Positions 1 to 64,000 of a stretch of 64,000 bases of DNA are shown piece by piece; the first letter of the stretch is position 1; each line of letters opens with the position of its first letter. The translations under genes were made by a program, and so were the position numbers. Source of the stretch: Bacteroidota bacterium (GTDB taxonomy: Bacteria > Bacteroidota > Bacteroidia > Palsa-965); the NCBI GenBank assembly GCA_016194975.1, contig JACQAM010000009.1, positions 64,788-128,787 on the forward strand. Reading direction: 5' to 3'. A model generated the notes under the pieces. It searched no databases. It saw only the letters and a program-made list of their open reading frames with translations, and was not told the origin of the DNA.

Positions 1-2
1 AT

Positions 3-122
3 GGGAATGATCTTGTGATCGAATGGGGTTATGAAAAGGGAGATGAAGAGATCCGCGATCGCGGACAGGATATTTCCGAAGTGGTGAAATTCAATTTTGT
101 TTTTGACGAAGTGAACGATTGA
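3..122 (+). CDS. C-terminal end of an unrecognised protein (partial)
   Basis: An open frame enters from the left edge and ends at the TGA at 120-122. The 39 visible residues are charged and acidic and include NDLVIEWGYEKGDEEIRDR. I do not recognise the family, and no domain can be assigned from this stub. It is the only plus-strand gene in the first 8.6 kb and converges on the minus-strand dehydrogenase gene, leaving a 10-bp gap. The reading frame is clean, so a real 3' gene end is likely. Confidence 0.55.
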   Translation, partial: GNDLVIEWGYEKGDEEIRDRGQDISEVVKFNFVFDEVND

Positions 123-132
123 TCATCAGTTT

Positions 133-1083
133 CTAATCCGGAATTTCGAATGCGGTGATGATTTTTTCGGCAAGAACTTTCGCGATCTTTTCGTGACTTT
201 CAAAAGTCCATCCCGCAATGTGCGGCGAGAGCATCACCTTTTCCGAATGAATAAGGAACCGGAAAGGTTCAGGTAATTTTTCTGCATCAATATCTTCGAA
301 GGAAATACTTTCGTATTCAAGCACATCAAGACATGCACCGATTATTTTTCCGGAACGGATCGCTTTCACCAGTGCAGAAGTATCCGCATTTTTTCCACGT
401 GCAGTATTAATAAACCAGAATGGTTTTTTAAAATGCGAAATGAGATCTTCATTCACCAGGTGATGTGTTTCTTCTGTCAATGGTAAATGAATGCTGAGCA
501 CATCGCTTTCAGAAAAAACTTCTTTCATTGTCACTTCTTTTACAAATTCGTTCCCGAAATTCTTTTTGTATTTGTCGTATGCGATCACGTTTACATCAAA
601 TCCTTTCAGCCGTTGTGCAAAAGCACTTCCCATATTTCCGTAACCGATGATGCCCACCGTTTTTCCCTGTAATTCATAACCGCGGTTTTCTTCGCGTTTC
701 CATTTTCCTTCCCGCACTTCGCGATCAGCCCGTGAAAGATTATTCATCAGCGACAATAACATTCCGATAGCATGTTCGCCCACGGCGTCACGATTTCCCT
801 CCGGCGCATGCACACATTTTATTCCTTTCGATTCGGCATACTTCACATCAATATTTTCCAGTCCTGCACCTGCACGCGCAATGCATTTCAGTTTTTTTGC
901 TGCATCGATGAATTGCACATCAATTTTAAAACGGCTCCGGATGACCACAGCATGATATCCCGAAATATTTTTTTCAATGGTAATTTTCGGATCCGAATAA
1001 TTCTCATCGCACACGAATCCTTTTTCACGAAGAGCAGTGATCAGTGAAGGATGATTGGAATCGAGAAACAGAATTTTATTCAT
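133..1083 (-). CDS. D-2-hydroxyacid dehydrogenase (SerA/phosphoglycerate dehydrogenase-like)
   Basis: An NAD-dependent D-2-hydroxyacid dehydrogenase of 316 residues. The nucleotide-binding Rossmann motif GIIGYGNMGSAF, the INTARG segment with the catalytic Arg, and the LSPHIAGWT segment with the catalytic His are all visible, with a conserved acidic residue in LDVLEYE. It lacks the C-terminal ACT domain of long SerA enzymes, so D-3-phosphoglycerate, glyoxylate or another 2-oxoacid could be the substrate. I chose the ATG at 1083 (MNKILFLDSN) rather than the longer upstream frame, which would overlap mgtE; this start lies 2 bp after the mgtE stop, so the two genes are probably translationally coupled. 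It is the last gene of the rsmA-mgtE minus-strand run. Confidence 0.85.
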   Translation of the reverse strand: MNKILFLDSNHPSLITALREKGFVCDENYSDPKITIEKNISGYHAVVIRSRFKIDVQFIDAAKKLKCIARAGAGLENIDVKYAESKGIKCVHAPEGNRDAVGEHAIGMLLSLMNNLSRADREVREGKWKREENRGYELQGKTVGIIGYGNMGSAFAQRLKGFDVNVIAYDKYKKNFGNEFVKEVTMKEVFSESDVLSIHLPLTEETHHLVNEDLISHFKKPFWFINTARGKNADTSALVKAIRSGKIIGACLDVLEYESISFEDIDAEKLPEPFRFLIHSEKVMLSPHIAGWTFESHEKIAKVLAEKIITAFEIPD

Positions 1084-1085
1084 GA

Positions 1086-2486
1086 TCAGAGCAGAATTCC
1101 ATTGAGAAAAATTATCGCGATCGAAAAATAGATCACGATCCCTGTCACATCCACCAGTGTTGCAACGAATGGAGCAGAGGACGCAGCAGGATCGAGCCCG
1201 AGGCGTTTCAGGAAAAGCGGGAGAACAGATCCAACGAGCGTTCCCCATGCAACAACACCTACCAGCGTAATTCCAATGGTGAGTGAAATGAGTGTAACAT
1301 GTTCTGTCAATGCCGGATCTTTCGTGATGAATGACCAGATGAAAACGCGAAGCACGCCGATCGCGCCGAGAATTAATCCAAGCACCAAACCCACGCGCAA
1401 TTCTTTACTTACAATTTTCCACCAGTCGCGGATCTTTATTTCCCCGAGCGCGAGTGCACGTATGATGAGCGATGACGCCTGCGATCCCGTATTGCCCCCG
1501 CTTGAAATGATGAGTGGAATAAATGTGGCGAGGATCACAGCACGTTTCATCTGGTCTTCAAAATGCGCCATGGCTGATGCAGTGAATGTTTCGCCAATGA
1601 AAAGTATCACTAACCAACCTGCTCGCTTGCGGACCATTTGCCAGAACGGTGTGCTCATGTAAGGTTCTTCGAGCGCTTCCACACCTCCCATTTTCTGAAC
1701 GTCCTCGGTTGTTTCTTCGCGGATCACATCTACGATATCATCAAAAGTTATTCTTCCCACGAGACGGTTGATACTGTCCACAACAGGAATTACAACGAGA
1801 TCATATTTGTCCATCAGTTGCCCGACTTCTTCCGCATTCGTATTGACTTTCACGCTGATGATATCCGGATTATAAACTTCGCGGATCGGTGTATTGAGCG
1901 GAACGGTGAGCAGGTTTTTCAGCGAGAGAAGTCCCACTAATTTTTCATCATCATCAACCACGTAGATCGTGTAAATATTTTTTACTTCTTCGGCCTGCAG
2001 CCGTAATTCTTTCACGCATTGCCGGACGGAATTATTCAAATGCACTTTCACTAATTCTTTCGCCATCACCCCACCGGCAGTGTCGGGATCATAATTGAGA
2101 AGATCCACAATGTCTCCTGCCTGATCCGTGTCCTCTACGTGCGCAAGGACAGCATCCTGTTCTTTATCGGTAAGTTCAGCGAGAACGTCGGCAGCATCAT
2201 CCGATGCAAGATTGTCAATGACCTGTTCCGCGATCTGCTTTGGTGAAAGTTTATCGAGAATTTTTTCACGCTTATCATCCTCGAGAAGAAGAATAGCCTG
2301 TGCCGCCATTTCTTCGCGCAGGTAATTATAAACTTCCACGGCTTCCTCATCTTCCAGCCGATTGAGAATTTCCGCTGCATCGGCAGGATGGAGTTCATCG
2401 AAAATATAACGCAATACATTTTCATTGCGCGAATGCAGAGCTTCACGCAGCTTGTCAAGAAAAGTATCCGTTACTTCGTACGACAT
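1086..2486 (-). CDS. mgtE: Magnesium transporter MgtE
   Basis: A Mg2+ channel/transporter of the inner membrane, 466 residues. The order is the usual one: an N-terminal helical MgtE_N domain with the repeated DELHPADAAEIL and SDDAADVLAEL type segments, a pair of CBS domains starting near TAGGVMAKE, then five membrane helices. The pore-region motif SGGNTGSQASSLIIRALALG is intact. I start at MSYEVTD because the in-frame extension upstream has no family similarity and runs to within 2 bp of rsmA. The N-terminal and CBS domains are known in this family to sense cytoplasmic Mg2+ and gate the pore. It lies 44 bp downstream of rsmA. Confidence 0.93.
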   Translation of the reverse strand: MSYEVTDTFLDKLREALHSRNENVLRYIFDELHPADAAEILNRLEDEEAVEVYNYLREEMAAQAILLLEDDKREKILDKLSPKQIAEQVIDNLASDDAADVLAELTDKEQDAVLAHVEDTDQAGDIVDLLNYDPDTAGGVMAKELVKVHLNNSVRQCVKELRLQAEEVKNIYTIYVVDDDEKLVGLLSLKNLLTVPLNTPIREVYNPDIISVKVNTNAEEVGQLMDKYDLVVIPVVDSINRLVGRITFDDIVDVIREETTEDVQKMGGVEALEEPYMSTPFWQMVRKRAGWLVILFIGETFTASAMAHFEDQMKRAVILATFIPLIISSGGNTGSQASSLIIRALALGEIKIRDWWKIVSKELRVGLVLGLILGAIGVLRVFIWSFITKDPALTEHVTLISLTIGITLVGVVAWGTLVGSVLPLFLKRLGLDPAASSAPFVATLVDVTGIVIYFSIAIIFLNGILL

Positions 2487-2530
2487 TAAAAAACAAGATT
2501 GAATTGTCCGTTGAAAAAAGACGGGCAAAG

Positions 2531-3304
2531 TTAAGGTTTCCCCACTAAAAGCGAGAGTGCGATGAAATCATCGACGCTCAGTTGTTCGGCACGTTTGGTA
2601 AAAAAAACATGGCCTTCATTTCCGGGAAGGATTTTAAATGCATGAAGTGCATTACGAAGTGTTTTTCTGCGCTGGTTAAAACCGGCCTTCACTACTGCAG
2701 TGAAATGTTTTTCATCAACCGGTAATACAATGCGTTGATTTCTCACCAGTCGTATCACGCCCGATTTCACTTTTGGAGGAGGGGAAAAAACATGTTCACT
2801 TACGGTGAAAAGGTATTCGATGTTGTACCACGTTTGAAGGAGAACCGAAAGTATCCCGTACGTTTTATTCCCGGGTTGTGCTGCAACACGACCGGCCACT
2901 TCTTTCTGGAACATACCGGCAGCTTCCGGAATAAGATCACGGTGTTCAATGATCTTAAAAAGGATCTGCGAAGAAATATTGTAGGGAAAATTCCCGATGA
3001 CCGCGATTGGTTCGTGGAATTTTTCAGAAAGTGTGAGCCGGAGAAAATCCCATTCGATGATGCGGCCGGTGAGAACCGGGTAATTTGTTTTTAAATATTC
3101 TACCGATTCGCGATCCACCTCCACTACCCAGGTTTCAAATTCCTTCCGCTCCAGTAAATATTTTGTGAGCACTCCCATTCCGGGCCCGATCTCCAGAACT
3201 TTTTTATAAGTATCGCTGTGTACGAGTGAAGCTGCGATCTTCCTGGCAATATTTTCATCGCGGAGAAAATGCTGGCCAAGATGTTTTTTAGCCCTTATTG
3301 TCAT
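2531..3304 (-). CDS. rsmA: 16S rRNA (adenine1518/1519-N6)-dimethyltransferase RsmA
   Basis: Dimethylates two adjacent adenines in the 3' terminal hairpin of 16S rRNA during 30S assembly, using S-adenosylmethionine. The 257-residue protein shows the family start KKHLGQHFLRDENIARKI, the SAM-binding motif VLEIGPGMGVLTKYLL and the target-base motif GNFPYNIS (NFPY in place of the common NLPY), followed by the C-terminal helical domain with FNQRRKTLRNAL. Length is normal. The upstream sequence is a near match to the TAnnTTTG box (TATATTTTG) ending one base before the ATG, so the message may be leaderless. It heads a run with mgtE and the hydroxyacid dehydrogenase. Confidence 0.95.
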   Translation of the reverse strand: MTIRAKKHLGQHFLRDENIARKIAASLVHSDTYKKVLEIGPGMGVLTKYLLERKEFETWVVEVDRESVEYLKTNYPVLTGRIIEWDFLRLTLSEKFHEPIAVIGNFPYNISSQILFKIIEHRDLIPEAAGMFQKEVAGRVAAQPGNKTYGILSVLLQTWYNIEYLFTVSEHVFSPPPKVKSGVIRLVRNQRIVLPVDEKHFTAVVKAGFNQRRKTLRNALHAFKILPGNEGHVFFTKRAEQLSVDDFIALSLLVGKP

Positions 3305-3322
3305 ACAAAATATATCTAGGCC

Positions 3323-3625
3323 TCACTCCACTTCTTCGAGTAACGTGCGGAATGCAACAAATTGGTCTTTGTATTTTTCAGAATGTTCCTTCTGCAATTC
3401 CGCAGCAAAGTTTTGCAGGTAACGATCGATGGCCGCTTTATTCGGCGCGCGGTACTGGATGGAATAACTGGTTCCCGATTCTTCTTCGATCATCAAACGG
3501 AAAATTGTTCCGGAAGAAAAACACCCTGTCGCAACTACATCGGGAATGTGTTTGGTCTTCATCCAGTTCAGCCATTCGTCATGAACGGAGTCGTTGATGT
3601 TTACGGTGACGTTATAAAGGATCAT
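3323..3625 (-). CDS. DUF4286 family protein
   Basis: A 100-residue soluble protein beginning MILYNVTVNINDSVHDEWLNWM, with the family's conserved central stretch HIPDVVATGCF and the ending KYKDQFVAFRTLLEE. This matches the DUF4286 family, small ferredoxin-like-fold proteins of unknown function that are common in Bacteroidota. It sits 18 bp from the rsmA start on the same strand, so it is probably transcribed with the block. No catalytic residues can be proposed. Confidence 0.85.
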   Translation of the reverse strand: MILYNVTVNINDSVHDEWLNWMKTKHIPDVVATGCFSSGTIFRLMIEEESGTSYSIQYRAPNKAAIDRYLQNFAAELQKEHSEKYKDQFVAFRTLLEEVE

Positions 3626-3646
3626 CAGGACTTGTCTTCAGTTTTT

Positions 3647-3700
3647 GGTTTACTGTTTACTGTTGCACAAAACTGCAAACCGTAAACAGAAAACAGTTAT
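3647..3700. repeat. Inverted pair of TTTACTG heptamers at a gene end
   Basis: Two tandem heptamers (GTTTACTGTTTACTGTT) are followed by their inverted counterpart. CTGTTTAC at 3653-3660 and GTAAACAG at 3682-3689 are perfect 8-bp arms. The right arm runs into the stop codon of the TPR gene. It may form a hairpin between the DUF4286 and TPR genes, but there is no clean U-run. Confidence 0.6.
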
Positions 3701-5544
3701 TGTGAAATTTTATCTCCCCTCAGTTCACGGAAACGTTTCCGTGCATCAGTGGCAAAAGTACTTCCCGGGTAATTTGTAAAAACATCCTGATAATACTCCA
3801 TCGCTTTTGCTTTATCGTTCAGTTTCGTGTCGTAAAGTTGCGCGAGTTCAAACGTGGCATCGTCACCAAGAATATCCGTACCATAATTTGAAATTATTTT
3901 TTCGAGATAACCTGCTGCTTCGGTCCACTTCTGCTGCTTGTAAGCGATTTGGTAACGCAGGTGAAGCACATCGTCTTCGAGTGCATGCGTGGGGTATAAT
4001 TTGTCAATGGAATCAAGATCGAGAATGGCAATGTCGTAGCGATTCTGAAAGATCATCAGGTCGGCATGTGCAAATTTCATCAGCGGATCGGGATTACTGT
4101 CGAGCGCAAGATTTTCTGTAATGAGAATGGAAAGATACATCGCATCGTTCGAAATTAATTTTGAAGTGGCGCTCTTTAGAACATCCAGTTGCACCTGCGC
4201 CCATTTGAAATCGCCGATGTAAAAAGCAATTTTCGCATTGCGGTATTTTGCTTCCTGGCCTATAGGGTCATATTCAAATGCTTTCTCCACCTGCGAATAA
4301 CGAAGCGATGCTTCCCACACTTGCCCGTCGAGCAGGAGCACATCACCGAGTTCGAGTTTTACCTGTGCCACCTGCATAGGAGAGAGGCCGGTGATCGTGA
4401 GCGCGTCCTCCAGCATTTTGATGGAATTCTTCGTATCAAAAAGATAAAAGGCCTGCAGGTGCGCGAGTGTGCGTATGAGTTCCACCGTTTTTACATCGCG
4501 GCCAAGTTCATCGAGCGTGGAATTCATTTCCGATTGCAAAGAAATAATTTCATCCTGCGTGTAATTTCCACCGACCGTGATCTTCTGGTATTCGGTATTT
4601 ATTTTTTCAATTCTTGCTTCCCGGTAATTGAACCCATTCTTACCGAGACCGATCACATAATCATAAGCATCTTCTGCCGTTTCATAATCTCCATTCGCGC
4701 GCGCGGTCGCAGCGAGTGCAAGAATATCGGAGCCATCCAGTTTTTTTCTTTTGTCGATCGCTTTTGCCTGGATGAGTGCGGCCGGGAAATTTTTCTGCTG
4801 CATGTAAAACCAGATGAGCATTTCGGACCAGATCATCTCATCCGGATTTTTCTGTGCGCGCCTGATCAATTCTGTTTTCAGTACAGGTGCAATGAGATCG
4901 TTTTCATCTGCATCGAGTTTTGCCTGCAGGCGATTCTGCACTTGCTGTTTGTAAGCCACATTGATCGTGAGCATATCAAGGTATTCATTCACCATCGACA
5001 CATAATCTTTTTTTATCGCGTACACATCGGCAAGTTCCACGTTGAAGGTGTAAACATCTTTCAACACTTTTCTTCCCTGTAATAATGCCTTGATCGCAAA
5101 ATCCGGTTCGTTCACACCCAAAAATGCATTGGCAAGATCGATCACCGCGTTGGCCGAATAACTTGCGTCGACCGCATTCACACCATTCATAAATTCTTTT
5201 TTCTCTTTTGCAGAATCTCCTTCTGCTCCATAAACTCTACCGAGATCGACATGAAAAGTAAGATCGCCGGGATTGCGCGAACTCTGTTTCTTCACGGTCT
5301 TCTCTGCTTTCTTGAAATCTTTTGTGTAGAGCAGGCAATTCAGGTAATAATCATAATACACATTGATCGGCGTGCGATTATACAATTTCTCATAATACAC
5401 TTCTGCTTTTTCATAATCACCCTCTGCGTAATACTGCGCTGCGAGTTGTTCATCAGTAGAATTATTTTTTCCGGGAATACTGTCCTGCGCTTTTACGAAA
5501 AGCGGTGCGATGAAAAGAAAGATCAGCAGCAGGAAGTTTTTCAT
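3697..5544 (-). CDS. Exported TPR-repeat protein
   Basis: A 615-residue protein with a signal peptide (MKNFLLLIFLFIAPLFVKAQ) followed almost wholly by tetratricopeptide-like helices. The first unit is AAQYYAEGDYEKAEVYYEKLY, and the last ends in KAMEYYQDVFTNYPGSTFATDARKRF, which resembles the TPRs of BamD/YbgF-type envelope proteins. The function is unknown; a periplasmic or outer-membrane scaffold is the likely role. I use the ATG at 5544 instead of the TTG two codons upstream: it lies 2 bp after the preceding stop codon, so the gene is coupled to the lipoprotein gene before it. Confidence 0.8.
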   Translation of the reverse strand: MKNFLLLIFLFIAPLFVKAQDSIPGKNNSTDEQLAAQYYAEGDYEKAEVYYEKLYNRTPINVYYDYYLNCLLYTKDFKKAEKTVKKQSSRNPGDLTFHVDLGRVYGAEGDSAKEKKEFMNGVNAVDASYSANAVIDLANAFLGVNEPDFAIKALLQGRKVLKDVYTFNVELADVYAIKKDYVSMVNEYLDMLTINVAYKQQVQNRLQAKLDADENDLIAPVLKTELIRRAQKNPDEMIWSEMLIWFYMQQKNFPAALIQAKAIDKRKKLDGSDILALAATARANGDYETAEDAYDYVIGLGKNGFNYREARIEKINTEYQKITVGGNYTQDEIISLQSEMNSTLDELGRDVKTVELIRTLAHLQAFYLFDTKNSIKMLEDALTITGLSPMQVAQVKLELGDVLLLDGQVWEASLRYSQVEKAFEYDPIGQEAKYRNAKIAFYIGDFKWAQVQLDVLKSATSKLISNDAMYLSILITENLALDSNPDPLMKFAHADLMIFQNRYDIAILDLDSIDKLYPTHALEDDVLHLRYQIAYKQQKWTEAAGYLEKIISNYGTDILGDDATFELAQLYDTKLNDKAKAMEYYQDVFTNYPGSTFATDARKRFRELRGDKISQ

Positions 5545-5546
5545 GG

Positions 5547-6134
5547 TCAATGACCGTTTTGATTGCGAGCGGCGAGTTTCATATTGAGCCCGGCCATAAA
5601 GCCGGCAACCTTTGGTGAAAGTGTATCGTAACCTGACTTCGCCTGCTCAAGCATAGAACGCAGATCGCCGGCATGCTGGTATAAATAATTCACTCTTTCT
5701 GTTTCGCTCTCAATGCATTTTTCAGGTGTAAGCCCATCCGCAAGTGTATTATTCTTCAGATCATGTTCAAGATTATCAAGACTCCTGCGCGATGAGTCGG
5801 CTTGTAAAAGAATTTTAGAATAGGAATCGGCAACGGTCTGGTAATTTCTCAATAGCGAGCGATAATAATTCAGGAACAGCGCAGTTTTAAAATCGAGTGT
5901 GTCGCCCAGCAGGTTGATGTTGTACTGGATGAACTGGGCGTTGTTTTTCAGTTCTGCTTCCTTTTTTTCCGCTTCGTCTTTGTCCACTTTCAGGAGTAAA
6001 CTGTCGGTCTGGCTGAGTTTCACTCTCAATGAATTGATCTCGGTGATCTCTTTGTCATTTCTTTCGCCGCATGAAAAAAGAAAAAGCAAGGGAAGAAATG
6101 CAATAAGAAGATGCCTGGCGATGCGGAATTTCAT
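5547..6134 (-). CDS. Predicted lipoprotein of unknown function
   Basis: A 195-residue protein with a lipoprotein signal (LIAFLPLLFLFSCGERND, Cys as the first mature residue). The mature part is helical and charged, with a coiled-coil-like stretch (EINSLRVKLSQTDSLLLKV) and a second helical segment, and ends in an unstructured tail. I recognise no family. It lies 2 bp after serS and 2 bp before the TPR gene, and the pair may work together in the envelope. Confidence 0.75.
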   Translation of the reverse strand: MKFRIARHLLIAFLPLLFLFSCGERNDKEITEINSLRVKLSQTDSLLLKVDKDEAEKKEAELKNNAQFIQYNINLLGDTLDFKTALFLNYYRSLLRNYQTVADSYSKILLQADSSRRSLDNLEHDLKNNTLADGLTPEKCIESETERVNYLYQHAGDLRSMLEQAKSGYDTLSPKVAGFMAGLNMKLAARNQNGH

Positions 6135-6136
6135 AT

Positions 6137-7405
6137 TCAGTTAATGATTTTGAAACCGGTATAGGGTTGTAATGCTTCGGGAATTTTTATTCCGTTTTCA
6201 GTTTGATTATTTTCCAGCAATGCTGCTACGATGCGCGGGAGAGCGAGTGCGCTGCCGTTGAGCGTGTGTGCGAGTTGTGGTTTTGCATCGCCTTCTTTGA
6301 AACGCAATTTCAAACGATTGCTCTGGAAACTTTCGAAGTTGGAAACAGAACTAACTTCAAGCCATTTTTCCTGCGCTGCAGAAAAAACTTCCATATCATA
6401 AGTTTGTGCCGAAGCAAAACTCATATCGCCACCGCAGAGCAATAATGTGCGGAAAGGCAATTCCAGTTCTTTTAAAAGTGAGGCAACATATTCGCGCATC
6501 TCTTCGAGAACAGCATAGGAATTTTTCGGGTGAGCGATCTGTACAATTTCCACTTTGTCGAATTGATGCAGGCGATTCAATCCGCGCACATCTTTTCCGT
6601 ACGATCCTGCTTCGCGGCGGAAACACGGGGTGTAACCGCAATTTTTTATAGGGAAATCTTCTGCTTTCAGGATCACATCGCGGTAAATATTCGTGATCGG
6701 AACTTCGGCGGTGGGAATAAGATAAAGATCATCGACAGTAGCGTGGTACATCTGTCCTTCTTTATCCGGAAGTTGGCCCGTGCCGAAACCGGAATCTTTA
6801 TTCACCATAATCGGAGGTTGTATTTCAGCATAACCTGCCGCCGTAGCGCGATCGAGAAAAAAGTTGATGAGTGCTCGCTGCAGTTTGGCGCCCTTTCCTT
6901 TGTAAACCGGAAACCCCGCGCCGGTGAGTTTCACGCCCAATTCAAAATCAATCAGGTTGTATTGCGCTGCAAGATCCCAGTGTGGTTTTGCACCGGCATG
7001 AAGTTTTGGAATTTCTCCGTGTGTAAAAACGGTTTTATTTTCGGCAGGAGTTTTTCCTTCGGGAACAATTTCATTCGGAAGATTTGGTAAAAGCACCAGC
7101 GTATCGATCGTTTCTTTTTCTATGCCATCCAGGATCCCCTGCATTTTTTTTTCAGAATCTTTCAGCGCCAGGCTTTTATTCTTCACTTCATCGGCTTCCG
7201 CTTTTTTTCCCGCTTTCATCAATTCACCGATCTGTTTGGCGATTTGGTTTGCTTCTGCTTTGAGCGCATCAAGTTCGGCCTGTGTTTTTCTGCGGTCAGC
7301 ATCAAGCGTAAAAACTTTTTCTACGATCTCGTTTTTAAAATGTTTTTTAGCAAGGCGGCGGATGACTTCCTCTTTGTTATCGCGGATGAATTGTAACTGG
7401 AGCAT
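6137..7405 (-). CDS. serS: Seryl-tRNA synthetase
   Basis: Charges tRNA-Ser with serine; a class II synthetase of 422 residues. The N-terminal long coiled-coil arm that binds the tRNA (about residues 25-105, DADRRKTQAELDALKAEANQ) is followed by the catalytic core with motif 2 (PCFRREAGSYG) and motif 3 (NGSALALPRIVAALLENNQ). I start at MLQLQFIRDNKEEV, the family's normal N-terminus; the longer frame adds 33 unrelated residues. A TAACTTTA box lies about 22 bp upstream, and the rpmA terminator separates this gene from the ribosomal-protein operon. Confidence 0.95.
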   Translation of the reverse strand: MLQLQFIRDNKEEVIRRLAKKHFKNEIVEKVFTLDADRRKTQAELDALKAEANQIAKQIGELMKAGKKAEADEVKNKSLALKDSEKKMQGILDGIEKETIDTLVLLPNLPNEIVPEGKTPAENKTVFTHGEIPKLHAGAKPHWDLAAQYNLIDFELGVKLTGAGFPVYKGKGAKLQRALINFFLDRATAAGYAEIQPPIMVNKDSGFGTGQLPDKEGQMYHATVDDLYLIPTAEVPITNIYRDVILKAEDFPIKNCGYTPCFRREAGSYGKDVRGLNRLHQFDKVEIVQIAHPKNSYAVLEEMREYVASLLKELELPFRTLLLCGGDMSFASAQTYDMEVFSAAQEKWLEVSSVSNFESFQSNRLKLRFKEGDAKPQLAHTLNGSALALPRIVAALLENNQTENGIKIPEALQPYTGFKIIN

Positions 7406-7426
7406 AAGTAGATTGAGAATGAGAAG

Positions 7427-7434
7427 TAAAGTTA
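7427..7434 (-). promoter_or_regulatory. Candidate promoter -7 box for serS
   Basis: TAACTTTA, read on the minus strand, differs from the Bacteroidota TAnnTTTG consensus at the last base. It lies 21 bp before the serS ATG. Confidence 0.45.
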
Positions 7435-7495
7435 CGGAAAAGCAGCAGTGGCAGTCTGCCGCATCATTCGGAAAGTGAAAAATCCAAATAGAAAA

Positions 7496-7520
7496 AACCC
7501 GCAAGGTTAGCTTACGGGTT
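7496..7520 (-). terminator. Rho-independent terminator after rplU-rpmA
   Basis: A 10-bp stem (AACCCGTAAG paired with CCTTGCGGGTT, one G-T pair) with a 5-nt loop is followed on the minus strand by six Ts. It lies between the rpmA stop and serS, so it should end the ribosomal-protein transcript. Confidence 0.85.
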
Positions 7521-7574
7521 TTAATTTCTTAAAGAGCCGGTGACTGGAGTTGCAGCTAAAAAACTGCCGCTTGT

Positions 7575-7838
7575 TTATTCGGCTTTCGCGGGTTCAACAG
7601 AAACGTAAGAACGATCATCGCGTTTCTTCGTGAATTTCACAACGCCGTCTGTCAATGCAAATAATGTATGATCTTTTCCCATACCTACGTTCGCGCCTGC
7701 GAAGTGGCGTGTGCCGCGCTGACGTACGATGATGTTGCCGGCCACAGCGAATTGTCCGCCGTAGATCTTTATGCCCAATCGTTTTGCTTCCGATTCGCGG
7801 CCATTCTTTACTTTACCTTCACCTTTTTTGTGTGCCAT
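7575..7838 (-). CDS. rpmA: 50S ribosomal protein L27
   Basis: A component of the large ribosomal subunit whose N-terminus reaches toward the peptidyl-transferase centre. The 87-residue protein starts [20 protein letters not shown] and carries the family core [18 protein letters not shown]. It has no N-terminal extension of the cleaved Firmicutes type. The usual KKG-G-(S)xNGRES start is slightly altered ([10 protein letters not shown]). It follows rplU by about 66 bp, which contains a GTTATGA repeat. Confidence 0.96.
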
Positions 7839-7841
7839 TTT

Positions 7842-7869
7842 GTTATGAGTTATGAGTTATGAGTTATGA
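7842..7869. repeat. Four tandem GTTATGA heptamers
   Basis: Four perfect copies of the 7-bp unit GTTATGA fill the spacer between rplU and rpmA, starting 4 bp upstream of the rpmA start codon. This is a simple tandem repeat that may vary in copy number between strains. Confidence 0.95.
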
Positions 7870-7904
7870 GTTCGGGAAGAACTTTCTACTCATGACAGTT
7901 CAAC

Positions 7905-8522
7905 TTATTTTTTCTTAGTCGTTTTTTTTGCTGCTGTTTTTTTTGCAGGAGCTTTTTTTGATTTAGTAGTTTTCTTCTTCGGAGATTCTTCTTCATCGGT
8001 CGAATCATCTTCTCCCTCAATTTCGGGAACTTCTGTCACCTCTTCTTCTGATTCTTCTTCCTCTTCCTCCTGTCCCTCTTCGAGTTCTTCTTCTTCCTCT
8101 TCTTCACCGTTCTCAAAAGTCTGCGGAAGCAGTTTCACTCTTGAACGTTCTTTCAATTCGAGAATTGAAGCAAGTTCGAGTTTTGCATCTTCTGCAGAAA
8201 GTTTTTCTCCTTTGCCCAGAACCGCCTGGATGAGAAGTTCAGTGAGTTGCTGGCGGTGTCCGTTCAATTTGCGATAACCCTTGCGGCGTTTCTTTTTGAA
8301 CACGATCACTTTGTCGCCCTGGAGATGAGAGATCACTTTTGCTGCAACACGCGCGCCGTCTACAACGGGTGTGCCGACGGTGATCTTTCCGTCGTTGTCA
8401 ATGAGAAGGACCTTGCTGAATTCAACAGATGTACCTTCTTTAGCTTCGAGGCGGTGCACAAACACTCTCTGTTTGCGCGACACTTTGTACTGGAGCCCGG
8501 CTATTTCTACAATTGCGTACAT
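7905..8522 (-). CDS. rplU: 50S ribosomal protein L21 with a long acidic then basic C-terminal tail
   Basis: Residues 1-102 are a complete L21 ([20 protein letters not shown] to [11 protein letters not shown]), which binds 23S rRNA. The chain then continues for a further 103 residues, twice the family's normal length of about 103. Residues 103-138 form a linker, 139-178 are almost all Glu/Asp/Ser, and 179-205 are Lys/Ala/Thr-rich in a histone-H1-like pattern ([17 protein letters not shown]). The frame is continuous with no sign of a frameshift. Tails of this kind occur in some Bacteroidota L21 proteins; the role is unknown. It heads the rplU-rpmA operon. Confidence 0.95.
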
Positions 8523-8690
8523 GGTTATTTTTTAATTTGTTAAGCCAGCCCCGCATTGTGCGTAACCGGCGTTTTCCCTAAAAGGGAGGCGAAGATAAGA
8601 AGAATGTGGCAATTTGCCAATGGATATTAAAAAATGTGCTCACCTTACGTGGCATTGCCTTTGCGGAATAATTGAACTGAAAATAGCTGC

Positions 8691-10196
8691 GTGAAAACAT
8701 TTTTTACTGATTCCATTCCACAAATAATTGCAACTATTTTTTGTTGCGTGAATTCTTATTTTCTCACTGCGCAGAATGGAAACCTTGTCATCAATCCGAG
8801 TTTCGAATCAAGCACAACTCCGCCGATAAAAACCTGGATCCCGTGGATGCATGCAGGCGATACTATTGTTCCGGGCTGGACAACTCCCAATGGAATGTCG
8901 TCCGATTATTTCAATTCAGATATTTCTTCCTGCGATGGAGTTCCCATCGTATTGGCAAGAACAGGGCAGGGCAGATGTGGATTGATATTCGGAAGAGAGG
9001 ATTATTCCAGTGGAGAAGATGATAATTATCGTGAATATGTGCAGGGAAGTTTTTCGCATCCGCTCGTTGCCGGAAAAAAATATTCAGTGAAATTTTATGT
9101 GGCGCTCGATCGTTCCAGCAATAAAACTGTAAAGGATGTGGGCTGTTTTATTACAAAAGATCCGGGAAGGCCACATGCACTTGTTCTCGATCCGCAACTT
9201 GACACCAACAAACTGAAAGCGGCTCAATGTCCGTGGTGTCCGCAGGATATGATGCTGGATTTTCTTGCAAATCCGCAGATCGTGGATGATGAATACATCA
9301 GTGCTTCTGACGGATGGGTGAAAATTTCCGGGATCTATACAGCAACGGGCGGAGAAAAATATATCACGATCGGAAATTTTTCGCATTCGAAATACAAATC
9401 AATTGCTGCATACAACGACACGGTTCGCTCGTCCGATCATATTCGCCGCAGCGCTTACTTCTGGCTCGACGATGTTTCTGTTACGCTTTACGATAGCACT
9501 GCCTATAAAAACACGATGGAAGATCCGGGAGATTATTATTTATTTCTTCTCGATGTATCGGGCTCCATGAAATTTTCGGATCATCTTGAGTTGATGAAAA
9601 ATGAAATAAAAAAATTTGCTGATAGTCTGAACCCCGATAACAATATCGGCCTCCTTGCTTTTTCAGATCATTGCAATTTGCTTCTTCCGTTCACACCTGC
9701 GACAGATTCCCGGCGCATCGATACGATGATCGGCAAACTTGTTGCCGGCGGAGTTACCGATGGTGATCTTGCCATTCGCACCGTGAGTTGGTTCCTGGAT
9801 TCGCTGCAACTTCAATCACGTTGCCACATCATCATGGCGACGGATGGAATTTTTGAAATAAAAACAACAACGATGGAACTTGCCGATTCTCTTTTGGGAA
9901 AAGACAGTGCGGATCTTTGCGTTTTGCAATTCGGCAATAAAAGAAATGTTGATCTCCGGAAAATTTCTCAGTCAGTTCCTGGCAGCAAATATGTGAGTGT
10001 GCATCACGAAAAAAATATTGCTGCAATTCTCGACAAGCAACTTCCGCCGTCAAATGCAGCCGATCGCCCGCGAAGAGATCCGGATGCAGTTTATTACACG
10101 AGCACGCTCGAACTTCTTTACGAGAATATGCGCGCCTGCCCGCAGTGTTATCCCAATACTTCGCGCAGAACCTGGTGGAAAATTTATCATGAGTGA
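8691..10196 (+). CDS. Secreted VWA-domain protein
   Basis: A 501-residue protein with a GTG start and an N-terminal hydrophobic signal ending at SYFLTAQ. Residues of about 25-270 form a beta-rich region starting NLVINPSFESS, typical of carbohydrate-binding-like domains of Bacteroidota exoproteins. A von Willebrand factor A domain follows (about 280-460) with an intact metal-ion adhesion site start, DVSGSMKFS, and the later GGVTDGDLAI. The tail contains a CPQC pair and no T9SS sorting domain, so it may stay in the periplasm or at the outer membrane. The ligand is unknown. Confidence 0.75.
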   Translation: MKTFFTDSIPQIIATIFCCVNSYFLTAQNGNLVINPSFESSTTPPIKTWIPWMHAGDTIVPGWTTPNGMSSDYFNSDISSCDGVPIVLARTGQGRCGLIFGREDYSSGEDDNYREYVQGSFSHPLVAGKKYSVKFYVALDRSSNKTVKDVGCFITKDPGRPHALVLDPQLDTNKLKAAQCPWCPQDMMLDFLANPQIVDDEYISASDGWVKISGIYTATGGEKYITIGNFSHSKYKSIAAYNDTVRSSDHIRRSAYFWLDDVSVTLYDSTAYKNTMEDPGDYYLFLLDVSGSMKFSDHLELMKNEIKKFADSLNPDNNIGLLAFSDHCNLLLPFTPATDSRRIDTMIGKLVAGGVTDGDLAIRTVSWFLDSLQLQSRCHIIMATDGIFEIKTTTMELADSLLGKDSADLCVLQFGNKRNVDLRKISQSVPGSKYVSVHHEKNIAAILDKQLPPSNAADRPRRDPDAVYYTSTLELLYENMRACPQCYPNTSRRTWWKIYHE

Positions 10197-10200
10197 CGGA

Positions 10201-10312
10201 AAGATTCGAGATTTGAGATTGGGAATTTGAGATTTGAGATTCAGGATTTGAAGGCTTGGAAGAGTTATCCGATAATTTATTGTAAGCAGTGTTCAAATTT
10301 CAAATCTTCGAA
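10201..10312. repeat. ATTTGAG heptamer array with inverted partner
   Basis: Immediately after the VWA stop codon, the words GATTTGAGATTTGAGATT recur several times. Some 50 bp further on, the complement TTCAAATTTCAAATC appears at about 10290-10306. The rest of the 245-bp spacer to the next gene holds nothing else I can name. Confidence 0.6.
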
Positions 10313-10441
10313 TTATTAATTAACTCCGGATTATGCGCGTGATCAGTTTCTTTCCCCTATTTAACAAAATAAAAAACCGAATAATGAAGTTTGCGATTCC
10401 TAAACCGTAACTTGTGAACTTAACTAAAATCCCAAACCAAT

Positions 10442-10759
10442 ATGAAAAAGATTATTTTTTCTGCAATCGGCTTTGCAACACTGACCGCCGCAGTTCTTAT
10501 CGGCAGTTCTTTTACTGCAAACAAAAAAACAAATGTGTCGGGCGAAATTGAATTCAGGGTGACGAATAACACCGGAAGTGAATTCGAATATTGTGTGAAC
10601 GGCGGGCATAATGATATAGATAACGGATCGACAAAAATTTTCGACTACGAACCGGGCCAGGAGTTTTATCTTGTTGAGAATGATAATTGCGGGCATCTTT
10701 GGTTTAAAGTAACCGACGATATGGCGGGAAAAACCTATAATGTCACAGATTTGAAATAA
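10442..10759 (+). CDS. Small exported protein of unknown function
   Basis: A 105-residue protein with an N-terminal hydrophobic export segment (MKKIIFSAIGFATLTAAVLI) and a mature part of about 80 residues rich in Asn, Asp and Gly. Two Cys (in EYCVNGG and NDNCGHLW) could form a disulfide. The mature sequence looks like a small beta-sandwich. I recognise no family. It stands alone with its own strong terminator. Confidence 0.75.
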   Translation: MKKIIFSAIGFATLTAAVLIGSSFTANKKTNVSGEIEFRVTNNTGSEFEYCVNGGHNDIDNGSTKIFDYEPGQEFYLVENDNCGHLWFKVTDDMAGKTYNVTDLK

Positions 10760-10782
10760 TTCAGAGTTTCAAAAAAAACAAA

Positions 10783-10816
10783 AACGGGCTTGCAGCAATG
10801 CAGCCCGTTTTTTTTT
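10783..10816 (+). terminator. Rho-independent terminator
   Basis: A stem AACGGGCT / GCCCGTT with a bulged T, three further pairs and a GCAA tetraloop is followed by nine Ts. It ends the small exported-protein gene and faces the convergent fic gene. Confidence 0.9.
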
Positions 10817-10854
10817 ATAAAAAAAATAATTTCCCATTCTGCGAATTGTCGTTC

Positions 10855-12030
10855 TCACTTCCTGAAAAGTTCCATGTATTCTTCAAATACAAATATTCTG
10901 TTCCTTCTGAATCCTGTTCTCTCTTTCAGAATTTTCAGTCGCACGAGATCTTTCGCGAGCGCATGAGCAGTTGGTTTCGAAACGCTGAGTTCATCCATGA
11001 ATTCACTGGCGTTGATGATCGGTTTCTGCAATAAAAAATGCAGCGCCTTCATCGCGAGTGGAGCGCGTTTGCCGAGTTTCGGAATTCTCTTCTGTTCAAT
11101 GTTCGCTTTCAACGCGACGATCGCTTTCAGTGTAGCCGTGCTTTTATCTGCGGTCTCAATTATTCCGGTGAGAAAAAAATTCAGCCAGTGCGAAAGATCA
11201 TTTCCAGTGTGCGCGCGCGTGAGATGCTCGTAATACAAACCGCGATTGCGTTCGAAATAATCAGAAAGATAAAGCGCAGGTTTTTCCAGCACTTCTTTGT
11301 CCACGAGATAAAGTGTGATGAGCAATCTTCCGATACGTCCGTTGCCGTCGAGAAACGGGTGAATGGTTTCGAACTGGTAATGCGCAATGGCAATTCGAAC
11401 CAAATGCGGAACACTGATCGAATCGTTGTGCAGGAATTTTTCGAGATCGCTCATCAGTTCTTCCACGTGTGAAGCTTGCGGAGGAACGAACACTGCATTC
11501 TTAGGAGAGGAACCACCGATCCAGTTCTGCGATCTGCGAAATTCCCCCGGCGATTTATTTTTTCCCCGCCTGCGTAGCGCAGACCTGAGCTTCGGCGGGC
11601 AGGCCCGCACGCCGCGCATGAGCACACGATGCGTATCACGCAACAGGCGTTTCGACAACGGAAGTTTTTTCAGCGAGTTCATCGCCGACTTCAATGCGCT
11701 TATATAATTCTGTACTTCCTGCCAGTCGTCGCGCAGTTCCGGATCCACTTGTGTTTTCTCAAGTACAGTATCATCCATGAATGTCTGCGTTCCTTCGATG
11801 CGGCTGGAAGTGGTCGCTTCTTTCGCTACGTGCATGCGAATGAAAAGATCTGCATCGGGAAGCACTTCGCTGTGGGCATTCAATGCGCTGAGCTTGGCAG
11901 TGGCTTTCTCGAGAAGCGTATGGATCTCCGGTGCATGAATTTCCCAGGGATGATTCACTTTCTCCGGGAGGAAGAATTTGTAATCATCGGCGCTGAGGTA
12001 TTTGCCCGCACGGAAGTCTTTGATGTCCAT
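10855..12030 (-). CDS. Fic family protein with C-terminal winged helix
   Basis: Fic proteins transfer AMP or another nucleotide-derived group to target proteins. The full active-site motif HPFLDGNGR lies at 224-232. An alpha-inhibitory motif of the S-xxx-E-G type (SSRIEG, 75-80) upstream makes this a class II, self-inhibited Fic. The last 80 or so residues (ASEFMDELSVSKPTAHALAKDL) form a winged-helix DNA-binding domain, so autoregulation is plausible; a perfect inverted repeat overlaps its promoter. Odd feature: residues 143-155 (ACPPKLRSALRRR) interrupt the conserved segment GVR-GKNKSPGEFR and come from a 39-bp GC-rich palindromic insertion. Length is 391 residues. Confidence 0.92.
   Translation of the reverse strand: MDIKDFRAGKYLSADDYKFFLPEKVNHPWEIHAPEIHTLLEKATAKLSALNAHSEVLPDADLFIRMHVAKEATTSSRIEGTQTFMDDTVLEKTQVDPELRDDWQEVQNYISALKSAMNSLKKLPLSKRLLRDTHRVLMRGVRACPPKLRSALRRRGKNKSPGEFRRSQNWIGGSSPKNAVFVPPQASHVEELMSDLEKFLHNDSISVPHLVRIAIAHYQFETIHPFLDGNGRIGRLLITLYLVDKEVLEKPALYLSDYFERNRGLYYEHLTRAHTGNDLSHWLNFFLTGIIETADKSTATLKAIVALKANIEQKRIPKLGKRAPLAMKALHFLLQKPIINASEFMDELSVSKPTAHALAKDLVRLKILKERTGFRRNRIFVFEEYMELFRK
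11566..11604. repeat. 39-bp palindromic element inserted in frame in the fic gene
   Basis: On the coding strand the insert begins GCCTGCCCGCCGAAGCTCAG and ends GCTACGCAGGCGG. It contains nested inverted repeats (GCCTGC/GCAGGC, CCGCC/GGCGG, CTGCG/CGCAG), is far more GC-rich than its surroundings, and adds exactly 13 codons between two conserved motifs. Similar short GC-rich elements lie in spacers at 39400 and 49339. Confidence 0.8.
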
Positions 12031-12034
12031 AGGA

Positions 12035-12042
12035 CAAAGTTA
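12035..12042 (-). promoter_or_regulatory. Promoter -7 box of the fic gene
   Basis: TAACTTTG on the minus strand matches TAnnTTTG exactly. Only four bases (TCCT) separate it from the fic ATG, so the transcript should start at or inside the start codon. Confidence 0.75.
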
Positions 12043-12062
12043 ACTATAAAAATCTATAGTTA
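12041..12062. promoter_or_regulatory. Candidate fic operator
   Basis: TAACTATA and TATAGTTA form perfect 8-bp inverted arms with a 6-bp spacer. The site overlaps the edge of the -7 box of fic, so a bound protein would block transcription. The Fic protein's own winged helix is the obvious candidate binder. Confidence 0.6.
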
Positions 12063-12117
12063 AACATGTGTGATAAAGATTAACTAAGGAATTCTGTGGT
12101 TAAAGATGGGGAAATGC

Positions 12118-13470
12118 TCAGATCCTGGAGAGGATCGCCTTCTCCACTTCTTCCGTCTGAAAATTATTCTCAATTCCGGGAATGCCCGCCATCACTTCCT
12201 GCATGATCTGTTCATTGCGCATACCACGTTCTTTCGCTATGGAATATCGAATGTCCGGACGATATGTGACCATCGTGTATTGCGGGATCCATTTGTCCGG
12301 ATGTTTTTCGGAAAACCACGCTTCAATTTTTTTCTGCAGAATAAATTTCGCATCCGCTGTTTTGTCGCGCATCTCCACAAAATTTCCGATGGCAAGATCC
12401 GCTACAGCATCTCCGTCGGGTTTTCGTAACTGCTGATATTCTTCCATGATATCGTGCCAATTCTCTTTGTGTTTATCAATGAGTTCGTTCAACACCACGC
12501 AATCTTCAAATCCGCAATTCATGCCTTGTCCATAGAATGGAACGATCGCATGTGCAGCATCACCGATCAATGCGAGTTTGTCATCGAACGTCCACGGAAA
12601 ACATTTTACGGTGACGAGTGAGGCAGTTGGATTGTGCATGTAATCTTCGATCAGCGTTGGCATTAATGGAATGGCATCGGGAAAAGTTTTTTCAAAGAAT
12701 GCTTTTACATCTTCTTTCGTTTTGATATTCCCGAATGAATTTTCTCCTTCAAATCGCATGAAGAGTGTACAAGTGAATGTTCCGTCAATATTCGGCAGCG
12801 CGATCATCATAAAATCTTTTCTCGGCCAGATGTGCAGCGCGTTTTTCTCCATGAGAAATTCGCCGTTTGGTCCTGAAGGAATGTGCAATTCTTTATAGCC
12901 GTGCTCGAGATAGAACTGGCGATACTCAAAACGATCGTGCCCGAGCATTGCGCTCAATCGCGCAGCGGAGAATGCGCCGTCACTTCCGAAAACGAGATCG
13001 CTCGTCACAGAATGTTCTTCTTTGGAATTTTCATTGGTGAATTTTGAAATTCCTTTTCGTGAATCGACAGCAGTGCAGAATTCGCTGAAATTTATTTTCA
13101 CATTGCTCATTGATTCCGCGAGATCCATCAGCTTCATATTTATTCCCGCACGAGAAACAGAATTGATGAACTGTCCTTTCTTTCCGTACGGCTGAAAATT
13201 TGTAGAACCATCCTGCGCGTGAATGAAACGTCCGTGCATGGGAATGGCAATTTTCCTGATCTCATCACCAATGCCAACTCCGTCGAGTCCGCGCAAACCA
13301 CGATCGCTCAATGCGAGATTGATGGATTTTCCCGCGCTCATTTTATTCTTGCGCATATCCGCGCGACGCTCGTACACATTCACATTATACCCGCGCTTCG
13401 CGAGATAAATGGAGAGGAGAGAACCGACGAGTCCTGCGCCGACAACTGTAATTGATTTTGAATTACTCAT
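12118..13470 (-). CDS. kmo: Kynurenine 3-monooxygenase
   Basis: An FAD-dependent hydroxylase that converts L-kynurenine to 3-hydroxykynurenine with NADPH and O2. The 450-residue protein opens with the FAD dinucleotide fold VVGAGLVGSLLSIYLAKRG, continues with the family segment GKSINLALSDRGL, and has the second FAD motif LIGDAAHAIVPFYGQGMN followed by GFEDC. The length is normal for the bacterial enzyme. It lies 87 bp downstream of kynU on the same strand, so the pair forms the middle of a tryptophan-to-3-hydroxyanthranilate route; tdo, haaO and kynB/afmid are not in the window. Confidence 0.94.
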   Translation of the reverse strand: MSNSKSITVVGAGLVGSLLSIYLAKRGYNVNVYERRADMRKNKMSAGKSINLALSDRGLRGLDGVGIGDEIRKIAIPMHGRFIHAQDGSTNFQPYGKKGQFINSVSRAGINMKLMDLAESMSNVKINFSEFCTAVDSRKGISKFTNENSKEEHSVTSDLVFGSDGAFSAARLSAMLGHDRFEYRQFYLEHGYKELHIPSGPNGEFLMEKNALHIWPRKDFMMIALPNIDGTFTCTLFMRFEGENSFGNIKTKEDVKAFFEKTFPDAIPLMPTLIEDYMHNPTASLVTVKCFPWTFDDKLALIGDAAHAIVPFYGQGMNCGFEDCVVLNELIDKHKENWHDIMEEYQQLRKPDGDAVADLAIGNFVEMRDKTADAKFILQKKIEAWFSEKHPDKWIPQYTMVTYRPDIRYSIAKERGMRNEQIMQEVMAGIPGIENNFQTEEVEKAILSRI

Positions 13471-13475
13471 AAGGT

Positions 13476-13518
13476 GGGAACGAATTGCGAATTCATGCGA
13501 AAATGCGAATGTGCGAAA
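13476..13518. repeat. Member of the GGGAACGAA-nTGCGAA dispersed repeat family
   Basis: The spacer between kynU and kmo opens with GGGAACGAATTGCGAA and continues with three further TGCGAA-type words. The 15-base core GGAACGAATTGCGAA also occurs at 42574 and, inverted, at 42046 and 42685. Confidence 0.7.
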
Positions 13519-13557
13519 TATTGAATGGTGTTATGATGATAATTATCAGATTAAATT

Positions 13558-14826
13558 CTATTTCATTGCTTCTACTAATTTCTCTCCGAATCTCCACACA
13601 TCTTCAAACGAATTATACAGCGGCACCGGCGCCATACGAATCACATTTGGATTTCTCCAGTCGGGCCATACACCATTGCGCATAAGTTTGTCGAACAAAT
13701 CGCGCCCGTATCCATGTGCGATCACGCTCACCTGGCATCCGCGCTGCGCCCAGTCGCGCGGGGTGATGATCTCGAGACAATTTTCATGGTCGGTGGAAAT
13801 GTCATCGATCACGTATTCGAGAAAACCGGAAAGCCGGGTTGTCTTATTACACAACCTGTCCATTCCCACCTCATCAAAAATTTCCAGTGCCGCATTGTGG
13901 GCCGCCATAGAAAAAACAGGAGCATTGCTCAATTGCCATCCTTCTGCGCCGGGAATAGGAACGAATCCCTTTTCCATTTTAAAACGCACATCTTTATCAT
14001 GTCCCCACCATCCGGCAAAACGTTTCAACTCTGTGTGCGCATGTTTTTCGTGAATGAAAACTCCGCCCACACTTCCGGGGCCACTGTTGAGATATTTGTA
14101 AGAGCACCAACACGCAAAATCCACATTCCAGTCGTGGAGATGTAAAATAATATTTCCTGCAGCATGAGCAAGATCGTAACCTACATACGCGCCCGCCTTG
14201 TGCGCAGCCGTTGTGATCGTTTTCATGTCGAACACCTGGCCGCTGTAATAATTCACTCCACCGATGAAAACGAGTGCGAGTTCGTCTTTATGTTTTTCGA
14301 TCGTGGAAATAATATCTTCCGTGCGGATGTTGTGTTCTCCTTCGCGAGGATGCAATTCAATGATCGCATCTTCGGGATCGTATCCGTGAAATCTCACTTG
14401 CGATTCCACCGCATATTGATCGGAAGGAAATGCTTTTTGCTCGATGAGAATTTTATAACGCAATCCACGCGGACGATAAAACGAAACGAAAAGAAAATGA
14501 ATATTCGAAGTGAGTTGATTCATAACTACAACTTCAATTGGTTTTGCTCCAACGAGCCGTGCTGTTTTTTCTGTAAGTAATTCGTGATAGGAATACCAGG
14601 GATTCTTCGCGTGAAAATGTCCTTCCACTCCGTGTACTTCCCAATCTTCGAGTTCCTGCTCAATGAATTTCCGAACTGTTTTCGGTTGAAGTCCGAGAGA
14701 ATTACCGGTAAAATAAACAACATCTTCTCCGTTGAATTGCGGAATATGAAAACGGTCGCGGAATTTTCTCAGCGGATCTTTTTCGTCCTGTTCGCGCGCA
14801 AAGGCAATGGTGTTATCGAAATGCAT
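13558..14826 (-). CDS. kynU: Kynureninase
   Basis: A PLP enzyme that cleaves L-kynurenine or 3-hydroxykynurenine to anthranilate or 3-hydroxyanthranilate plus alanine. It has 422 residues. The family motifs YFTGNSLGLQPK near the start, GYDLAHAAGN, and the PLP-lysine loop CSYKYLNSGPG with Lys244 are intact. The end (NVIRMAPVPLYNSFEDV) is also typical. A TATATTTG box lies 17 bp before the ATG, giving this gene and kmo a common promoter. Catabolism or NAD synthesis from tryptophan are both possible roles. Confidence 0.95.
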   Translation of the reverse strand: MHFDNTIAFAREQDEKDPLRKFRDRFHIPQFNGEDVVYFTGNSLGLQPKTVRKFIEQELEDWEVHGVEGHFHAKNPWYSYHELLTEKTARLVGAKPIEVVVMNQLTSNIHFLFVSFYRPRGLRYKILIEQKAFPSDQYAVESQVRFHGYDPEDAIIELHPREGEHNIRTEDIISTIEKHKDELALVFIGGVNYYSGQVFDMKTITTAAHKAGAYVGYDLAHAAGNIILHLHDWNVDFACWCSYKYLNSGPGSVGGVFIHEKHAHTELKRFAGWWGHDKDVRFKMEKGFVPIPGAEGWQLSNAPVFSMAAHNAALEIFDEVGMDRLCNKTTRLSGFLEYVIDDISTDHENCLEIITPRDWAQRGCQVSVIAHGYGRDLFDKLMRNGVWPDWRNPNVIRMAPVPLYNSFEDVWRFGEKLVEAMK

Positions 14827-14843
14827 GATGTTTTCTGTAGTGG

Positions 14844-14851
14844 CAAATATA
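14844..14851 (-). promoter_or_regulatory. Promoter -7 box for kynU-kmo
   Basis: TATATTTG on the minus strand is an exact TAnnTTTG match, 17 bp upstream of the kynU start codon. Confidence 0.75.
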
Positions 14852-14934
14852 CGAGTGAAGTTCAGGTAATGGCTATGGAGGTTTGGGGTATTGGGAGCAT
14901 TTGTTTAACTTGAACACCTAATCAAACCAATGAA

Positions 14935-16197
14935 ATGAAAAAAAATTATTTTTTATTAATGATCTTGTTTTCGGTGATGGGGCTTCACGCGCAGCGCACA
15001 GAATGCATTACCGATCACAACGAAAATATTAAAAAACAGAATGATGCTGCGTACAGGAATGATCGCGCTGCCTATGAAAATTCTGTTCAGCAATGGATCG
15101 CGGCACACGCGGGAAATTCAGTTCAGAGTGTGATCACTATTCCGGTTGTCGTTCACGTCATCTACAAAACTGCAGTACAGAATATTTCCGACAACCAGGT
15201 TTATTCGCAGATGCAGGTGCTCAATGAAGATTATGGAAGAACAAATCCCGACACTGTAAATACGCCTTCAGGATTTCAATCTGTTGCTGCGAATACAGGA
15301 ATTCAATTCTGTCTTGCGCAGGTTGATCCAGGTGGAAATGCAACCACCGGTATCGAACATATTCCTACTGCTGTCACTTCATGGACGCAGAATGACAATG
15401 TAAAACATACTTCACTCGGAGGAAAAGATGCGTGGGATCCGACGCGGTATTTCAATATATGGGTTTGCAATTTAGGAGCGGGACTTCTAGCGTACGGAGA
15501 ATTTCCTACGGGAACCGTGAGCCAGACATTCGGAGCGGTGGTTTTGTATTCTGCATTCGGAAGTAATCACACTTCTTACGGAACTTTTGCAGATATCATG
15601 GCGCCTTATGATTATGGAAGAAGTGCGACGCATGAAGTCGCTCATTGTTTTAATCTTTATCATATTTCGCCGAGTAACACTTGCGTGGACAATGACCAGG
15701 TGACGGATACTCCCCCGATAGAACTTTTCCCTACCGGGGGATGTCCGGCTTATCCTTTGCTTGATGCATGCAACACGGTTACTCCGGGCGCCATGTTTAT
15801 GAATTATATGTTTTATGAAGATGATAACTGCATGAATTTATTTACTGCGGGGCAAGCGGTGAGAATGAATGCCGTTCTGAATGTTGCTCCTTACAATTCG
15901 CTGGTTACTTCCAATGCGTGTGTGCCACTTGGGATAAATTCTTTTTCAAATGAGAATGAAATTTCGGTTACGCCAAATCCTTCTTCCGGAAAATTTATTC
16001 TGAATGTGAAGAAGAATTCCGGTGCGGATATAGTGGTGTATGATAATTATGGAAATCTGGTAATGAAGATTGATCGCGCTGAAGTGGAGAAAGGAATATT
16101 TGAAATGGATCTTTCGTCAATGGCGGATGGAATTTATTTTATCCGGATGAATGGGAATGAAGAAGCGGGCGGTAAAAAAATTATCATTTGCCGGTAG
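14935..16197 (+). CDS. Secreted M43-type zinc metalloprotease with T9SS sorting domain
   Basis: A 420-residue exoenzyme. A signal peptide (ending GLHAQ) is followed by a pappalysin-like (M43, cytophagalysin) catalytic domain. The zinc motif HEVAHCFNLYH occupies residues 233-243 with His233, Glu234, His237 and His243, and a Met-turn is visible in FMNYMFYEDDNCMN. Residues from about 345 onward (SVTPNPSSGKFILNV...) form a type-A T9SS C-terminal domain, so the enzyme should be released or anchored at the cell surface. It probably degrades extracellular protein. It has no same-strand partner except hemL, 59 bp downstream. Confidence 0.9.
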   Translation: MKKNYFLLMILFSVMGLHAQRTECITDHNENIKKQNDAAYRNDRAAYENSVQQWIAAHAGNSVQSVITIPVVVHVIYKTAVQNISDNQVYSQMQVLNEDYGRTNPDTVNTPSGFQSVAANTGIQFCLAQVDPGGNATTGIEHIPTAVTSWTQNDNVKHTSLGGKDAWDPTRYFNIWVCNLGAGLLAYGEFPTGTVSQTFGAVVLYSAFGSNHTSYGTFADIMAPYDYGRSATHEVAHCFNLYHISPSNTCVDNDQVTDTPPIELFPTGGCPAYPLLDACNTVTPGAMFMNYMFYEDDNCMNLFTAGQAVRMNAVLNVAPYNSLVTSNACVPLGINSFSNENEISVTPNPSSGKFILNVKKNSGADIVVYDNYGNLVMKIDRAEVEKGIFEMDLSSMADGIYFIRMNGNEEAGGKKIIICR

Positions 16198-16256
16198 TTG
16201 GCAGGAACATCTTTCGCAGATTTGCATTTGAATTTAATCAGCGCTAATCCGCGACT

Positions 16257-17549
16257 ATGAAACGATCGAAATCGGAAGAACTTTTTTCCAAAGCAAAAAA
16301 ATATTTTCCCGGCGGAGTGAATTCTCCTGTGCGCGCATTCCGTTCGGTGGGCGGAACACCGGTATTTATTTCGAAAGGAAAGGGATCGCGTGTGTGGGAT
16401 GCCGACGGAAATGAATTCATTGATTACTGTTGTTCGTGGGGGCCGCTCATTCTCGGTCATGCGAATGAAGAAGTGGTGAACGCGGTGAAAAAAACAGTGG
16501 AGAGCGGAAGTTCATTCGGTGCGCCTACGGAACTGGAAAATAAATTAGCGGAATTAATCCTGTCGAATAATCCGTTCATTGAGAAAATTCGTTTCGTCAG
16601 TTCAGGAACAGAAGCCGTGATGAGCGCGATACGCCTTGCGCGCGGATGTACCCAAAAAAATAAAATATTAAAATTCGAAGGATGTTATCATGGCCACAGC
16701 GATTCTCTTCTTGTAAAAGCAGGATCGGGGCTCGTTACGTTCGGAAATTCTTCTTCCGCGGGAGTTCCGGAAGTTTTTGTCAATGAAACCATCGTTGTCC
16801 CGTTGAATAATATCAAAGCGGTGGAAGAAGCATTTACGAAATTCAAAAATGAAATTGCAGGTGTGATCATCGAACCCGTGCCGGCGAATAACGGGTTGTT
16901 GCTACAGGAAAAAAGTTTCCTGGAATTTTTGCGCGATATCACGAAGAGAAATAATTCGCTTTTAATTTTCGACGAGGTCATTTCCGGTTTTCGAATTGGA
17001 TTCACCGGCGCCGCAGGATATTTTAATATTCATCCTGACATTATCACGTACGGAAAAATAATCGGTGGCGGATTGCCGGTGGGAGCATACGGAGCTTCTG
17101 CAGCGGTGATGTCACACATTTCTCCCGATGGAAATGTGTACCAGGCAGGAACATTATCCGGCAACCCGGTAGCGATGGCAGCGGGAATTGCTCAACTGGG
17201 ACAATGTCTTCAGAAAGATTTTTATTCTTCGCTCGAAAAAAAATGTGAACGACTCGTAAATGGAATCCGCAAATTTGTAAGCGAAAAAAAATATCCCGTA
17301 AAAATATTTTCCACCGCATCCATTTTCTGGCTGGCATTCACCGATAAGGAAAAAATTTCTGCCGCCGGGGAGATCGACCCCGCGTCAATGGAAAAATTCA
17401 GAAAATTCTATCACGCGCTGCTGGAAAAAGGAATTTACCTCGGCCCATCGGGATATGAGGTCGGATTTATTTCTTCAGCGCATACCGAAGACGACATTGA
17501 CCGGACCATAACCGCGATCTGTGAAAGTTCAGAGTTGGCCTGCCAGTAA
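16257..17549 (+). CDS. hemL: Glutamate-1-semialdehyde 2,1-aminomutase
   Basis: Makes 5-aminolevulinate from glutamate-1-semialdehyde for haem and other tetrapyrroles. The 430-residue protein has the family start KYFPGGVNSPVRAF, the SGTEAVMSAIRLAR segment, FDEVISGFR, and the PLP lysine at about position 267 in YGKIIGGGLPVG. Length is normal. Its last 21 bp overlap the end of the convergent UbiA-like gene, so the two transcripts must read into each other. Confidence 0.95.
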   Translation: MKRSKSEELFSKAKKYFPGGVNSPVRAFRSVGGTPVFISKGKGSRVWDADGNEFIDYCCSWGPLILGHANEEVVNAVKKTVESGSSFGAPTELENKLAELILSNNPFIEKIRFVSSGTEAVMSAIRLARGCTQKNKILKFEGCYHGHSDSLLVKAGSGLVTFGNSSSAGVPEVFVNETIVVPLNNIKAVEEAFTKFKNEIAGVIIEPVPANNGLLLQEKSFLEFLRDITKRNNSLLIFDEVISGFRIGFTGAAGYFNIHPDIITYGKIIGGGLPVGAYGASAAVMSHISPDGNVYQAGTLSGNPVAMAAGIAQLGQCLQKDFYSSLEKKCERLVNGIRKFVSEKKYPVKIFSTASIFWLAFTDKEKISAAGEIDPASMEKFRKFYHALLEKGIYLGPSGYEVGFISSAHTEDDIDRTITAICESSELACQ

Positions 17550-18419
17550 GATCATTCCACCGAGGAGCAGCATCGTGCCATCAATGAGAAACGAAAAATA
17601 ATATTCGTGCCGTGATGTGGAACTTTTGTAAATGAGAATGGAAGTGATCATGCACCAGAGCGTGTACGCGGGCGCGAAGAGGAGATCACCGGTTTTGAAA
17701 AAGAAAAAAATCATCCAGCAAATTCCTGCAGAAAGAAAAAGTGTGAACAAAGCAAGAATAATAGAATTCCTGACACCGATCATCGCCGGGATCGTACTCA
17801 GTTTTTTTCCGTCATAATCATTATCACGGATATCGAATGGAATGGTGAGTGAAAATATCAGCAGCCCGATCACAAGCGACCAAAGCAGAATAGGAACAGA
17901 GAACCACGCCGAATGCGGAACGTGAGCGGCGGCGGCAGGAAGTAGCGCGCAACTCATCAACCACACTATTGTGATCACAAAAATTTTCGCCCCGGGAATG
18001 TCGCGCAACCGCAGCCATTTTCTTTTTCCTGGGATCACCGGAAATGCGTAAGCGAAAGAAAGCGCCGCAGGTATCAGTGCAATGATCTGTGAGCGGAAGA
18101 GGAGCCGCGAATACGACCAGGCAAATGCAACGGCAGCTGCAGCGGAAAGTACGGTGAGCAGTATTCGATGTTGCGTGTTCCAGTGATGACGGAAAAATTT
18201 CCGGTTGATGCTGTGCTTTTCATAAGCAGAAGGAAGCCGCTGCAGGTTGTACCCGAAAAAAGTTCCGCAGAAAATAAAAATGAAAAGTTCCCGGCGTAGT
18301 TGGAAACCGAAAAGATGCTGCGTCACCATCGTGAGCGCCACAGCGCACAGTGCAATGTGAAAATTACCGAACAGGTAGAAATTGAAAATGTATTTCGGAA
18401 AATTTCCGCGCGGGTTCAT
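17529..18419 (-). CDS. UbiA-like polytopic membrane protein
   Basis: A 296-residue protein with about eight hydrophobic helices. The second conserved loop FDIRDNDYDGKKLSTIPAMIG resembles the second Asp-rich motif of UbiA prenyltransferases (DxxxD then G-K-T-P). At the place of the first Asp motif it reads YNLQRLPSAYEKH, with no aspartates, so metal-prenyl diphosphate binding is uncertain. I start at MNPRGNFPKY; its ATG overlaps the stop of the preceding gene (ATGA), and the longer frame has no support. A prenyltransferase relative of unknown substrate is the best description. Confidence 0.75.
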   Translation of the reverse strand: MNPRGNFPKYIFNFYLFGNFHIALCAVALTMVTQHLFGFQLRRELFIFIFCGTFFGYNLQRLPSAYEKHSINRKFFRHHWNTQHRILLTVLSAAAAVAFAWSYSRLLFRSQIIALIPAALSFAYAFPVIPGKRKWLRLRDIPGAKIFVITIVWLMSCALLPAAAAHVPHSAWFSVPILLWSLVIGLLIFSLTIPFDIRDNDYDGKKLSTIPAMIGVRNSIILALFTLFLSAGICWMIFFFFKTGDLLFAPAYTLWCMITSILIYKSSTSRHEYYFSFLIDGTMLLLGGMILLAGQL

Positions 18420-19048
18420 TTTTGGAAACCATTCACCGCACCCGACATCGCGAACCCTGCCACCATTCCTATTCCTCCCCACAGGAGCGTACGAGCGAGT
18501 CGGCGCTGGCGTGCGTCTTTTTCATAACCGAGCACATACGTATCGTACTTGATATTCTCCGGGTTGGAAACGCTGCCCGGTTTTATTTTCACCCGGAAAA
18601 AAGTGGAAGCGCCGCTGTAAATGAACGGTGGAAGAAACGTGAGGAAAAAACTTTGTGAATAACCGCCTGCTGCGCCGAAAAGAAAAGCACCAGCACACGC
18701 CATCCGACAATGATAATAGGCACGTGAATCACGTTCGCCGTAAATGAAATATTTTACTTCCTGGGGTGTGAAATAATTTCCGAAGAGCGTATCCTGTTTG
18801 TAGAAAACAGATTCACTTCCGTCTTTCGCATATTTTACCGAGTAAACAAGATCGAGATCCACGAAATCTGCTTTGAAATTTCCTTTCTTGGTCGGTGTGA
18901 GAATCTTTAATTGCTCATCGGTGGAATCTTTCACAATTCCCTGAACCGTTTTTCCGCTCATCAGGAAAACAGTGTCGAGAGGAGTGGTTTGTGAATGGAG
19001 AAATCCGGCGGAAAATAAAAGGCACAGTATAGAGTAAATCCTGTTCAT
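18416..19048 (-). CDS. Exported hypothetical protein with a membrane segment
   Basis: A 210-residue protein with a signal peptide ending LHSQTTPLD. A beta-rich stretch follows that reads like many Bacteroidota proteins with the pattern DTVFLMSGKTVQGIVKDST. There are two hydrophobic segments, one near ACAGAFLFGAAGGYSQSFF and one near the end. No family is recognised with confidence. Its stop overlaps the start of the UbiA-like gene by 4 bp, so the two are co-translated and may share a membrane function. Confidence 0.7.
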   Translation of the reverse strand: MNRIYSILCLLFSAGFLHSQTTPLDTVFLMSGKTVQGIVKDSTDEQLKILTPTKKGNFKADFVDLDLVYSVKYAKDGSESVFYKQDTLFGNYFTPQEVKYFIYGERDSRAYYHCRMACAGAFLFGAAGGYSQSFFLTFLPPFIYSGASTFFRVKIKPGSVSNPENIKYDTYVLGYEKDARQRRLARTLLWGGIGMVAGFAMSGAVNGFQK

Positions 19049-19135
19049 ACAACTTGTCTTGCTTTTTCAAAGATAACGAATCGGAAGTTATTCACCATCG
19101 TTGGAAACTCTTCCGCGCTAAATTTCAATTCTCAT

Positions 19136-19143
19136 TATCTTTG
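19136..19143 (+). promoter_or_regulatory. Promoter -7 box for gcvP
   Basis: TATCTTTG is an exact TAnnTTTG match 70 bp upstream of gcvP. The resulting leader is too short for a tandem glycine riboswitch, and I see none. Confidence 0.7.
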
Positions 19144-19213
19144 TCCGCATTTTTCAAGATGATTTACTGAATAGAAAACGAAAATAATTATCTCTTTCAA
19201 CACCAACTTCCCA

Positions 19214-22069
19214 ATGGCTACAGATCAATTCTCAAGACGACACATCGGCCCATCCGAACAGGAAAAAAATGAAATGCTCCAGGCGATCGGCGTTTCCGAT
19301 CTTGATCAGTTGATTAGTGAAGTGATACCTTCCGGCATTCGCCTGAAAAAACCGCTTGCTGTTGCCGATGGTATCAGTGAATTTGAATACCTCCGTGAAC
19401 TCGAAAAAATTGCCGCGAAGAATAAAATATTTACCAGTTGCATGGGTCTTGGTTATTATGGCACCATTGTCCCGCCGGTCATCCAGCGTAATATTCTCGA
19501 GAACCCTGGCTGGTACACCGCCTATACTCCTTACCAGGCAGAGATCTCGCAGGGGCGCCTGGAAGCATTGCTGAATTTTCAAACTATGGTAATGGATCTT
19601 ACCGCGATGCCAATGGCGAATGCTTCTCTGCTCGATGAAGCCACCGCTGGAGCTGAAGCGATGACCATGCTTTTTGCGAACAGGAAAAAAGATGCAGTGA
19701 CCCGCGGCGCAAATAAATTTTTTGTAAGCGAAAAATGTTTTCCTCAAACGATTGATGTGCTCCGAACTCGCTCTGCTCCTCTGAATATTTCGATTGTTAC
19801 AGGCGATCATCATTCATTTGAATTCACCGGTGATTTTTTCGGAGCTATGCTGCAATATCCCGATATCGACGGAGAAATTACGGAACTAAAAAAATTTACA
19901 GATGATGCGCATACTGCCGGTTGTGGTGTTGCTGTTGCAACAGATCTTCTCGCACTCGCGATGATCACTCCTCCCGGGGAATGGGGCGCTGATGTGGTAT
20001 TCGGAAATTCACAGCGATTCGGTGTGCCCATGGGATATGGCGGACCTCACGCCGCTTTTTTTGCAACGCGTGAAGAATTCAAACGTCTTTTGCCGGGAAG
20101 GATCATTGGCGTTTCTGTCGACAGCAATGGAAAACATGCGTTGAGAATGGCGCTTCAAACGAGAGAGCAACACATCAAGCGCGATAAAGCAACATCGAAT
20201 ATCTGCACGGCGCAGGCATTGCTTGCGATCATGGCGGGAATGTATGCCGTGTATCACGGTCCTTCCGGCATACGCGCGATCGCTGACGAGGTGCATGCCA
20301 ACGCGTGTGCGCTTGCAACTGCAATGGAAAAAACAGGATTCATCCGCATCAATAAAAATTTCTTCGACACGGTTTCTTTCCAGGTTCCTTCCGGAAAAAA
20401 TATCGATGGAATAAAAAAATTGGCAGAAGCTGCGGCAATTAATTTCCGCTATGGAAAAAATTCAATTCACATCAGTCTCGATCAAACCATCCAGGATGCT
20501 GATATGGAAAAGATTCTTTCTGTCTTCGGGGTGAATGAAATTGTTGCTGCAAAATCTCCGAATGATAAATCGATCCAGCGTTCCGGAAAAATTCTTTCGC
20601 ATCCTGTTTTCAATTCTTATCATTCGGAAACAGAGATGATGCGTTACATAAAAAAATTAGAGAACAAAGATCTTTCACTGGTACATTCCATGATTTCACT
20701 CGGATCCTGCACCATGAAACTGAATGCCGCCGCCGAACTGATGCCGATCTCCTGGCCTGCATTTGCAAATCTGCATCCGTTTGCTCCGTTGGAACAAGCA
20801 GCAGGATATAAGCAGGTAATTGATGAATTGAATGTTGCACTGAGTGAGGTCACCGGTTTTGCGGCAATGTCATTCCAACCTAATTCCGGTGCGCAGGGAG
20901 AATATGCAGGTCTTATGGTGATCCGCGCTTATCATGCATCGATGGGAAATTCACATCGCAACCTGGCGCTTATTCCTTCTTCTGCTCACGGAACAAATCC
21001 TGCTTCTGCTGCATTGGCAGGAATGGAAATAATAGTGGTGAAATGTGATGAGAAAGGAAATATAGATGTGAATGATCTGCGTGAAAAAGCAGAATTGAAT
21101 AAGGAAAAACTGAGTTGCCTCATGGTAACTTATCCTTCCACTCACGGCGTTTATGAAGAATCGATCACCGAGATCACATCCATCATCCATCAATTCGGCG
21201 GACAGGTTTATATGGACGGTGCGAATATGAATGCGCAGGTTGGATTAACGAGTCCCGGAAATATCGGGGCCGATGTTTGTCATTTGAATTTGCATAAAAC
21301 ATTTGCAATTCCACATGGCGGTGGTGGTCCGGGTGTGGGTCCCATAGGCGTTGCAAAACATCTCGTTCCTTTTCTTCCATCACATCCGCTGATAAAAGCG
21401 GGTGGAGAAAAAGGAATAACAGCGGTATCGGCTGCTCCATTCGGAAGTTCACTCATCCTTCTGATTTCTTATGGCTATGTGAAAATGCTGGGAGGAAACG
21501 GAATGACGGAATCCACAAAAGCTGCCATCCTAAATGCAAATTACATCAAAGAAAAACTGAAGGGGAATTTCTCGACACTTTATACCAATAAGAATGGACG
21601 CGTTGCGCACGAGATGATCCTTGAATGTAGCGAATTCAAACGCACAGCGAAAGTAGAAGTAGGTGATATAGCAAAACGATTGATGGATTATGGATTTCAT
21701 GCGCCCACAGTTTCTTTTCCGGTGCACGATACATTGATGGTGGAACCCACGGAAAGCGAATCGCGCGCAGAACTCGATCGTTTTTGCCATGCGCTTATCC
21801 ATATCAGGAAAGAGATCACCGAGATCGCTGATGGAATTTCGGATGTGAATGATAATGTGCTTAAAAATGCACCTCATACTTCAGAGCAAACTACTTCCGA
21901 TAACTGGAAGCATTCCTATTCACGGGAGAAAGCTGCTTACCCGCTGAGTTGGGTAAGAGAAACAAAATTCTGGCCATCCGTAGGAAGAGTAGATAATGCT
22001 CATGGCGACCGCAACCTCATCTGTTCGTGCCTTCCCATCGAGTCTTACATGGAGCCGGCCAGCATTTGA
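19214..22069 (+). CDS. gcvP: Glycine dehydrogenase (decarboxylating), P-protein
   Basis: The PLP-dependent P-protein of the glycine cleavage system: it decarboxylates glycine and passes the aminomethyl group to the lipoyl arm of GcvH. It is the single-chain form (951 residues), with two homologous halves. The start FSRRHIGPSEQEKNEML is typical. The active half has the PLP lysine at about residue 695 in HLNLHKTFAIPHGGGGPG. GcvT and GcvH are not nearby, as is common in Bacteroidota. Confidence 0.97.
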   Translation: MATDQFSRRHIGPSEQEKNEMLQAIGVSDLDQLISEVIPSGIRLKKPLAVADGISEFEYLRELEKIAAKNKIFTSCMGLGYYGTIVPPVIQRNILENPGWYTAYTPYQAEISQGRLEALLNFQTMVMDLTAMPMANASLLDEATAGAEAMTMLFANRKKDAVTRGANKFFVSEKCFPQTIDVLRTRSAPLNISIVTGDHHSFEFTGDFFGAMLQYPDIDGEITELKKFTDDAHTAGCGVAVATDLLALAMITPPGEWGADVVFGNSQRFGVPMGYGGPHAAFFATREEFKRLLPGRIIGVSVDSNGKHALRMALQTREQHIKRDKATSNICTAQALLAIMAGMYAVYHGPSGIRAIADEVHANACALATAMEKTGFIRINKNFFDTVSFQVPSGKNIDGIKKLAEAAAINFRYGKNSIHISLDQTIQDADMEKILSVFGVNEIVAAKSPNDKSIQRSGKILSHPVFNSYHSETEMMRYIKKLENKDLSLVHSMISLGSCTMKLNAAAELMPISWPAFANLHPFAPLEQAAGYKQVIDELNVALSEVTGFAAMSFQPNSGAQGEYAGLMVIRAYHASMGNSHRNLALIPSSAHGTNPASAALAGMEIIVVKCDEKGNIDVNDLREKAELNKEKLSCLMVTYPSTHGVYEESITEITSIIHQFGGQVYMDGANMNAQVGLTSPGNIGADVCHLNLHKTFAIPHGGGGPGVGPIGVAKHLVPFLPSHPLIKAGGEKGITAVSAAPFGSSLILLISYGYVKMLGGNGMTESTKAAILNANYIKEKLKGNFSTLYTNKNGRVAHEMILECSEFKRTAKVEVGDIAKRLMDYGFHAPTVSFPVHDTLMVEPTESESRAELDRFCHALIHIRKEITEIADGISDVNDNVLKNAPHTSEQTTSDNWKHSYSREKAAYPLSWVRETKFWPSVGRVDNAHGDRNLICSCLPIESYMEPASI

Positions 22070-22151
22070 CCAACATGTAAACGCGTAAGAATATTTTAAA
22101 ATAAATTGACGGATCGCAAGAGCATTTTAATTCAGGCAAAGAACAAATAGT

Positions 22152-22159
22152 TATATTTG
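22152..22159 (+). promoter_or_regulatory. Promoter -7 box
   Basis: TATATTTG, 38 bp upstream of the T9SS gene at 22198. Confidence 0.75.
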
Positions 22160-22197
22160 TTGCTGTTAACAAAGACCTCCAATAAAAACAAAAACAA

Positions 22198-23214
22198 ATG
22201 AAAAAAATCTACACTACCCTTGCTATTCTTGGACTGGCGGGAGCAATGACCGCACAGCAGAGCAATCGCGTAGGACTTCCAAATCCTGGAGTTCCGGTTG
22301 CCATCAATCCTAATGTTCATACCCAGGCTATCGGAGATAGTTTATTGTTCACCGATGCAGAATATTGGTATGTGAATCCTACTGATGCTCCAACTTTCAC
22401 TATCGCTACAGAAGATATTGACGGGCTAGCGCTTGCATCAGGATACGCTTCTGCAGGATACTCTCAGTCATGGGGCGTTTTCTACAGCCTTCTCACTGAC
22501 GGATCTACTTTCGATTTCCATGAGGCGTATGAAGCACCAACTGATACTGCATTCACACTTTACGCGGTGTCTTGGTTTTCATCACCGGCACAAGCTGACA
22601 ACTGGCTTGAGTTCGGACCGATCACCATTCCTGCAACCGGTGCGCACATCGCATGGACAGAAAAATGCAATCCTGCTTATCGTGACGGATATTCTGTTCT
22701 GTTGAGCACAACAGGTATGGCCAACTATACCGATTTTACCAATCCGGCAATTTATACACGTGCAGATGCTTATCCTTCTCCTACAGAAGCAATGGATACT
22801 ATCTGGCAATTGAAAACGGTTGATATTCCTGCTTCAATGAATGGTATGCCAATTTATTTCGCTTACCATCACACTGCATTTGATATGGACGTTCTTTACA
22901 TTGATGACATCAATGTGATCGAAGGACCATTGGGAGTTGCATCTGCTTCTTCAGAACTTTCGATCGGGCAGAACTATCCTAATCCGGCTAATGCTTCAAC
23001 TACGATCAGCTACTCTCTTACCAAAAACAGCGACGTGGTGTTCAACGTTTACAATGCAACAGGTGCTCTCGTTTATACCGAGAATATGAATAACTCTGCT
23101 GCAGGATCGCATAAATTCGATCTGAACACTTCCAACTATGCAAATGGACTTTATTCCTACACTTTCACAGTGAATGGCATGAATTACACGCGTAAGTTTT
23201 CTGTTCAGAATTAA
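22198..23214 (+). CDS. Secreted protein with T9SS sorting domain
   Basis: A 338-residue protein with a signal peptide (MKKIYTTLAILGLAGAMTAQ), a beta-sandwich middle of about 220 residues resembling cleaved-adhesin/choice-of-anchor domains (SWGVFYSLLTDGSTFDF, WTEKCNPAYRDGYSVLLS), and a type-A T9SS domain beginning IGQNYPNPANASTTISYSL and ending YTRKFSVQN. No catalytic motif is visible, so adhesion or glycan binding is a guess. The next gene encodes a protein with a similar signal peptide and sorting domain, suggesting duplication or shared use. Confidence 0.85.
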   Translation: MKKIYTTLAILGLAGAMTAQQSNRVGLPNPGVPVAINPNVHTQAIGDSLLFTDAEYWYVNPTDAPTFTIATEDIDGLALASGYASAGYSQSWGVFYSLLTDGSTFDFHEAYEAPTDTAFTLYAVSWFSSPAQADNWLEFGPITIPATGAHIAWTEKCNPAYRDGYSVLLSTTGMANYTDFTNPAIYTRADAYPSPTEAMDTIWQLKTVDIPASMNGMPIYFAYHHTAFDMDVLYIDDINVIEGPLGVASASSELSIGQNYPNPANASTTISYSLTKNSDVVFNVYNATGALVYTENMNNSAAGSHKFDLNTSNYANGLYSYTFTVNGMNYTRKFSVQN

Positions 23215-23232
23215 TCATTGAAATTATTTCAG

Positions 23233-23264
23233 GAAAGGTGCTCTCAAGGCACCTTTCTTTTTTT
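23233..23264 (+). terminator. Rho-independent terminator
   Basis: GAAAGGTGC and GCACCTTTC form a perfect 9-bp stem with a 7-nt loop, followed by seven Ts. Confidence 0.92.
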
Positions 23265-23302
23265 AAGTTCTTCCGCTTAACAAAGCTCAATTCCGATTTT
23301 CC

Positions 23303-23310
23303 TATATTTG
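23303..23310 (+). promoter_or_regulatory. Promoter -7 box
   Basis: TATATTTG, 31 bp upstream of the ATG at 23342. Confidence 0.75.
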
Positions 23311-23341
23311 TATAAACTGAAAAACTGATAAATCCAAAGCC

Positions 23342-24691
23342 ATGAAGAAAATCTACACTCTTGTTGTACTTGCAGCAGGAATTTTCACCGGCGTGAATGC
23401 GCAGCAGATCCTCAATGCAGGACAGAATCCTCAACACGCAGCACGCCAGATCCGGATGAAACCCGGAACTGTTCACAGTAGTGCGCGCACTGTTGACCCG
23501 AATGTAACTCCACAGAACTGGTCGGGTTGGATCACTTATGCCGATGCAAAAGACAATGACTGGGGCGGAGGAGTATCCGTCCTCAATGCAAATTATCTTT
23601 TCCCTGATTCAAATGTTCTAGGAAATTTCGGAACATGGGATTACGTGTGGATCCATAGTCTTGGCGATGTTCTCGACGTGGCTTCTCCATCGTTGAATAA
23701 TTATTATGGGCCTATCAATGGTTACGCAATGTCGCGTACTGATGCGTATTCGATCGATTCAATGGAGATCGTTTATTCATACGCCCGTAATTATTCCAAT
23801 CCCGGTGTTGTGGATACACTCATCGTTTATTTGTACAGCAATGGCACATCAGCCAATCTTTACAATAATGGTTTCATCGGTTCTACTGCTGCGAATTACG
23901 GAACAGATACCGTAACATTCAAAGGAATGCATTATAACGGAGCAGTGAATATGCCTTCACAATCTTCTACTTCTTATGTAATGCCCACCGGTATGGTAAC
24001 CTTCAAACTTCCTCTTACCATTGCCGATACTTCTGTTACTTATTGGGGTGCGAAAGATTTCAGCACAAATGGATTCTCTGTTCCCGCTGGAAAACTTGCA
24101 GCAGTTGGCGTTGATTTCAAACCCGGCTATCCTTATTCAACCGGCGATACACTCGACACACAACTCAATTCATTCTACTTTGCTTCTTATGAAGAAGGCG
24201 GAGCGAATACCTATCCACTGTATCTCGACTGCAATTACCAGGCATCTTCTTGTGATTACGGATGTTCTTTCATCACACGTACGCAAGAGCGTTACAACGA
24301 AACCGGAAATTCCTGGAATGGAAATTATATTCCGAAATATGCTTTCACGCAGGCGTATTCGCTGGAGAATCACCTCTTCTCTTACAAGATCACTACTCCT
24401 CCTACTGGTATCGCTTCGTATACTGCACCCGGACTTTCACTCGGGCAGAATTATCCGAATCCTGCCAATGGAAACACGATGGTGAATTATTCCATTGCGG
24501 ATGCAGGCAATATTGTTGTTACCGTGTGTGATGTTACAGGGCAGCAGGTGATGATTTTCAATGAAGGCCACAAAGCTGCAGGAAATTATCAGCTCGAAAT
24601 GAATACACAGAATCTGAATGCAGGTGTTTATTTCTACACGCTTAACGTGGATGGAAAACAAACAACACGCCGCATGATCGTTGCACAATAA
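23342..24691 (+). CDS. Secreted protein with T9SS sorting domain
   Basis: A 449-residue protein: signal peptide (MKKIYTLVVLAAGIFTGVNA), a beta-rich mature region without a recognised domain, four Cys in the segment YQASSCDYGCSF and nearby, and a type-A T9SS domain starting LSLGQNYPNPANGNTMVNYSI and ending TRRMIVAQ. It has its own promoter and terminator. The role is unknown; surface display or release is expected from the sorting domain. Confidence 0.85.
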   Translation: MKKIYTLVVLAAGIFTGVNAQQILNAGQNPQHAARQIRMKPGTVHSSARTVDPNVTPQNWSGWITYADAKDNDWGGGVSVLNANYLFPDSNVLGNFGTWDYVWIHSLGDVLDVASPSLNNYYGPINGYAMSRTDAYSIDSMEIVYSYARNYSNPGVVDTLIVYLYSNGTSANLYNNGFIGSTAANYGTDTVTFKGMHYNGAVNMPSQSSTSYVMPTGMVTFKLPLTIADTSVTYWGAKDFSTNGFSVPAGKLAAVGVDFKPGYPYSTGDTLDTQLNSFYFASYEEGGANTYPLYLDCNYQASSCDYGCSFITRTQERYNETGNSWNGNYIPKYAFTQAYSLENHLFSYKITTPPTGIASYTAPGLSLGQNYPNPANGNTMVNYSIADAGNIVVTVCDVTGQQVMIFNEGHKAAGNYQLEMNTQNLNAGVYFYTLNVDGKQTTRRMIVAQ

Positions 24692-24713
24692 TCTTCACGA
24701 TTCATTCTTACAG

Positions 24714-24745
24714 AAAAGACCGGTATTCGACCGGTCTTTTTTTTT
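24714..24745 (+). terminator. Rho-independent terminator, possibly bidirectional
   Basis: A perfect 11-bp stem (AAAAGACCGGT / ACCGGTCTTTT) with loop ATTCG and nine Ts. The run of As on the left side means it could also end the convergent ABC-transporter transcript. Confidence 0.92.
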
Positions 24746-24752
24746 GAATTTT

Positions 24753-25517
24753 TTATCCGCCTTTCTCCAATCTTTCGCGGAAAGCTTTAAGGAATTTATT
24801 GGCATAAACAAAATCAGAAAGAATTTTATTGTCGGAGCGCAGCACTTCACTTTTAGTTCCTTCCCACGCTTTGTCTCCTTTGTGAAGGAATGCGATCCTG
24901 TCTCCGATCTCCAGTACCGAATTCATATCGTGCGTTATGACCACGGTGGTAATGTGAAATTCTTCCGTGATCTCTTTGATCAATTCGTCAATGAGAATTG
25001 ACCCAAGTGGATCCAGACCGGAGTTAGGTTCATCACAGAAAAGATATTTCGGATTCATGGCAATTGCACGTGCAATCGCAACCCGTTTTTTCATTCCGCC
25101 CGAAAGTTCCGCCGGATAAAGTTTCCCTACGTTTGAAAGATTCACGCGGGCAAGGCAAAAATTTGCACGATCATCTTTGTCACTTTCTGACATTTGAGTG
25201 AACATAGACAGCGGGAATTTTACATTCTCATCAACCGTCATCGAATCGAACAGTGCGCCACCCTGGAACAGCATTCCTATTTGCTGGCGGATCTCTTTCC
25301 GTGCATTGAAATCAAGACGAAGAAAATCTTTTCCGTCAAAGAGAACCTGCCCTTCATCCGGCTGGATCAATCCCGTCATACATTTTATCAATACTGATTT
25401 TCCGGTTCCGGATTCGCCAATGATAAGATTGGATTTTCCTTCTTCGAACGTAAAAGAAAAATCGCGGAGGACCACTTTTTCCCCGAACGATTTGCTCAGA
25501 TGCTTTACTTCTATCAT
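24753..25517 (-). CDS. ABC transporter ATP-binding protein, MlaF-like
   Basis: The cytoplasmic ATPase of a lipid ABC transporter, 254 residues. The Walker A motif GESGTGKS, signature LSGGMKKRVAIARAI, Walker B with FCDEPNSGLDP, and the H-loop VVITHDM are all complete. The NSGLDP form is characteristic of the MlaF/Ttg2A class, which moves phospholipids between inner and outer membrane. It overlaps the permease gene by 4 bp. The MlaD-like MCE substrate-binding gene is not beside it. Confidence 0.9.
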   Translation of the reverse strand: MIEVKHLSKSFGEKVVLRDFSFTFEEGKSNLIIGESGTGKSVLIKCMTGLIQPDEGQVLFDGKDFLRLDFNARKEIRQQIGMLFQGGALFDSMTVDENVKFPLSMFTQMSESDKDDRANFCLARVNLSNVGKLYPAELSGGMKKRVAIARAIAMNPKYLFCDEPNSGLDPLGSILIDELIKEITEEFHITTVVITHDMNSVLEIGDRIAFLHKGDKAWEGTKSEVLRSDNKILSDFVYANKFLKAFRERLEKGG

Positions 25518-26263
25518 ACCAGTAAAAGTTGGGTAAGAATGAAATTGAAGATGAGCAATGTAATGATGCTGTACACCACCGCGCGCGTACTTGCCTGGCC
25601 GACTTCGAGCGATCCGCCTTTTGCGTAATAACCATGATACGCGGAAACAGATGGAATGATGAATCCGAATACGATCGTTTTTGTGATCGCATAAAAAACA
25701 TTGTACGGTCTGAAATCATATTGAATCCCGTAAACAAATTCAAATGGCGTAACTACCCCGGCAGCAACACCAAGTACAAATCCACCGAGATGGCCGAAGA
25801 ACATACTGATGGTGATGATGAATGGAAAAATAAAAACAGAAGCGAGAATTTTCGGAAGGATCAGAAAATTTGCAGAGTTCACGCCCATCACATCGAGTGC
25901 ATCGATCTGTTCTGAAATGCGCATGTTACCAATCTCAGAGGCAATGCTCGATCCGACTTTTCCTGCGAGAATAAGACTCACGATGGTTGGAGAGAATTCG
26001 AGAATGATCGAATCGCGCGTGGCCACACCCACGGCATAGAGAGGGATCCACGGACTTTCGAAACCGAATGCCGACTGGATGGTGATAACTGCTCCCATGA
26101 AAATAGAAATGATGATCACGATCCCGAGAGAGCCAATGCCGATTTCATTGATCTCAAAAAAAACGCGTTTCCACAATACACTTCGTTTATCAGAACGGCG
26201 AAACACCTGCCTTAGTAACAGGAAATACCGGCCGAAATGATAGAATAAGATGAGTGGATTCAT
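25514..26263 (-). CDS. MlaE-like ABC transporter permease
   Basis: The inner-membrane permease partner of the ATPase, 249 residues. The MlaE family core is visible: GSLGIVIIISIFMGAVITIQ, then RDSIILEFSPTIVSLILAGKVGSSIASEIG and MRISEQIDALDVMGVN. It has about five hydrophobic segments. Together with its coupled ATPase it forms the membrane part of a lipid transport system that maintains outer-membrane asymmetry. The promoter TATTTTTG lies 10 bp before the start. Confidence 0.9.
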   Translation of the reverse strand: MNPLILFYHFGRYFLLLRQVFRRSDKRSVLWKRVFFEINEIGIGSLGIVIIISIFMGAVITIQSAFGFESPWIPLYAVGVATRDSIILEFSPTIVSLILAGKVGSSIASEIGNMRISEQIDALDVMGVNSANFLILPKILASVFIFPFIITISMFFGHLGGFVLGVAAGVVTPFEFVYGIQYDFRPYNVFYAITKTIVFGFIIPSVSAYHGYYAKGGSLEVGQASTRAVVYSIITLLIFNFILTQLLLV

Positions 26264-26273
26264 AAGTGAAAAT

Positions 26274-26281
26274 CAAAAATA
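26274..26281 (-). promoter_or_regulatory. Promoter -7 box for the MlaE/MlaF-like operon
   Basis: TATTTTTG on the minus strand matches TAnnTTTG, 10 bp before the permease ATG. Confidence 0.65.
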
Positions 26282-26350
26282 AGGATTATTCAACATCGCA
26301 AACCGATCCAAAGGCCGGCACAGGCAAATGAAAAAGAGGAGCCGTTTTTG

Positions 26351-26358
26351 TATCTTTG
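26351..26358 (+). promoter_or_regulatory. Promoter -7 box for the micro-lipoprotein cluster
   Basis: TATCTTTG lies 5 bp before the ATG at 26364. This favours that ATG over the in-frame ATG at 26328, which would lie upstream of the promoter box, and predicts a leaderless message. Confidence 0.65.
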
Positions 26359-26363
26359 AATTG

Positions 26364-26525
26364 ATGCGTTCGATCAGAAAAATATTTTTTACTTTTTCAT
26401 TAGTCGCTTTCTGCAGCATGGCCATGGAAAGTTGCTGGCTGCTTCACGGAAAAAATCATTGCGGCGATTGCCCGAATTTCAGCACGAACGGAAAACCAAA
26501 GAAACAAAAGAAGCATCATCACTGA
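26364..26525 (+). CDS. Micro-lipoprotein 1 of a tandem trio
   Basis: A 53-residue protein: hydrophobic signal (FFTFSLVAFCSMAMES) with a candidate lipidated Cys, then HGKNHCGDCPNF with a CxxC pair, and a tail of Lys and His (KPKKQKKHHH). It is too small for an enzyme. It is related to the third protein of the trio (SCxLxHxxxxCxxC pattern). A peripheral metal- or haem-binding lipoprotein is one guess; there is no recognised family. Confidence 0.6.
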   Translation: MRSIRKIFFTFSLVAFCSMAMESCWLLHGKNHCGDCPNFSTNGKPKKQKKHHH

Positions 26526-26567
26526 ATCGTACAGTGTTCATTTTATCAGTATCAAAAATTAAAATGA

Positions 26568-26720
26568 ATGAAACTGCCCCGGAAATATTTTATTCTCCTC
26601 ACTGTTTTAGCTTTTTTTTCAGTGGCAAGTTGCAACTTCTTTAAACCCGGCGCCTGGGCACCGCTTCCGACCAAACACGCTGCCGCAAAACAGGAAATGA
26701 AAAAAAACAAACACAAATGA
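26568..26720 (+). CDS. Micro-lipoprotein 2 of a tandem trio
   Basis: A 50-residue frame, too short to stand out in an automatic ORF search. It has a clear lipoprotein signal (YFILLTVLAFFSVASCNFF) followed by a Pro/Ala stretch and a Lys-rich tail (KQEMKKNKHK). It has the same plan as its neighbours, but without a CxxC pair. It starts 42 bp after micro-lipoprotein 1. Confidence 0.55.
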   Translation: MKLPRKYFILLTVLAFFSVASCNFFKPGAWAPLPTKHAAAKQEMKKNKHK

Positions 26721-26733
26721 ACAGGTTCTCGCA

Positions 26734-26895
26734 ATGAAGAATTCTATAAAACAATATTTTCTCTTCCTGCTTATCCTTTCATTTTTGTCAATGTCAATGC
26801 AAAGTTGCCGCCTCTTTCATAAAAATATTTGCACGACTTGTGGAGTGGGTGATGGCACCAAAGAGAAAAAAGGAACGCATCACAACTGGCGCTGA
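26734..26895 (+). CDS. Micro-lipoprotein 3 of a tandem trio
   Basis: A 53-residue frame starting 13 bp after the second one. The signal FLFLLILSFLSMSMQSC is followed by RLFHKNICTTCGVG with a CxxC pair, and a basic His-containing tail (KEKKGTHHNWR). The alignment with micro-lipoprotein 1 (SMAMESCWLLHGKNHCGDC against SMSMQSCRLFHKNICTTC) shows they are paralogues. Confidence 0.58.
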   Translation: MKNSIKQYFLFLLILSFLSMSMQSCRLFHKNICTTCGVGDGTKEKKGTHHNWR

Positions 26896-26963
26896 TTTTC
26901 CCCGTAGTTTTTTTCAATTCATCCACGAATTCATAATTCGCATATCCGCACTTTCCGCATTCC

Positions 26964-27133
26964 GTTCCCCCATTCGTAATTCGTTTCCGAATTCGCATCC
27001 TATAAATATTGTCTCAGCCACTGACGCGCTTTATTTTCGTCCGTAAAAAGTTTTGCCGGAAAAGGTGGTTTCTTCAATCCGAGGTAAAGATTGGCAAGCA
27101 TTGAAGACACAGGAGAATTTGTAATGATGGAGG
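26964..27133. repeat. Left copy of a 170-bp direct repeat flanking the FG-GAP gene
   Basis: It matches 29071-29240 at a constant offset of 2,107 bp with no gaps and few substitutions. The copy begins GTTCCCCCATTCGTAATTCG and includes the last 44 or so codons of the STAS-like gene plus the spacer beyond its stop. The right copy is the intact gene. Confidence 0.92.
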
Positions 27134-27161
27134 CCTCAAACTTTAATCCTGAAATATCCAT
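27000..27161 (-). pseudogene. Truncated second copy of the STAS-like gene's 3' end
   Basis: A 53-codon frame (ATG at 27161) ends IITNSPVSSMLANLYLGLKK then PPFPAKLFTDENKARQWLRQYL, almost identical to the end of the intact gene at 29107. Most changes against the intact copy are synonymous or conservative (Ile to Val, Ser codons), so it looks like the end of a diverged homologue rather than a decaying copy. The N-terminal two thirds are missing. Whether the short frame is translated is unknown. Confidence 0.75.
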
Positions 27162-27218
27162 AGAAGTTGTTTTTTATTTTGTTAGTTATATTTTTTTCAT
27201 TTTAAATAAATTTCCCGG

Positions 27219-28718
27219 TTATTCAAATAAAATCTTCTTCGTCTCTATAACATCCCCCAATTGCATTTTCACAAAATAAACTCCAGCCGACAAATCATTT
27301 CTCTTGATTGCAGCAAGGTGTTCTCCTTCCGACATATTTTCATTTTCAACAACTTCAATTTCCCTTCCAGTTAAATCGTATAGGGAAATTTTCACATTCT
27401 GAGATTGATTAAGTGAAAAGGAAAGTGTGGCATTTTCATTTGTAGGATTCGGATACAGTTGAACATTATTTGAAATTTCATTTTGCATAATTCCGGAAGG
27501 TGTAATAAGATTTCGGAAAATGGAAAATACGCCCACTCCTGAAGAGTTGCTGTTGTTGACAATGATTTCATTTTTTCCATCACCGTCTATGTCAGCAAGT
27601 ATTACACCGTCTGGATATTGTAAGGTTGCGAAATCAACATGGGCTGCCATTGAAGAGGTTGTAAAACTTCCAGGCGTAGAAGTATTCCGGAAAACAGCAA
27701 TTGTATTTGCAACATTATTCGAAATGACAACATCCGGTTTGTTGTCATTGTCAATATTGCCAACAGCAATACTGAACGGATCACAACCGGAGACACCTGC
27801 GGAAAATGCAACTGGAGCCGCGAAGGATGTGGTTGAAATTGTTCCTGCTGATGTCATCAAACTTCTGAGAACGACCAATTGATCAACCTGAAACCTGCAA
27901 GCAGCAACAATATCTCTGTGACCATCCACATCAATATCTGAAATCGAGAGATCATAGGGTTGTCCGGGAGTTGTCAGATCCACTCTTGTTGCGAAAGAGA
28001 TATTTCCAACTGTACTTGTATTCTGAAAAATTGCAATTGTTGGTGCCGCTTCATAACCTACGGCAAGATCTTTTTTTCCGTCGCCATCAATATCGGCAAC
28101 TGAAAGTCTGCGAAGATTAGCGAAAGGAACTTGCATTGTTATTTCTGCTGCAAAACTAATTGTACCAATTGTACTTGTATTGCGCATGATCACAACTCTT
28201 CCTCTCTGATCATCACAAGCTACAATATCATCTTTTCCGTCACCATCAATATCGGCCAGTTGCAATCCTTTTGTATTGGCAATGGTATTGTCAAAAATCT
28301 GCTCAGCGGCAAAAGATAAATTTCCAACGGTACTTGTATTTCTGAAAACGGAAAATCCATAGGGATTGGAATCCCATTTGCTCGTCAGCACATCTTTTTT
28401 TCCGTCGCCATCCAGATCCGAAGTTTGCGCTTGCCATGAAGCACCGCTAACTAAAATATCTGCAGTAGTTGCGGAAAAAGAACTTGAATTAATAACGCCA
28501 ACAGTACTTGTGTTGCGGTAAACAGAAATTGGTCCTGCATAAGTTACAGTCATATCCAGTTTTCCGTCGCCATCCATATCGGAAGCAGCAACATTTGACC
28601 CACCGTTGAAAAGGGGTGCAGATGTAAAATCAACTCGTGCAGCAAATGATCCTGTGGTAATTTGCGCTGCAAGAACAAAAGGAAATGCTGCCGTAATAAA
28701 AAGATAGAAGTGTTTCAT
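27219..28718 (-). CDS. Secreted FG-GAP/VCBS-repeat protein with T9SS sorting domain
   Basis: A 499-residue exoprotein with a signal peptide ending VLAAQI. It has about seven repeats of roughly 55-65 residues, each carrying a Ca2+-binding-type loop such as SDMDGDGKLDMTV, ADIDGDGKDDIVA and GNIDNDNKPDVVI, separated by the phrase VFRNTSTVG. They probably fold as an integrin-like beta-propeller. The end (NNVQLYPNPTNENATLSFSL to KKILFE) is a type-A T9SS domain. It lies between two direct repeats and looks like inserted cargo. Confidence 0.88.
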   Translation of the reverse strand: MKHFYLFITAAFPFVLAAQITTGSFAARVDFTSAPLFNGGSNVAASDMDGDGKLDMTVTYAGPISVYRNTSTVGVINSSSFSATTADILVSGASWQAQTSDLDGDGKKDVLTSKWDSNPYGFSVFRNTSTVGNLSFAAEQIFDNTIANTKGLQLADIDGDGKDDIVACDDQRGRVVIMRNTSTIGTISFAAEITMQVPFANLRRLSVADIDGDGKKDLAVGYEAAPTIAIFQNTSTVGNISFATRVDLTTPGQPYDLSISDIDVDGHRDIVAACRFQVDQLVVLRSLMTSAGTISTTSFAAPVAFSAGVSGCDPFSIAVGNIDNDNKPDVVISNNVANTIAVFRNTSTPGSFTTSSMAAHVDFATLQYPDGVILADIDGDGKNEIIVNNSNSSGVGVFSIFRNLITPSGIMQNEISNNVQLYPNPTNENATLSFSLNQSQNVKISLYDLTGREIEVVENENMSEGEHLAAIKRNDLSAGVYFVKMQLGDVIETKKILFE

Positions 28719-28975
28719 AAGTTTAGGTTTTAGAACTTATTGAAAATTACTAAAATTTAGGTTGAAGAATTAATTGTGCCGAACGGATTTCAATTTTCTT
28801 GCTCGTTCCTCCGGTTGATGTACGCTGGTCAAGAATTTCACTCAATATTTCACCAACACTTTACAAGTGTATGTAATCTAAAGTATAAAGTCAAGTTTTT
28901 TACAAAATAGAGTAAACACTACGAAATCATTGGTATGATTATCTTTGGAAGGAAACCCGAATTCATAATTTGTAA

Positions 28976-29019
28976 ATTCTCACTTTGCATTTTCGCACCT
29001 ATTCTCACTTCGGTCCCCC
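28976..29019 (-). repeat. Dispersed GGGGGAACGAAGTGCGAA family, copy A
   Basis: Read on the minus strand it starts GGGGGACCGAAGTGAGAATA and continues GGTGCGAAAATGCAAAGTG. It matches copies at 29034 and 59047 with few substitutions. Confidence 0.8.
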
Positions 29020-29033
29020 ATTCGTAATTGGCA

Positions 29034-29078
29034 AATTCGCACTTCGCATTTTCGTACCTATTCGCACTTCGTTCCCCC
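29034..29078 (-). repeat. Dispersed GGGGGAACGAAGTGCGAA family, copy B
   Basis: On the minus strand it starts GGGGGAACGAAGTGCGAATA and continues GGTACGAAAATGCGAAGTG. It abuts the STAS-like gene and overlaps the edge of the right direct repeat. Confidence 0.85.
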
Positions 29079-29240
29079 ATTCGTAATTCGTTCCCGAATT
29101 CGCATCCTATAAATATTGTCTCAGCCACTGACGCGCTTTATTTTCGTCCGTAAAAAGTTTTGCCGGAAAAGGTGGTTTCTTCAATCCGAGGTAAAGATTG
29201 GCAAGCATCGATGATATAGGAGAATTTGTAATGATGGCGA
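29071..29240. repeat. Right copy of the 170-bp direct repeat
   Basis: This copy consists of the 3' end of the intact STAS-like gene and its downstream spacer, and matches 26964-27133. Confidence 0.92.
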
Positions 29241-29499
29241 GCGCTTTTACAAGTTTCGGCGTTTCCTCCGAAGCAAGTTCCCTGGTTTCTTTATCCGCAC
29301 CGCCTACGTTCGTCACTTCACCCAGCCAGCAGATCTTTTTTCCATTCGAAAGCTCAGCGATCTGCCGGAAAGAATTATGGAGTGAATCTTTAGTGAGCAC
29401 AGCTCCTTTATTGAAAACGGAACAGAAGATCCCGTCATCTTCAAACCACATTCTTGAAAGAGGTGAGTCAATTACATTGACATGATTTGGGGGAATCAT
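29107..29499 (-). CDS. STAS/SpoIIAA-like small protein
   Basis: A 131-residue soluble protein: a beta strand (VIDSPLSRMWFEDDGIFC), an alpha segment beginning LTKDSLHNSFRQIAELSNGKK, CWLGEVTNVGG, then AIITNSPISSMLANLYLGL and the end AKLFTDENKARQWLRQYL. This is the alpha/beta pattern of the SpoIIAA/STAS-like family found in Bacteroidota. A TAATTTTG promoter box at 29537-29544 would place the ATG at 29499 correctly; the TTG 33 bp upstream is unlikely. Its 3' end is duplicated at 27000. Confidence 0.72.
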   Translation of the reverse strand: MIPPNHVNVIDSPLSRMWFEDDGIFCSVFNKGAVLTKDSLHNSFRQIAELSNGKKICWLGEVTNVGGADKETRELASEETPKLVKALAIITNSPISSMLANLYLGLKKPPFPAKLFTDENKARQWLRQYL

Positions 29500-29609
29500 T
29501 TTACAGGGAGATTTTTGGTTTTTATTTTGCAAAGTTCAAAATTAACCGGAAAAACTTTCGTGCATCAACATTAAAAAAATCATCCGAAGATGCGTGGTAA
29601 TATTTTTTC

Positions 29610-29645
29610 AAAAAAAACCGGCAGGTGATCTGATCATCCTGCCGG
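29610..29645 (-). terminator. Rho-independent terminator
   Basis: CCGGCAGG / CCTGCCGG arms with partly paired interior, followed on the minus strand by eight Ts. It ends the SprB-repeat gene at 29677. Confidence 0.9.
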
Positions 29646-29676
29646 CCCCTCATGAAATTGAAATAAAAAATCGTGA

Positions 29677-31377
29677 TCAGTACTTTGAGATTTTTTGTGT
29701 GATGCGTGTGCCGTTCATCTGAACCTGCAACAAATAAATTCCTGCCGGCTGATCAGCAATGTTCAAAACATGCACTGCATCTTTTGCGCACGTGAAATTC
29801 TCACTGTAAATGGTTTTCCCGGTAATGTCATACAATGTGATCCGTAGATCTCCCGCAACAGAAGTTTTAATATTAATAACTGTTGAAGCCGGGTTTGGAT
29901 AAATGAAGAAACCATTTGACAAGGAAGGAGTGCTGATGCCCGTTCCGTCATTGATGGAAACCGTATCACAAACAGAAGCACATCCGTTTGCATCTGTTAC
30001 GCACACCGTATAAGTTCCGAGTCCAAGGCCAGAAGCAGTTTGTGTTGTTTGAGATCCTGGTGACCACAAATAAGTGTATGGGCCTGTTCCACCCGTTGGT
30101 GTAGCAGTTGCAGATCCATTGGTGCATCCAACACAAGTAGCATCTGTTCCGCTAGTGGTAACGGTCATCACCGGTGGTTGTGTTATGCTGAAGATCTGGT
30201 TGGTGGAGCAACCATTTGCATCCGTGACCACCACACCATGATTTCCTGCGCAGAGATTCGAATCGTTCTGTGCAGTTCCACCTGACGTCCATGAATACAT
30301 AAACGGAGATGTACCTCCTGTTGGATTTGCCATTGCAACTCCATCGCACGATCCGTTGCACGATGCATTGATCATCGTAACGTTTGCCATCAGCGGATTC
30401 GGTTGCATTACAGTTACAGTTGAGGTGGCCATACATCCGTTCGCGTCTGTTACTGTTGCAGTGTAAGTTCCCGCTGTTAAACCGTTGATCATTGTTGTAG
30501 TTTGATTTCCCGGCGACCACATGTAAGTGTAAGCGGGTGTTCCGCCACTTGCGCTCACTGTAGCTGATCCGTCGTTGCCGCCATTACAAGAAACAGAAGT
30601 GGAAGTTGTAGTTGCCATTACTGCGGTGGAAGGTTGTGCGATGGTTGTAGCGACAGAAGTTGCGCATCCGTTCGCATCAGTGATCGTACACGCGTAAGTT
30701 CCCATTGGTAATCCGGTAGCTGTTTGCGTCATTTGTGCGGGTGTTGAATTCCAGCTATAAGAATAAGGAGGCGTTCCGCCGAATGGAGTTGCAGTTGCAG
30801 TTCCGTCACTTCCGCCAAAACAATTTACAGAAGTGTTGGATGATGTTGCACTAACAGCAGAGGAAGGCTGAGTAATAATTGAAACAACAGTTGTTGAACA
30901 ACCATTGTTATCTGTCACTGTGCAAGTGTATGAACCCGGTCCGAGATTAGTTGCAGTTTGTGTATTCTGTACCGGCGTTGAATTCCAGGAATAAGAATAG
31001 TTGGGAGTTCCTCCCGAAGCAACTGCAGTTGCAGATCCGTTCATTCCACCGAAGCAGGCAACGTTTACATGCGATTCTGTTGCGGTAAGCATTGTAGGTT
31101 CCGTGATGGTCACTGTTGCTGTGGCCGATTGCACGCCATTGGTAACAGTAACGGTATAACTCCCTGCACACAGGTTGGTCGCTGTTTGTGTTGTTTGCGT
31201 GGGTGTGGAGTTCCACGAATAAGTTCCTGCAGGAACAAAACCGGATTGATTTGCCATTGCAGATCCAATACATTGTCCGTTGCACGACTCATTCACAACG
31301 TTACTGATCGTCACAGTTTGAGCGAATGCGTAATAAGAAAGGAACATTGCAAAAAAGATTGTGTAAATTTTTTTCAT
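29677..31377 (-). CDS. Secreted SprB-repeat protein with T9SS sorting domain
   Basis: A 566-residue exoprotein. After a signal peptide (MKKIYTIFFAMFLSYYAFA) come about six SprB-type repeats of roughly 75 residues, each with a CxG...G-A pattern and the phrase GTYTVTVTDANGC. The end (LSNGFFIYPNPASTVINIKT to TQKISKY) is a type-A T9SS domain. SprB repeats form the stalk of gliding adhesins; here they are short and the sorting domain is type A, so surface anchoring through that domain is expected. I start at the MKKIYT methionine; 16 extra N-terminal residues are possible but have no signal character. Confidence 0.88.
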   Translation of the reverse strand: MKKIYTIFFAMFLSYYAFAQTVTISNVVNESCNGQCIGSAMANQSGFVPAGTYSWNSTPTQTTQTATNLCAGSYTVTVTNGVQSATATVTITEPTMLTATESHVNVACFGGMNGSATAVASGGTPNYSYSWNSTPVQNTQTATNLGPGSYTCTVTDNNGCSTTVVSIITQPSSAVSATSSNTSVNCFGGSDGTATATPFGGTPPYSYSWNSTPAQMTQTATGLPMGTYACTITDANGCATSVATTIAQPSTAVMATTTSTSVSCNGGNDGSATVSASGGTPAYTYMWSPGNQTTTMINGLTAGTYTATVTDANGCMATSTVTVMQPNPLMANVTMINASCNGSCDGVAMANPTGGTSPFMYSWTSGGTAQNDSNLCAGNHGVVVTDANGCSTNQIFSITQPPVMTVTTSGTDATCVGCTNGSATATPTGGTGPYTYLWSPGSQTTQTASGLGLGTYTVCVTDANGCASVCDTVSINDGTGISTPSLSNGFFIYPNPASTVINIKTSVAGDLRITLYDITGKTIYSENFTCAKDAVHVLNIADQPAGIYLLQVQMNGTRITQKISKY

Positions 31378-31584
31378 AATTTTTTTTTTAGTGTTGGGTT
31401 TTTGATTTGAGGTTGACCGATTCAAATATCAACCACACCGCTGCAATAAAAACGGCGTGGAAGAATTGGTTACGATAAATATGAATTAAGATGTTCGCCT
31501 TTATTAATTGCAAAATAATTTACATTTCCCTCGGGGCGGGACTGATTTCGATAACCAGCGGTTAATTTTCGATACCCGGGAAGA

Positions 31585-32295
31585 TTATCGCAGAAAACTT
31601 TTGATGGCAGTGCCCAGTTCTTTTTTCCTGGAACGGCTCACCGGTAATTTATATCCTGCCACACTCAGGAGACTGTTTTCATAGCTCGAAATTTTATCGA
31701 GACGCACAATGTAAGAATGATGAACACGAAGAAACTGTCCCGCAGGCAGGCGTGCGAGAATCGTTTTCATGGTGGAGTGAGCGGTGAATTTTTCGCGCAG
31801 TGTGTGAATGACCACGTAATCGGCCAGCGATTTGATGAAGATGATCTCGGCCGGATCAATCTTTACAATACGTGCTGTGGTTTTGACGTAGAGCGGATTT
31901 GCGCCGGGATTTTTTTTATTCTGTTCAAAAACTTTCTGTGCTTTTTTTACTGCTTTCTGAAATCGTTCGGGAAGAATAGGTTTGACCAGAAAATCCAGTA
32001 CGTCGAAATCAAATGCGCTGGCTGCATATTTTTTATGTGATGTGATGAGGACAACCGGTGGAAGATTGTCATTGTATTTTTCAAGCATTTCCAGTCCGCT
32101 CATTCCCGGCATTTCCACATCCAGAAAAATAAGGTCCGTTTTATGATCCTTCAGGTAATTCAGTGCATCCTGTGCGCCGGAAAAAGTTCCGCAGGGTTCA
32201 AGCGAGGCATTTTTCCTGATCATGATCTCCACGATCCTGCAGGTCATTTCGTCGTCATCGACAACGATACAATTCATCCGGTTGGGTGCAGCCAT
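31585..32295 (-). CDS. LytTR-family response regulator
   Basis: A 236-residue DNA-binding regulator. The receiver domain has the acidic pocket VVDDDE and phospho-acceptor Asp59 in LIFLDVEMPGMSG. The last 100 residues (TTARIVKIDPAEIIFIKSLADYV, HSYIVRLDKISSYENSLL, LPVSRSRKKELG) are a LytTR domain. It lies 29 bp downstream of the hybrid kinase, so the two very likely form a phosphorelay. The first ATG (MAAPNRMN) is used; the ATG six codons later is equally possible. Confidence 0.9.
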   Translation of the reverse strand: MAAPNRMNCIVVDDDEMTCRIVEIMIRKNASLEPCGTFSGAQDALNYLKDHKTDLIFLDVEMPGMSGLEMLEKYNDNLPPVVLITSHKKYAASAFDFDVLDFLVKPILPERFQKAVKKAQKVFEQNKKNPGANPLYVKTTARIVKIDPAEIIFIKSLADYVVIHTLREKFTAHSTMKTILARLPAGQFLRVHHSYIVRLDKISSYENSLLSVAGYKLPVSRSRKKELGTAIKSFLR

Positions 32296-32324
32296 GCGTC
32301 GAAATTAATTAATCCGCGTTAATT

Positions 32325-34544
32325 TCATTTTATGAAATCAAGTTGTTCCAGTTCTTTGAGCGCGATCAGTGTCATTTGCCGGAGTTTCCCGATTTCCGCC
32401 AGGTTTTTTTTCAGGGAATTTTTCCGGCACTGATCTTCCAGTTGTTCTACCATCTTCATTTTTTCTTTCCGGAAAATATTTCCTGCTCCCGATCTGAATT
32501 TATGAGCCAGCTCACCCAGCTCGTTGTTTTTTTTCTTCTCCGCAAGTTTCGACATTTTCCGGATCATTTTCGGCGCGTTCACCGAAAAGATCCTGATGAG
32601 TTCTTGTTGCATCTCCTTGTCGTTATGCGTTATCTTTTCGAGATAGCGGAGATCGATCACTTTAAAATTATTTTTTTTCGCCGGAGTCTTTTCAGTTTTC
32701 TTCGCGGGCTTTCGCTTTTTTCCGGTCCAGTAAATGATCTTTGAATACAATTCATCCGGATCAACAGGTTTGGAAACATAGTCGTTCATTCCTGCTGCGA
32801 GGCATTTTTCTTTTTCTCCTTCAATGGCGTGAGCAGTCACCGCAATGACCGGGACATTTTTCCATTGATTAATTATCCTGATGCGCCGCGTTACTTCATA
32901 TCCATCCATCTCCGGAAGTTTAATATCCATCAGGATCACATCGTATTTATTTTTCTCAAGCATCTTCAGCGCAATTCTTCCATCTTCTGCCATGTCGATA
33001 GTGATCTGCTTTTTCTGAAAAAGGATACGCATCAATTCCCTGTTCATCTCGTTGTCCTCGACAAGCAGAATCCGCAACGAAGAAGTTCTTCCACCTGATA
33101 ATTTTTTTTCTGCCTCGTAAATTTTATTTGATTCCGGTTTTTTACAATTTGCTTTTTCGTAAGCAAGCGTGAAATGAAAAGATGTGCCTTCGTTCAATTT
33201 ACTATTGACAGAGATCTCGCCGCCCTGTAATTCCACGAGATGCCTCGAGATCGCAAGGCCAATACCGGTTCCCTCATGTTTTTTCCAATCAGAACGATTC
33301 GCTTTTCCGAAACGGTCAAAAATGTAAGGAAGTTCATTCATCGATATTCCCACGCCGGTATCGGAGATCGTAAAACCTGTTTCAACATGATCTTCTTTTT
33401 CATCGAGCATTGTGCAGTAAACCGAAATTTTTCCACGCTCTGTGAATTTTAATGCGTTAGAAAGAAGATTGAGTAAGATCTGCCCTAAACGAACCGGGTC
33501 GCCGATGAGAGAAATTTCCAGTCGCGGATCAATCTGCGATTCAAGTTCTATTCCTTTCTGATTTGCAGTCACGCTGAATACACGCAATGCATCATTCACG
33601 ATCTTGGGAATATTGAAATCGTGTTTTTCCAGTTGTATTTTTCCTTCCTGCAAACGGGAAAGATCCAGCAGGTCATTGATGATCACCAGTAGATTTTCGC
33701 CCGAACTACGTATGATGTCAGCATATTCTTTTTGTTCGCCGTTCAATGGCGATTGAATAAGGAGCCGCGCAAAACCTACAATGGCATTCATCGGTGTGCG
33801 TATCTCGTGGCTGATATTGGCAAGAAACATTTCGGAAACATTTCGCGCAAGCTCAGCGCGCTCCGATCTGTCTTTTTCTTTTTTCAGGAATTCTTCCGTT
33901 TGTTTTCTCTTCGTTACATCGCGGATAATGGAAATGAGTTGTGTTTTTCCACCGGAAACAACCGGCTTGAGTGAATACTGAATATTTATCCGCTGTCCGT
34001 CTTTGCGAATGATAATTGTTTCACCGGAATCGGAAGAATTTTCATGATTCAAACGCTGACGGAGACGCTGCATCAATTCGTCACGAAGTTCAGGCGCTAC
34101 TATTTCAAAGAAGGAAGACATTTTCTGTAACTCTTCCAGCGAGTAGCCATATAATTTCTGCAACGCATCATTGCAATAAATAAAATTGCTGCCTTCTGTA
34201 ATGGCAACACCTTCTCCCATTTCACTCTGTGCGCGAAGAAGTGTTTCATAGCGTTCGGTCTGTGCGCGCAAAAGTTCTTCTCTGCGGATGATCTCTTCAG
34301 TGCGCTGTTCGACTTTTTTTTCCAGCGTCTGGTTGAGCTCTTTCAATTCTGCCAATTGTTCGCGCGCCACTTCGAGTACCAATTGCACCCCGACAAAAAA
34401 TTCCGCGAACTCATCATCATGTTCGGGAAGATTCACGTTTTCAGAAAAATCTCCTATTGCTGCTTTGGCGAAAACCGGAACGATGCTCTCGAGCCGTTCT
34501 TTTACAAAACGACGGTACGCTGCAATATCATTTTCATCATTCAT
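32325..34544 (-). CDS. Hybrid sensor histidine kinase (PAS-HisKA-HATPase-REC-Hpt)
   Basis: A 739-residue soluble kinase without transmembrane helices. The order is an N-terminal helical region and coiled coil (about 65-105), a PAS domain (about 105-220), HisKA with His246 in NISHEIRTPMN, HATPase with N and G boxes (LLNLLSNALKFT, DTGVGIS, GTGIGLAIS), a receiver with Asp540 in VILMDIKLPEMDG, and a C-terminal Hpt with His681 in LAHKFRSGAG. This is a complete internal phosphorelay. It overlaps the preceding STAS-like gene by 4 bp and is followed by the LytTR regulator. The signal is probably cytoplasmic. Confidence 0.94.
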   Translation of the reverse strand: MNDENDIAAYRRFVKERLESIVPVFAKAAIGDFSENVNLPEHDDEFAEFFVGVQLVLEVAREQLAELKELNQTLEKKVEQRTEEIIRREELLRAQTERYETLLRAQSEMGEGVAITEGSNFIYCNDALQKLYGYSLEELQKMSSFFEIVAPELRDELMQRLRQRLNHENSSDSGETIIIRKDGQRINIQYSLKPVVSGGKTQLISIIRDVTKRKQTEEFLKKEKDRSERAELARNVSEMFLANISHEIRTPMNAIVGFARLLIQSPLNGEQKEYADIIRSSGENLLVIINDLLDLSRLQEGKIQLEKHDFNIPKIVNDALRVFSVTANQKGIELESQIDPRLEISLIGDPVRLGQILLNLLSNALKFTERGKISVYCTMLDEKEDHVETGFTISDTGVGISMNELPYIFDRFGKANRSDWKKHEGTGIGLAISRHLVELQGGEISVNSKLNEGTSFHFTLAYEKANCKKPESNKIYEAEKKLSGGRTSSLRILLVEDNEMNRELMRILFQKKQITIDMAEDGRIALKMLEKNKYDVILMDIKLPEMDGYEVTRRIRIINQWKNVPVIAVTAHAIEGEKEKCLAAGMNDYVSKPVDPDELYSKIIYWTGKKRKPAKKTEKTPAKKNNFKVIDLRYLEKITHNDKEMQQELIRIFSVNAPKMIRKMSKLAEKKKNNELGELAHKFRSGAGNIFRKEKMKMVEQLEDQCRKNSLKKNLAEIGKLRQMTLIALKELEQLDFIK

Positions 34545-34948
34545 TTTATTTCCCCGGGCATTAACCAGTTTTTTGCTTCCTGCTCGGTGTCAAAATATTT
34601 TACTTTATCCGATCGGCCAGAAGCCATGATGATAAAATTGGCAACATATTTCAGGAATGTGTTTGCGCCGTAGATCGCTACCTTGTCGAATACCATCAGC
34701 TTAAGAGCTTTGTTCGCAGCACTGCGCGATGCCGCATTGGTCTTACCGATCTTCTGCAGATCAGTAAGTATGAGAACGGGAATATTTTTTTTCGCCAGTT
34801 GGTCAATGAGAAGCAGTGTATCATCCTGCATTTTCGTTACCGTTTCTGCGTCCTGGTTACCGCGGTAAATATTCCTGATCAGGTTTTCATGGTCAATGAA
34901 CACTTCATTTACCATTATGGCAGTCGTTGCTGTGTCAGATCCTTTCAT
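34541..34948 (-). CDS. STAS/SpoIIAA-like protein upstream of the hybrid kinase
   Basis: A 135-residue soluble protein. The middle (IDQLAKKNIPVLILTDLQKIGKTNAASRSAA) and end (NFIIMASGRSDKVKYFDTEQEAKNWL) follow the same alpha/beta plan as the protein at 29107. It overlaps the kinase start by 4 bp (ATGA), so the two are co-translated. STAS proteins commonly act as partners or switches of kinases, so it may tune the kinase. The phosphorylatable Ser of anti-sigma antagonists is not obvious by eye. Confidence 0.75.
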   Translation of the reverse strand: MKGSDTATTAIMVNEVFIDHENLIRNIYRGNQDAETVTKMQDDTLLLIDQLAKKNIPVLILTDLQKIGKTNAASRSAANKALKLMVFDKVAIYGANTFLKYVANFIIMASGRSDKVKYFDTEQEAKNWLMPGEIK

Positions 34949-35073
34949 ACTGATTTATGTAATTCAGCCAATTTAGAAAAATGGTGCGAAAGAACAAACG
35001 GAACATCATGACCAGAGTTTCGTATACAATCAAAGCATGGTGGACTCCCGAACAGGTTAGGAATTTAGTACTC

Positions 35074-35120
35074 TTTCGTATTTCGCAACTTTTCCCGAAT
35101 TAATTCGGGATTTCGTACTC
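35074..35120. repeat. Palindromic intergenic repeat with core TCCCGAATTAATTCGGGA
   Basis: A perfect 18-bp palindrome at 35093-35110 is embedded in TTTCGTA words on both sides. The same arrangement, inverted, lies at about 39810-39860, and another perfect palindrome of the same form is at 58996. Confidence 0.75.
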
Positions 35121-35146
35121 TATAAAATACCCTGTTTTAGGTACGC

Positions 35147-35167
35147 GGTGCATTTCTGAAACGCACC
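35147..35167. promoter_or_regulatory. Candidate feoAB operator
   Basis: GGTGC-a-TTT and AAA-c-GCACC form imperfect inverted arms. The site lies 10 bp upstream of the feoA -7 box, where a repressor would block transcription. It does not resemble the classical Fur box, so the regulator is unknown. Confidence 0.4.
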
Positions 35168-35176
35168 CGTCATGGC

Positions 35177-35184
35177 TACCTTTG
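35177..35184 (+). promoter_or_regulatory. Promoter -7 box for feoAB
   Basis: TACCTTTG is an exact TAnnTTTG match and lies only 6 bp before the ATG at 35191. Confidence 0.65.
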
Positions 35185-35190
35185 TTTATG

Positions 35191-35454
35191 ATGGTGAAGA
35201 AGAAAAATAACAAGAGAACCGGGGATTATCTTTCGATGTTGTTGCCCGGCGAAAAAGCGATCATCGATTCTTTCACCGACCCTGAATTATCCATCAAACT
35301 TCTTGAAATGGGATGCACTCCCGGTGAAGAAGTTATTCTCGAAAAAATGGCACCGCTCGGCGATCCCATCGCGATCAATATTTCGGGATACATTCTCAGT
35401 TTGAGAAAAGCGGAAGCTGCAACGATCCGTATTCGCCGGACCGAAAAAAAATAA
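35191..35454 (+). CDS. feoA: FeoA-domain protein
   Basis: A small SH3-like cytoplasmic partner of the FeoB iron transporter, 87 residues from this start. The family core reads LLPGEKAIIDSF, LLEMGCTPGEEVILEKMAPLG then DPIAINISGYILSLRK. The frame is open a little further upstream (ATG at 35188, TTG at 35182), but the promoter box at 35177-35184 overlaps those codons, so the ATG at 35191 is the earliest sensible start. It lies 24 bp upstream of feoB. Confidence 0.9.
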   Translation: MVKKKNNKRTGDYLSMLLPGEKAIIDSFTDPELSIKLLEMGCTPGEEVILEKMAPLGDPIAINISGYILSLRKAEAATIRIRRTEKK

Positions 35455-35478
35455 TTTCCCGATCGGGAGATCTTTCAA

Positions 35479-37644
35479 GTGGAAAATAATTATTGCCCGG
35501 TAACTCTTCGCAAGATCGCGCTCATCGGTAATCCGAACAGCGGGAAGTCGACGCTTTTTAATGCGCTCACCGGGCTTCACCAGAAAACAGGAAATTTTCC
35601 CGGAGTGACCGTCGACAAAAAAACGGGCACCGCACATCGCAGGATCAATAAACAGGATTACGAATTTTTTTACGTCGATCTTCCGGGAACTTACAGTTTG
35701 TATCCGAAATCGCCGGACGAAGAAGTGGCGACGCATGTGATCACGGATGAAAAAAATCCTGATCACCCGGAGATCGTTCTCATTGTTGCCGATGCGATGA
35801 ACCTGAAACGTTCACTCTTTCTCGCGGGACAGATCATCGATATGAATATTCCCTGCGTTCTTGCGATGAACATGATCGATGAAGCAGAGAAGGCAGGATT
35901 GCATATTGATGCGAATCGTCTTTCGAATCGTCTTGGAATTCCTGTGGTGGCCGTGAGCGCGCGCGATAAAACGGGAATAGATGTGCTTGAAAATATTCTT
36001 GCCGAAGAAGTGCAGGAACCGGCGTTTCGTTTCATCGATCCGTCTTCTATTGCACCAGGCGCAGTGAAAATTCTCAAGACAGAAAATGCAGCGATGAAAG
36101 ATTACCAGGCGCTGCATCTCGCACACATTCTTTACGAGCGCGATGAAAAGTGGAGAGAGAAATTGAATGCCGTGGGATTTTCTCCTTCGGGCGCGCAGGC
36201 GGAAGAGAGTTTGATCCGTTATGGCGTGATAGCGCAGCATCTTGAAGAATGTGTGGGGAATGAAAAAGCGGAACGGCCGCTGCTCACCAAAAAAATAGAC
36301 AAGTGGCTTACGCATAAAATATGGGGCTATGTTATTTTCATTGTGATGATGACGATGGTTTTTCAATCCATTTTCTATCTCGCGAAATATCCGATGAACT
36401 GGATCACGTTCGGATTCTCCTATTTGCAACAATGGTGCAGTGCACATTTGCCTGCAGGAATTCTTTCTGATCTTTTTACCAATGGAATTCTGGCCGGGCT
36501 GAGTGGCGTGGTTGTATTCGTTCCGCAGATCGCACTTTTATTTTTCTTCATTGCGCTTCTCGAAGATTCGGGTTACATGGCGCGCGTGAGTTTCATTCTG
36601 GACAAGCTGATGCGAAGAATAGGATTGCACGGGAGATCTGTAATTCCGCTCGTGAGCGGGATGGCATGCGCGGTGCCCGCGATCATGAGTACGCGCACGA
36701 TCAGCAACTGGAAAGAAAGGATCATCACGATCATGGTCACTCCGTTCATGAGTTGTTCCGCGCGGCTACCGGTTTACGTGTTGTTAATCTCGCTGATTAT
36801 TCCCAACAGAATTGTTTTCGGAATTTTTCAACTGCAGGGATTGGCATTAATGGCCATGTATCTTCTGGGATTTTTCACAGCAATTATTTCTGCATGGGTT
36901 TTGAGTTTGATCATCCGCGCTAAAGGGAAGAGCTGGTTCATTATGGAACTTCCGGTGTACCGGATGCCGAAGTGGTCTAATGTTTTTTATGTGATCTTCG
37001 AAAAAGTAAAAGTGTTTTTGTTTGACGCAGGAAAAGTGATCATGGCAATTTCTATTGTATTGTGGGTGCTTACATCTTTTGGCCCGGGCGAAGAATTTCA
37101 AAAAACACAAACGCTCATTGATGCGTTGAAACAAAGCCCTCCCGAATTCCCAATAACAACAACCGATGACCCGAAACAGTTGCATGAATTCAGACGGGCA
37201 TATATTGTTGATTCAGCAGCTTGGAGCAATTCGATCAAACAGGAGGAATCAAAAAAATTGGAACTTTCTTATGCAGGGCATCTCGGAAAATTCATTGAGC
37301 CCGCGATCAAGCCACTCGGTTACGACTGGAAAATGGGTGTTGCGCTGATCACCTCGCTCGCAGCGCGCGAAGTTTTTGTGGGAACGATGTCCACGATTTA
37401 CGGAACGGTGGATTTGCAAACGAGAATGAAAAAAGAAAAAGATCCGGTAACAGGAAAACCGGTTTACACTTTAGCAACAGGAATTTCGCTGATGTTATTT
37501 TATGCCTTTGCGTTGCAATGTATGAGTACGATAGCGGTGGTGCGGCGAGAAACGAAAAGCTGGAAGTGGCCGCTGATACAATTTACCTACATGGGAATTC
37601 TCGCGTACCTGGCGAGTTTGATCACGTATCAGCTTCTCAAATAA
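35479..37644 (+). CDS. feoB: Ferrous iron transport protein B
   Basis: The main Fe2+ importer of the inner membrane, 721 residues with a GTG start preceded by a GGGAG-type ribosome binding site. The N-terminal G-protein domain has G1 GNPNSGKST, G3 DLPGTYSL and G4 MNMIDEAE. The membrane domain includes the Gate motifs EDSGYMARVSFILDKLMRR and GMACAVPAIMSTRT, and a second half near SLAAREVFVGTMSTIYG. It is complete and co-transcribed with feoA. Confidence 0.96.
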   Translation: MENNYCPVTLRKIALIGNPNSGKSTLFNALTGLHQKTGNFPGVTVDKKTGTAHRRINKQDYEFFYVDLPGTYSLYPKSPDEEVATHVITDEKNPDHPEIVLIVADAMNLKRSLFLAGQIIDMNIPCVLAMNMIDEAEKAGLHIDANRLSNRLGIPVVAVSARDKTGIDVLENILAEEVQEPAFRFIDPSSIAPGAVKILKTENAAMKDYQALHLAHILYERDEKWREKLNAVGFSPSGAQAEESLIRYGVIAQHLEECVGNEKAERPLLTKKIDKWLTHKIWGYVIFIVMMTMVFQSIFYLAKYPMNWITFGFSYLQQWCSAHLPAGILSDLFTNGILAGLSGVVVFVPQIALLFFFIALLEDSGYMARVSFILDKLMRRIGLHGRSVIPLVSGMACAVPAIMSTRTISNWKERIITIMVTPFMSCSARLPVYVLLISLIIPNRIVFGIFQLQGLALMAMYLLGFFTAIISAWVLSLIIRAKGKSWFIMELPVYRMPKWSNVFYVIFEKVKVFLFDAGKVIMAISIVLWVLTSFGPGEEFQKTQTLIDALKQSPPEFPITTTDDPKQLHEFRRAYIVDSAAWSNSIKQEESKKLELSYAGHLGKFIEPAIKPLGYDWKMGVALITSLAAREVFVGTMSTIYGTVDLQTRMKKEKDPVTGKPVYTLATGISLMLFYAFALQCMSTIAVVRRETKSWKWPLIQFTYMGILAYLASLITYQLLK

Positions 37645-37695
37645 TTTCCAATTTGTCAATGCCCAATTACCAATTACGAGATTACAAATTACAGA
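37645..37695. repeat. AATTAC word array
   Basis: Between feoB and the convergent T9SS gene, CAATTAC-type 7-8-nt words recur four or five times (CCCAATTACCAATTACGAG and beyond). Confidence 0.6.
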
Positions 37696-37699
37696 TTGA

Positions 37700-39250
37700 T
37701 TAGTGGGAAAGAATGAGTTTACCCTGTGAAATTGTTTGTTGACCATTGATGATGTGGTAAAAATAAATTCCGGATTCATTTTCGCTGAGGTCAAAGGTTT
37801 CGTTCGCAGATCGAATTGTTTTTTGAAGAATGATCCTTCCGGTGAGATCGTAAATTTCAATTTTATTTCCGGGAGAAAGATTTTGAAAAGTGAATTTTCC
37901 GGAGGAAGGGTTTGGAAATACCAATGGAGAATTTTGAGAATTTTGTGTTACATCGATTCCAAGAGTGCAGGGATCAATGATTGGGCAAGTAAAATCGAAC
38001 GCAAGAACATTTGCATTCTGAACGGCTGAATTGAGATTCTGAAACGGGATGTTGAAAGATGTTTGCGTGACATTTTCATTGGCGAAGACGTATGTTCCTG
38101 GATAACCATTGCAAGGAATATTTCCGAGCGCATCCGTCTTAATAAAATATCCAGCGCCAGACATTCCCATTCCGGAATAACCACCATTCAGAAATCCGCC
38201 ATCGGCCGTTTGCTCAATTGCATTTCCCCAATCGGTTGAATTTCCATCACCACCATATTCTTTGAACCATTGAACATTGCCACTGCTGTCCAATTTGGTA
38301 ATGTCGTCGTTTTCAGCGAAGAGATTTCCTGCCGGAGATCCGCTAGCGCCAGTGATGATAAGACCGTGATCTGAGGTTTCTGAAATAGCATCACCATCAC
38401 ATCCTGCGTTCGTCTTAAGTATTTTTGACCAGATAATATTTCCTGAACTATCCACACTTGTTATATAAGTCTGACTTAATCCGAATGAGTCCTGGATATC
38501 TCCGCATGCTGCATATCCATTATTTTGTGTTTTACAAATGGAGTAACCATAAACATAAGAGAAGGCGTGAATTCCTTTCGACCATAATGGTAATCCGGAG
38601 CTATCTATACATGTCAGAAGCAATTGTGCGTAGCCAAATGACGGAAGAACGATATTTCCCGTCACAACACATCCATTAGTTAAAGTTGATACAATTCCAG
38701 TGGCTCTCGCGCCTGTTGGATGATCGAGCTCTCTTTGCCAAACAAGATTTCCGAGAAGGTCGACTTTGATCAGGAAAATATCTTCAGTGGATGCCGATTG
38801 ATCTATCCGATCGCCAGTGATAATATAACCATCCTGAACTTCACATACGGCATTGCAATATTCGAGCGTACTTGTTACGAAGGTTCGCGCCCACTCTACA
38901 TTTCCTATGCTGTCGGTTTTGATCAGAATAGGATCAATAGTAGTATTGCTTGTCGTTCCTGTAAGAATGAAGCCGTGATCGGAAGTAATTCTCATGTCGT
39001 TACAAATGGTATTGGATCCATTCACATAAGATCTCGACCAGAGCGTGTCGCCCAGTGGATCTGTTTTGATTAGAAAAGCAAATGCTCCTGTTCCCCTGGA
39101 ACTTCCGGCACAAACATAATTTCCATCAGCAGTTTGATGTACAGCCCAGATCTCTTCGTAAGCAGATGATTCAAATCCTTCCTCGAATGAGTTTTGTGCG
39201 GCGAGGAAAGTTGGTAAGATGAAAAGCAATAGCGAATAAAACTTTTTCAT
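37700..39250 (-). CDS. Secreted repeat protein with T9SS sorting domain
   Basis: A 516-residue exoprotein with a signal peptide ending FLAAQN. The body holds about seven repeats of 50-60 residues following the pattern DGGFILTGTT...LIKTDSIGNVEWARTF, a known bacterial delta-60/beta-propeller-like repeat. The end (SPLVFPNPSSGKFTFQNLS to SQGKLILSH) is a type-A T9SS domain. No enzyme motif is visible. It lies convergent to feoB. Confidence 0.86.
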   Translation of the reverse strand: MKKFYSLLLFILPTFLAAQNSFEEGFESSAYEEIWAVHQTADGNYVCAGSSRGTGAFAFLIKTDPLGDTLWSRSYVNGSNTICNDMRITSDHGFILTGTTSNTTIDPILIKTDSIGNVEWARTFVTSTLEYCNAVCEVQDGYIITGDRIDQSASTEDIFLIKVDLLGNLVWQRELDHPTGARATGIVSTLTNGCVVTGNIVLPSFGYAQLLLTCIDSSGLPLWSKGIHAFSYVYGYSICKTQNNGYAACGDIQDSFGLSQTYITSVDSSGNIIWSKILKTNAGCDGDAISETSDHGLIITGASGSPAGNLFAENDDITKLDSSGNVQWFKEYGGDGNSTDWGNAIEQTADGGFLNGGYSGMGMSGAGYFIKTDALGNIPCNGYPGTYVFANENVTQTSFNIPFQNLNSAVQNANVLAFDFTCPIIDPCTLGIDVTQNSQNSPLVFPNPSSGKFTFQNLSPGNKIEIYDLTGRIILQKTIRSANETFDLSENESGIYFYHIINGQQTISQGKLILSH

Positions 39251-39399
39251 GCCTCAGGGTTTTGAACTAAAATAGATCAAGTGACACGGAGAAAGAATCT
39301 TGAATGAATAACTGGTACGAAAAAATTCTTCATTGGTCACCAAACGGCAAGTGATGGTGAAGTTTTGCCGCACTGAACTGACATAACCAGCCCCGATAT

Positions 39400-39441
39400 A
39401 CGCGCCTGCCTTCGACTAGCACTCAGGCTGACAATAGCGCG
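39400..39441. repeat. GC-rich palindromic repeat
   Basis: A CGCG...CGCG-bounded segment contains CCTGCCTTCGACTAGCAC and CTCAGGCTGAC. It resembles the short 'TTCGACnnGCTCAGG' palindromes scattered in many bacterial genomes and shares the GCCTGCC start with the element inside fic. Confidence 0.5.
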
Positions 39442-39530
39442 TGTAGCGGGAACACAGGTATTTTAAAGCGCAAGTGTTCCGCTCCAAAAAAAATCAAAGA
39501 AAAAATTTGTAATTCGTAATACTGTAATTA

Positions 39531-39773
39531 CTAAAGATCCCAAACTGTTCTTCGCACTTTTCTCGGTTTAAAATATTCTTTGTGTTCGAGAATGAACGCC
39601 ATGATAAAGTACATAATGACGGGCGAACCTACCGTGAAGAAAGAAAGATAAATGAAATACATGCGGATGCGTGTGGGGCGAATGCCGAGTTTGCGTCCCC
39701 ACCAGGAACAAACGCCGAAAGCGCGGTCTTCGAACCAGCCGGCAATGCGATCAATAATTTTTACAGGGGTCAT
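39531..39773 (-). CDS. PspC-domain membrane protein
   Basis: An 80-residue protein with one PspC domain: an amphipathic start (DRAFGVCSWWGRKLGI), the RPTRIRMYFIYLSFFTVGSP segment and a transmembrane helix, with a basic C-terminus. PspC domains act in envelope-stress responses. It stands alone in a repeat-rich region, so its partners are unknown. Confidence 0.85.
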   Translation of the reverse strand: MTPVKIIDRIAGWFEDRAFGVCSWWGRKLGIRPTRIRMYFIYLSFFTVGSPVIMYFIMAFILEHKEYFKPRKVRRTVWDL

Positions 39774-40180
39774 TGGAGGAGGAATGGTTACACTAAAATA
39801 AGAAAATTCGGGGAGTACGAAATACGAAATCCCGAATGAATTCGGGAAAAAGTTACGAAAGGGTAGTGGGTCAGTTTGAAAATTCTTAGCGCCTTAGCGT
39901 CTTTGCGGTTTAATAAAAGAATGGTTTAGGAACCGCGAAGGCGCCAAGGCGCGAAGTTGAATCGGAAAAGAGCAAACTGAGCCACTACCTACGAAAGGCC
40001 TCCCGCAAGATTGCTTCTCCCGCTAAAATCGGGATCGCAATGACCACCGCACGTTTCGTATTTCGTACTCTGCCATTTGCATAACGCGGATTACCACTTG
40101 TTATTTTCGAACGCAAAATATTTCGCCGGAACGTGTCTTTGGTAAGGGATGTGCATTATTTATTTTAAAAGAAACATCCT
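39774..40180. other. 407-bp spacer filled by repeats and one MITE-like element
   Basis: No gene is visible. From left to right it holds ACGAAATACGAAAT words with the palindrome TCCCGAATGAATTCGGGA (39830-39847), the MITE-like element (39862-39989), a GATTGCTTC...TCGCAATGACC repeat with TCCCGCTAAAATCGGGA (40018-40034), and TTTCGTATTTCGTACTC words at about 40049-40066. Confidence 0.75.
39862..39989. mobile_element. MITE-like element, 128 bp, with 8-bp target duplication
   Basis: The ends GGTAGTGGGTCAGTTTG and CAAACTGAGCCACTACC are inverted repeats matching at 16 of 17 positions. The direct repeat TACGAAAG stands immediately outside both ends (39854-39861 and 39990-39997). Inside, a second pair of arms (CTTAGCGCCTTAGCGTC... 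against ...GGCGCCAAGGCGCGAAG) of about 26 bp can fold on itself. It has no open reading frame, so it would need a transposase in trans. Confidence 0.8.
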
Positions 40181-40510
40181 ATGAAAACTTCAGCCGCCCT
40201 CATCCTCGCCATTTTTCTTTTCGTGGCTCCTGCATTTGCAAGGAAACATGATTCCTGCCCGCTAAATGGGAAAGCAGGAAAAAGATCTACTGTTCAACGT
40301 AAGCGCTCCATGGATCACCGCCGTTCTCTTCTGAGTTCTGCAAAAAGTCCGCGCGCGATTCGCAAGAGAAATAAAAAATTTGAAACGCCAAGGAATACTC
40401 TTTCCCATTCTGCTTCCAGCAGAAATGTAAAGTCGCATACAAAATATTCCAGCGGTGGATTCTATTCTTTCCGCAGGCATAATTACAGTGCACATATTTT
40501 TCACAGGTAG
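40181..40510 (+). CDS. Small basic exported protein
   Basis: A 109-residue protein with a signal peptide (MKTSAALILAIFLFVAPAFA) and a strongly basic mature part rich in Arg, Lys, Ser and His (RKHDSCPLNGKAGKRSTVQ, SPRAIRKRNKKFETP). It has no recognised family. Low complexity makes a coding role less certain, but the signal peptide is clear. Confidence 0.5.
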   Translation: MKTSAALILAIFLFVAPAFARKHDSCPLNGKAGKRSTVQRKRSMDHRRSLLSSAKSPRAIRKRNKKFETPRNTLSHSASSRNVKSHTKYSSGGFYSFRRHNYSAHIFHR

Positions 40511-40605
40511 AATTCGGGTAGTGGGAGAATTTGAGAATGAAAGCAGGGTAGAATAATTTCCATTTTTATTCTGATCCATTCTTCCATTCTTCCGTCCTTC
40601 CATTC

Positions 40606-40613
40606 TATATTTG
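40606..40613 (+). promoter_or_regulatory. Promoter -7 box for tyrS
   Basis: TATATTTG lies 4 bp before the tyrS ATG, predicting a leaderless message. The bases before it are CCATTCTT-type octamers. Confidence 0.7.
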
Positions 40614-40617
40614 TCTT

Positions 40618-41919
40618 ATGAAGAAAAATTTCATGGAAGAACTGCGCTGGAGAAAAATGCTCCAGGATGCCATGCCGGGAACGGAAGAATTACTGAAGAA
40701 TGAAATGGTGCGTGGTTATATCGGGTTCGATCCTACAGCAGATTCGCTGGGTGTTGGAAATCTTGTGCAGATCATGACCCTGTTGCATTTTCAGAATTGC
40801 GGACATAAACCGATCGCGCTTGTTGGTGGCGCTACGGGAATGGTGGGCGATCCTTCCGGAAAAAGTGCAGAACGGAATTTATTGTCGGAAGAAATTCTCA
40901 ATCACAATCTTTCCTGTCAGAAGAAACAACTGGAAAAATTCCTTGATTTCAATTGCGGGGAAAATTCGGCGGAGATCGTGAATAATTATGACTGGTTCAA
41001 AGGAATGGGTTTCCTCGAATTCATCCGTGATATCGGAAAACATCTAACGGTGAATTATATGATGGCGAAGGATTCGGTGAAGAACAGAATAAGCGGAGAA
41101 GACAGAGAAGGAATGTCGTTCACAGAATTCGCGTACCAGTTGGTGCAGGGATATGATTTCTATTATCTCTGGAAAAATCACGGAGTAAAAATGCAGATGG
41201 GAGGAAGTGACCAGTGGGGAAATATTGTAACCGGAACAGAACTCATTCGCAGGAAAGATGGAGGAGAAGCGTGGGCGCTCGTAACCCCATTGATAAAAAA
41301 AGCGGATGGAACGAAGTTCGGAAAAACAGAAAGCGGAAATCTCTGGCTCGATCCGAAACGCACTTCTCCTTATGAGTTTTACCAGTTCTGGATCAATGCG
41401 GCAGATGCTGATTCGGAAAATTACATACGCATTTTTACGTTGCGTGGCAAAGAAGAAATTGAAGCGCTGGAAAATGAACATCGTGCAGAACCACATTTGA
41501 GAAAATTGCAGAAAGCGATCGCGGAAGATATTACCACGAGAGTTCATGGGAAAGATGCGCTGAATGCAGTGATGGGAATTACTTCGTTGTTCATGGCGAA
41601 GGATGCTCTTGCACAGTTGGACGCAATGGATGAGGCGGCGTTTGCAAAAATGATTTCAGATTCAGGAATGAATGCTGCGGAAATTTCTGTCACTGAATTT
41701 GCGAATGGCATCAGCATCATTGAACTTCTCACTTCGCGCACAAAGATGTTTGAATCAAATGGTGATGCGATGAAAATGATAAAGGGAAATGGTGTGTCGC
41801 TGAATAAAGTGAAAGTGACGGATCAGAAAATGATAGTGAATACTTCGAATCTGGTGAAGGGAAAGTATATGATCGCCCAGAAGGGGAAGAACGACTATTG
41901 TCTGGTCATTATACAATAG
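40618..41919 (+). CDS. tyrS: Tyrosyl-tRNA synthetase
   Basis: Charges tRNA-Tyr; a class I enzyme of 433 residues. Visible are GFDPTADSL, VGGATGMVGDPSGKSAERN, the Tyr-binding YQLVQGYDF and QMGGSDQWGNI, and the KMSKS-equivalent KFGKT. The C-terminus has an S4-like RNA-binding domain. The signature that is normally HIGH or HVGN reads GVGN here, so the first His is replaced by Gly. The last 22 codons are duplicated at 42585 beside the toxin gene. Confidence 0.93.
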   Translation: MKKNFMEELRWRKMLQDAMPGTEELLKNEMVRGYIGFDPTADSLGVGNLVQIMTLLHFQNCGHKPIALVGGATGMVGDPSGKSAERNLLSEEILNHNLSCQKKQLEKFLDFNCGENSAEIVNNYDWFKGMGFLEFIRDIGKHLTVNYMMAKDSVKNRISGEDREGMSFTEFAYQLVQGYDFYYLWKNHGVKMQMGGSDQWGNIVTGTELIRRKDGGEAWALVTPLIKKADGTKFGKTESGNLWLDPKRTSPYEFYQFWINAADADSENYIRIFTLRGKEEIEALENEHRAEPHLRKLQKAIAEDITTRVHGKDALNAVMGITSLFMAKDALAQLDAMDEAAFAKMISDSGMNAAEISVTEFANGISIIELLTSRTKMFESNGDAMKMIKGNGVSLNKVKVTDQKMIVNTSNLVKGKYMIAQKGKNDYCLVIIQ

Positions 41920-42082
41920 TTCTTTGGGGGAACGAAGTGCGAATTTGTCAGACGAACTGACTGCGAAAATGCGGAGTGCGGATGTGCGAATCTCGAACTC
42001 CCCAACTTCGAATTTCGGAAGTCCGCACTCCGCATTTTCGCGCGGTTCGCAATTCGTTCCGCCTACTGATCCTTCAAATTAT
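41846..42082. repeat. Left flank of the toxin-antitoxin insertion
   Basis: Three blocks here recur to the right of the toxin gene: 41846-41910 (the tyrS end, 61 of 65 bases equal to 42585-42649), 41947-41961 (GTCAGACGAACTGAC, equal to 42653-42667), and 42031-42082 (52 of 52 bases equal to 42670-42721). The last 20 bases of the third block equal the 3' end of the amidohydrolase gene at 42702. Confidence 0.93.
41929..42060. repeat. Long hairpin built from dispersed-repeat words
   Basis: GGAACGAAGTGCGAA at 41929-41943 pairs with TTCGCAATTCGTTCC at 42046-42060, one mismatch. Inside, the 20-base arm GCGAAAATGCGGAGTGCGGA at 41963-41982 has a perfect complement at 42022-42041. The first arm begins the GGGGGAACGAAGTGCGAA family motif at 41926. 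Confidence 0.85.
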
Positions 42083-42113
42083 TTTTCGTATTTTAGTATA
42101 AATAATTTTAGTT

Positions 42114-42326
42114 ATGAAAACTCAATTTATTACTGATAGCAAAGGCAAGAAGATCGCAGTTGTTCTTTCCGTTGAAGAGTACAATCGTATTGTTGAAGAG
42201 CTGGAAGAGTTGGATGATATCAAAGCATACGATCGTGTTAAAGTTTCGAAGAGCAGTTCTGTTCCTGCGGCACTCGTATTCAAATCGATCGAAAATAAAA
42301 GAGGGCGGAAATGGGCTACGAAGTAA
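42114..42326 (+). CDS. Antitoxin, Phd/YefM-like
   Basis: A 70-residue acidic protein starting MKTQFITDSKGKKIAVVLSV and continuing EEYNRIVEELEELDD, the pattern of Phd/YefM-type antitoxins whose N-terminus binds DNA and whose C-terminus neutralises the toxin. It overlaps the toxin gene by 16 bp. Expected role: bind and inhibit the RelE-like toxin and repress the operon. Confidence 0.88.
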   Translation: MKTQFITDSKGKKIAVVLSVEEYNRIVEELEELDDIKAYDRVKVSKSSSVPAALVFKSIENKRGRKWATK

Positions 42327-42565
42327 TCATCCGCAAACAAGCGGTGAAGCAGCTTGAAAAGATCAGCGATCCGGATTATTCTAAAGTGAAAAAGACAATT
42401 CTCAGTTTAAGTAATAATCCAAGACCTTCAGGATATAAAAAGTTGAAAGGGAGAGATGGATTCAGAGTGAGACAAGGAGATTACAGGATCATTTACGAAA
42501 TTCTTGATCATGTGTTGATTGTAGATGTGATCACGATCGGGCACAGGAAAGATATTTATGATTGA
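42311..42565 (+). CDS. RelE/ParE-family toxin
   Basis: An 84-residue basic protein: VIIRKQAVKQLEKIS at the start, PRPSGYKKLKGRDGFRVRQG in the middle and the typical end DYRIIYEILDHVLIVDVITI then GHRKDIY. This fits the RelE family of mRNA interferases or the related ParE gyrase poisons. The RIIYEI and GHRKDIY ends favour RelE. It is encoded behind, and overlaps, its antitoxin. The pair is flanked by duplicated tyrS and spacer DNA. Confidence 0.92.
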   Translation: MGYEVIIRKQAVKQLEKISDPDYSKVKKTILSLSNNPRPSGYKKLKGRDGFRVRQGDYRIIYEILDHVLIVDVITIGHRKDIYD

Positions 42566-42573
42566 TATAGTGA

Positions 42574-42721
42574 GGAACGAATTGCGAATCTTGTGAAGGG
42601 AAAGTATATCATCGCCCAGAAGGGGAAGAACGATTATTGTTTGGTCATTTTTGTCAGACGAACTGACTTCGCATTTTCGCGCGGTTCGCAATTCGTTCCG
42701 CCTACTGATCCTTCAAATTAT
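42574..42721. repeat. Right flank of the toxin-antitoxin insertion, with tyrS 3' fragment
   Basis: It begins GGAACGAATTGCGAA (42574-42588), then a diverged 65-bp copy of the tyrS end (42585-42649), GTCAGACGAACTGAC, and the 52-bp block ending inside the amidohydrolase gene. The four differences in the tyrS copy are three synonymous changes and one Met to Ile. GGAACGAATTGCGAA and its complement at 42685-42699 form 15-bp inverted ends. Confidence 0.92.
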
Positions 42722-44021
42722 ACTTCTTCTCATACCGGTGATATAATTCCTGCTGTTCATTGCGAAGATCAAGTGTTTTTCCCTGTATAAATGCCCACGT
42801 CACATTATTTGTTTTCATATCGAGCGCATCGCCATCAGAAACAAAAAGTGTTGCATCTTTTCCAACCTCCAGCGTTCCCATGAATCCATTTACGCGAAGG
42901 ATCTGCGCCGCATTTCCGCTGAGTGAAGCCACCGCATCTTCCTGCGATAAACCGAATGCAACTGCAGTTCCCGCCATGAAGGGAAGATTGCGCGCTCCTG
43001 TCGCTTCCTGGTCTCCTTCATTCTGCAAACAGAAAAGAATTCCTGCATCCTGCAATTCTTTCGGCGTCTTGTAAGGTTGATTCACGTCGTCCTCGTTGCG
43101 CAACGGGAGCGAGTGCACGCGCGTGAGCATGACCGGAATATTATTCTGCTTGAGAATATCGGTACACTTCCAGCTATCAGCTCCGCCAACGATGACGGCG
43201 TGCTGGATGCCGAATTTTTTCACGAACGCGCAGGCTTCATTTATTTCTTTCAGCAGATCGGCGTGGATATAAAGATTTTCTGTGCCGTTGAAAATATTCC
43301 GCATCGCTTCGAAGCGAAGATTTTTTTCCGGGTTATTCGGGGTTTCGCAATATGCTTTTGCCTCAGCGAAAAATTTTTCGAGATTCTGTTTCTGTGTCTC
43401 GTAATTTTTATTCTGCGAATACGCGCTGAATCCGTCATCTTCATTCCAGCTGCGCTGGTACCAGCCCGGCCAGTTGAGATGAACACCGTCGTCGGCTTTC
43501 AATGTTGCATCCATCCAGTTCCATCCGTCGAGCGATAGGATGCTCGATGTTCCTGAAATTCTTCCGCCGCGCGGTGTGGCCTGCGTAGCAAGAACTCCAT
43601 TTGTGCGGACCGTAGGAGGGATTTTTGAATCGGTGTTGTATGCGATCTGTGCGCGCACATGCGGATTCATTCCGTCGATATCACGGTAATCATTGGTGGC
43701 GCGCACGGCGTCAATGTCGGTGAGCCCGAGCGTGATGTTAGTGGCGATGAAGCCCGGGTACAATTGTTTGCCTGCGCAGTTGATCGTGGTGTCCCATTGC
43801 GTTTTGTTGATGCTGATCACGGTGGCATCGGCCACGAGCGTGAGTTTTCCATCTTTGAAGCCGATGGCCGAATTGGTGATCACTTTTCCGTTACCGAGAT
43901 GTGCGGTCCCGTTCATCAGGAGAATACTTTTCGTTTGTTTTTTTGCAGGAACGGGTTGTTGTGCTAAAACACAACCTGCGGAGAAAAGAGCGAGCGCTAT
44001 GGAGAAATATTTTTTCATCAT
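42702..44021 (-). CDS. Amidohydrolase-family exported protein (metal site not visible)
   Basis: A 439-residue protein with a signal peptide (MMKKYFSIALALFSAGCVLA). It has the amidohydrolase fold's N-terminal strand set (LLMNGTAHLGNGKVITNSAIGFKDGKL) and C-terminal GTLEVGKDATLFVSDGDALD. At the usual PGFIDxHxH place it reads PGFIATNITLG, so the metal-binding HxH is absent. It is probably a non-catalytic partner of the upstream amidohydrolase, whose stop codon overlaps this start (ATGA). Confidence 0.82.
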   Translation of the reverse strand: MMKKYFSIALALFSAGCVLAQQPVPAKKQTKSILLMNGTAHLGNGKVITNSAIGFKDGKLTLVADATVISINKTQWDTTINCAGKQLYPGFIATNITLGLTDIDAVRATNDYRDIDGMNPHVRAQIAYNTDSKIPPTVRTNGVLATQATPRGGRISGTSSILSLDGWNWMDATLKADDGVHLNWPGWYQRSWNEDDGFSAYSQNKNYETQKQNLEKFFAEAKAYCETPNNPEKNLRFEAMRNIFNGTENLYIHADLLKEINEACAFVKKFGIQHAVIVGGADSWKCTDILKQNNIPVMLTRVHSLPLRNEDDVNQPYKTPKELQDAGILFCLQNEGDQEATGARNLPFMAGTAVAFGLSQEDAVASLSGNAAQILRVNGFMGTLEVGKDATLFVSDGDALDMKTNNVTWAFIQGKTLDLRNEQQELYHRYEKKYNLKDQ

Positions 44022-47000
44022 TCTTCGGTATTAAGATAATTTCCATTAAGGATCACGTCGTCACATTCCCAGTTATGAGGTTTTTTGAAATGCGCTTGCT
44101 GCACGCTGGCGCCACCGTTCTTTTCTGCCACCATTTTCTGGATAATCCTTGCTTTATCCGATTCCATGTCGGTGCGCAACTTTGCATCGGCATCATAATC
44201 GAAGAGTAATTTCCCATCGACAAAAGTTTTTTCCACGTGAGAATAGATGGAAGTGGGATCACCGCTCCAGAGTACAACGTCGGCATCTTTTCCAACGGCA
44301 ATACTTCCCATGTGCTGATCGAGGTGCAATAATTTCGCGGGATTGAGTGTCGCCATTTTTATCGCTTGTAATTCGGTCATTCCACCGTATTTTATTCCTT
44401 TCGCTGCTTCCTGGTTGAGACGCCGCGCCATTTCAGCATCATCTGAATTCACTGCAACTACAATTCCCATTCTCGTCATCAATGCGGCATTGTAAGGGAT
44501 CGCATCTTTCACTTCGTATTTGTAAGCCCACCAGTCGGAGAAAGTAGATCCGCCGATACCACGCTGTTTCATTTGATCCGCAACTTTGTATCCTTCGAGG
44601 ATATGTGTGAATGTATTCACTTTGAATCCCATTGAATCGGCAACGTGCATGAGCATCGTCAATTCCGATTGCACGTACGAGTGACAGGTGATGTTGCGCG
44701 TTCCTTTCAGGATTTCTCCAACTGCTTCGAGGTCGAGATCGCGTCGCGGAGGAGTTCCTGCAGCACGTTGTACGGGGGTTAATTTATTCCACGCATCCCA
44801 TTTTGCATTGTATTCTTTTGCGCGCGTGAAGTAATCGTAGTACACCTGTTCAACTCCCATTCTTGTTTGGGGAAAACGCGTTACGTTGTTGTCGCCCCAG
44901 TTACTCTGTTTCACATTTTCTCCCAATGCAAATTTGATGAAGCCCGGTGCATAAGCAATTTTCATTTGTTCTGCATTGTCGCCCCATCGTAATTTCACAA
45001 TTCCGCTTTGTCCTCCAATAGGATTTGCACTTCCGTGAAGCAATTGTGCGGCAACAACTCCGCCGGCAAGATTGCGGTAGATCTGAATATCTTCCGGATT
45101 GATCACATCGCCTATGCGCACTTCCGCGCTCGACGCCTGCGTGCCCTCATTCACGCCACCCGCGATCGCGATGTGTGAATGTTCGTCAATGATGCCCGCT
45201 GTGAGAAATTTTCCGGTGCCATCGATCGTCATTGATTTTCCGACAGAAGGAGTTTTAAGATCTTTTCCGATGGCAGAAATTTTTCCATTCACGATGAGTA
45301 CATCGGTATTCAGAAGCAAACTGTCTTTTTCATTCGTCCAGACCGTTGCATTTTTTATGAGCACAGATGCGTATGAAGAATAAAATTTACTGATGTTGAG
45401 CGAATCATCTTTTGTTCTTCCATAATCAGAAAAAGGATAGATCACATCATCGAGCGTCGGAATATCTTTCAATTCTGTTTCTTTTGATTCCGGTTTCGGA
45501 ACATAAGCGAGTGTTTGTATTGCCCACCATTTGAACCATCTTCCATCGGGATATTGTCCTTCGCCACTCATCTTTTTACTGTCGGGATCTGCTGTTCCCG
45601 AAAGCCGGATGGTTCCTCCCTCTTTTTTTGAATTAAAAGAGAGGGTAACATTTGTGCCGGAGATCCTTGCGGAAATATTTTCCTTCGAGGAATCAAGAGC
45701 AACAGTTCCTTTCAATTTGAACAGGTCTCCTTCAACATTCATCTGGTAATTCGTCACATCACACATCAGTTTGTAATTCCCGCGCAGATCGATCGTGTTG
45801 TAATCTTTGATGATGTAGCGATGTCCCTTGATCCAGTTTTCCCAGACCATGGCATCGGGAGAAAAAATATTTCCATTGGTGATTATAAAATTTGCGAGCA
45901 ACCCTTTTTTGATCATTCCGGCTTTGTCTGAAATTCCGAGCAGTTGCGCGGGAGTTGTGGTCAATGCTTTCAGCGCAGTTTTTTCGCTCAATCCGTATTT
46001 GATCGCTTTGCGCAGATTTGCCCAGAAATCTTTTTTGTCGTGCAGATCGGAAGTGGTCAGCGCAAAAGGAATATTGTATTTCTCAAATGCACCGGGATTC
46101 AGCGGCGCCATTTCCCAATGTTTAACGGTTGCATAATCGATCAACTCCGCGTCATAAGGATCTTCCACATCATACGGTTCCGGAAAATTCACAGGAAGAA
46201 TAAAAGATCCGTTCGTTGCTTTCATTTCATCCATCCGCTGGTATTCATTTCCGCTTCCTTTGAAAATATATTGCACTTTAAATTCATCGCCTGCTTTATC
46301 GGCACGCAGCACATTCCATTTATCAGTGGTTTCGAAGATCTGCGGATACGATTGAATTGCATTCCACGCTTCGAGTGTGAGATTATATTCTGTTTTATTT
46401 TTCGCCGTGCGGTACCAGTCGCCATCGCAATACGCCTGTCGCAGGATCGCGATCGCGCCCATGAGCGACGATGGATAATCCTGTTTCGAACTTCCTTTGT
46501 CGAATGAATAACAAGCCGCAGCTTTGTCTTTCACCATCGTGAGATTATCTCCGTCTTCTGCATTCAGCGTTACACACGAAGAAGTTCCCCGCACAATTCC
46601 ATCGGGATAATAAGTCATCACAGTTCCGAAACCGAGTTCGCGGAATTCTCCCGCAGCTTTTGCATCGCTCACAAAAATTTTAGTTGCATCTGTTTCCGGT
46701 TTCAAGGCATCATTCCAACCGAAAGCGCCATTGCGCTGCGATTCGTAATTCGGCCCGGGCGACCACGGCGCTTTTTTTACTTCCGGCATTCCGTAAGTGG
46801 TGTAAGCGTCAATGAAAGAAGCATAGATCCATTTTCCTTTCAGGTCAGTTACATCAGTTCCTTTCGGAATCGTCACAGCAGTTCCAACATCGGTGATGAT
46901 GCCGTCTTTGATGATCAGCGTGGCTTTATCAATGGAATTTTCTGCATCGAGCTGGATGTGCGCATTGGTAAATGCAAAACAGGTGTGGCGGTTATCGACT

Positions 47001-47083
47001 GCGCCATTGGCAGGAAAAGTCACGGTTTGTCCAGCGATCGACGTGGAGAAAAGAAGCAACGAAGGAAGAAAAAGTTTTTTCAT
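44018..47083 (-). CDS. Two-domain exported amidohydrolase
   Basis: A protein of about 1,021 residues with a signal peptide (MKKLFLPSLLLFSTSIAG). It contains two amidohydrolase-like domains. The first (about 20-480) reads YASFIDAYTTYGMP at the metal site, without HxH. The second (about 620-1,000) reads TAGIIDEHSHIAIAGG with HxH, plus FTHILEGYKVADQ with a further His, VNSDDAEMARRLNQEA and IAVGKDADVVLWSGDP. A peptidase- or imidazolonepropionase-like activity on an unknown periplasmic substrate is likely. I start at 47083; an ATG at 47089 adds two residues. Confidence 0.86.
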   Translation of the reverse strand: MKKLFLPSLLLFSTSIAGQTVTFPANGAVDNRHTCFAFTNAHIQLDAENSIDKATLIIKDGIITDVGTAVTIPKGTDVTDLKGKWIYASFIDAYTTYGMPEVKKAPWSPGPNYESQRNGAFGWNDALKPETDATKIFVSDAKAAGEFRELGFGTVMTYYPDGIVRGTSSCVTLNAEDGDNLTMVKDKAAACYSFDKGSSKQDYPSSLMGAIAILRQAYCDGDWYRTAKNKTEYNLTLEAWNAIQSYPQIFETTDKWNVLRADKAGDEFKVQYIFKGSGNEYQRMDEMKATNGSFILPVNFPEPYDVEDPYDAELIDYATVKHWEMAPLNPGAFEKYNIPFALTTSDLHDKKDFWANLRKAIKYGLSEKTALKALTTTPAQLLGISDKAGMIKKGLLANFIITNGNIFSPDAMVWENWIKGHRYIIKDYNTIDLRGNYKLMCDVTNYQMNVEGDLFKLKGTVALDSSKENISARISGTNVTLSFNSKKEGGTIRLSGTADPDSKKMSGEGQYPDGRWFKWWAIQTLAYVPKPESKETELKDIPTLDDVIYPFSDYGRTKDDSLNISKFYSSYASVLIKNATVWTNEKDSLLLNTDVLIVNGKISAIGKDLKTPSVGKSMTIDGTGKFLTAGIIDEHSHIAIAGGVNEGTQASSAEVRIGDVINPEDIQIYRNLAGGVVAAQLLHGSANPIGGQSGIVKLRWGDNAEQMKIAYAPGFIKFALGENVKQSNWGDNNVTRFPQTRMGVEQVYYDYFTRAKEYNAKWDAWNKLTPVQRAAGTPPRRDLDLEAVGEILKGTRNITCHSYVQSELTMLMHVADSMGFKVNTFTHILEGYKVADQMKQRGIGGSTFSDWWAYKYEVKDAIPYNAALMTRMGIVVAVNSDDAEMARRLNQEAAKGIKYGGMTELQAIKMATLNPAKLLHLDQHMGSIAVGKDADVVLWSGDPTSIYSHVEKTFVDGKLLFDYDADAKLRTDMESDKARIIQKMVAEKNGGASVQQAHFKKPHNWECDDVILNGNYLNTEE

Positions 47084-47104
47084 CAGCATGAATTTCAGCA
47101 GGAA

Positions 47105-47112
47105 CAAAAATA
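47105..47112 (-). promoter_or_regulatory. Promoter -7 box for the amidohydrolase operon
   Basis: TATTTTTG on the minus strand matches TAnnTTTG, 15-21 bp before the two possible start codons. Confidence 0.65.
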
Positions 47113-47172
47113 TCCTTTTTTCGCTGAGAAAAACGGTTGTGTGATGAGCGGTAATGTCCACTTGTTTTTCCT

Positions 47173-47180
47173 TACTTTTG
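47173..47180 (+). promoter_or_regulatory. Promoter -7 box for the cytochrome pair
   Basis: TACTTTTG, an exact TAnnTTTG match, 20 bp before the ATG at 47201. Confidence 0.65.
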
Positions 47181-47200
47181 GCTGATAAAAATCTACCGCT

Positions 47201-47650
47201 ATGGAAATTCTTCAACATGTACATTCTGTTCTCCGATGGGCGCTTCTTCTTCTGCTCATCATGGCAATTGTAAAATCCTTTTCAGGATGGAAAGGAAAAA
47301 AAGCATTCACCGATGGCGACAGAAAAGTCGCACTGTTCACGGTTATATTCGCACACACGCAACTCGTGATCGGGCTCGTGTTGTACATCATGGGAAAATG
47401 GTACCAGCATATTGATACGACAGATGAAATGGTGAAATCGGTTCATCGTTTTTTTGCAATGGAACATAGTACGATGATGATTCTTGCCATTGCATTCATC
47501 ACTATCGGGAGTGTGAGTTCGAAAAAAGCAAGTGCTGCAGAAAATAAACACAAGCGGATCTTCGCATGGTTTCTCACTGCGCTCATGCTTATTCTTGCTG
47601 CTATTCCCTGGCCATTCATGATGAAATTCGCAAATCTCAGTTGGTATTAA
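47201..47650 (+). CDS. Four-helix cytochrome-b-like membrane protein
   Basis: A 149-residue protein with four hydrophobic helices (RWALLLLLIMAIVKSF, VALFTVIFAHTQLVIGLVLY, TMMILAIAFITIGSV and FAWFLTALMLILAAIPWPFM). Conserved-looking His residues lie at HVHSVLRW, IFAHTQL, VHRFFAMEH and could ligate haem b. A cytochrome c lipoprotein gene follows by 5 bp, which strengthens an electron-transfer role. The exact family is uncertain. Confidence 0.75.
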   Translation: MEILQHVHSVLRWALLLLLIMAIVKSFSGWKGKKAFTDGDRKVALFTVIFAHTQLVIGLVLYIMGKWYQHIDTTDEMVKSVHRFFAMEHSTMMILAIAFITIGSVSSKKASAAENKHKRIFAWFLTALMLILAAIPWPFMMKFANLSWY

Positions 47651-47655
47651 AATTA

Positions 47656-48006
47656 ATGAGTATGAAAAAAATATTTTCTGTTCTGATCATTCTCGTTTTT
47701 GCAATTTTCATTTTCTCGTGTGGTAATGACAATGGAAGCAATGTTCCGGTCGATTCTGCTTCCGGAAAAAATAAAATGGCAATGGGTGGGAAAGATATTT
47801 TTTCTGCTAATTGTGTTTCCTGTCATGGTGAAGACGGAAAAGCCGGAGTGATGGGGGCGAAAGATCTTTCTCTAAGTACGATCGATCATGCAACAGCGGT
47901 TTCCATTGTGAAAAGCGGTAAGGGTATGATGAAATCGTTCAGCGGGCAATTGAGTGATACGGATATTGATGCGGTGGTGAAATATGCGGAGTCGTTGCGA
48001 AAATAG
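47656..48006 (+). CDS. Cytochrome c lipoprotein
   Basis: A 116-residue lipoprotein with signal KIFSVLIILVFAIFIFSCGN and lipidated Cys. The mature domain has one haem c site, CVSCH, in IFSANCVSCHGEDGKAG, and the distal Met candidates in GKGMMKSFSG, giving a class I cytochrome c. The ATG at 47656 or the one two codons later is the start. It is co-transcribed with the cytochrome-b-like gene and likely shuttles electrons at the periplasmic face. Confidence 0.9.
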   Translation: MSMKKIFSVLIILVFAIFIFSCGNDNGSNVPVDSASGKNKMAMGGKDIFSANCVSCHGEDGKAGVMGAKDLSLSTIDHATAVSIVKSGKGMMKSFSGQLSDTDIDAVVKYAESLRK

Positions 48007-48008
48007 AA

Positions 48009-48085
48009 GATGGAGGATGGATTTATTTCAACTATGGGAATTAATTCATTTTTCAAATACTATATGAAGTCCATCCTCCAACATC
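48009..48085. repeat. Inverted pair of GGAGGATGGA words
   Basis: GGAGGATGGA at 48012-48021 and TCCATCCTCC at 48070-48079 are perfect 10-bp arms; the left arm is part of GATGGAGGATGGA heptamers. It lies between the cytochrome gene and hflX and could form a hairpin in the transcript. Confidence 0.7.
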
Positions 48086-48091
48086 CTCTAA

Positions 48092-49297
48092 GTGAACGAG
48101 CAATCAAATAATCCTGCGAACGAGCAGAAAACCATTCTTGTCGGAGTTATAGATAAACGCCAGGATAGTTCGCAACTGGAAGAATATCTAAATGAACTTT
48201 CTTTTCTTGCGATCACGGCAGGACTTCTTCCCATAAAAAATTTTTCGCAGAAACTCGATCATCCTGATCCGAAATTCTACATCGGTTCGGGGAAAGCGAA
48301 AGAGATCAAAACTTTTATTGAAGCAAAGAATATCGATGTTGTTATTTTCGATGATGAACTTTCTCCTTCGCAACAACGCAATCTTGAAAAAGAATTTCAG
48401 CGAAAAGTCATTGACAGAAATTTATTGATCCTCGATATTTTTGCTGCACGCGCACGCACTGCTCATGCGAAGACGCAGGTGGAGCTCGCACGTTACGAGT
48501 ACCTGCTCCCGCGCCTCACGGGTATGTGGACGCACCTCGAGCGCCAGCGCGGGGGCACAGGCACACGTGGTGGATCGGGCGAAAAAGAAATTGAAACAGA
48601 CAGGCGTATCGTGCGCGATAAAATAGCTGCACTGAAAATTCAACTCAGGGAGATCGACAAACAAATGGCCACGCAGCGCAAGGGCAGGGGCGAGCTCGTG
48701 CGTGTGGCGCTGGTGGGCTACACGAACGTGGGAAAATCGACGATCATGAATGTAATTTCGAAATCGAAAGTTTTTGCGGAGAATAAATTATTTGCAACAC
48801 TCGATACTACGGTGAGAAAAGTGGTGGTTGGAAATCTTCCTTTTCTTCTTTCTGATACGGTCGGATTCATCCGCAAACTTCCGCATCAACTGGTTGAATC
48901 TTTTAAATCGACGCTTGATGAAACCCGCGAGGCCGATATTCTTCTTCACGTGGTGGATATTTCTCATCCTGATTTCGAGGGCCAGCTGAACGTGGTGAAA
49001 GAAACGCTGCTGGAGATAGGCGCCGGGAATAAAAAAACAATTTTAGTTTTCAATAAGATCGATGCTTATCGCGAGCCGCCGGAGAAAGAACATGAACTGA
49101 ATCCATTGGGAAAACAGATCCTTTCATTGAGGGAAATGGAAAAAAGCTGGATGAGTAAACTGCACGATCAGTGTATTTTTATTTCAGCGGTGAACAAAGA
49201 GAACATTGATGAGTTCCGCGAATTATTATTCGAAGAAGTGAAGAGCATTCACACGAAACGGTACCCGTATGATAAGCTGGAATTCTGGAAAGGGTAA
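48092..49297 (+). CDS. hflX: GTPase HflX
   Basis: A ribosome-associated GTPase that splits stalled or heat-damaged 70S ribosomes; 401 residues, GTG start. The N-terminal domain includes DELSPSQQRNLEKEF and the HflX hallmark MWTHLERQRGGTGTRGG. The G domain has G1 GYTNVGKST, G3 DTVGFIRKLPHQLVESF and G4 NKID. A local stretch at 48440-48560 is much more GC-rich than the rest of the gene and codes for the conserved hallmark. Confidence 0.95.
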   Translation: MNEQSNNPANEQKTILVGVIDKRQDSSQLEEYLNELSFLAITAGLLPIKNFSQKLDHPDPKFYIGSGKAKEIKTFIEAKNIDVVIFDDELSPSQQRNLEKEFQRKVIDRNLLILDIFAARARTAHAKTQVELARYEYLLPRLTGMWTHLERQRGGTGTRGGSGEKEIETDRRIVRDKIAALKIQLREIDKQMATQRKGRGELVRVALVGYTNVGKSTIMNVISKSKVFAENKLFATLDTTVRKVVVGNLPFLLSDTVGFIRKLPHQLVESFKSTLDETREADILLHVVDISHPDFEGQLNVVKETLLEIGAGNKKTILVFNKIDAYREPPEKEHELNPLGKQILSLREMEKSWMSKLHDQCIFISAVNKENIDEFRELLFEEVKSIHTKRYPYDKLEFWKG

Positions 49298-49338
49298 TGT
49301 GCAAATGTGCTGATCGGAAATTTGCTAATGGTGCAAAT

Positions 49339-49371
49339 GCTTGCCCGACTAAGTGTAACAAAGGCGGGTGC
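49339..49371. repeat. GC-rich short palindromic repeat
   Basis: GCTTGCCCGACTAAGTGTAA followed by CAAAGGCGGGTGC, with GCCCG/CGGGT inverted ends. The surrounding bases are TGCAAATG and GTGCTAATGG words, so the element seems to sit within a simple repeat. Confidence 0.5.
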
Positions 49372-49395
49372 TAATGGCTTTCGGAAGAAATTTTC

Positions 49396-50718
49396 TTATT
49401 CAACAATGAATTTCCCTTCTGAGATCAGGTTTCCATCCGCAAGAATCCTGTAAAAATAAATTCCTTCTGCTTCGCCGGAGAGATTGATCTGAGCAGTTTC
49501 CTTTTTCAGTGCAAATGAATTTATTTTTTCTCCATTCACATTGTACACTTCAATAATGTTTTCGCCTGAAGTATTTTTAAGTTGAATATTAAAAATTCCG
49601 TCTGATGGATTTGGAAATATAGTTATTTCCCCGGGCGCAGAAATTTCAGAAATGCCGACGCCGGCGATGGACCATTTAGCAATATGGGATGCCGGGCTTC
49701 CTCCGGCATTGGCAAGCGCTCCTGCTGCAAATACAATTCCTTCATCGGCAGAAATAGCGTTAACTGTATTATCGACCCCGCCGCCAAGCGGATAAAAAGT
49801 AGTTCCGTCCCACCGGGAAATGCGAATAGCAGACGTACTTCCCGCCGTAACAAAATCGCCGCCTAAATAAATGTCAGTTCCGTAATGAGTAAGTGAACGA
49901 ACGATATTATCAGCTCCGCCGCCTGCAGCCATCCATTGTGTGCCATCCCATTGTGCAAAATTATTCACGAGATGATAACCTGTTGTCCAGTAAAAATCTC
50001 CGCCCGCATACAGAATTCCGCCAAGCGGTTCGAGACAATAAACCGTGTAATCAAAACCTTCTCCTACGTGCGACCAGGAATTTCCATTCCACTTTGCGAT
50101 GCTGTAAGAAATAGAATCATTACCGGCAAGATCGAAAAGTCCGCCTGCATAAATTTCATTGCTGAATGTGCGCAGGCAATAAACAGTTGAAGTTCCCCAC
50201 ACCGATGAAATTCCATTGCCGACAGCCGACCAGGCCGTATCATTCCACACACCGATATTATTTACAATGGTATATCCTGCGAGTCCGAATTTTCCTGCCG
50301 CATACAATTGATCATGATAAACTTCGAGCGCATAAACCGATGCTCCGTTTATTCCGTGGCCCACGCTGTCCCATTGTGTTCCGTTCCATCGCGCAATTCT
50401 TTTTGCCGCCACACCACCAGCGTTGAGAAAACTTCCGGAGGCATATAATTGCCCGTGATAAACACAAAGCGCACGTATTGTATTTGTAGTACCGGTTCCC
50501 AAAGCAGTCCATGAACTTCCATCCCATGCCGCAATATTATTTACTGTAACAGTTCCTGCAGAAGTGAAAGATCCGGCTACGATCAATTTTCCGTTATAAT
50601 AAGCGGATGCAAAAACAGTTCCGCTTACGCCTGAACCGAGCGTGGACCAAACATAAGATTGAGAAAAAACATTCGCGGAAAAAAACAGAAAAAGAAAGAG
50701 AGTAGTATATTTTTTCAT
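49396..50718 (-). CDS. Secreted beta-propeller-like protein with T9SS sorting domain
   Basis: A 440-residue exoprotein, signal peptide ending SANVFSQ. The body has about six repeats of roughly 55 residues with the form NNIAAWDGSSWTALGTG..., RIARWNGTQWDSVGHGINGA, ...LYAAGKF, typical of extracellular propeller-like repeats. The end (GEITIFPNPSDGIFNIQLKN to EGKFIVE) is a type-A T9SS domain. I start at MKKYTT; the preceding 14 residues have no export character. Confidence 0.86.
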   Translation of the reverse strand: MKKYTTLFLFLFFSANVFSQSYVWSTLGSGVSGTVFASAYYNGKLIVAGSFTSAGTVTVNNIAAWDGSSWTALGTGTTNTIRALCVYHGQLYASGSFLNAGGVAAKRIARWNGTQWDSVGHGINGASVYALEVYHDQLYAAGKFGLAGYTIVNNIGVWNDTAWSAVGNGISSVWGTSTVYCLRTFSNEIYAGGLFDLAGNDSISYSIAKWNGNSWSHVGEGFDYTVYCLEPLGGILYAGGDFYWTTGYHLVNNFAQWDGTQWMAAGGGADNIVRSLTHYGTDIYLGGDFVTAGSTSAIRISRWDGTTFYPLGGGVDNTVNAISADEGIVFAAGALANAGGSPASHIAKWSIAGVGISEISAPGEITIFPNPSDGIFNIQLKNTSGENIIEVYNVNGEKINSFALKKETAQINLSGEAEGIYFYRILADGNLISEGKFIVE

Positions 50719-50911
50719 GGTCATTGAATCAGGCATGCAAGTTAAAATTACTATTGGCAATATGCTTTACCGGAAAGAAGAAAAGTGCTGCCGGTTATGA
50801 ATAATGACCGTAAAATAAATGCCAATGCACAGAATTGCATACGTCAATGTAATGTCGTACTTTTAGAATGGCATTGAAACATGTATTCCAATTACATCTA
50901 AAAATTTCAGC

Positions 50912-51289
50912 ATGAAACTGAGACATTTATTTCTCTTTGTGCTTTTGATGACGTATGCATCATCAAGAGCAACTGCGCAGGTAGTAACTCCTGCCAATAC
51001 TTTCGTTGTTACAGCGAAAGCCGGAACGCCCGAAGCCGACCAGGCAAGCGCAGCCGTGCAAGCAGCAGATTTTTCCGATTATCGCTTGCGTACTGCGCAC
51101 CGTACACTCACTTTCACCAATGGTGTAGTGATCGAACTGCTTTCTGCTACCGAATTGAAAGTGATCGGTTATAATATCGATCCTTCTTTCTACCCGGAAT
51201 CAACTCCGGCCGGTTACATTGATCCACAATACACCGTGAATGAAAACGGCTACCTCATTGTTATTTACCAGCACGCACCAACGAAATAA
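50912..51289 (+). CDS. Small exported protein upstream of the giant adhesin
   Basis: A 125-residue protein with a signal peptide (MKLRHLFLFVLLMTYASSRA) and a compact mature domain (HRTLTFTNGVVIELLSATEL, KVIGYNIDPSFYPE). I recognise no family. It starts 386 bp before, and ends 8 bp before, the 1,901-residue adhesin gene on the same strand, so it is very likely co-expressed with it. It may act in the adhesin's export, assembly or anchoring. Confidence 0.75.
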   Translation: MKLRHLFLFVLLMTYASSRATAQVVTPANTFVVTAKAGTPEADQASAAVQAADFSDYRLRTAHRTLTFTNGVVIELLSATELKVIGYNIDPSFYPESTPAGYIDPQYTVNENGYLIVIYQHAPTK

Positions 51290-51297
51290 TTCCTGCG

Positions 51298-54200
51298 ATG
51301 AAAAAAATACTACTCTCGATATTCGCTCTATCATTCTCCGGAATATTATTTGCACAGGTTCCGGCAAATGATAATTGTTCCAGCGCTACCAATCTTGGTT
51401 CTCTTCCAACTCCTGCGGTTTGTCCGAGTGGAATTGGAGCATCGATAACTGTGAGTGGAACTACAGTGAATGGAACGGCATCAAATCCGTATCCGTACAT
51501 CATCGGTTGCGCAGTGGGAAATCCTGTTCAGCAGGCGCCTGCTATTGACGTTTGGTATTCATTCGTTGCAACTGGAACTATTCTCAACGTTACTATTGCT
51601 TCCACATTTGCACAACCGAATATGGCGGTGTGGACTGGCCCGTGTGGATCTCAAACTGCAATTCAGTGCGGAAGCGGAAACAACGCAGGAAATCTTTCAC
51701 AGACCATTCAACCGCTCACTCCCGGACAAACGTATTACATTCAGATCAGCGGAAATACTACCTCCGCAACAGGAACTTTCAATCTTACGCTGAGTAATGA
51801 TATGGATTGTAATAATTGTCTTACCACATCTTCATTCACAGCTTCACCTAATCCTGTGAATGGAACTTATCAGGCCGGACAAACAGTTACATTTTGTTTT
51901 ACTGTGAACGGATATGTGCAGGTTTCTTCCAATTGGCTGCATGGAATTCAATGGACATTCGGGCCGGGATGGAATATGGCAACACTTGTACCCACATCTC
52001 CTCCTCAATGTCCGTATGATCCGACTCCGGGTCCCGGTAATGCCGGCGATGGTGCGTGGGGATGGTATGCTTCGGTCACCAGTTCTGCAACAGGAAATAC
52101 TTATGGCCCGGGATTTTTCTTCGACAACTTTAATGTCGCGGGAAATAATCCCGGACAGAATTTCGGAGATCCCACCAATGGATCATGCACGTGGACTTTT
52201 TGTGTGCAGATCACAACGAACGCCGCGTGCGTTCAGGGGCAGAGTCTCAATATTGTTATCAATACACTTGCAGATGGAGAATCCGGATCATGGACAAGCC
52301 CTGCTTGTGCGGGAGATCCCAATTTTACATTCCTTGCAAATTCTTCTTGTTGCTCAGTGCCTACAATTGCATCGACCAATCTTGCCTGTAACGGAGGAAG
52401 TAATGGTTCTGCTACTGCTACTCCAACAGGAGCAAATTCACCCTGGACTTACACCTGGAATAATTCAGTCGGAACTTTTGCAACGGTAACTTCTTCGAGT
52501 CCGAATACACAAAGCGGATTAACTGCAGGAACCTATACTGTTTCTATTCTCGATAATAATGGTTGTACTACATCACAAACCTTCACCATTACACAACCAA
52601 CTGCGGTTGCTGCTACGCAATCACAAGTGAATGTAACCTGTAACGGAAGTTGTAATGGAAGTGCAACCGTTGTCGCCTCGGGCGGAACGCCCGGATATAC
52701 TTATTCGTGGGCCCCAAGCGGGGGCACGGGTGCGACCGCCAGCGCGCGCTGTGCGGGTACATACACGTGTACAATTACCGATGCAAATGGTTGTTCCATT
52801 ACAAAATCATTTACCATAACACAACCTACTGTTGTCGCCGCCACGCAATCGCAAGTGAATGCAACGTGTAACGGAACGTGTAATGGAAGCGCAACTGTTG
52901 TTGCTTCGGGCGGAACACCGGGATATACTTATTCGTGGGCGCCGAGTGGAGGAACAGCAGCAACAGCAAGTTCACTGTGTGCAGGAAATTATACTTGTAC
53001 AATCACCGATGCAAACGGATGTTCACTCACAAAATCTTTTGCAATAACACAACCGACCGCGGTGGCTGCAACTCAATCACAGGTGAACCTGACATGCAAC
53101 ACAGTTTGCAATGGAAGTGCAACCGTTGTTCCCTCTGGCGGAACGCCTGGATATACTTACTCATGGGCGCCGAGTGGAGGAACAGCAGCAACAGCAAGTT
53201 CATTATGCGCGGGAAATTATACATGCACGATCACAGATGCAAACGGATGTTCATTGACAAAATCATTTGCGATCACGCAGCCAACAGTTGTTGCTGCTAC
53301 ACAATCGCAGGTGAATACAACTTGTAATGGAACCTGTAATGGAAGTGCAACGGTTGTTGCTTCAGGTGGAACGCCGGGATATACTTATTCATGGGCGCCG
53401 AGTGGAGGAACAGCAGCAACAGCAAGTTCACTCTGCGCAGGAAATTATACATGCACGATCACGGATGCGAACGGATGTTCACTCACAAAATCATTTGCGA
53501 TCACCCAACCAACAGTTGTTGCTGCCACACAATCACAAGTAAATGCAACATGTAACGGAACTTGCAATGGAAGTGCAACTGTTGTTGCTTCCGGCGGCAC
53601 ACCGGGATATACTTACTCATGGGCGCCGAGTGGAGGAACAGCAGCAACAGCAAGTTCACTCTGCGCAGGAAATTATACATGCACGATCACGGATGCAAAC
53701 GGATGTTCACTCACAAAATCTTTTGCAATAACACAACCAACAGTGGTCGCCGCAACACAATCGCAGGTGAATACAACTTGTAACGGAACTTGTAACGGAA
53801 GCGCAACTGTTGTTGCTTCCGGTGGCACACCGGGATATACTTACTCATGGGCGCCGAGTGGAGGAACAGCAGCAACAGCAAGTTCACTCTGCGCAGGAAA
53901 TTACACATGCACGATTACGGATGCGAATGGATGTACATTGACAAAATCATTCGCGATCACGCAGCCAACTGCTATAGCTTCTACTACCGCACAAGTGAAC
54001 GTAACGTGCAATGCTTCCTGCAATGGAAGTGCAACAGTTTCTCCTTCGGGTGGCACACCGGGATATACTTTCTCATGGGCACCGAGTGGAGGAACAGCAG
54101 CAACAGCAAGTTCTCTCTGCGCAGGAAATTACACATGCACGATTACGGATGCGAATGGATGTACATTGACAAAATCATTTGCGATCACGCAACCGACTGC

Positions 54201-57003
54201 AGTTAGCGGAACAGCAACTTCAACACCAACTGCATGCGGAGGAAGTAACGGAACAGCAACAGCTTCTCCATCGGGTGGAACACCGGGTTATACTTATTCA
54301 TGGGCGCCGAGTGGAGGTACTTCTGCAACTGCAAGCGGACTCACAGCAGGATCATATACTTGTACGATCACCGATGCGAACGGATGTACAGGAACTGCGA
54401 TCACAACAGTGAATAATAACTCCGGGCCAACAGTTACGATTGCATCAAGCGGCAACAATAGTTGTTTTGGCGGAAGCAATGGAACCGCAACAGCCAATGT
54501 CAGCGGAGGAACTGGTCCTTATACTTATTCATGGGCTCCATCGGGAGGAACAGCAATTACAGCTTCCGGTCTTGCTGCAGGATCTTATACTTGCACAGTT
54601 ACGGATGCGAACGGATGTATCAGTTCTGTTTCAGTTACGATCACGGAACCAACGCAGGTTACCGGAACAACTTCTTCCACGCCTGCAAACTGCGGAGGAA
54701 ATAACGGAAGTGCAACAGTTGTCGCTGGTGGCGGTTCACCCGGATATACTTATTCGTGGGCACCATCGGGCGGCACTGCAGCGACGGCTTCAAATCTCAT
54801 TGGAGGAAATTATACAGTGACAATCACGGACGCGAATGGTTGTGCAATTACTTCCACAGTGAGCGTTGCAACATCAGCAGGTCCTACTTCAAGCATAGCA
54901 TCATCATCAAATATTCTTTGCTTCGGAGGAAATACCGGATCAGCAACTGCAAGTGCAAGTGGCGGAACACCCGGTTATACATATTCATGGGCACCAATAG
55001 GAGGAAGTGCTGCAACAGGAACGAATATGACTGCAGGATCATACACATGTACGATCACTGATGCGAACGGATGTACAACAACTTCTTCCGTCACGCTCAC
55101 TGAACCTCCGCAACTCACAGCGAGTGCAACTTCTACTCCGGCAAACTGTAGTGCTTCTGATGGAACTGCAACTGTTACTCCCGGCGGAGGAACTGCGGGA
55201 TATACTTATTCATGGGCTCCATCAGGTGGAACGGGTGCAACAGAGAATAATATTCCTGCGGGAACTTATACTTGTACTGTTACAGATGCTAACGGTTGTA
55301 CAACAACAGCAACAACAACAGTTACAAACCTGAGTGGCCCAACTGCGTCGATCACTTCTTCTTCTGATGTTTCTTGTAACGGTGGTAACAATGGTTCTGC
55401 ACTTTCAAACGCGAGTGGCGGATCGGGAACTTATACTTATGCATGGACCCCGGTTGGTGGAACGAATGCGAATGCAACAGGATTAACAGCGGGAACATAC
55501 ACATGTACGATCACTGATTCTAACGGATGCTTAGCAACAACAACTGTCACCATCACTGAACCAACTGCGATCGTAACAACAATTAACGTAACACCGATCG
55601 GTTGCAACGCTACTACTTCTGCTACTGCGAATGTGTCGGGTGGAACAGCTGGGTATACCTACTCATGGTCATCAGGAGGAACAGCTGCAACAGAGAATAA
55701 TCTTGCCCCCGGAAATTATACAGTAACGGTAACCGATGCGAATGGTTGTGTTTCAACACAAACCTGTACTGTCGGGCCTTCTACCACGATCACTGCTACT
55801 TCGACGTTCGCCAACTCATCCTGTTTCGGAAGTAATAATGGAACAGCAACGGTAACTCCATCGGGCGGAACCACGCCTTATACTTATTCCTGGTCACCGA
55901 GCGGCGGTACCAGCGCAACGGCATCAGGACTCACACCGGGCACGTACACCTGCACGATCACGGATGCGAACGGTTGTACTACAACACAAACAGCAACTGT
56001 TACCGAACCAACGCAGATCACTTCTTCAGCAACATCGACGAACATACAGTGTAACGGTGCATCCACCGGAACAGCATCTGTTACTGCGAGTGGCGGAACA
56101 GGCGGCCTCACTTATTCCTGGACTCCATCGGGAGGAACGGCAAGCAGTGCAAGTTCACTTACCGCCGGAACCTATACGTGTACGATCACCGATGCCAATG
56201 GTTGTACTATAACACAAACCGTCACGCTCACTCAACCACCGGCTCTCACAGTTACTGCCAATAGCGATTCGATCTGTCCGGGAATGCCAGGCACCATCAC
56301 TGCGAATGGCGGCGGTGGAACAGGCCCTTACTCTTATTCCTGGTCGAACGGGCCGACAACTGCTTCACAGAATGTGAACCCGGCTGCAACAACTGTTTAC
56401 ACCGTGACGATCACCGATGCGAACGGATGTACGAGTACGGCCACTTCCACAGTGAGCATCAAACCAGCTGCTGTTGCGAACATCACTTCGAATGCTTCGA
56501 GTGGAGTTTATGTTGTTGATGCATCAAACCCGTTGTGCTTCGATGGTACGGGAACCAACCTGAGTTCATGGAACTGGGACCTGAACGGAAGTCCGTCGAC
56601 ACAGCCGAATCCGTGTGTTGCGCTTACTGCTGCGGATACCGGAACTTTCTGCGCGAATCTTATCGTTGATAATATTTACGGCTGTTCGGATACTGCACAA
56701 ACATGTATTGAAGTAACGGAAGTGACCTATGTAATACCAAACGTGTTTACGCCGAATGCAGATAACATCAATGATGTATTCATGATCTCGAATTCCGGAA
56801 TGAAAACATTGCATTGCGAGATCTTCGATCGCTGGGGTGTGAAAATGTATTCGTGGGATGGCCCGGGTGGCGGATGGGACGGAAGAACCACGAGCGGCAT
56901 GCAGGCGACGGATGGTGTTTATTATTGGGTGCTGCACATGGAGGATTATGCCGGAAAGACGTACGATTACCATGGATTCGTGCAACTGATAAGAGGGAAA
57001 TAA
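51298..57003 (+). CDS. Giant SprB-repeat adhesin with gliding-type (type-B) C-terminal domain
   Basis: A 1,901-residue surface protein. After a signal peptide (ending ILFAQ) comes an N-terminal beta-rich domain (about 20-350). About 18 SprB-type repeats of 72-78 residues follow, each with Y-T/S-Y-S-W-A-P and TCTITDANGC. Seven near-identical 76-residue repeats (52618-54213) are followed by about nine diverged ones that alternate between a 'STPAxCGG' and an 'SIASSxxxCFGG' form. A PKD-like segment and the type-B T9SS domain (YVIPNVFTPNADNINDVFMI to HGFVQLIRGK) end the protein. It is a stalk-like adhesin for gliding or surface attachment. No SprF/PorP-like partner is beside it. Confidence 0.93.
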   Translation: MKKILLSIFALSFSGILFAQVPANDNCSSATNLGSLPTPAVCPSGIGASITVSGTTVNGTASNPYPYIIGCAVGNPVQQAPAIDVWYSFVATGTILNVTIASTFAQPNMAVWTGPCGSQTAIQCGSGNNAGNLSQTIQPLTPGQTYYIQISGNTTSATGTFNLTLSNDMDCNNCLTTSSFTASPNPVNGTYQAGQTVTFCFTVNGYVQVSSNWLHGIQWTFGPGWNMATLVPTSPPQCPYDPTPGPGNAGDGAWGWYASVTSSATGNTYGPGFFFDNFNVAGNNPGQNFGDPTNGSCTWTFCVQITTNAACVQGQSLNIVINTLADGESGSWTSPACAGDPNFTFLANSSCCSVPTIASTNLACNGGSNGSATATPTGANSPWTYTWNNSVGTFATVTSSSPNTQSGLTAGTYTVSILDNNGCTTSQTFTITQPTAVAATQSQVNVTCNGSCNGSATVVASGGTPGYTYSWAPSGGTGATASARCAGTYTCTITDANGCSITKSFTITQPTVVAATQSQVNATCNGTCNGSATVVASGGTPGYTYSWAPSGGTAATASSLCAGNYTCTITDANGCSLTKSFAITQPTAVAATQSQVNLTCNTVCNGSATVVPSGGTPGYTYSWAPSGGTAATASSLCAGNYTCTITDANGCSLTKSFAITQPTVVAATQSQVNTTCNGTCNGSATVVASGGTPGYTYSWAPSGGTAATASSLCAGNYTCTITDANGCSLTKSFAITQPTVVAATQSQVNATCNGTCNGSATVVASGGTPGYTYSWAPSGGTAATASSLCAGNYTCTITDANGCSLTKSFAITQPTVVAATQSQVNTTCNGTCNGSATVVASGGTPGYTYSWAPSGGTAATASSLCAGNYTCTITDANGCTLTKSFAITQPTAIASTTAQVNVTCNASCNGSATVSPSGGTPGYTFSWAPSGGTAATASSLCAGNYTCTITDANGCTLTKSFAITQPTAVSGTATSTPTACGGSNGTATASPSGGTPGYTYSWAPSGGTSATASGLTAGSYTCTITDANGCTGTAITTVNNNSGPTVTIASSGNNSCFGGSNGTATANVSGGTGPYTYSWAPSGGTAITASGLAAGSYTCTVTDANGCISSVSVTITEPTQVTGTTSSTPANCGGNNGSATVVAGGGSPGYTYSWAPSGGTAATASNLIGGNYTVTITDANGCAITSTVSVATSAGPTSSIASSSNILCFGGNTGSATASASGGTPGYTYSWAPIGGSAATGTNMTAGSYTCTITDANGCTTTSSVTLTEPPQLTASATSTPANCSASDGTATVTPGGGTAGYTYSWAPSGGTGATENNIPAGTYTCTVTDANGCTTTATTTVTNLSGPTASITSSSDVSCNGGNNGSALSNASGGSGTYTYAWTPVGGTNANATGLTAGTYTCTITDSNGCLATTTVTITEPTAIVTTINVTPIGCNATTSATANVSGGTAGYTYSWSSGGTAATENNLAPGNYTVTVTDANGCVSTQTCTVGPSTTITATSTFANSSCFGSNNGTATVTPSGGTTPYTYSWSPSGGTSATASGLTPGTYTCTITDANGCTTTQTATVTEPTQITSSATSTNIQCNGASTGTASVTASGGTGGLTYSWTPSGGTASSASSLTAGTYTCTITDANGCTITQTVTLTQPPALTVTANSDSICPGMPGTITANGGGGTGPYSYSWSNGPTTASQNVNPAATTVYTVTITDANGCTSTATSTVSIKPAAVANITSNASSGVYVVDASNPLCFDGTGTNLSSWNWDLNGSPSTQPNPCVALTAADTGTFCANLIVDNIYGCSDTAQTCIEVTEVTYVIPNVFTPNADNINDVFMISNSGMKTLHCEIFDRWGVKMYSWDGPGGGWDGRTTSGMQATDGVYYWVLHMEDYAGKTYDYHGFVQLIRGK
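52618..54213 (+). repeat. Seven tandem copies of a 228-bp unit
   Basis: The word CAATC(G/A)CA(A/G)GTGAA starts at 52618, 52846, 53074, 53302, 53530 and 53758, exactly 228 bp apart, with a seventh, variant start at 53986. Each unit codes for 76 residues. The near identity at DNA level means the copies were duplicated or homogenised recently. Confidence 0.95.
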
Positions 57004-57023
57004 CTAATTCTTTAAAAAAGAAG

Positions 57024-57053
57024 AGCGTGGAAAATTTCTCCGCGCTTTTTTTT
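57024..57053 (+). terminator. Rho-independent terminator
   Basis: An 8-bp stem (AGCGTGGA / TCTCCGCGCT) with one G-T pair is followed by eight Ts, 20 bp after the adhesin stop. Confidence 0.85.
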
Positions 57054-57102
57054 GCGGTTGTTTTTTAATACAACCGTTCAAATTTTTCATTGATTTGTTT
57101 CA

Positions 57103-58875
57103 TCAACACATCAGCACATTTTCCTTTCTTCGCCACATCGTTGTTTTAGTATTCGTGGTCGCAGCCGGTTTATCCGCAGGAGCCGGTTTCGTATCGTCCT
57201 TACTCCAGTTTCCGCTCTTGTAAAGCACTTTCATCATGCGCTGATCGCGAAGATAAATATCGGTGTGAATGAAAACATTTCCATTGGTATCCACATCGCA
57301 CGTATTGTAGCGCACGTGAATAGGAAGAGGTTTGCGCAGATTTATTTTCATGTTTGAGTCGAGCGTGGTGTAATAATCAAAAGTATCCTTCGGCAATTTC
57401 ACACTGTCGTCGCGGATGAGAAAGTGCGCGAGTTGCATGTATTTTTCCAGGCGCATGCACCCATGCGAGAACGCGCGCGTTTCGAAACGGAAATATTTTT
57501 TCGCATTCGTATCGTGCATGTACACGCTGTACTTATTCTGGAATTCGAATTTCATGATGCCAAGGGCATTCTCGTCGCCGGTCATTTGCCGGAATTTGTA
57601 AGGAAGATTTCCGCGGCCGTACCTTTTCCAGTTGACCTTCGTGTAATCCACCAGTTCATTTTTTCCATTGAGTACTTCGTAATGATTTTTGCGGAGATAC
57701 CCGGTATCACGTTTCACATGCGGGAGAATTTCTTTCCATGAAATGGAATACGGAACATTCCAATACGGATACAGAACGATCTGGTACATTTTACTATCGA
57801 GTTCCGGTGTTTGTGTTTTCACCGCGCCGCAAACTATTTTCGATTCCATCACGATCGTGTCGGATTCCCACACCGTCATTTTAAAACAGGGAAGATTCAC
57901 GATCATGTGCCGCTTCTCGAATTTCGCAGGTTCCCATCTCCACCGTTCCATATTCATTGCTAATTGGCGTTGCCAGTCGTCGGGTGTCATGTCGAGCGCA
58001 AGAATAGTATTGCGCCCGATCTTTCCGTCGGACTCAAGAAAATATCTTTCCTGGAATTTTTTCAGTGCGTTCGCCAGTTTGATCGAATCGCTGCCAGTTC
58101 CTGTAGAATCATAATCACCAGTCTCAACGAGTCGCGTTTTTACACCGGCAAAAAATCCGATGCTGTCTTCTTTGCGATCCGGAATTTTCACCCAATTCAC
58201 TGCTGCATATTTTTTCCGGTATTCATTCATGTATTTTTTGATGGACTGGTATTCGTTGCATTGCGGCTCAATTCCATTGAAAACAGAATGAACATCGGTA
58301 ATCTTCGATGCATCCACACAGAGTTTGACAAGGTCAGTATCCACCTGGTTTAGTTTCCACACACGCGCTGTTGAACTGTCGTTGTCAATTCTTCCTTTTG
58401 AAACGTGAACGCAGAAAGTGATGAATGAATTCGTGAGCATCATATCGGAAAAAGAAAGTTTGTTCACGTTGTAGCTGCCCGCTTTGCTGTCGAATGAAGT
58501 AGTCATCATGCTGTCGATAGTGGAAACGGAATAATCATCGTGGATCAACCCGTATTCTTCCGCATCGTTCAGTATTTCATAGAGTGATTTTCCGGCCGCA
58601 GTAAGTTTTCCTTTATTGCTCCACAAAGCTTTGAAATCATTCTTCGCATAAATTCTTTCGACAAGAGCAATAGCAATGAGCGAATCATGATTGATGTGAT
58701 AAAGTTTCGACGTGTCGATCTTTTTAAAATGATCCGTAAGGAAATCTTTCACGAGATTATTTACAAGTTCCGGATCTTCGGCCACCACCTGCTTTTCCTT
58801 CGATGGATCCTTTTCGCCGCCGCAACCGAAAGTTGTAACGAGAAATAAAAAAAACAAAAAACGGGGAGTATTCAT
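57103..58875 (-). CDS. L,D-transpeptidase lipoprotein (YcbB-like)
   Basis: A peptidoglycan cross-linking enzyme, 590 residues. Lipoprotein signal FFLFLVTTFGCGGEKD. An N-terminal scaffold domain, then a peptidoglycan-binding segment (LKKFQERYFLESDGKIGRNT), then the YkuD domain with MHDTNAKKYFRFETRAF and SHGCMRLE carrying the catalytic Cys and His. It forms 3-3 cross-links or attaches proteins to the wall. Length and order match the LdtD/YcbB class. Confidence 0.93.
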   Translation of the reverse strand: MNTPRFLFFLFLVTTFGCGGEKDPSKEKQVVAEDPELVNNLVKDFLTDHFKKIDTSKLYHINHDSLIAIALVERIYAKNDFKALWSNKGKLTAAGKSLYEILNDAEEYGLIHDDYSVSTIDSMMTTSFDSKAGSYNVNKLSFSDMMLTNSFITFCVHVSKGRIDNDSSTARVWKLNQVDTDLVKLCVDASKITDVHSVFNGIEPQCNEYQSIKKYMNEYRKKYAAVNWVKIPDRKEDSIGFFAGVKTRLVETGDYDSTGTGSDSIKLANALKKFQERYFLESDGKIGRNTILALDMTPDDWQRQLAMNMERWRWEPAKFEKRHMIVNLPCFKMTVWESDTIVMESKIVCGAVKTQTPELDSKMYQIVLYPYWNVPYSISWKEILPHVKRDTGYLRKNHYEVLNGKNELVDYTKVNWKRYGRGNLPYKFRQMTGDENALGIMKFEFQNKYSVYMHDTNAKKYFRFETRAFSHGCMRLEKYMQLAHFLIRDDSVKLPKDTFDYYTTLDSNMKINLRKPLPIHVRYNTCDVDTNGNVFIHTDIYLRDQRMMKVLYKSGNWSKDDTKPAPADKPAATTNTKTTMWRRKENVLMC

Positions 58876-58892
58876 TCGGGTTAATGCTGCAT

Positions 58893-58900
58893 CAAAATTA
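58893..58900 (-). promoter_or_regulatory. Promoter -7 box for the L,D-transpeptidase
   Basis: TAATTTTG on the minus strand, an exact TAnnTTTG match, 17 bp before the ATG. Confidence 0.65.
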
Positions 58901-58995
58901 GATAAAAGAGAATTGCAACAGCAAAGAAATTATCAGTGCACGGAATTGTTTATCAACTGTAGATTATAGAGGGAAATCTGAACGGGAACGAATTA

Positions 58996-59013
58996 TCCCG
59001 AACATGTTCGGGA
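58996..59013. repeat. Perfect 18-bp palindrome TCCCGAACATGTTCGGGA
   Basis: It has the same TCCCGAA-n4-TTCGGGA form as sites at 35093 and 39830, with a different 4-bp centre. Confidence 0.85.
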
Positions 59014-59046
59014 CGAAAAGGCGAATCGCATAGGAAAGATTGCGCC

Positions 59047-59089
59047 TTCGTACTTCGCATTTTCGCACCTATTTGCACTTCGTTCCCCC
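59047..59089 (-). repeat. Dispersed GGGGGAACGAAGTGCGAA family, copy C
   Basis: On the minus strand it starts GGGGGAACGAAGTGCAAATA and continues GGTGCGAAAATGCGAAGTAC. It closely matches the copies at 28976 and 29034, 30 kb away. Confidence 0.85.
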
Positions 59090-59107
59090 ACGCTGGCACG
59101 CACGCTG

Positions 59108-59141
59108 AAAAAAATCCCGGCTCAGTTCTCACCGGCCGGGA
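59108..59141 (-). terminator. Rho-independent terminator
   Basis: TCCCGGC / GCCGGGA arms (59115-59121 and 59135-59141), followed on the minus strand by seven Ts. It ends the T9SS gene at 59164. Confidence 0.88.
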
Positions 59142-59163
59142 CTGAAAAATTATTTCAGAAAAA

Positions 59164-60090
59164 TTATTGTGTCACAGAAAATTTTCCACGGTTCAATTCT
59201 TCGCCATTCTTATTGATGATCGCGTACGAATACATTCCGGCAGGCAAAGTGTAGCTGTTCAATTGTGCATGCTTATTTACGATGCTTGTTTTTTTCACAT
59301 CACGTCCGGTCATATCATACACCACAACTTCCACTGCAGAATTATCCGTTACATCAAAATTGGTGATGTTATCAGAAGGATTCGGATAAACATCAACACC
59401 GTTATTCGTTGCTGATTCATTGATGCCGACAAATCCTGTGAATGAAAGCGCATCAACAAAAAATGTAGAATTTACCTGTGGTGTATTGAAACTACTTGAG
59501 CTGAACCAGATCGTACAAGTGTCCGGGGCAGTTGTCTGCAGGTAGTTAATGGAAAAAGTACGCATCGTGTAAGCTGCAATTGCTGACGGGATGTAATCTA
59601 ATCCCCAACCAATAGTGTCGCGCATGTTCGTGGATGTATTCCAGTGTGTGAGCGTAACAATTGCCCACGCAGTATCTGTATTCACCGGCGAATATTTTGC
59701 GTAGTAAGTAAAAGTTGCGGGACGTTGTGCTGTAGCATAACCCGGGCGGATGTTTGGGGCTGAGATAGAGAATTGACCGGTCAGAACATAACCGGAAGTA
59801 TTCGGAATATTATTCGTGTCAGGATTCTGCACAAGTGTCTTTGTAACGATTTTGCACGAATAAGTTCCCTGGTAATTATCGGGAGATCCGGCAGCGGTGG
59901 CTACAGTTGGATTAGCAGGATTGTAAGCCGGTGATGCAAAAATATTCGGTGAGATCCAGCCCTGCGGTTCCTGCGGCTCTCCCAGGTACTGTTGCCAGGT
60001 TTCAAATCCGGCATTGGGAATATAAGCCTGCGCATTCATCATAGTTGCAACTGAAACGCCGACGAGAAGAGAAAGTAGTTGTTTTTTCAT
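59164..60090 (-). CDS. Secreted protein with T9SS sorting domain
   Basis: A 308-residue exoprotein with a signal peptide (LLVGVSVATMMNAQ). The mature domain begins YIPNAGFETWQQYLGEPQEP, typical of Bacteroidota PCMD-/carbohydrate-binding-like modules, and contains about 200 residues without a catalytic motif. The end (NNGVDVYPNPSDNITNFDVT to RGKFSVTQ) is a type-A T9SS domain. A binding or adhesion role is likely. Confidence 0.86.
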   Translation of the reverse strand: MKKQLLSLLVGVSVATMMNAQAYIPNAGFETWQQYLGEPQEPQGWISPNIFASPAYNPANPTVATAAGSPDNYQGTYSCKIVTKTLVQNPDTNNIPNTSGYVLTGQFSISAPNIRPGYATAQRPATFTYYAKYSPVNTDTAWAIVTLTHWNTSTNMRDTIGWGLDYIPSAIAAYTMRTFSINYLQTTAPDTCTIWFSSSSFNTPQVNSTFFVDALSFTGFVGINESATNNGVDVYPNPSDNITNFDVTDNSAVEVVVYDMTGRDVKKTSIVNKHAQLNSYTLPAGMYSYAIINKNGEELNRGKFSVTQ

Positions 60091-60119
60091 GGTTGATTTT
60101 TTTTCTGATTGTTGTAAAG

Positions 60120-60127
60120 CAAAGGTA
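60120..60127 (-). promoter_or_regulatory. Promoter -7 box
   Basis: TACCTTTG on the minus strand, an exact TAnnTTTG match, 29 bp before the start of the T9SS gene. Confidence 0.7.
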
Positions 60128-60188
60128 GGAAACGTGTTCTATTCCGGTAATCATTCAGTGAAAAGTCTTACTTATTCAGGGGGGATTT

Positions 60189-60282
60189 CAGATAACACAG
60201 ATCATCACGCTTGACCCTCGCTCAAAACCGACTTGCTTCACTCGCGATGACCAACGCACAATTTGTATATCTGTATTATCTG
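60189..60282. repeat. Inverted pair CAGATAACACAGAT / ATCTGTATTATCTG
   Basis: The two 14-bp arms (60189-60202 and 60269-60282) match at 13 positions. Between them lies a TTGCTTC...GCGATGACC repeat. The whole spacer between the T9SS gene and the ABC exporter gene is repeat-derived. Confidence 0.7.
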
Positions 60283-60291
60283 TAATTCTCC

Positions 60292-62139
60292 CTAATTGAA
60301 TACCTGCAGATCGTAAAGGTTTTTATACACACCTTTTTTCTCCAGCAATTCGGTATGTGTGCCGCGTTCAATGATCTCTCCTTTTTGTAAAACAATAATT
60401 TCGTCTGCGTGCTGAATAGTGCTCAGCCGATGCGCAATAATAATTGAAGTCCTGTTTTGGAGAAGCCGATTCAACGCATCCTGCACCAATCTTTCGCTGC
60501 TCGTGTCGAGCGCTGATGTTGCTTCATCGAGAATAAGTATCGGAGGATTTTTCAGCACGGCTCTTGCAATAGAAATGCGCTGGCGTTGTCCGCCCGACAT
60601 TTTATTTCCGCGATCACCTATGTTGGTGTCATAGCCATCCGGCATTTCCATAATGAAATCGTGCGCGTTCGCAACTTTCGCCGCAGCAATCACTTCTTCG
60701 CGTGTTGCATTTTCAACTCCGAAAGAAATGTTGTTGTGAACAGTGTCGTTGAATAAAATAGATTCCTGCGAAACAATTCCCATGAGCGCGCGCAGGTCTT
60801 TCGTGCGCACCTCGCGCGTATCGGTTCCATCAATGAGTACCTGCCCTGATGAAGGTTCGTAAAATCGCGGGAGCAGATCAGCAAGTGTTGTTTTTCCCGA
60901 GCCGGATTGACCGACGAGCGCTACCGTTTTTCCTTTTGGAATTTTTAGTTCTATATTTTTCAACGCATAACCTTCGTCGCCGCGCACGTAGGCGAAAGAA
61001 ACATTCCGGTAATGAATTTCATTTTTAAAATTTTCAAGTGGCTTCGGATTTTCTTTATCGCGAAGGGCAACTTCGGCGTGCAATATTTTATTGATGCGGT
61101 CGATGGATGCTAATCCTTTCTGAATATTGGAATAGGCGCCGGTCAGCGTTTTTGCAGGAGTGATGAGTTGAGAAAAAGTGAGGATATAAAAAATAAATGT
61201 TTTTCCGTCGAGCGATGCTTCATTGCCCAATACAAGTTTTCCGCCGAAATAAACGAGCACCATCATAATCGCAGAGCTGAGAAATTCACTCATCGGTGAA
61301 GCGAGATCGACTTTACGGTACGTGTGAACCATTTGCTTCGTGTATTGTTGATTAACGTGAGCAAATTTTTCATCCATTTTTTTCTCCGCATTGAATCCTT
61401 TGATGATGCGCAACCCGCCGAGCGTTTCTTCCATAATGGAAAACAGCAAGCCGAGTTGTTCTTTCGCACGCGAAGAAGATCTTTTCAGGCTTCTTCCGAC
61501 AATGGAAATAAGTGCGGCGCCCAGAGGAAGAAGAATAAATGCAATAAGTGTGAGCCCGGGGCTTACATAAATAAGAACGCCGAGAAGAATAATAATGTTC
61601 ACCGGGTCGCGGAAGATCATCTCGAGTGAACTCATCACGCTCCATTCCACTTCCTGCACATCGCTCGTAATGCGCGACATGATATCGCCTTTGCGTTCGT
61701 TGGAATAATAGGAGAGCGGAAGGTCGAGCGATTTCAGGTAAACGGAATTACGCAGATCTTTCACAACGCCATTGCGGATAGGCGCGAGGAAAAACATGCC
61801 GAGATAACGGAAAAAAGCTTTGAAGAAAAAAACGATGACCACGGAAATACAAATGAGAACGAGCGCGTGCATTTTTCCTTTTTCAAGAATGATCCCGCTG
61901 AATTCATAATTAAAATATTTGGTCAGCGAATCCACAGAAAGTCCAAGCTTAGGTTTTCCCTGTGCAAGGATGGAACTGTATTCTGCATTGGATTTATAAA
62001 TGAGAAGATCCAGGAAAGGAAGTATCATGGCCAGTGTGAACACACCGAAAACGACCGAGAGAATATTCGAAATAATATTGCCGATGCCGTAACGCCAGTA
62101 ACCACGCACGTATTGGAGGACACCGAATAGATTTTTCAT
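60292..62139 (-). CDS. MsbA-like lipid/multidrug ABC exporter
   Basis: A half-transporter of 615 residues: a six-helix membrane domain (about 1-330) followed by an ATPase with Walker A GQSGSGKTT, signature MSGGQRQRISIARAVL, Walker B ILILDEATSALD and H-loop AHRLSTI. It probably works as a homodimer exporting lipid A-core or another hydrophobic substrate. A TATATTTG box lies 5 bp before the ATG. Confidence 0.92.
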   Translation of the reverse strand: MKNLFGVLQYVRGYWRYGIGNIISNILSVVFGVFTLAMILPFLDLLIYKSNAEYSSILAQGKPKLGLSVDSLTKYFNYEFSGIILEKGKMHALVLICISVVIVFFFKAFFRYLGMFFLAPIRNGVVKDLRNSVYLKSLDLPLSYYSNERKGDIMSRITSDVQEVEWSVMSSLEMIFRDPVNIIILLGVLIYVSPGLTLIAFILLPLGAALISIVGRSLKRSSSRAKEQLGLLFSIMEETLGGLRIIKGFNAEKKMDEKFAHVNQQYTKQMVHTYRKVDLASPMSEFLSSAIMMVLVYFGGKLVLGNEASLDGKTFIFYILTFSQLITPAKTLTGAYSNIQKGLASIDRINKILHAEVALRDKENPKPLENFKNEIHYRNVSFAYVRGDEGYALKNIELKIPKGKTVALVGQSGSGKTTLADLLPRFYEPSSGQVLIDGTDTREVRTKDLRALMGIVSQESILFNDTVHNNISFGVENATREEVIAAAKVANAHDFIMEMPDGYDTNIGDRGNKMSGGQRQRISIARAVLKNPPILILDEATSALDTSSERLVQDALNRLLQNRTSIIIAHRLSTIQHADEIIVLQKGEIIERGTHTELLEKKGVYKNLYDLQVFN

Positions 62140-62144
62140 TGGGA

Positions 62145-62152
62145 CAAATATA
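62145..62152 (-). promoter_or_regulatory. Promoter -7 box for the ABC exporter
   Basis: TATATTTG on the minus strand with only TCCCA between it and the start codon, which predicts a leaderless message. Confidence 0.7.
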
Positions 62153-62156
62153 GTCA

Positions 62157-62262
62157 GGAGGGAGGAGGGGGGAGTTTGGAGAGGAGCAGTATTTCAACGT
62201 ATGTGCGTTAATAATTGTGAGAAAAAAAACAAATCTCATTACTTCTCCCTCCATTCTCCATT
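62157..62262. repeat. GGAG-rich array with CTCCATT inverted partner
   Basis: GGAGGGAGGAGGGGGGAG and GGAGAGGAG words at 62157-62185 are matched by CTCCCTCCATTCTCCATTC at about 62245-62263. The array fills the spacer between two divergent genes. Confidence 0.6.
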
Positions 62263-62275
62263 CTACATTTACACT

Positions 62276-62788
62276 ATGAAACCAAAAGCTCCCAAAGAAT
62301 CACTTGCTGTGGCAACGCATCATGTTTTGCCGAACGACACGAACAACCTGAATAATTTATTCGGTGGGCGGCTGCTCGAGTGGATGGATGTGATAGCAGC
62401 GATCTCCGCACACCGCCATTGCCGCAGGGTGGTGGTGACTGCAACGGTGAATCATGTTTCATTTCATTCGGCGATAGCGTATGCGAGTATTGTTACGCTG
62501 GAAGCAAAAGTTTCGCGTTCGTTCAATTCTTCGATGGAAGTTTTCATTGATGTTTTTGTGGAAGATCCCGTTTCGGGTGAGCGCGTGAAAAGCAATGAAG
62601 CGATCTACACGTTTGTTGCCGTTGATCAGAACGGGCAACCATTGCCGGTTCCTCCTGTGGTGCCGGAAACAGAGCAGGAAAAAGAAAGGTATGAAGGAGC
62701 GTTGCGCAGAAGGCAACTGGCGTTGATCCTCGCTGGAAAAATGAAACCGGAAGATGCGACTGAATTGAAGAAGTTGTTCATTAACTAG
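62276..62788 (+). CDS. Acyl-CoA thioesterase (hotdog fold)
   Basis: Hydrolyses acyl-CoA to free fatty acid and CoA; 170 residues. The hotdog family motif is seen in NLNNLFGGRLLEWMDVIAAI, followed by VVVTATVNHVSFHSAI. It has a single hotdog domain like YciA-type enzymes. I start at MKPKAPKES because the longer frame covers the promoter region; a TACATTTA box lies 4 bp before this ATG. Confidence 0.9.
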   Translation: MKPKAPKESLAVATHHVLPNDTNNLNNLFGGRLLEWMDVIAAISAHRHCRRVVVTATVNHVSFHSAIAYASIVTLEAKVSRSFNSSMEVFIDVFVEDPVSGERVKSNEAIYTFVAVDQNGQPLPVPPVVPETEQEKERYEGALRRRQLALILAGKMKPEDATELKKLFIN

Positions 62789-62915
62789 TTTTCCTTCTGG
62801 AAATTCAAAAATTCAAAATTGAATTCTTCCGTGGGGAAAAACCAGCCACAAAGTTCACAGGAAGACACAGGAGAAAATTAAAGGTGATGAAGTGAATACG
62901 CATAGCCCCGGCCAC

Positions 62916-62934
62916 GTCCCCGCTCTGGCGGGAC
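62916..62934. repeat. Short GC-rich hairpin in the spacer
   Basis: GTCCCCGC / GCGGGAC arms around TCTG. The rest of this 225-bp spacer holds CACAAAG/CACAGG words (62835-62870) and no gene. Confidence 0.4.
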
Positions 62935-63013
62935 ACGGACGGGCACACAGAAAATTCGAAGTGAAAGCGGTGCGCTCCAAAAAAATTTCATTCACAAACT
63001 GATCATTCTCCTT

Positions 63014-63604
63014 CTACTTTTTATCAAGAAATTCCAGATCGAAATAATATTTCCGGCGATCCTTACGGTCGCGGTAGATAAAAGTTTTTTCGTGAATGTC
63101 AATGAGCATTTTCAACGTGATCTCTTCCCGATCCATCACCGGGCTGCGGAAGATCTCGTTATTGTGTTTGAAAATGATCACCGATTGCTGACGGCTTATT
63201 TCTTTTTCTGAATTGGAATTGCGCAATGCAGAACTGATGAGCGCGCCGGTACCGCCAATGGCAATGAGCGCGAGATCGACAGCGTCAGACCGGTTTTGAT
63301 TTTTATCGACCGTCTCCACCCAGGAATTACTTTTCACTTCGCACTCGCGCAGGTTCACCGGAATTTTTTCCCCTTCTTTTTTTATCCGGCTGATAACGGT
63401 GAAAAGATCATCCGCTTTTTTCTTATCGGTATTTTTTTTGACCGAAAGAAGCAGGATAAATCCCGCTAATGAAAAAAATCCGCTGATCAGCAACCACAGC
63501 AGAGGATAGGGGATGATGTGGCCGCGATAGAAACGAAAAAAAAGCACGGCGAACAAACCGAGAAAGATGCAGAAGGTGGCGAGTAATGCTTTGAATTTTT
63601 GCAT
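63014..63604 (-). CDS. Membrane protein of unknown function
   Basis: A 196-residue protein with two N-terminal helices (LLATFCIFLGLFAVLFF and PLLWLLISGFFSLAGFILLL) and a cytoplasmic-looking, Lys-rich domain (KKEGEKIPVNLRECEVKSNS) with a further hydrophobic stretch (DLALIAIGGTGALISSAL). I recognise no family. It is separated from the dus gene by 43 bp and may be in the same transcript. Confidence 0.7.
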   Translation of the reverse strand: MQKFKALLATFCIFLGLFAVLFFRFYRGHIIPYPLLWLLISGFFSLAGFILLLSVKKNTDKKKADDLFTVISRIKKEGEKIPVNLRECEVKSNSWVETVDKNQNRSDAVDLALIAIGGTGALISSALRNSNSEKEISRQQSVIIFKHNNEIFRSPVMDREEITLKMLIDIHEKTFIYRDRKDRRKYYFDLEFLDKK

Positions 63605-63647
63605 GGCATTAATTCATCAGGTGATAAAGGGAACGTTGAACGGCTGA

Positions 63648-64000
63648 TCAAAAAATCACAACCCGTGAAAATTTTTCTTTTACTGCGTCCAGCATTTCAT
63701 TTAATCGTTGCAGTGAATCTTCCGTCACCAATTGAGTGCGCACTTCTTTGAAATCGGGAAGGCCTTTGAAATAATTTGCATAGTGGCGGCGCATTTCAAT
63801 AATACCAAGACGCTCGCCTTTCCATTCCACCGATTTTTCCAAATGAGTCCTGCACACATTCACGCGGTCTTCGATGGAAGGAGGAGGCAGCTGTTTTCCT
63901 GTTTTAAGAAAATATTTTATCTGGTTGAAGATCCACGGATGTCCCACGCTCGCGCGGCCGATCATCACACCATCGACCCCGAATTTATTTTTCATCTCGA
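63648..64000 (-). CDS. dusB: tRNA-dihydrouridine synthase, C-terminal part (gene runs off the window)
   Basis: The visible 117 residues cover the end of a Dus enzyme, which reduces uridine in tRNA using FMN. The FMN-phosphate-binding segment FGVDGVMIGRASVGHPWIF is present, followed by the helical C-terminal domain with EMRRHYANYFKGLPDFKEVR. The frame continues past 64000, so the start is not seen. DusB is the likely subtype by Bacteroidota precedent. Confidence 0.9.
   Translation of the reverse strand, partial: EMKNKFGVDGVMIGRASVGHPWIFNQIKYFLKTGKQLPPPSIEDRVNVCRTHLEKSVEWKGERLGIIEMRRHYANYFKGLPDFKEVRTQLVTEDSLQRLNEMLDAVKEKFSRVVIF

Follow-up and report, generated by a model that had tools for sequence, protein, structure and literature searches.

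Single-crossover integration in E. coli of DNA with one homologous end left a partial duplication of the homologous locus in 56 of 60 clones; the duplications measured 109-950 bp in the 14 that were sequenced and were attributed to circularization after partial loss of an end, followed by a single crossover (PMC3240628). In homology-facilitated illegitimate recombination of competent bacteria, as described in the same paper, one end is likewise joined by homology and the other illegitimately, and this process was proposed by the authors of a study on T6SS effector-immunity arrays of Vibrio cholerae, in which new modules stand beside a common anchor and older 3' ends are shifted downstream (PMC5361080). 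Illegitimate recombination has also been invoked for the small variable segments of E. coli, S. aureus, and S. pyogenes, 10-18% of which are flanked by direct repeats (PMC2884548).

The window analyzed here, a stretch of 64,000 nucleotides from a Bacteroidota genome of 4.1 Mb, contains an FG-GAP gene flanked by two copies of the 3' end of a DUF7793 gene, and a parallel case in which a toxin-antitoxin pair is flanked by two copies of the tyrS end (Table 1). These loci share with the E. coli integrants one homologous end and a partial duplication of the homologous locus, but the integrants arose in laboratory conjugation with a plasmid and lacZ was disrupted (PMC3240628), whereas here the gene stays whole. 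One homologous and one illegitimate end would also agree with homology-facilitated illegitimate recombination, and the tyrS locus has a short common joint; the classic prediction, however, is an insertion together with a deletion, whereas here the sequence has a partial duplication of the homologous end. As in the V. cholerae arrays, new DNA sits beside a common anchor with the older 3' end shifted downstream, although in those arrays successive modules replace effectors under immunity selection (PMC5361080), whereas the anchors here are unrelated (DUF7793 and tyrS) and the kinds of cargo vary. The loci also resemble the small variable segments in having variable DNA between direct repeats, but the repeats of those segments are mostly <30 bp (PMC2884548), compared with 65-200 bp here, gene ends included.

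Table 1. Features of the FG-GAP locus and of the parallel tyrS locus (positions in the window).
Feature	Position	Strand	Basis
Small lipoprotein-like genes; the accessory block has its left edge at the one that congeners keep here	26363..26895	+	sequence read directly
Left repeat copy	26951..27130	-	repeat search, alignment
Remnant: open frame of 53 codons, C-terminal part corresponding to the DUF7793 3' end	27001..27161	-	ORF, alignment
AT-rich junction between cargo and remnant, 88 bp, 25% GC; source of the ATG that opens the remnant frame	27131..27218	-	
Cargo: secreted FG-GAP protein with T9SS C-terminal sorting domain, 499 aa	27219..28718	-	domain search
Two 59-bp units of the species-private extragenic repeat, between the DUF7793 and FG-GAP genes	28956..29073	-	
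Right repeat copy: DUF7793 gene end and spacer	29058..29237	-	repeat search, alignment
Intact DUF7793 (STAS/SpoIIAA-like) gene, 141 aa; last ~43 codons within the right repeat copy	29107..29532	-	domain search, alignment
Remaining accessory block: SprB-repeat gene, LytTR response regulator, hybrid histidine kinase, second DUF7793 gene	29677..34948	-	
tyrS, host gene of the parallel case	40618..41919	+	domain search
First copy: tyrS 3' end and full palindromic spacer element	41846..42082	+	repeat search, alignment, fold
Cargo: RelB-like antitoxin and ParE toxin	42114..42565	+	domain search
Second copy: tyrS 3' end remnant (42585-42649) and shortened spacer	42585..42721	+	repeat search, alignment

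The direct repeat at the FG-GAP locus was confirmed and exceeds what chance would produce. The initial annotation had described ungapped repeats at 26964-27133 and 29071-29240 with an offset of 2,107 bp; an independent repeat search recovered this pair at the same offset as 180 nt with 95% identity, and placed its true start ~13 bp to the left of 26964. BLAST widens the repeat to 26928-27130 and 29034-29237 (204 nt, 92%), the extension being weak. The coding part spans 130 bp with 96.9% identity and occurs in two copies only in the sampled 808 kb of this genome, while a search of the whole genome with the repeat returned two long matches and 11 others of 28-51 bp, all of them spacer matches. 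Pairwise alignment revealed a mismatch-free run of 115 bp that extends from the gene end across the stop codon into the spacer, mismatches being concentrated at both edges.

The product of the gene at the right copy matches DUF7793 (PF25056, 6e-27) and, weakly, a SpoIIAA-like domain, and the left copy is represented by the remnant frame, which bears out the reading of the right copy as the end of an intact STAS-like gene and of the left one as that end plus spacer only. The claim that a single secreted FG-GAP/T9SS gene lies between the repeats was likewise confirmed by its FG-GAP and Por_Secre_tail domains; open reading frames and domain search identified it as the sole long sense-strand gene there, and found no integrase or transposase between the repeats at this locus or at tyrS. 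The first ten residues of the remnant (MDISGLKFEA) and the 88-bp junction had no convincing match in the ~2 Mb of sequence searched. Beside the edge of the accessory block, three small lipoprotein-like frames stand in a row at 26363-26895, where congeners seemingly have one.

An identical order had been claimed for the toxin locus, and the interval 40618-42721 does comprise tyrS, a spacer, the genes for a RelB-like antitoxin and a ParE toxin, a second tyrS end, and a second spacer. The duplicated tyrS coding sequence amounts to 65 bp only, and, compared with the first copy, the second is missing 33-35 bp behind the tyrS end along with most of the central palindrome. In five relatives (G001, G002, G004, G005, and G007), tyrS directly faces a convergent amidohydrolase gene with no RelB/ParE, thus indicating by direct comparison that the pair is an insertion. 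The displaced tyrS end encodes I, as in most other relatives aligned there, whereas the intact copy encodes M, which hints that the displaced end may be the old resident and that the intact end came with the cargo. At the joint between cargo and remnant, tyrS and the repeat arm that follows ParE have 6 bp (CGAATC) in common. A repeat element at 42566-42701 encloses the displaced tyrS end within its outer stem, with its left arm before the tyrS fragment and its right arm after it.

Both copies at both loci carry a dispersed extragenic repeat. Searches with the pattern GGAACGAANTGCGAA gave 24 exact arm copies in this genome and 0 in six congeners. The repeat takes the form either of a palindrome of ~130-150 bp with inner hairpins or of head-to-tail half units of 59 bp. 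As DNA, the palindromic form folds far better than shuffled sequences (z from -6 to -12); of the two spacers, that at tyrS is palindromic and folds strongly (z -11.9), and the 59-bp-unit spacer at the FG-GAP locus is unremarkable (z -1.1). Cruciform repeats with the arms GGAACGAATTGCGAA and TTCGCAATTCGTTCC and inner hairpins, along with arrays of the 59-bp half units, were seen between genes at 41926-42064, 42572-42701, and 28956-29104 of the window, and elsewhere at L117:3993-4142 and L115:4063-4210. A REP-associated transposase (RAYT) was considered as the driver of the repeat and rejected; three Y1_Tnp genes are present in the genome, with no exact or near-exact arms in the 2.5-5 kb around them. 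At the DUF7793 locus both copies bear the spacer repeat at an equal position after the stop codon, which indicates that the duplication postdates the spread of the repeat in this species, and because the spacer is private to the species and present in both copies, the FG-GAP cargo would have come from a donor within this species or very close to it.

Comparison with relatives places the whole region in an accessory block. In six relatives, four of them congeners and the other two members of the same family, the mlaE gene and that of its ATPase adjoin feoA-feoB across a gap of a few hundred bases, which contains a small lipoprotein gene in several of these relatives. The distance from mlaE to feoA is ~9 kb in the window, of which ~8 kb is extra; a fifth congener (G006), which retains mlaE, lacks the block too, and feoA was not found in the stretch examined. 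By this gene order, the block comprising the remnant, the FG-GAP, DUF7793, SprB-repeat, LytTR, and hybrid histidine kinase genes, and the second DUF7793 gene is an insertion, confined to this species, that separates mlaE/lipoprotein from feoA. Since the block is missing from congeners it is accessory as a whole, and the DUF7793 host gene is therefore itself a newcomer. The flanking repeats are absent from congeners as well, which supports insertion of the FG-GAP gene.

No close relative of the FG-GAP gene was found among 29 other genomes, in a comparison set with one genome per species. The initial annotation had suggested searching relatives for the STAS-like gene with and without the FG-GAP gene; of the 14 other DUF7793 loci examined in named genomes, none has an adjoining FG-GAP gene and 11 place the DUF7793 relative beside a histidine kinase, the DUF7793 alignment covering distant relatives only and possibly leaving out this genome and near ones. 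These counts suggest that the FG-GAP gene most likely joined an existing DUF7793-kinase module. The picture of cargo inserted at a host gene thus holds for the insertion, but not for an old host gene, because DUF7793 lies inside the accessory block.

Eight substitutions separate the duplicated coding sequences over both loci, five of them synonymous and the others I/V and M/I exchanges, in agreement with the earlier statement that most differences are synonymous or conservative. The binomial probability is ~0.03 at a synonymous expectation of 0.25, for small counts and a test that is post hoc. Differences that are mainly synonymous suggest two alleles that diverged under selection before meeting, an origin that would fit the sequences better than free drift of one copy after duplication.

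We propose, with a probability of about 0.62, that the FG-GAP gene was added beside the DUF7793 gene by recombination that matched at one end only, and that the RelB/ParE pair at tyrS has the same origin. The DUF7793 3' end, together with its spacer and the FG-GAP gene, would have arrived on DNA from this species or one very close to it, and RecA would have paired the common end with the resident DUF7793 gene. The far end would then have been joined non-homologously, by end-joining into the resident gene as in homology-facilitated illegitimate recombination; alternatively, the fragment may have circularized before a single crossover. The expected product is a full gene, spacer, cargo, displaced resident 3' end, and resident spacer, in which the host gene would stay whole and the cargo would be removable again via recombination between the repeats; the perfect 115-bp stretch suggests that excision should be possible. 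A partial duplication of the homologous end does flank the foreign DNA, as one-sided integration expects, and the foreign segment is absent from relatives, the tyrS site being empty in five and the whole FG-GAP block missing from congeners. The genome contains a ComEC-family gene and no gene for the end-joining protein Ku. We infer from which donor the DNA came, in what order the steps occurred, and that it entered through competence. Given that the repeats enclose neither an integrase nor a transposase, and that similar duplications exist elsewhere in this genome and in a family member, nothing points to a dedicated cargo system.

A decayed tandem duplication could yield the same picture at the FG-GAP locus alone: DUF7793 would once have stood in two tandem copies, the FG-GAP gene lying either between them or behind them, and the 5' part of the second DUF7793 gene would since have been lost. 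DUF7793 genes do often occur in tandem groups in relatives, two to four side by side, and the accessory block has a second DUF7793 gene, divergent according to domain search. We nevertheless consider this history unlikely, as it needs a duplication and at least one precise deletion, sits poorly with the abrupt divergence at the edges of the common stretch, and leaves unexplained tyrS, a housekeeping gene with the same architecture, 65 bp of coding sequence only, and relatives without cargo. Direct repeats of any local sequence, as at these two unrelated genes, would result in one event from a long target-site duplication, in which a staggered break of 100-200 bp is filled in around the cargo. 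Copies formed in this way would begin identical and drift unconstrained, instead of differing mainly by synonymous changes, and the lack of Ku and of a transposase in the insert also makes such an event quite improbable. Known transposons produce much shorter target duplications.

Restoration of the 3' end of the entered gene, as at classic attachment sites, is what a small integrative element would produce if it replaced the end of its target gene in the manner of integrase-borne islands. There is scarcely any chance that such an element accounts for the loci, given that no integrase accompanies the FG-GAP gene, or RelB/ParE as the only long sense-strand genes at tyrS, and that no attachment sequence is common to both loci besides the dispersed spacer repeat, unless an integrase acts on that repeat in trans. 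An insertion sequence or transposon was rejected on the basis of the missing transposase ORF between the repeats, a duplication of 65-200 bp, and ends that differ between the loci. For integron gene cassettes, which would have adjoining attC sites and a linked tyrosine integrase, the spacers give a mixed picture, with strong palindromic folding at tyrS and none beyond the ordinary at the FG-GAP locus. The species-private cruciform repeat could itself be a recombination site at which integrase-free cassettes are gained or shuffled behind gene ends, with the duplicated ends as a by-product, but we hold this to be highly improbable.

Further examples were sought by self-comparison of 808 kb of this genome and of 400 kb from two relatives. 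The 808 kb contain four local duplications of gene or tRNA ends around short cargo, namely the FG-GAP gene, RelB/ParE at tyrS, a lipocalin-like lipoprotein gene behind a T9SS gene, and a GIY-YIG gene behind tRNA-Met; the lipocalin-like case may be merely a paralogous T9SS tail. Two comparable cases were found in the 400 kb, both in G007 and both at least partly dispersed repeats. The pattern is thus not unique to the FG-GAP site or to the species.

Other observations were made during this survey. The GIY-YIG gene (L169:3132-3612; G000:C9:151132-151612) lies directly behind tRNA-Met, and its 3' end runs into a second copy of the tRNA end together with a terminator and the opening codons of a further GIY-YIG frame; a literature search on Bacteroidetes GIY-YIG genes located at tRNA genes found nothing related. 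A ParD/ParE pair (L150:1580-2536; G000:C23:321580-322536) is flanked on both sides by direct copies of a different dispersed repeat that is rich in GGGCGGGC. At L134:2563-12808 (G000:C23), a gene of 1367 aa and shorter neighboring frames have common stretches of 106-425 bp with 82-99% identity, and the short frames look like displaced 3' modules of the large protein. In the family member G007, a gene for a 236-aa secreted protein (L190:16702-17669; G007:C78:196702-197669) stands between two 115-bp copies (95%) of a local intergenic region.

One-sided homologous integration is a phenomenon of an already known kind, and these loci are of interest for the private cruciform repeat and for the way such scars recur, rather than as a new system. 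They also call for caution, since finding a gene's 3' fragment next to a cargo gene does not necessarily imply a dedicated mobile element. For this uncultured-type lineage of Bacteroidia, the scars would be readable footprints of single genes and toxin-antitoxin pairs that were added behind genes, leaving these unbroken and without a mobile element, and because the common spacer is private to the species, they would record within-species gene exchange that could be counted across strains.
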